Shown here: positions 1 through 15,739 of the stretch, one piece after another
How the letters are laid out: the number at the start of each line of letters is the position of its first letter
Position numbering within the stretch: position 1 is the stretch's first letter
Source: an uncultured Porticoccus sp.
GTDB taxonomy: Bacteria; Pseudomonadota; Gammaproteobacteria; Pseudomonadales; Porticoccaceae
Length of the DNA stretch: 15,739 bases
Assembly: GCA_950063125.1 (NCBI GenBank)
Contig: CATLZI010000017.1
Location: forward strand, 1 to 15,739
Direction: 5' to 3'
The notes under the pieces: generated by a model
What the model was told of the DNA's origin: nothing
The model's input: only the letters and a program-made list of their open reading frames with translations
Database searches by the model: none
Made by a program: the position numbers and the translations under genes

Positions 1-2
1 CG

Positions 3-497
3 GCACTTCCGATAGGCTATGGGCAAACCCTTTCCCAGCCCTACATTGTTGCGCTGATGACAGAATTGCTCTTATCTTTGGGACCGCGTCGTAAGGTGCT
101 TGAGATTGGCACTGGCTCCGGCTACCAGACAGCGATTCTTGCCCAGCTGGTCGATCAGGTTTACGGTGTTGAGCGCATTAAACCGCTGATTGATAAAGCG
201 CGGGCGCGGTTGCGCCTGCTTGGCCTAAGAAATGTGCGTTTATCTCACAGTGACGGTGGCTTTGGCTGGTCGGAAAATGCGCCGTATGATGGCATTCTCA
301 GTGCGGCTGCCCCAAACATGGTGCCCGATGAGTTGCTGCATCAGTTGGCCCCCGACGGTATTCTTGTGATTCCCGTCGGCTCAGGGGAGGTTCAGGAATT
401 AAGGGTTATTACTCGGCAAGGGGATAGCGCAAATTTTGAAGAGCGAGTAGTTGAGCAGGTGCGGTTTGTGCCCTTGCTCAGTGGCCTTAGCCGTTAA
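3..497 (+). CDS. pcm: Protein-L-isoaspartate O-methyltransferase, 5' end missing
   Basis: SAM-dependent cytosolic enzyme that methylates L-isoaspartyl residues in damaged proteins so that they revert to aspartate. The reading frame is already open at base 3, so the start lies left of the window. About 164 residues are visible against roughly 208 in E. coli, so some 45-50 N-terminal residues are missing. The fragment opens with the family segment [18 protein letters not shown], followed by the SAM-binding motif [13 protein letters not shown] (fragment residues 33-44). It ends with the typical RFVPLLSG. The ATG at 57 is an internal methionine, not the start, because conserved family sequence continues upstream of it in frame. 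pcm next to nlpD-rpoS is the classical gammaproteobacterial arrangement (usually surE-pcm-nlpD-rpoS). The stop lies 17 bases before the next gene, so co-transcription is likely. Confidence 0.95.
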
Positions 498-514
498 CCT
501 TTCCGGGCTTTTTG

Positions 515-1453
515 ATGTTTTTATTTAAACACTGGCTGTTGCTTTTCCTGAAAGGTATGGCGATGGGAGCCGCAGATGTCGTGCCTGGGGTTTCCGGCGG
601 AACGATCGCCTTCATCAGTGGTATTTATGAGGACTTACTGGACTCAATCCGCTCGATTAATCTCCACTCACTGAAATTGCTGAAAAATGAGGGCCCCGCC
701 GCATTTTGGCGGGCTATTAATGGCAATTTCCTGCTGGCACTGTTCAGTGGTATTTTACTTAGCATTGCGTCTTTTGCTTCGCTGGTTAGCCATCTTCTGG
801 CGAGTCAGCCAATTCTGGTATGGTCCTTTTTCTTTGGTCTGATTGTCGCGTCCATCGTTTACATATTTCGTCAGTTGCCCCGTCTGCGGTGGCAGGAATG
901 GACGTTTTTATGGCTGGGGACCCTGATGGCCCTTGGCGTTTCACTGGCGCCCCCGATCCAGGGGTCGACCGACTGGCTGATGGTCTTTATGGCGGGGACT
1001 GTTGCCATCTGTGCGATGATCCTGCCTGGTGTTTCCGGTAGCTTCATCCTGCTGCTGTTGGGTATGTATCCTGTCATGATTGACGCGATCAGCGGTTTTC
1101 AATGGCAGATTATATTGATTTTTATGCTGGGGTGCGTGACGGGCCTGATGGTTTTTTCTCGCTTTCTGTCCTGGCTTCTGCGCCATTATCATTCGTGCAC
1201 CATTGCCCTGTTGACCGGATTTCTTCTTGGCTCGCTGTATATTGTCTGGCCCTGGCGGGAGACACTGGAGGTGATCATTGATAGCCGTGGCCGTGAAACC
1301 ATATTATCGTCCCGATTGTTATTGCCGGCAGAATTTGCCCGTGTGACAGGTTTGGATCCTAAGACATTGATGGCAACACTCTGTATGTTCGCGGGCTTGC
1401 TTTTGGTTCTGGGCCTGGAATATCTTGGTGGCCAGCAGCGCAAAAAACTCTGA
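515..1453 (+). CDS. popT: DUF368 polytopic membrane protein, PopT-like undecaprenyl phosphate translocase
   Basis: Inner-membrane protein of the DUF368 family. Members of this family have been proposed as undecaprenyl-phosphate translocases that return the lipid carrier to the cytoplasmic face for peptidoglycan and other envelope synthesis; for this protein the role is inferred from family membership. The 312 residues are mostly hydrophobic with many transmembrane stretches. Two copies of the family signature are present, VVPGVSGG at residues 22-29 and ILPGVSGS at 169-176, as expected for a duplicated, inverted fold. The N-terminal MGAADVVPGVSGGTIAFISG block is textbook DUF368. ATG at 515 is preferred; a TTG directly before it (512) is in frame, and neither has a clear Shine-Dalgarno sequence. 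It sits between pcm and nlpD, so probably belongs to the same transcript. Confidence 0.9.
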   Translation: MFLFKHWLLLFLKGMAMGAADVVPGVSGGTIAFISGIYEDLLDSIRSINLHSLKLLKNEGPAAFWRAINGNFLLALFSGILLSIASFASLVSHLLASQPILVWSFFFGLIVASIVYIFRQLPRLRWQEWTFLWLGTLMALGVSLAPPIQGSTDWLMVFMAGTVAICAMILPGVSGSFILLLLGMYPVMIDAISGFQWQIILIFMLGCVTGLMVFSRFLSWLLRHYHSCTIALLTGFLLGSLYIVWPWRETLEVIIDSRGRETILSSRLLLPAEFARVTGLDPKTLMATLCMFAGLLLVLGLEYLGGQQRKKL

Positions 1454-1489
1454 ATCGAGAGGTGTGACATTAGAGGGGGGAGTGAGCGT

Positions 1490-2280
1490 TTGATCTATCC
1501 GTCTTGCCGAGGTGTCAGACTGCGTTTTCTTCTTCTCTGTGTTGGATTTGTCCTGGCATCGTCTTGCCATGCCCCACCGCCGGCACCTGTGGACCAGCGT
1601 CCACCGCCGCCCAGCCAGAAAATCAACTTTCATGTGGTATCAAGTGACGAAACGCTTTTTGCTATTGCCTGGCGCTACGAAAAAGATCTGGAAAAACTTG
1701 CTCGCGCCAATGGCTTGTCGCCACCCTATACCATTTACCGTGGTCAGCGACTACGTTGGACACCAATCGCCTTCCACCGCTCGTCAGCGCTCCCCCTCCG
1801 GTAAAAAAACAACCGAAGACAGCGACTCCCCCCCCCTCGACAGAAAAAAAAGATTCTCCGCCGGTTAAAGTGGCTAAACCAGCCCCTAAACTCCCTGAAT
1901 CGTTACCTTCGGTCTGGCGCTGGCAGTGGCCTACGCAAGGACGTGTGGTCCGATACTTTAATAGTTCAGAGTTGTTCAAGGGAGTTGATATAGAGAGTCA
2001 TTCTGGCCAGGCAGTAGTGGCTGCGGCACCTGGGGTGGTGGTTTATTCAGGCAGTGGTCTGCGTGGTTATGGGGAGCTCATTATCGTCAAGCACAGTGAG
2101 GAATTCCTCAGTGCTTATGCCCATTCCCGACGAATTTTTGTGAAAGAGGGGCAAGTGGTTAAAGGGGGTGAAAAAATCGCTGAAGTGGGTGGCGATCCCG
2201 CGAATAGTAAAAGACTTTATTTTGAGATTCGCCAAAAAGGGAAACCGGTAAACCCACTGAACTTTCTTCCACGAAAGTGA
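1490..2280 (+). pseudogene. nlpD: NlpD-type LysM/M23 lipoprotein, split by a -1 frameshift
   Basis: NlpD is an outer-membrane lipoprotein that activates a peptidoglycan amidase during daughter-cell separation. The 5' part (1490-1804) starts at TTG behind a G-rich Shine-Dalgarno sequence. It has a signal peptide with lipobox LASSC (Cys26) and a LysM domain (about 46-88) ending YTIYRGQRLR. The frame then runs into unrelated residues and stops at 1804. The 3' part lies in another frame, open from 1756 to 2280. It has a Pro/Lys-rich linker and a degenerate M23/LytM domain: GVDIES and LYFEIR replace the metal-binding histidine motifs, as expected for an activator, and SAYAHS and VNPLNFLP are typical. 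Adding one T in the short T run at 1756-1757 restores GQRLRLDTNRLPPL and one 263-residue protein. A real mutation or a sequencing indel are both possible. A separate 3' gene starting from TTG 1756 is unlikely. Confidence 0.85.
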
Positions 2281-2481
2281 TGATTCAACAAGCGCTGATG
2301 TGCGCTGAATATTTATTGGGGGCATTTGCCCGTTTGTCCGGATGAGAGGAGCATAGCCTAATGAGAGACAACGCGTTAATCTAGCTGTGTAGTGTTCTTC
2401 GTTGAAATGATTCAAGTGGAAATGTTGATTGCTGTGCTTATTTGAAGTTAAGAAATTTTTGCTGAATAAGGACGCCAGATT
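2281..2481 (+). other. nlpD-rpoS intergenic region / rpoS leader
   Basis: This 201-base stretch is the only sizeable gap in the left half. I see two short imperfect hairpins: AGCGC-TGATGT-GCGCT near 2290-2305, and GGGC-ATTT-GCCC near 2320-2331 followed by GTTTGT. There is also a small inverted repeat, TTGAA-ATGA-TTCAA, at 2402-2415. None has the GC-rich stem plus U-run of a convincing intrinsic terminator. No good -35/-10 pair was found. In related bacteria the main rpoS promoter lies inside nlpD and the leader carries translational control, which would fit a long untranslated leader here, but the sequence does not prove it. Confidence 0.35.
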
Positions 2482-3417
2482 GTGTCAGACGATAACGATA
2501 ATGATTTTCTCGATCCTGAAGACGCCGATCAAGAAGCGATCGAGTCCGAAGCGATTCCTGTTCACAGTCAGAATAAAGAAGTGTTGGATGCGGCTAGTCT
2601 TTATCTAAAAGAAATTGGCTATGCGCCCCTTCTCTCGGCTGAAGAGGAGGTTTTTTATTCTCGGGCGCTCAGGAACGGTGACGACGCTGCCCGTAAAAAA
2701 ATGATTGAAAGCAACCTGCGCCTAGTGGTGAAGATTGCCCGCCGCTATATCAACCGGGGCCTATCGTTACTGGATCTGATCGAAGAGGGCAATCTCGGGC
2801 TAATGCGGGCTGTTGAAAAATTTGATCCCGAGCTGGGTTTTCGTTTCTCTACCTATGCCACATGGTGGATTCGTCAGGCCATTGAGCGCGGGTTGATGAA
2901 TCAGACCCGTACGATTCGTTTGCCTATACATATTGTAAAAGAGCTCAATGTGTACCTCAAGGCATCCCGTAAACTTGCACAGGAGCTGGATCATGATCCA
3001 ACGGCGGAGGAGGTTGCCCGCTCACTGGATAAAAGTGTCGATGTGGTATCGCGCATACTCAGGCTCAATGAAAAGACCAGCTCTACCGACGTTCCGATGG
3101 GCGGTGACGACGGCAGGATGTTGATCGATACACTGAGGGATGAACATCCCAATGATCCCGAAGAGCTAGTTGAAGATGACGACATACATCATGCCCTGAC
3201 CCTGTGGCTGTCCCAGCTTACCGACAAGCAGCAGGAAGTTATTGCACGTCGCTTTGGTCTTTTCGGTTACGATTCTGCAACTCTTGAAGAAGTGGGTGTT
3301 GAGGTGGGGTTAACCCGAGAAAGGGTTCGTCAGATTCAGGTCGAGTCTTTGCGCAGGTTACGGGAAATCCTCAAAAAACAGGGTATCGATAGCGCTATGT
3401 TGTTCGAGGAAAAGTGA
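2482..3417 (+). CDS. rpoS: RNA polymerase sigma factor RpoS (sigma-38)
   Basis: Master sigma factor of stationary phase and the general stress response. The 311-residue protein has a short acidic N-terminus and then sigma region 1.2 ([17 protein letters not shown], residues 40-56). Region 2 follows, with the core-binding and -10 elements [20 protein letters not shown] and [14 protein letters not shown]. Region 3 contains [10 protein letters not shown]; its Lys153 aligns with E. coli Lys173, the RssB contact. Region 4.2 is the helix-turn-helix [20 protein letters not shown]. It is about 20 residues shorter than E. coli RpoS, all at the variable N-terminus. The start is GTG at 2482, with AAGGA 9 bases upstream; no ATG gives the right N-terminus. 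Position after nlpD is the standard context. The next gene, suhB, is convergent and only 47 bases away, with no obvious terminator between them. Confidence 0.97.
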
Positions 3418-3464
3418 AGTTGCCCCGTGTGTCTCACCGCCTGTATCTGGATTGCAGTCAGTTG

Positions 3465-4283
3465 TCAGGTGGTTGTTGTTTTCTCCAGAAATCCAAGATG
3501 TTTCTGTACCAATTGCAGGGTTGGCTTAAACAGTTTCGGTGATGCGCAGACAATATTTCCGCTCTCCATGAATCCGTTGCCACCCCTGAAATCGCTGACC
3601 AACCCGCCCGCTTCTTTTACCAGCAATACACCGGCTGCAATATCCCAAGGCTTCAGGTTCATTTCCCAGAAAGCATCGAAACGGCCAGCAGCCAGATAGG
3701 CCAGGTCGAGTGAGGCAACCCCTAGGCGCCTGATACCCGACGACTCTTTGGCCAGATCGGACAGGCAGGCCAGATAGGGCTCCATAAACGCGATTGATGG
3801 CTGGTTGAAGGGTATACCTGTAGCAACTACTGCGCCAGCCAGTCCAACCCGACCCGACACCCGCAGACGTTTGCCGTTCAGAAATGCGCCGTGGCCACGG
3901 CTGGCAGTAAATTCCTCGAGGCGCATCGGATCGAAAACGACACCGTGTTCAAGGCGACCTTTGTGTCGGCAGCCAATGGATACCGCAAAATGTGGAATGC
4001 CGTGAATGAAATTGGTTGTGCCATCCAGTGGATCAATAATCCACTGGTAGTCATTGTCGTTGCCTTCAAGCAGTCCTGACTCTTCTCCAAGGATGGTATG
4101 ATCCGGAAATGCCTTGCGAAGATGGTAGATGATTTCCTTTTCTGCAGCATGGTCAATTTCGGTGACGAAATCGTTGCGGCCCTTCTCGTCAATCCTGATC
4201 AGATCCACTCGTTCCGTGGCACGGGCGATCATTTCACCGGCCTTACGTGCAGCGCGGAGGGCGATATTGACCATAGGTTCCAT
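3465..4283 (-). CDS. suhB: Inositol-1-monophosphatase family protein SuhB
   Basis: Mg2+-dependent phosphatase of the inositol monophosphatase family. In E. coli SuhB also binds the rRNA transcription antitermination complex and assists ribosome maturation. The 272-residue protein carries the complete metal site: GEESG (Glu67), WIIDPLDGTTNF (Asp84, Asp87) and the late KPWDIAAG (Asp214). Numbering closely matches E. coli SuhB. The ATG at 4283 gives the conserved N-terminus MEPMVNIALRAARKAGE; the frame is open further upstream to 4514, but that extension is arginine-rich, lacks family similarity and would overlap the trmJ start. The gene is divergent from trmJ, its usual partner in gammaproteobacteria, and is served by the extended -10 element at 4316-4324. 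The tail ends in four threonines, an unremarkable variable end. Confidence 0.95.
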   Translation of the reverse strand: MEPMVNIALRAARKAGEMIARATERVDLIRIDEKGRNDFVTEIDHAAEKEIIYHLRKAFPDHTILGEESGLLEGNDNDYQWIIDPLDGTTNFIHGIPHFAVSIGCRHKGRLEHGVVFDPMRLEEFTASRGHGAFLNGKRLRVSGRVGLAGAVVATGIPFNQPSIAFMEPYLACLSDLAKESSGIRRLGVASLDLAYLAAGRFDAFWEMNLKPWDIAAGVLLVKEAGGLVSDFRGGNGFMESGNIVCASPKLFKPTLQLVQKHLGFLEKTTTT

Positions 4284-4315
4284 CGTAAAAGATTCCAGTC
4301 TGGGTAAAGCGCGGC

Positions 4316-4324
4316 ATTGTACCA
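4316..4324 (-). promoter_or_regulatory. Extended -10 promoter for suhB
   Basis: Read on the minus strand the sequence is TGGTACAAT, an extended -10 element (TGn followed by TACAAT, 5 of 6 matches to TATAAT). The -35 region is C-rich with no match to TTGACA, which is normal for extended -10 promoters. Transcription would start near 4309 and give a leader of about 26 bases before the suhB ATG. Confidence 0.6.
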
Positions 4325-4392
4325 GAGAGGGATAGGGGCGGGGAGGGTAAAAGCGGTGAATTCGTGTCCTCATGCTGCTAGAATTCGCGCCT

Positions 4393-4410
4393 CCGGCAAA
4401 CAGTTGCCGG
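4393..4410 (+). repeat. Perfect hairpin in the suhB-trmJ divergent region
   Basis: CCGGCAA, loop ACAG, TTGCCGG: a perfect 7-base-pair stem 57 bases before the trmJ start. It is not followed by a T-run, so it is not a standard terminator for either gene. It could lie in the trmJ leader or be a protein-binding site; function unknown. Confidence 0.4.
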
Positions 4411-4466
4411 GTAATATATTGTTGAACAGCCTGGAAATTTTTTCGATGTCGCCTGCTGGAACCCCT

Positions 4467-5237
4467 ATGAGCCATTTTGATAGCGTGCGTATTGTGCTGG
4501 TTAATAGCACTCATCCCGGCAATATCGGCGGAGCTGCCCGCGCCATTAAAAATATGGGATTGTCGAGGCTATATCTGGTCGCGCCCAGAGACTTCCCTGC
4601 TGACCGGGCAGTCTGGCGGGCGGCGAATGCCGTCGATGTGCTGGATAACGCGATTGTCGTCGAAAATCTTGATGAGGCTATAGCCGGTTGTGGTCTGGTG
4701 GTGGGCACCAGTGCCCGAGGGCGCCGTATTCCCTGGCCGTTATTGAACCCCCGTGAGTGTGGCGAACGCGTCTGGTTTGAGGCGGCACACCACGACGTGG
4801 CAATCGTTTTTGGCCGGGAGGACCGAGGGCTCACCAATGAGGAGCTGCAAAAGTGTAACTATCATGTGCACATTCCCTCCAACCCGGAATACAGTTCGTT
4901 GAACCTGGCTGCGGCCGTTCAGGTGCTGTGCTACGAAGTACGTATGGCGTCATTGTCCGCAGCCCAGAGTGAATCGCCTCCATTGCCCGACTGGGATATG
5001 CCCCCTGCCAAGGCAGAAGCTCTCGAGTTGTATTTTCAGCATTTGGAGCAGGCGTTGGTTGATCTCGGCTTCCATGACCGTGAAAACCCCCGTCAAACCA
5101 TGACCCGTTTGCGCCGTTTGTATGGCCGAATCCGATTGGATGAAATGGAATTGTCGATTCTCCGAGGTGTACTTACTTCCATTCAGAATGCGGTGCATCG
5201 CATGCAGTCTGCCTTGCAGAAAAAAACCGATTCATGA
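4467..5237 (+). CDS. trmJ: tRNA (cytidine/uridine-2'-O-)-methyltransferase TrmJ
   Basis: SPOUT-family methyltransferase that uses SAM to 2'-O-methylate position 32 in the anticodon loop of certain tRNAs. The 256-residue protein begins SHFDSVRIVLVNSTHPGNIGGAARA. It contains VVGTSARGRRIPWPLLNPRECG, then the knot motifs FGREDRGLTNEEL and IPSNPEYSSLNLAAAVQV that bind cofactor, and a C-terminal helical extension ending in LRGVLTSIQNAVHRM, all typical of TrmJ. ATG 4467 is preferred: TGGA lies 6 bases upstream and it matches the family N-terminus. An in-frame ATG at 4446 would add seven residues, and the frame is open back to 4317. The gene is followed by iscR with its own promoter. In Pseudomonas a cysE gene usually lies between trmJ and iscR; it is absent here. 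Confidence 0.95.
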   Translation: MSHFDSVRIVLVNSTHPGNIGGAARAIKNMGLSRLYLVAPRDFPADRAVWRAANAVDVLDNAIVVENLDEAIAGCGLVVGTSARGRRIPWPLLNPRECGERVWFEAAHHDVAIVFGREDRGLTNEELQKCNYHVHIPSNPEYSSLNLAAAVQVLCYEVRMASLSAAQSESPPLPDWDMPPAKAEALELYFQHLEQALVDLGFHDRENPRQTMTRLRRLYGRIRLDEMELSILRGVLTSIQNAVHRMQSALQKKTDS

Positions 5238-5256
5238 TGTTCCAGTCTGCGATGAA

Positions 5257-5281
5257 GTAACCTACTAAATTAGTATGTTAT
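5257..5281 (+). promoter_or_regulatory. Candidate type 1 IscR operator
   Basis: A near-perfect palindrome centred on TACTAAATTAGTA (5263-5275). One mismatched pair flanks this core (5262/5276), and the symmetry then resumes as TAAC (5258-5261) against GTTA (5277-5280). By eye it matches about 19 of 25 positions of the type 1 consensus recognised by [2Fe-2S]-IscR, including the ACT-RWWWY-AGT core. It sits just upstream of the iscR -35 box, where IscR represses its own operon in E. coli. Confidence 0.7.
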
Positions 5282-5285
5282 TTAA

Positions 5286-5314
5286 TTGACTGAAATACTT
5301 GGTTTTTACATAAT
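5286..5314 (+). promoter_or_regulatory. Sigma-70 promoter of iscR
   Basis: The -35 box TTGACT (5286-5291, 5 of 6 consensus), a 17-base spacer and the -10 box CATAAT (5309-5314, 5 of 6). The expected start near 5321 gives a leader of about 37 bases. The adjoining palindrome at 5257-5281 fits autorepression by IscR. Confidence 0.75.
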
Positions 5315-5357
5315 AGCCGCACTTGGGTTTTTAATTCGTCATTGCAGGAAAAACATT

Positions 5358-5825
5358 ATGCGGCTGACAACTCGTGGTCGATACGCGGTCACAGCCATGC
5401 TGGATTTGGCGTTAAATAACGAAAGCGGGCCAATTAGCCTGGCGGACATTTCCCATCGGCAGGAAATCTCGCTTTCCTATCTGGAGCAATTGTTTGCCAA
5501 ATTGCGCCAGAACAATCTGGTGAGTAGTGTTCGTGGCCCCGGTGGTGGCTATTGTCTGGCTCGAAGCAGTGATGCTATCAGTGTTGCCGAAATTATTGAT
5601 GCTGTGAATGAGTCGATTGATGCGACCAGTTGTAGTGGCAAGGGTAATTGCCACAACGGTGATATATGTTTGACCCATCATCTCTGGGACGATCTGAGCC
5701 GTCAAATTCATCGTTTCCTCAGCGGTATTTCCTTGGATAGTCTGGTCCATCAACAGGATGTGCAAGTCGTCATGTTGCGCCAGAGCGATCAAGCTGATGC
5801 CAATTCAGGCTGCGCAAAAGTCTAG
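5358..5825 (+). CDS. iscR: Fe-S cluster-sensing regulator IscR
   Basis: Rrf2-family transcription factor that senses iron-sulfur cluster status with a [2Fe-2S] cluster and represses the isc operon when cluster supply is sufficient. The 155-residue protein has an N-terminal winged helix ([19 protein letters not shown], then [20 protein letters not shown] and the wing RGPGGGY). The cluster-binding loop has Cys92, Cys98, Cys104 and His107, the exact E. coli ligand positions, so cluster sensing should be intact. ATG 5358 has GCAGGA 8 bases upstream and gives the conserved N-terminus; an upstream in-frame TTG at 5286 lies inside the promoter. Its TAG stop overlaps the iscS Shine-Dalgarno sequence (AGGAG at 5824-5828), so the two genes are tightly coupled. 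It now heads an operon whose assembly genes are mostly gone. Confidence 0.97.
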
Positions 5826-5835
5826 GAGTCTTTGC

Positions 5836-7050
5836 ATGAAACTGCCTATATATCTCGATTATTCTGCTACCACGCCGGTTGATCCACGGGTGGCTGCCAA
5901 AATGTCAGAGTGCCTTACCAATGACGGTATCTTTGGCAACCCGGCCTCGCGTTCGCACGCCTTTGGCTGGCAGGCAGAGGCGGCGGTCGAAGCGGCCAGG
6001 AGCCAAGTGGCAGAGCTTGTTAATGCAGACCCAAGGGAGATTATCTGGACTTCTGGTGCCACCGAGGCCGATAACCTGGCGATTAAAGGTTGTGCCCACT
6101 TCAATCAGAAGAAGGGCAAGCATATTATTACTTCAAAAATCGAGCACAAGGCTGTTTTGGATACCTGCCGGCAGTTGGAGCGTGAGGGCTTCGAGGTGAC
6201 TTATCTCGACCCTGATGCTGACGGCATTATTCAGCCACAGGTCGTCGCCGATGCCATTCGTGAAGATACAACGCTGGTTTCGCTAATGCATGTCAATAAT
6301 GAGATTGGCACGATTAACGATATTGCCGCTATCGGTGAGATCTGTCGTGACCGGAAGGTATTTTTTCATGTAGATGCCGCCCAGAGTACCGGCAAACAGC
6401 CGATTGATCTGCAGGCAATGAAAGTGGACTTGATGGCGTTTTCCGCCCATAAAACCTACGGTCCAAAGGGGATCGGTGCCCTTTATGTCCGGCGGAAACC
6501 GCGTGTGCGCATTGAGGCTCAAACCCACGGCGGTGGTCATGAGCGGGGCATGCGCTCCGGTACGCTCCCTACCCATCAGATTGTCGGTATGGGCGAAGCT
6601 TTTCGGATAGCCAGGGAAGAAATGGCCGATGAAAATAAACGGGTACTGGCGTTACGCAATCGTCTTTGGGATGGCATTCGTGACCTGGACGAGGTGCATC
6701 TCAATGGCTCCATGCAGCAGCGCATTGCTGGCAATTTAAATGTTAGTTTTGCCTTTGTCGAAGGGGAGTCGTTGATAATGGCGTTGAAAGACCTGGCCGT
6801 TTCTTCCGGATCTGCCTGTACCTCAGCGAGCCTGGAGCCCTCCTATGTGTTGCGGGCGTTGGGGCTTGACGATGAATTGGCGCACAGCTCTATTCGCTTT
6901 TCCATTGGCCGCTTTACTACCGCTGAAGAAATTGATTATGCGATTGTCAAAGTGCGTGAGGCGGTTACCAAATTGCGTGAGTTATCCCCGCTTTGGGACA
7001 TGTTTAAAGACGGTGTCGATCTCAGTGAGGTCGAATGGGCTGCACATTAA
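5836..7050 (+). CDS. iscS: Cysteine desulfurase IscS
   Basis: PLP-dependent enzyme that removes sulfur from L-cysteine as an enzyme-bound persulfide. It supplies the IscU scaffold and also tRNA thiolation, thiamine and molybdopterin pathways. The 404 residues equal the E. coli length and align without gaps. Visible are [13 protein letters not shown], His104 in EHKAVLD, the PLP lysine Lys206 in [10 protein letters not shown], and the persulfide Cys328 in [10 protein letters not shown]. The C-terminal tail, [25 protein letters not shown], which docks IscU, is also retained. ATG 5836 has AGGAG 7 bases upstream. The protein looks fully functional although its normal partner iscU immediately downstream is destroyed. 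Its other clients could explain why it is kept. The stop TAA overlaps an ATG (7050) that opens a four-codon ORF ending at 7064. Confidence 0.97.
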
Positions 7051-7067
7051 TGTTGAGAAGTTGAATC

Positions 7068-7199
7068 CTGGCATACAGCGAAAAAGTTCTGGAGCATTAC
7101 GAAAATCCTCGCAATGTCGGCAAGCTGGACGACAAATCCAGTAATGTCGGGACCGGCATGGTCGGTGCTCCGGCTTGTGGTGATGTCATGCGCTTGCAA
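7068..7199 (+). pseudogene. iscU: iscU remnant: first 44 codons only, start codon lost
   Basis: IscU is the scaffold on which [2Fe-2S] clusters are built. Codons 2-44 read AYSEKVLEHYENPRNVGKLD, then a variable stretch, then GMVGAPACGDVMRLQ, nearly identical to E. coli IscU residues 2-44, with Cys37 and Asp39 kept. The start codon is CTG where the family has ATG (CTGGCATAC for Met-Ala-Tyr). An in-frame TGA at 7062-7064 excludes any upstream start. After Gln44 the sequence switches to iscX, so the other two cluster cysteines (63 and 106 in E. coli numbering) and the LPPVK loop recognised by HscA are absent. A functional scaffold cannot be made from this fragment. The frame continues into the iscX remnant. 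Conservation up to the join, with no frameshift, suggests recent decay. Confidence 0.93.
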
Positions 7200-7403
7200 A
7201 TGGTGTCGTTAAAGTGGACAGATGTAATCGATATTGCGATTGAGTTATAGGAAGCCCGGCCCGATCTGGATCCCCGTACTGTGAATTTTGTCGATCTGCG
7301 AGATTGGGTGCTGGCGCTGAATGAGTTCGATGATGATCCGGCCCACTGTGGTGAAAAAATCCTTGAAGCCATCCAGATGGCATGGATTGAAGAACTCGAT
7401 TAG
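7200..7403 (+). pseudogene. iscX: iscX with an in-frame TAG, fused in frame to the iscU remnant
   Basis: IscX is a small acidic protein that binds IscS and modulates cluster assembly; it normally closes the isc operon. Its ATG (7200-7202) follows directly on iscU codon 44 in the same frame. It reads MVSLKWTDVIDIAIEL, then TAG at 7248-7250, then EARPDLDPRTVNFVDLRDWV and on through ALNEFDDDPAHCGEKILEAI to a final TAG at 7401-7403. The premature TAG falls where E. coli IscX has tyrosine (EALYDAYPDLDP), so one base change from TAT or TAC explains it. TAG is used as an ordinary stop by iscR and ndk here, so recoding is not supported. Everything else matches IscX over its full ~66-residue length. 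The missing stretch between iscU and iscX normally holds the rest of iscU, iscA, hscB, hscA and fdx. Confidence 0.93.
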
Positions 7404-7441
7404 AATGAACCACAGCTTCAATATGCTACCAAGGGGTGTTA

Positions 7442-9277
7442 ATGAGCTCAAAAGAAGAGCTTTATAAAGTACTGGTTGAATCAGTTCCCTACGGCACCCT
7501 TTTCTTTGCTTACGGCGTCTGTATCGATGCCAACAAACATGCACTTGCCCTGCTGGGCTGCGACCTCAAGCAGCTGGTGGGCGCTTCAGTGGATAGCATC
7601 ACTGGTGACGAATCCACCGCGCTTGTCGATCTCAAGTTACAACTGAAAAAAGCCTTGCGGGACCGTACTGAAAAGCTGGACTGGTCGTGTCCTGGTCGTA
7701 CCGAAACTGTGGCTGTCAGTATTGTTTATGTGGGTGACGACAATAGAGAACTGGTAGTTATGCTGCACACTCAGGAATTGTCCTGCGATGTTGCTTCACC
7801 TTCTGTCAGTGAGCCGGGATTGTCCGTCGCCGGTGCTGAATCACTCGAAAATATCGAAGTTGGCTCCCCTGATGTGATATTGCCCGCCAGCGATATTTAT
7901 GACGGTGCCGATGTTGTCGTCGATGATGAAGATGTCAGCAATCCAGGCGTCAAGCCCTGGGAGGAGTCTGCCAAGGATCACTATTATGACAGTCTTACCG
8001 GTTTGCCCAATCGGCAATTGCTGATTCAGTCCATCAGCCGGTATCTGGATCACCATCGCGACCAGCCGGTATGCGGTGCCCTGATGATTGTCGATCTTGA
8101 TCACTTCAAGGATATTAATGATTCCTGGGGCAATGCTGTGGGGGATCAGGTAATCAAGAAGATTGGTCAGGCGCTGTCTCGCCTGGTCACGGGGGGTAAC
8201 GTGCTCGCCCGTATGAGTGGTGACGAGTTCGTGCTTTTTATTCCCCACCTGGCTGATGACTTGTCAAAAGCCGCCTGGAGTGCGCAGTCGTTGGCCGAAA
8301 AGCTGGGTGAAATGGTTGCGAGCCCTCTGTTTCTCGATGGCCATGAAGTCATACTGACTGCAAGTGTCGGTATTGCACTTATTTCGGACAGTGGCATCAG
8401 TGCCGAGCGCGTACTCCAGTTTGCCGATACGGCCATGTACGAGGCGAAGCGCAAGGGCCGCAACAGCATCGCTTTTTTTGATCCTTGCATCTCGGAGAAA
8501 GCGCAACGACAGATTGGCATGAATACCCGATTGCGCAAGGCAATGGATAACCACGAGTTTGTGCTCTATATTCAGCCGCAAATTTCTGTTGAGACAGGAC
8601 AGTTACTGGGTGGTGAGGCGCTATTGCGTTGGATGAATTCAGATAAAATAACCAACATGCCTTCAGAGTTTATTCCGGTACTTGAATCTTCTGGTCTGAT
8701 CGTAGATGTAGGTCGGTGGGTCATTCGCACCTCTTGTGAGTACATCAGGAATTTTATTGATCAGGGTATCTGGCAAGACCACATGCGGCTTGGCATCAAT
8801 ATCAGCCCACGCCAGTTTCGCGATCCCCAGTTGTTGGATATCGTCCAGCACAGCATGAGCAGCTACAACATAGACCCGAGCTTCCTCAATTTCGAAGTGA
8901 CTGAAAATTTGGTCATTGAAGATGTGGATGAGGCCATTCGCAAGATGGAGGCAATCAAGTCGCTGGGCTCCATGTTTTCAATTGATGACTTCGGCATTGG
9001 CTACTCCTCCATGATTTATCTGAAGCGTCTGCCGTTTGATCAACTGAAGATCGATCGTGAGTTTATCCGGAATATTCATCGCGATCCCGAGAGCCGGGGT
9101 ATCGTGGAAGCGATCATGGCTGTGTCAAAGCAGTATGGTTTGAAAGTTACCGCGGAAGGTGTTGAGACACCGGAAGCCCTTGAGATACTTCGGGAGCTGG
9201 GTTGCCATTCCTATCAGGGTGCCCACTTTAGTATGCCTATTTCCTGTGATCGTTTTACTAAACTGCTGGCTGCCTGA
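7442..9277 (+). CDS. PAS-GGDEF-EAL cyclic-di-GMP signalling protein
   Basis: Cytosolic c-di-GMP enzyme of 611 residues with no transmembrane segment. A PAS-like sensor occupies about residues 5-110, followed by a low-complexity acidic linker (about 115-175). The GGDEF domain (about 180-347) has signature SGDEF at 259-263 and metal Asp in MIVDLDHFKDIND; Ser in the first position is known from active cyclases. The RxxD inhibitory site is absent (TGGN at 250-253). The EAL domain (about 360-608) keeps every residue needed for phosphodiesterase activity: Glu392 (EALLR), Asn453, Glu485, Asp515/Asp516 (DDFGIGYSS), Lys536, Glu572 and Gln592. It may be bifunctional or mainly a phosphodiesterase. ATG 7442 with AAGGGG 5 bases before it is preferred over an in-frame GTG at 7436. 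It lies 38 bases after the iscX remnant, with no clear own promoter, so it may be read from the IscR-controlled promoter. Confidence 0.93.
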   Translation: MSSKEELYKVLVESVPYGTLFFAYGVCIDANKHALALLGCDLKQLVGASVDSITGDESTALVDLKLQLKKALRDRTEKLDWSCPGRTETVAVSIVYVGDDNRELVVMLHTQELSCDVASPSVSEPGLSVAGAESLENIEVGSPDVILPASDIYDGADVVVDDEDVSNPGVKPWEESAKDHYYDSLTGLPNRQLLIQSISRYLDHHRDQPVCGALMIVDLDHFKDINDSWGNAVGDQVIKKIGQALSRLVTGGNVLARMSGDEFVLFIPHLADDLSKAAWSAQSLAEKLGEMVASPLFLDGHEVILTASVGIALISDSGISAERVLQFADTAMYEAKRKGRNSIAFFDPCISEKAQRQIGMNTRLRKAMDNHEFVLYIQPQISVETGQLLGGEALLRWMNSDKITNMPSEFIPVLESSGLIVDVGRWVIRTSCEYIRNFIDQGIWQDHMRLGINISPRQFRDPQLLDIVQHSMSSYNIDPSFLNFEVTENLVIEDVDEAIRKMEAIKSLGSMFSIDDFGIGYSSMIYLKRLPFDQLKIDREFIRNIHRDPESRGIVEAIMAVSKQYGLKVTAEGVETPEALEILRELGCHSYQGAHFSMPISCDRFTKLLAA

Positions 9278-9313
9278 CTTTCCAGAAGAATCGGAATTTA
9301 CTTTGGCTCTTTC

Positions 9314-9342
9314 TTGTAACCCTTTGTACCAAAGCGTAAAAT
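9314..9342 (+). promoter_or_regulatory. Sigma-70 promoter before ndk
   Basis: TTGTAA (9314-9319), a spacer of exactly 17 bases and TAAAAT (9337-9342, 5 of 6 consensus). Transcription should start near 9350, about 78 bases before ndk, and probably drives the ndk-rlmN-pilF-rodZ-ispG-hisS-yfgM run. The 150-base gap between the GGDEF-EAL gene and ndk shows no terminator hairpin. Confidence 0.65.
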
Positions 9343-9427
9343 AGCGCCTTTTTAAGCAGACGTGTCCAGTCGTACTTTGCGACTTTCTTTCGCTTCTTTA
9401 CCTGCCGCCATCTTTTGGAGACCCTAA

Positions 9428-9853
9428 ATGGCTATAGAACGTACCCTTTCCATCATCAAGCCAGATGCAGTGAGCAAAAATGTTATTGGTCAAATCTATT
9501 CTCGGTTTGAGAAGGCTGGCCTGAAAGTCGTTGCAGCAAAAATGATGCACCTCTCCGAAGAAAAAGCCGGTGGCTTTTATGCGGAGCACAAAGAGCGCCC
9601 GTTTTATGCCGATTTGGTGGGCTTTATGACCTCTGGCCCTGTCATGATCCAGGTGCTTGAGGGCGAAAATGCTGTGATGGTTAACCGCGACCTTATGGGC
9701 GCAACGAATCCGAAAGAAGCGGCAGCGGGCACTATTCGTGCAGACTTTGCCGAGTCGATCGACGCCAATGCTGTGCACGGCTCAGATTCACCGGCCTCAG
9801 CTGCCCGTGAAATATCCTATTTCTTTAATGATGGTGAAATTTGCCCACGCTAG
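9428..9853 (+). CDS. ndk: Nucleoside diphosphate kinase
   Basis: Transfers the gamma-phosphate of ATP to other (d)NDPs through a phosphohistidine, balancing the NTP pools. The 141-residue protein is of standard length. It shows the N-terminal [18 protein letters not shown], the substrate loop [16 protein letters not shown], and the active-site block [20 protein letters not shown] with the phosphorylated His117. GGAG lies 7 bases before the ATG. In Pseudomonas-type genomes ndk follows iscX directly; here a c-di-GMP gene lies between them. rlmN starts 37 bases downstream. Confidence 0.98.
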
Positions 9854-9890
9854 TTTCTGTCATTTCCGGTATCACCGTGCAGAATAAGCC

Positions 9891-11057
9891 ATGAGCCCAA
9901 TTCTTGCCGACGTCAATACCGCTGTTGAGCCCCAGGGGTTGAAAACCAACCTGCTGGGGCTTTCTGCTGAAAAACTATCAGACTTTTTTGTTAATACGCT
10001 GGCAGAAAAACCCTTCCGTGCTTCGCAAATATTGAAGTGGATACACCAGCTGGGTGTGGATGACTTTGATCAGATGACCAATCTGTCGAAGCCCCTGCGC
10101 GAGAGACTCAAACAGGTTGCCGAAATTCGTGCTCCGGAGGTGGTTTCCCAGCAGGATTCTACAGACGGCACTCGAAAATGGCTGATTCGCGTTGCTGGTG
10201 GCAGCTGTATTGAAACAGTGTTCATTCCGGAAAAGGATCGAGGTACGCTCTGTGTCTCATCTCAGGTGGGCTGTTCGCTGGACTGTAGCTTTTGTGCAAC
10301 CGGGAAACAGGGATTTAACCGAGACCTGACTGCCGCAGAAATTATTGGGCAGGTCTGGATAGCTGCCAAATCTTTTGATTCCCTGGGTGCCGGAAAAGAC
10401 CGGGTGGTGAGTAATGTTGTCATGATGGGTATGGGCGAGCCGCTACTCAACTTTGAGAACGTGGTCGACGCCATGGGTCTGATGCTTCATGACAATGCCT
10501 ATGGACTGTCAAAGCGCCGGGTGACCTTGAGCACATCCGGTGTCGTTCCGGCACTGGATCGGCTCGGCGATGTTTCGGATGTCTCGCTGGCTATTTCTCT
10601 TCACGCACCCAACGATGCGTTGCGCGACCAGTTAGTGCCGATCAATAAAAAATACCCGATTGCCATGTTGCTTGACTCCGCCCGTCGCTACCTTGACAAG
10701 ATGCCTGACGTGCGCCGCAAGATTACTATTGAATATACGATGATGGACCGGATAAATGATCGCGATGAGCATGCGCGGGAGTTGGCCATATTGCTGAAAG
10801 ACATTCCCTGCAAAATCAACCTGATTCCGTTTAACCCGTTTACCGGTTCGTCCTACAGGCGAGTTACCAACACCGCGCTGAATCGTTTCAGGGATATCCT
10901 TCATCAGGAGGGATATACCGTGACTGTCCGAACGACTCGTGGAGACGACATTGCAGCAGCCTGTGGCCAGCTCGCCGGTACGGTGAACGACAGGACCCGT
11001 CGCAGTCAACGCTATCAACAGGAACAGCAAGTAGTGCCCGTGAGGTTTGTGGGTTGA
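9891..11057 (+). CDS. rlmN: Dual-specificity 23S rRNA/tRNA adenine-C2 methyltransferase RlmN
   Basis: Radical-SAM enzyme that methylates C2 of A2503 in 23S rRNA and A37 of some tRNAs. The 388-residue protein contains the cluster motif CSLDCSFC (Cys128, Cys132, Cys135), which binds [4Fe-4S] and SAM. It also has GMGEPLLN, the catalytic Cys358 in [11 protein letters not shown] that carries the methyl intermediate, and Cys121 in [10 protein letters not shown] just before the cluster. ATG 9891 gives a slightly long N-terminus compared with E. coli, and no strong Shine-Dalgarno sequence is seen, so a start a few codons downstream cannot be excluded. As a [4Fe-4S] protein it depends on cluster assembly, which the damaged isc operon next door cannot provide by itself. 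Confidence 0.97.
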
Positions 11058-11085
11058 TTATAACGTCGAGTGGGCCACAGGCGGC

Positions 11086-11874
11086 ATGCGTATGAAGCTG
11101 AAATTGTCCTCGGTATTTTTTGTTGTCGGGCTGCTGGTTGTGTTGCTTTCCGTCGGTTGTGCGACGACAAAGAGTAGTACCGGTGTTGATAAGCAGAAGG
11201 TACTGGAAAATCGTCTTGATCTCGCGATGGGGTATTTGACGAGGGGTGATCATGAGCGCACCCGTTTCCATCTCAACAAAGCGATGGAGGTAGACAGTAG
11301 TTCTCCTGCTGTGCACGACGCCTGGGCATTGTTATATCAACAGGAAAAAGAGTTTGAAGAAGCAGAGAGTCATTTTCGGAAGGCACTGAGCTACGACCCG
11401 AAATTTACCCGAGGGCGCAATAACTACGGTATGTTCCTGTTGAACATGGATCGCTTCGAAGATGCCTATGATCAGTTTCTGAAAGGCTCCGAGGACCTCG
11501 GCTACCCCAGGCGAGCTGAACTTTTTCTCAAGGTTGGTGTGACGGCGCTACAGCTAAACAAGCTGTCAGAGGCTGAATCTGCTTTTGAGAAAGCGTTGGA
11601 TCTGGATTCACGAATGTCTCTGGCACATATCGAGTTGGCTGATCTGGCTTTCAGGCGGGGTGACTATCAACTGGCACAGCAACGGTTAAACCAATACAAC
11701 AGTACCAGAAACAGCCCGACGCCCCGGGGTCTTTGGCTGGGAGTCAGGCTTGCGGATAAACTGGGCAATAGTGATGCAGAGGCTAGTCAGGGGCTGGCGT
11801 TGAGGAACCTTTTTCCTGATTCGCGGGAGAATCAGGAATACAAAAACTGGTTGAATAATGAGCAAAAACCTTAG
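11086..11874 (+). CDS. pilF: Type IV pilus biogenesis lipoprotein PilF (TPR protein)
   Basis: Outer-membrane pilotin that lets the secretin PilQ insert and multimerise for type IV pili. The 262-residue protein has a lysine-containing signal peptide with a lipobox ending LSVGC (Cys25 is the lipidated residue). Tandem TPR units follow from about residue 42, for example AMGYLTRGDHERTRFHLNKA, AWALLYQQEKEFEEAESHFR and ALQLNKLSEAESAFEKALDL. ATG 11086 is chosen because it opens directly into the signal peptide and has a weak AGGCGG behind it. An in-frame GTG at 11047 would overlap rlmN and add 13 residues that spoil the signal. The next gene starts inside its last codons (17-base overlap), so the two are translationally coupled. 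Confidence 0.93.
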   Translation: MRMKLKLSSVFFVVGLLVVLLSVGCATTKSSTGVDKQKVLENRLDLAMGYLTRGDHERTRFHLNKAMEVDSSSPAVHDAWALLYQQEKEFEEAESHFRKALSYDPKFTRGRNNYGMFLLNMDRFEDAYDQFLKGSEDLGYPRRAELFLKVGVTALQLNKLSEAESAFEKALDLDSRMSLAHIELADLAFRRGDYQLAQQRLNQYNSTRNSPTPRGLWLGVRLADKLGNSDAEASQGLALRNLFPDSRENQEYKNWLNNEQKP

Positions 11875-12685
11875 CGAAGAACCATTGCAGCAACCTGTGC
11901 CGGAAAAAACTTCGCCCGGGGAAGTCCTGCGTCGGACCAGAAGGGAGCGCGGGCTAAGTATCGAGGACGTCATTGGGGGAATCGGTATAACGAGGGCGAC
12001 CTTGAATGCGCTGGAAAATGATGATTTTGACCGTTTGCCATCGCCTCTTTTCGTCAAAGGTTACGTCAAAACCTACTGCGCCTTACTGGGTCTCCCCGAT
12101 CAGGATTTGCTTGTAAACCTCGAACAGTCGATGAGTGATTTGGGTATTCATCAGCGAGAGCCCGCCATAAAATTCCCGCCTGCACCAAATAGAATCGGCC
12201 GTTTCTTAAAAAATGTCCTTCCCATGGCGGCGGTGACTATTTTGATTGTGATTGCATTACTGCTGGTCATTCAAGTGGCTGATAAAGTTAAATTACCTTT
12301 TTTGGACAGTGGCAAACCGTTGCTCAGTTCAGCCAAATCCACTGTTCTTAGTATGAAACCGGCAATGGCCTCAATGATGGATCAGGAGGTCAAGGGATCA
12401 TCCGATGCGATAGATAAACAGGATAATCCGCAGACGATGACGATCAACGTCACCCAGCAGAGCTGGATAGAGGTGTTCGATGCCGCTGGTGATCTTTTGC
12501 TTGCTGACCTCCAGCCATCGGGAACACGACTAGAGGTAACCGGTGATGCACCTTTTAAAGTGAACTTGGGTTATGCGCAGGGTGTGGAAATTCATTACGG
12601 CGGTAAAGTGGTGCCGGTATCCAATATCGCTGCAGATAATACGGCTTTTGTTAACGTCGGTCTTGACTCTGATCTGGAAAATTGA
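11858..12685 (+). CDS. rodZ: Cytoskeletal protein RodZ
   Basis: Bitopic inner-membrane protein that links the actin homologue MreB to the cell-wall elongation machinery and so helps to set rod shape. The 275-residue protein has a cytoplasmic helix-turn-helix domain (about residues 20-80, GEVLRRTRRERGLSIEDVIG onwards) that binds MreB rather than acting mainly as a DNA repressor. A juxtamembrane basic stretch precedes one transmembrane helix (about 119-141, VLPMAAVTILIVIALLLVIQ). The periplasmic part has a linker and a C-terminal DUF4115 domain starting at TINVTQQSWIEVFDAAGDLL (about 195-270). Start ATG 11858 overlaps the end of pilF by 17 bases. Only 6 bases separate its stop from ispG. pilF-rodZ-ispG is the standard gammaproteobacterial order. 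Confidence 0.95.
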   Translation: MSKNLSEEPLQQPVPEKTSPGEVLRRTRRERGLSIEDVIGGIGITRATLNALENDDFDRLPSPLFVKGYVKTYCALLGLPDQDLLVNLEQSMSDLGIHQREPAIKFPPAPNRIGRFLKNVLPMAAVTILIVIALLLVIQVADKVKLPFLDSGKPLLSSAKSTVLSMKPAMASMMDQEVKGSSDAIDKQDNPQTMTINVTQQSWIEVFDAAGDLLLADLQPSGTRLEVTGDAPFKVNLGYAQGVEIHYGGKVVPVSNIAADNTAFVNVGLDSDLEN

Positions 12686-12691
12686 AAGGTT

Positions 12692-13804
12692 ATGCAATCC
12701 CTGTCACCCATTGTAAGAAGAAAATCACGTCAGATTATGGTGGGCAATGTGCCTGTGGGTGGTGATGCGCCTATAACCATTCAAAGCATGACCAATACAG
12801 AAACTACTGACGTGGCGGCCACGGTCTCACAGATCAATCGGTTGATTGCCGCAGGTGCTGACATTGTCAGGGTATCCGTGCCCTCTATGGAGGCAGCAGA
12901 GGCGTTCGGGGCTATCCGTAAACAGGTTGCGGTACCTTTGGTGGCCGATATTCACTTCGATTATCGTATAGCCCTCAGAGTGGCAGACCTCGGGGTGGAC
13001 TGCCTACGCATAAATCCGGGCAACATAGGACGTGAAAAACGTGTTCAGGCTGTCGTCGATAAAGCGCGGGACCTGAATATTCCGATCCGGATTGGTGTCA
13101 ATGCTGGCTCGCTGGAAAAAGATCTGCAAAAAAAATACGGTGAGCCGACGCCGGATGCACTGGTTGAGTCCGCGATGAGGCATGTTGAGATTCTCGACAA
13201 GCTTAACTTTCATAACTTCAAGCTGAGCCTGAAAGCCTCAGATATTTTCATGGCTGTGGCTGCCTATCGAAAAATTGCCACCCTGATTGATAATCCCCTG
13301 CATTTGGGAATCACTGAAGCGGGCGGTCTGCGTGGTGGTACGGTTAAATCCTCTATCGGCCTCGGTTTGCTTTTGATGGATGGTATCGGGGATACCATTC
13401 GCGTGTCGCTGGCTGCCGACCCCGTGGAGGAGGTTAAAGTCGGCTGGGACATGCTGAAAAGTCTCAGATTGCGTAGCAAAGGGGTTAACTTTATAGCCTG
13501 CCCCAGCTGTTCCCGACAAAATTTTGACGTCATCAAAACCATGAATGAATTGGAGTTACGTCTTGAAGACATTACGACGCCGATAGATGTGGCCGTTATC
13601 GGCTGTATCGTCAATGGCCCTGGAGAAGCAAAGGAAGTCGACCTCGGCCTGACTGGAGGTACGCCCAATAACCTAGTTTATATCGATGGCAAGCCAAGCC
13701 AGAAACTTTCCCAGAACAATTTGGTGGATGAGCTTGAAAACTTAATTCGCAACAAAGCTGCCCTCAAAGCGACACAACAAGAAAATCTGATAGCGAAATC
13801 CTGA
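12692..13804 (+). CDS. ispG: 4-hydroxy-3-methylbut-2-enyl diphosphate synthase IspG
   Basis: [4Fe-4S] enzyme of the MEP isoprenoid pathway that converts MEcPP to HMBPP. The 370-residue protein starts with the family segment [20 protein letters not shown] and [16 protein letters not shown]-barrel region follows, and then the C-terminal cluster domain with CPSC (Cys270, Cys273), Cys305 in [12 protein letters not shown], and Glu312 as the fourth ligand, matching E. coli numbering. The Shine-Dalgarno GAAAGG spans the end of rodZ. Its TGA stop overlaps the hisS ATG by one base. It is essential in bacteria that use only the MEP pathway, so it needs a working Fe-S assembly system. Confidence 0.97.
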
Positions 13805-15075
13805 TGAAGAAAATGCAATCCATTCGGGGTATGAATGATCTGCTCCCCGAAGAGTCACCTGTTTGGCAATACCTCGAACGCTCTGTAGCGGATTTACTGG
13901 CACGATATGGTTACCGGGAAATTCGTTTTCCGATCATTGAATCGACTGATCTGTTCAAACGTTCGATAGGGGAGGTGACTGACATTGTCGAAAAGGAAAT
14001 GTATACCTTTAATGATCGCAATGGTGAAAGCCTTACGCTGCGCCCTGAAGGCACAGCGGGCTGTGTTCGTGCCTGTGAGCAGCACGGTCTACTTTACAAT
14101 CAGACCCAACGGCTTTGGTATCAGGGGCCGATGTTCCGTTATGAGCGTCCACAAAAAGGCCGTTTGCGACAGTTTCACCAGATAGGTGTCGAAGTGTTTG
14201 GCCTCGATGGTCCCGATATCGATGCCGAATTGCTGGCTATGACGTGGCGACTTTGGCAGCAGCTCGGCATTGACCAGCAGGTTACCCTCCAGATCAACTC
14301 TCTCGGCACAAATGCATCAAGAGCGCGCTATCGCGATGCGCTGGTCGCGTACCTGATGCGACACAAGGACAGCCTCGATGAGGACAGTCAGCGGCGGCTG
14401 CACAGCAATCCGATGCGTATCCTTGACAGTAAAAACCCGGCAGTTCAAACGGTCCTAGATGGTGCGCCCATTCTGGATGATTTCCTGGATGACGAATCAT
14501 TGGTCCATTTTCAGCAATTGCAGGCCTTGCTCAATCAGGCCGCTGTGCCCTATCAGATAAATAATCGTCTGGTCAGAGGACTCGATTATTACGGTAAGAC
14601 TGTCTTTGAGTGGGTCACCGATGCGCTGGGGGCCCAGGGAGCCGTCTGCGCCGGTGGCCGCTATGATGGTCTGGTTGAACAGTTAGGTGGCAAACACACC
14701 CCTGCCGTTGGTTTTGCCATGGGGCTGGAGCGGTTGGTATTGTTGCTTGACGCGGCTGGTGTGGTGCCGGATAGTATCGCCCGGCAATTGGACGTCTATC
14801 TGGTTGCAGTGGGTGACGTGCAGGGTAAAGCCATTCAGTTGGGTGAGGAGCTGCGGAGTCAGTGCCCACAATTGCGCCTACTTAACCACTGTGGCGGTGG
14901 TGGTTTCAAGGCGCAAATGAAGAGAGCTGACAAGAGTAGCGCGCTGGTGGCCCTGATCCTTGGTGAGGATGAAGTGGTCAACGATTGCGTTACGGTTAAA
15001 TTCCTGCGTGAAGACAGACCGCAGGAAAGCATTGCCATTGATAGTGCAGTGGCGTTTTTAAAGCGTATTTTTTGA
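13804..15075 (+). CDS. hisS: Histidine-tRNA ligase (HisRS)
   Basis: Class II aminoacyl-tRNA synthetase that charges tRNA-His with histidine. The 423-residue protein has the N-terminal [11 protein letters not shown], motif 1 region [20 protein letters not shown], motif 2 [16 protein letters not shown] (111-126), the HisRS-specific [15 protein letters not shown] with catalytic Arg258, the glycine-rich CAGGRYDGL, and motif 3 [15 protein letters not shown] (301-315). The anticodon-binding domain occupies about 325-420. The ATG overlaps the ispG stop (TGATG), which indicates translational coupling. An in-frame ATG three codons later (13813) is a possible alternative start. Length and motifs are normal. 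Confidence 0.98.
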
Positions 15076-15091
15076 TTAACGGGAGCTAGTT

Positions 15092-15739
15092 GTGGCAGAA
15101 CATCTCAGTGATGAGGAACAGCTTGAAAGTTTTAAGCGCTGGTTTAAAGAAAATGGTCTCTCCACGATTGTCGTTGTCGTATTGGCTGCCGGTGGTTATT
15201 TCGGGTGGGAATTCTGGAAAGGTTATAGTGAGAAAACGGCGCAGGCTGCTTCCATTACCTATCAGCAAATGATGGACACAGCGCTGGTTGACCCTGGTAA
15301 GCGCCTCAATGATAGTCAAAGAGATGAAATCAGTGATCTGGCTGTTCAGCTAAAAAAAGATTATTCAGGAACACAGTATGCCCGTTATGCCGCTATGTTA
15401 TTGGCCAGGCTGGCTGTCGAGGATGGTGAGTTTGAAACAGCTGCCGAGCAGCTACACTGGGCAGACAAAGGAGCTGATGAGGGGCTGTCACTGGTGATCG
15501 GGCTGCGATTGGCACGCATCGAAGCTGCCCGGGGAAATATAGATACCGCGATAGAAATGCTGAATAGCAAAGATGCGAAAACGATGGCCAGCGCTTATGC
15601 CGAAGCACGGGGCGATTTTTATCTGATGAAAAATGATCGGGATTCGGCTCACAGTGCTTACCTGCAGGCTTTGCAGTCTGTTGCGCAAAATGACAACCAG
15701 AGCCGCTCCATTATCGAACTCAAGCTGAAGCATGTGGCT
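15092..15739 (+). CDS. yfgM: YfgM/tetratricopeptide membrane protein, 3' end missing
   Basis: Ancillary SecYEG translocon subunit that works with the periplasmic chaperone PpiD in E. coli and has been linked to stress signalling. The frame begins with GTG 15092 (GGGAG 7 bases upstream) and stays open for 216 codons to the window edge, so only the extreme C-terminus can be missing. It has a short acidic cytoplasmic N-terminus (AEHLSDEEQLESFKRWFKEN), one transmembrane helix (about residues 23-42, LSTIVVVVLAAGGYFGWEFW), and then a periplasmic TPR-like helical region with repeats such as ARLAVEDGEFETAAEQL and EARGDFYLMKNDRDSAHSAY. The gene order hisS-yfgM (normally followed by bamB) supports the call. 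Confidence 0.93.
   Translation, partial: MAEHLSDEEQLESFKRWFKENGLSTIVVVVLAAGGYFGWEFWKGYSEKTAQAASITYQQMMDTALVDPGKRLNDSQRDEISDLAVQLKKDYSGTQYARYAAMLLARLAVEDGEFETAAEQLHWADKGADEGLSLVIGLRLARIEAARGNIDTAIEMLNSKDAKTMASAYAEARGDFYLMKNDRDSAHSAYLQALQSVAQNDNQSRSIIELKLKHVA

Follow-up and report, generated by a model that had tools for sequence, protein, structure and literature searches.

In Rhodobacter and Caulobacter iscS lies within hybrid isc-suf operons. There, iscR heads a single SUF-based Fe-S operon (PMC4618611, PMC6956336, PMC11475020). Genomes usually encode one Fe-S assembly system, and lineages are described to shift between ISC and SUF (PMC10631705, PMC11559095). ISC is reported for all but five of 120 surveyed species, and the SUF system of E. 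coli sustains ISC-deficient P. aeruginosa (PMC11559095); what that work calls Pseudomonadales is narrower than the order sampled here. In E. coli IscS acts as a sulfur hub with separate sites for IscU, TusA and CyaY/IscX (PMC2854127).

The window, a stretch of 15,739 nucleotides, is contig C17 of a draft MAG of an uncultured Porticoccus sp. (G000; 2.22 Mb in 330 contigs, 78.5% complete). It differs from the operons of Rhodobacter and Caulobacter, as the Porticoccus iscRS pair stands alone and the SUF genes are located elsewhere with an IscR-like regulator of their own. The mutual exclusion of the two systems is the same as in the known replacements of ISC by SUF in Proteobacteria, whereas Porticoccus shows the move half done within one genus, namely SUF beside an intact ISC system and then SUF beside three kinds of ISC wreckage. 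The window adds a new case, one with unusually clear stages, to a known type of replacement.

Gene order in the window

The genes of the locus are all encoded on the + strand in the order trmJ, iscR, iscS, iscU-iscX remnant, GGDEF/EAL-type gene, ndk and rlmN. The left anchor of the syntenic isc locus (4476..5237), which we take to be trmJ, gave a tblastn match of 81% to the G006 gene. A promoter block 5' of iscR (5259..5303, + strand) with two putative IscR type-1-like sites is conserved in an alignment of nine genomes. Sequence comparison with relatives indicates that iscR (5358..5825) is intact. The same is true for iscS (5836..7050), whose product of 404 aa scores over the TIGR02006 cut-off and can be aligned from end to end (1-404), the C-terminal tail included, with E. 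coli IscS. Further downstream follows a gene presumably encoding a GGDEF/EAL-type protein (7442..9277; 75% to the G006 gene), which is the next gene in most Porticoccus contigs reaching that far. The right anchors, ndk (9428..9853) and rlmN (9891..11057), were assigned by their match to relatives.

The iscU-iscX remnant

In the frame of position 7041 a TGA at 7062 is followed by ATC and by the CTG at 7068-7070. The remnant of iscU (codons 1-44; 7068..7199, + strand) reads AYSEKVLEHYENPRNVG...GDVMRLQ after this CTG and ends with CAA at 7197-7199. The remnant of iscX (7200..7403, + strand) starts with the ATG at 7200 and reads MVSLKWTDVIDIAIEL, a TAG at 7248-7250, EARPDLDP...WIEELD and finally the TAG at 7401-7403. 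Both assignments were made by frame reading, alignment to relatives and family matches: PF01592 (IscU family) covers positions 1-44 of 127 (E 1.5e-14), and PF04384 (IscX), whose match spans one TAG, covers 1-63 of 64 (E 5.3e-31). According to these E values the matches are not due to chance.

The size of the deletion was determined by alignment to G010, the closest relative with an intact isc operon. Both flanks of the junction (7199..7201) match that operon, with 94.6% and 95.9% identity, and 3467 bp are absent from the window. The AT at 7200-7201 is contained in both flanking matches and represents a microhomology of 2 bp; repeats at the junction were not found within 6900-7500. For iscA, hscB, hscA and fdx no match to any of the four could be identified within the window. 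The iscU start codon is ATG in G010, G004, G008 and G012, and CTG in G000 and G015. That G000 and G015 have the CTG in common despite their differing deletions might be chance or might reflect exchange between lineages.

The original prediction, made from the window alone, had described an isc operon that was gutted downstream of an intact iscR-iscS, between iscU and iscX, with CTG in place of ATG, a loss of a little over 3 kb and an exact, in-frame join of CAA to ATG, and had regarded the decay as recent. All of this is confirmed or supported by the comparisons. The predicted TAG within iscX is present as well, but it does not replace a conserved Tyr, as had been assumed, since the relatives have TCG (Ser; G010) or ACA (Thr; G012) at that position. 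The suggested search of the whole genome for IscU and SUF had a twofold outcome: PF01592 revealed no second IscU in the assembly, and a partial SUF cassette was found on contig C207. HscA over the cut-off was also absent from the assembly. Because DnaK is unseen too, with one weak hsp70-type match only, hsp70 genes must be missing from this 78.5%-complete draft, and the absence of HscA is therefore weak support for its loss. Taken together, the locus is a true and recent pseudogenisation of the ISC assembly block, which is best explained by SUF.

The SUF cassette in Porticoccus

Six of the 17 Porticoccus genomes (G000, G004, G008, G010, G012 and G015) contain a SUF cassette. It is located apart from isc and consists of a gene for an IscR-like regulator followed by sufB, sufC, sufD, sufS, sufA, sufT and sufE. 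Contig C207 of G000 ends inside sufD, which is present from residue 87 onwards, and also encodes sufS, sufA, sufT and sufE without any stops; sufR, sufB and sufC were not found in this draft assembly, and this incompleteness counts against a replacement of ISC by SUF. Full-length sufBCD are encoded in G004, G008, G010 and G015. The sufC match in G012 (L074 10844-11592) covers residues 1-222 of 249, which may be a lesion, a frameshift or an assembly error. The IscR-like gene of the cassette has kept its cysteines (L073 11554-12030), and two IscR-like proteins thus coexist. The suf promoter contains a conserved site similar to those before iscR, and we assume the sites in both promoters to be putative IscR type-1 sites.

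The six SUF-containing genomes form one clade with 100/100 support in the tree of the flanking genes, which comprises 16 of the 17 genomes plus an outgroup (G003 is too short and was omitted), and also with 100/100 in the rpoB tree, which was built on DNA rows from 13 of the 17 genomes. G010 is basal within this clade according to rpoB (98/98) and according to SufBCDS (99*, in a tree without G000). The tree of the flanking genes gives no resolution inside the clade. Outside the genus, the nearest full-length SufD is 59-60% identical among the best 80 of 96 matches in a search of close relatives, and a partial SufD match (L142) within the same best 80 of 96 reaches 72%.

Stages of ISC decay

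IscU is found over at least 124 of 127 positions in 11 of the 17 Porticoccus genomes. It is split between two contigs in G001, broken in G012 (105 positions) and reduced to remnants in G000, G004, G008 and G015. In G010, SUF is present together with all eight isc genes, each of full length and without a stop. Broken ISC blocks occur in five genomes, all belonging to the six with SUF, and three kinds of break can be distinguished. The first is the single deletion in G000 from iscU codon 45 to the iscX start. G004, G008 (a single 2.47-Mb contig) and G015 have two deletions and an early stop in common. Left over are iscU up to about codon 69-76, an hscA scrap of 77-83 bp, and iscX starting near codon 44 of 68. 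In G012 iscU has suffered a 1-bp deletion early and another one near its end, hscB contains two stops, hscA is cut to 1-66 (with a stop) and 164-247, and fdx is left from residue 79 of 113. The comparison with the nearest relatives, proposed together with the original prediction, thus revealed a graded series of ISC breaks in the sister genomes.

In those parts which survive in all, no lesion is common to the three groups; the CTG start is restricted to G000 and G015. The three losses were perhaps not wholly independent, as a common first hit may have been located inside the part that is now deleted. Searched with the G010 genes, the 11 genomes without SUF, of which G001 is split and three (G003, G007 and G014) run into contig ends, show no stop in iscU to iscX except one past the usual IscU end in G009. 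Because G010, with SUF and an intact ISC, is basal in the clade, SUF came first and the loss of ISC after it.

Two observations concern the quality of single assemblies. An apparent insertion in iscS of G015 was rejected, as the scaffold has a stretch of N there. The G012 MAG may be mixed, with two full-length DnaK-type matches, an odd rpoB branch and a listed contamination of 5%.

Retention of iscR and iscS

The product of iscR keeps three Cys and a His, which we take to be the cluster motif. Within the SUF-containing clade the dN/dS values of iscR and iscS are 0.060 each, which indicates purifying selection; the flanking genes rlmN, ndk and trmJ show 0.030, 0.035 and 0.077, respectively, and the suf genes 0.014-0.106. 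For the remnants, values of 0.32 (iscU) and 0.118 (iscX) were obtained in the same clade. Between G010 and G012 the values are 0.34 for hscB, 0.23 for hscA, 0.147 for iscA and 0.144 for fdx (35 codons). Those of iscX, iscA and fdx are raised only mildly, which counts against an account by relaxed selection. The nine aligned Porticoccus genomes, whether ISC-intact or ISC-lost, show good conservation of the promoter block before iscR.

MnmA over the cut-off is encoded in all 17 Porticoccus genomes, including that of the window. Frataxin is encoded by cyaY, which is not linked to isc. In the ISC-less G004 (L232) this gene is broken, with seven codons lost and a premature stop, and in G012 it was not found. 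In G000, G008 and G015 cyaY is open, which counts against a replacement of ISC by SUF. Its dN/dS is 0.12-0.30 in pairs among these three and with G010, compared to 0.08 in the single ISC-only control pair.

ISC and SUF in the order

Among 195 genomes of the order, 82 encode IscU without SUF and 108, including G000, SUF without IscU, while both are present in four (G010, G022, G080 and G153) and neither in one; this table was sorted by hand, with seven NifU-length matches, seven weak ones and G000 excluded from IscU. IscU and SUF thus nearly exclude each other across the order; the Fisher p of the table takes no account of kinship. SUF is thus present in 112 of the 195 genomes, and is absent from the five other family genomes of this sample. 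In 85 genomes an IscS scores above the TIGR02006 cut-off, and 83 of them encode IscU; the other two are G000 and G139, a congener of the ISC-only G089.

In 20 SUF-only genomes, which like 20 ISC genomes were hand-picked for family spread and not at random, iscS adjoins trmJ and/or ndk-rlmN in 18 cases and has iscR alongside in 15. None of iscU, hscB, hscA, fdx and iscX was found in the stretches examined around iscS of these 20 genomes, and A-type carrier genes occur there only inside suf operons. The original prediction had regarded a retained regulator and desulfurase as unusual in gammaproteobacteria. This is not supported, as iscRS retention is a common state of SUF-only genomes of the order. 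Because iscS is kept at this locus in SUF-only genomes, the window represents a fresh form of a common end state.

In L157 (G034; 4182-15480) suf genes occupy the place of iscUA-hscBA-fdx-iscX between iscS and ndk-rlmN, which is an in-place exchange of assembly blocks. The ISC place is also taken by suf genes in Teredinibacter and similarly in L087, L095, L118, L131 and L140. Between iscS and ndk of G139, where the ISC block would be expected, lies a gene (L155 5703-6626) which by eye we presume to encode a tyrosine recombinase-like protein; it is possibly the agent of the deletion or a later visitor.

Origin of the locus

We consider it highly probable that the locus is the remnant of an ISC operon whose job has passed to SUF, with SUF gained by the ancestor of the clade, the ISC block broken afterwards, and iscR and iscS kept. 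The ancestor of the six-genome clade would have gained the cassette at another locus. Selection on iscU, iscA, hscB, hscA, fdx and iscX would then have been relaxed and the block broken differently in each sub-lineage, in the window by one 3467-bp deletion plus point lesions. SUF would now make the clusters in this organism. IscS is probably kept for the supply of sulfur to tRNA thiolation (TusA, ThiI, MnmA) and other thio-cofactors, and IscR presumably because it still regulates Fe-S genes.

If SUF were ancestral in the genus beside ISC and had been lost in the other genomes, the lineage of the window would have lost ISC only. The wide occurrence of SUF in the order (112 of 195) would fit, as would the lack of a visible recent donor, the nearest full-length SufD outside the genus being only 59-60% identical among the best 80 of 96 matches from close relatives. 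Since 11 of 17 Porticoccus and the five other family genomes lack SUF, one gain is simpler than many losses, and we regard an ancestral SUF as unlikely; it would alter the history and not the reading of the locus. An artefact of assembly or binning, i.e. a collapse at 7199/7200 of a block that exists in the organism, is very unlikely. It is true that a draft MAG of 330 contigs and 78.5% completeness, from which hsp70-type genes are absent beyond one weak match, must miss much, and that the join has only a 2-bp match. Against a collapse stand the CTG start and the TAG in iscX, two additional and independent lesions of the remnants, and also the fact that sister genomes, among them the single-contig G008, have lost parts of this block by other deletions; moreover, there is no other IscU in the assembly.

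The idea that selection maintains the iscU-iscX fusion as a small protein with a function is so improbable that it can nearly be neglected. The join is in frame, and but for the TAG the frame would reach the iscX stop; yet an in-frame join is expected by chance one time in three, and this one was found in none of the five other SUF-containing genomes. The TAG follows after 60 codons, and no in-frame ATG, GTG or TTG lies between the TGA at 7062 and codon 1 (CTG). The fragment also stops before the Cys63 and Cys106 of IscU (numbering as in PMC2854127).

The IscS tail and its interaction faces

The IscS tail was recognised by its SPLW motif, or by SPRW close to the end. It is intact in 33 of 33 proteins from genomes with IscU and in 0 of 32 of the SUF-type set outside Porticoccus; 22 of this set are from IscU-tested genomes (the 20 chosen SUF-only genomes, G139 and G034), the member from G205 coming from a genome with a NifU-length match, and the other ten are named loci classed by suf genes in the ISC place. 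The tail is still present in the four IscU-less Porticoccus IscS proteins counted, with L386R in G004, G008 and G015. E. coli IscS with L386R still pulled down IscU (PMC2854127, Table 3). For E. coli IscS without residues 374/376-404 the text of that paper gives no IscU binding, while its Table 3 gives 'Low' (PMC2854127).

Compared with E. coli IscS, the SUF-type IscS of the order lacks the IscU-docking helix and several residues of the CyaY/IscX face, whereas the main residues of the TusA face are kept. All 32 proteins of the SUF-type set share H104 and K206, which we take to be catalytic, the catalytic C328, and W45, E52, R55 and R237; R220 has an identity of 0.88. The identity drops to 0.25 at R223, 0.16 at R225, 0.28 at E227 and 0.34 at R340, and to 0.00-0.19 at the tail sites after 381. 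Erosion of the CyaY/IscX sites is thus uneven: R223, R225, E227 and R340 are affected, G234 and R237 are spared. The TusA contact at position 49 lacks conservation in ISC genomes as well. Some of the contact-site groups are presumed ones.

The full IscU contact set is more eroded than random conserved sites, with 0 of 20000 random sets as low. For the IscU contacts outside the tail (309-316, 347) there is no significant excess of erosion (2224 of 20000 as low). The CyaY/IscX sites are weakly eroded (540 of 20000 as low, and 172 without the two sites shared with TusA). In the IscS of G139, 19 changes at 195 conserved sites were counted, eight of them in the tail, and none in its congener G089.

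In the IscS tree the ISC-linked proteins form one group (95*), and only G139 and the Porticoccus clade are nested inside it among the SUF-linked ones. G139 is for this reason the one case in which erosion of the tail is shown to follow a recent loss. Instead of having eroded repeatedly, most SUF-linked IscS may go back to an old tail-less line which travelled together with the locus. An independent-pairs test of IscU loss versus tail loss on this tree contained three pairs and gave no significance.

The pattern of a SUF-type IscS without the IscU-docking tail and with the TusA face kept may be a new regularity. Our judgement is evenly divided on the wider proposal that the move from ISC to SUF reshapes the gammaproteobacterial IscS, so that a former hub becomes a desulfurase which mainly serves tRNA thiolation. 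The enzyme would shed the IscU-docking helix and part of the charged frataxin/IscX patch and keep the TusA face, and the length of the tail would date the loss of IscU. There would then be three stages: Porticoccus would be at the first, without the scaffold and with a tail that is complete or shows an initial change; G139, with a scrambled tail of unaltered length, would be at the second; and the other SUF-only genomes, without a tail, at the third.

Significance

In the open-access literature we found no paper describing IscS tail loss, one possible match aside, and none on ISC pseudogenes in Pseudomonadales or on Porticoccus and iron-sulfur. Maps of the mutual exclusion of ISC and SUF give end states, whereas Porticoccus, which combines an intact double state with several early ISC breaks and ISC-only members, reveals in which order things happened: SUF came first, the scaffold block went next, and frataxin and the IscU-docking part of IscS followed later. 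IscS and IscR are not given up. The site-by-site pattern in IscS is a testable account of which contacts were held by which pathway.
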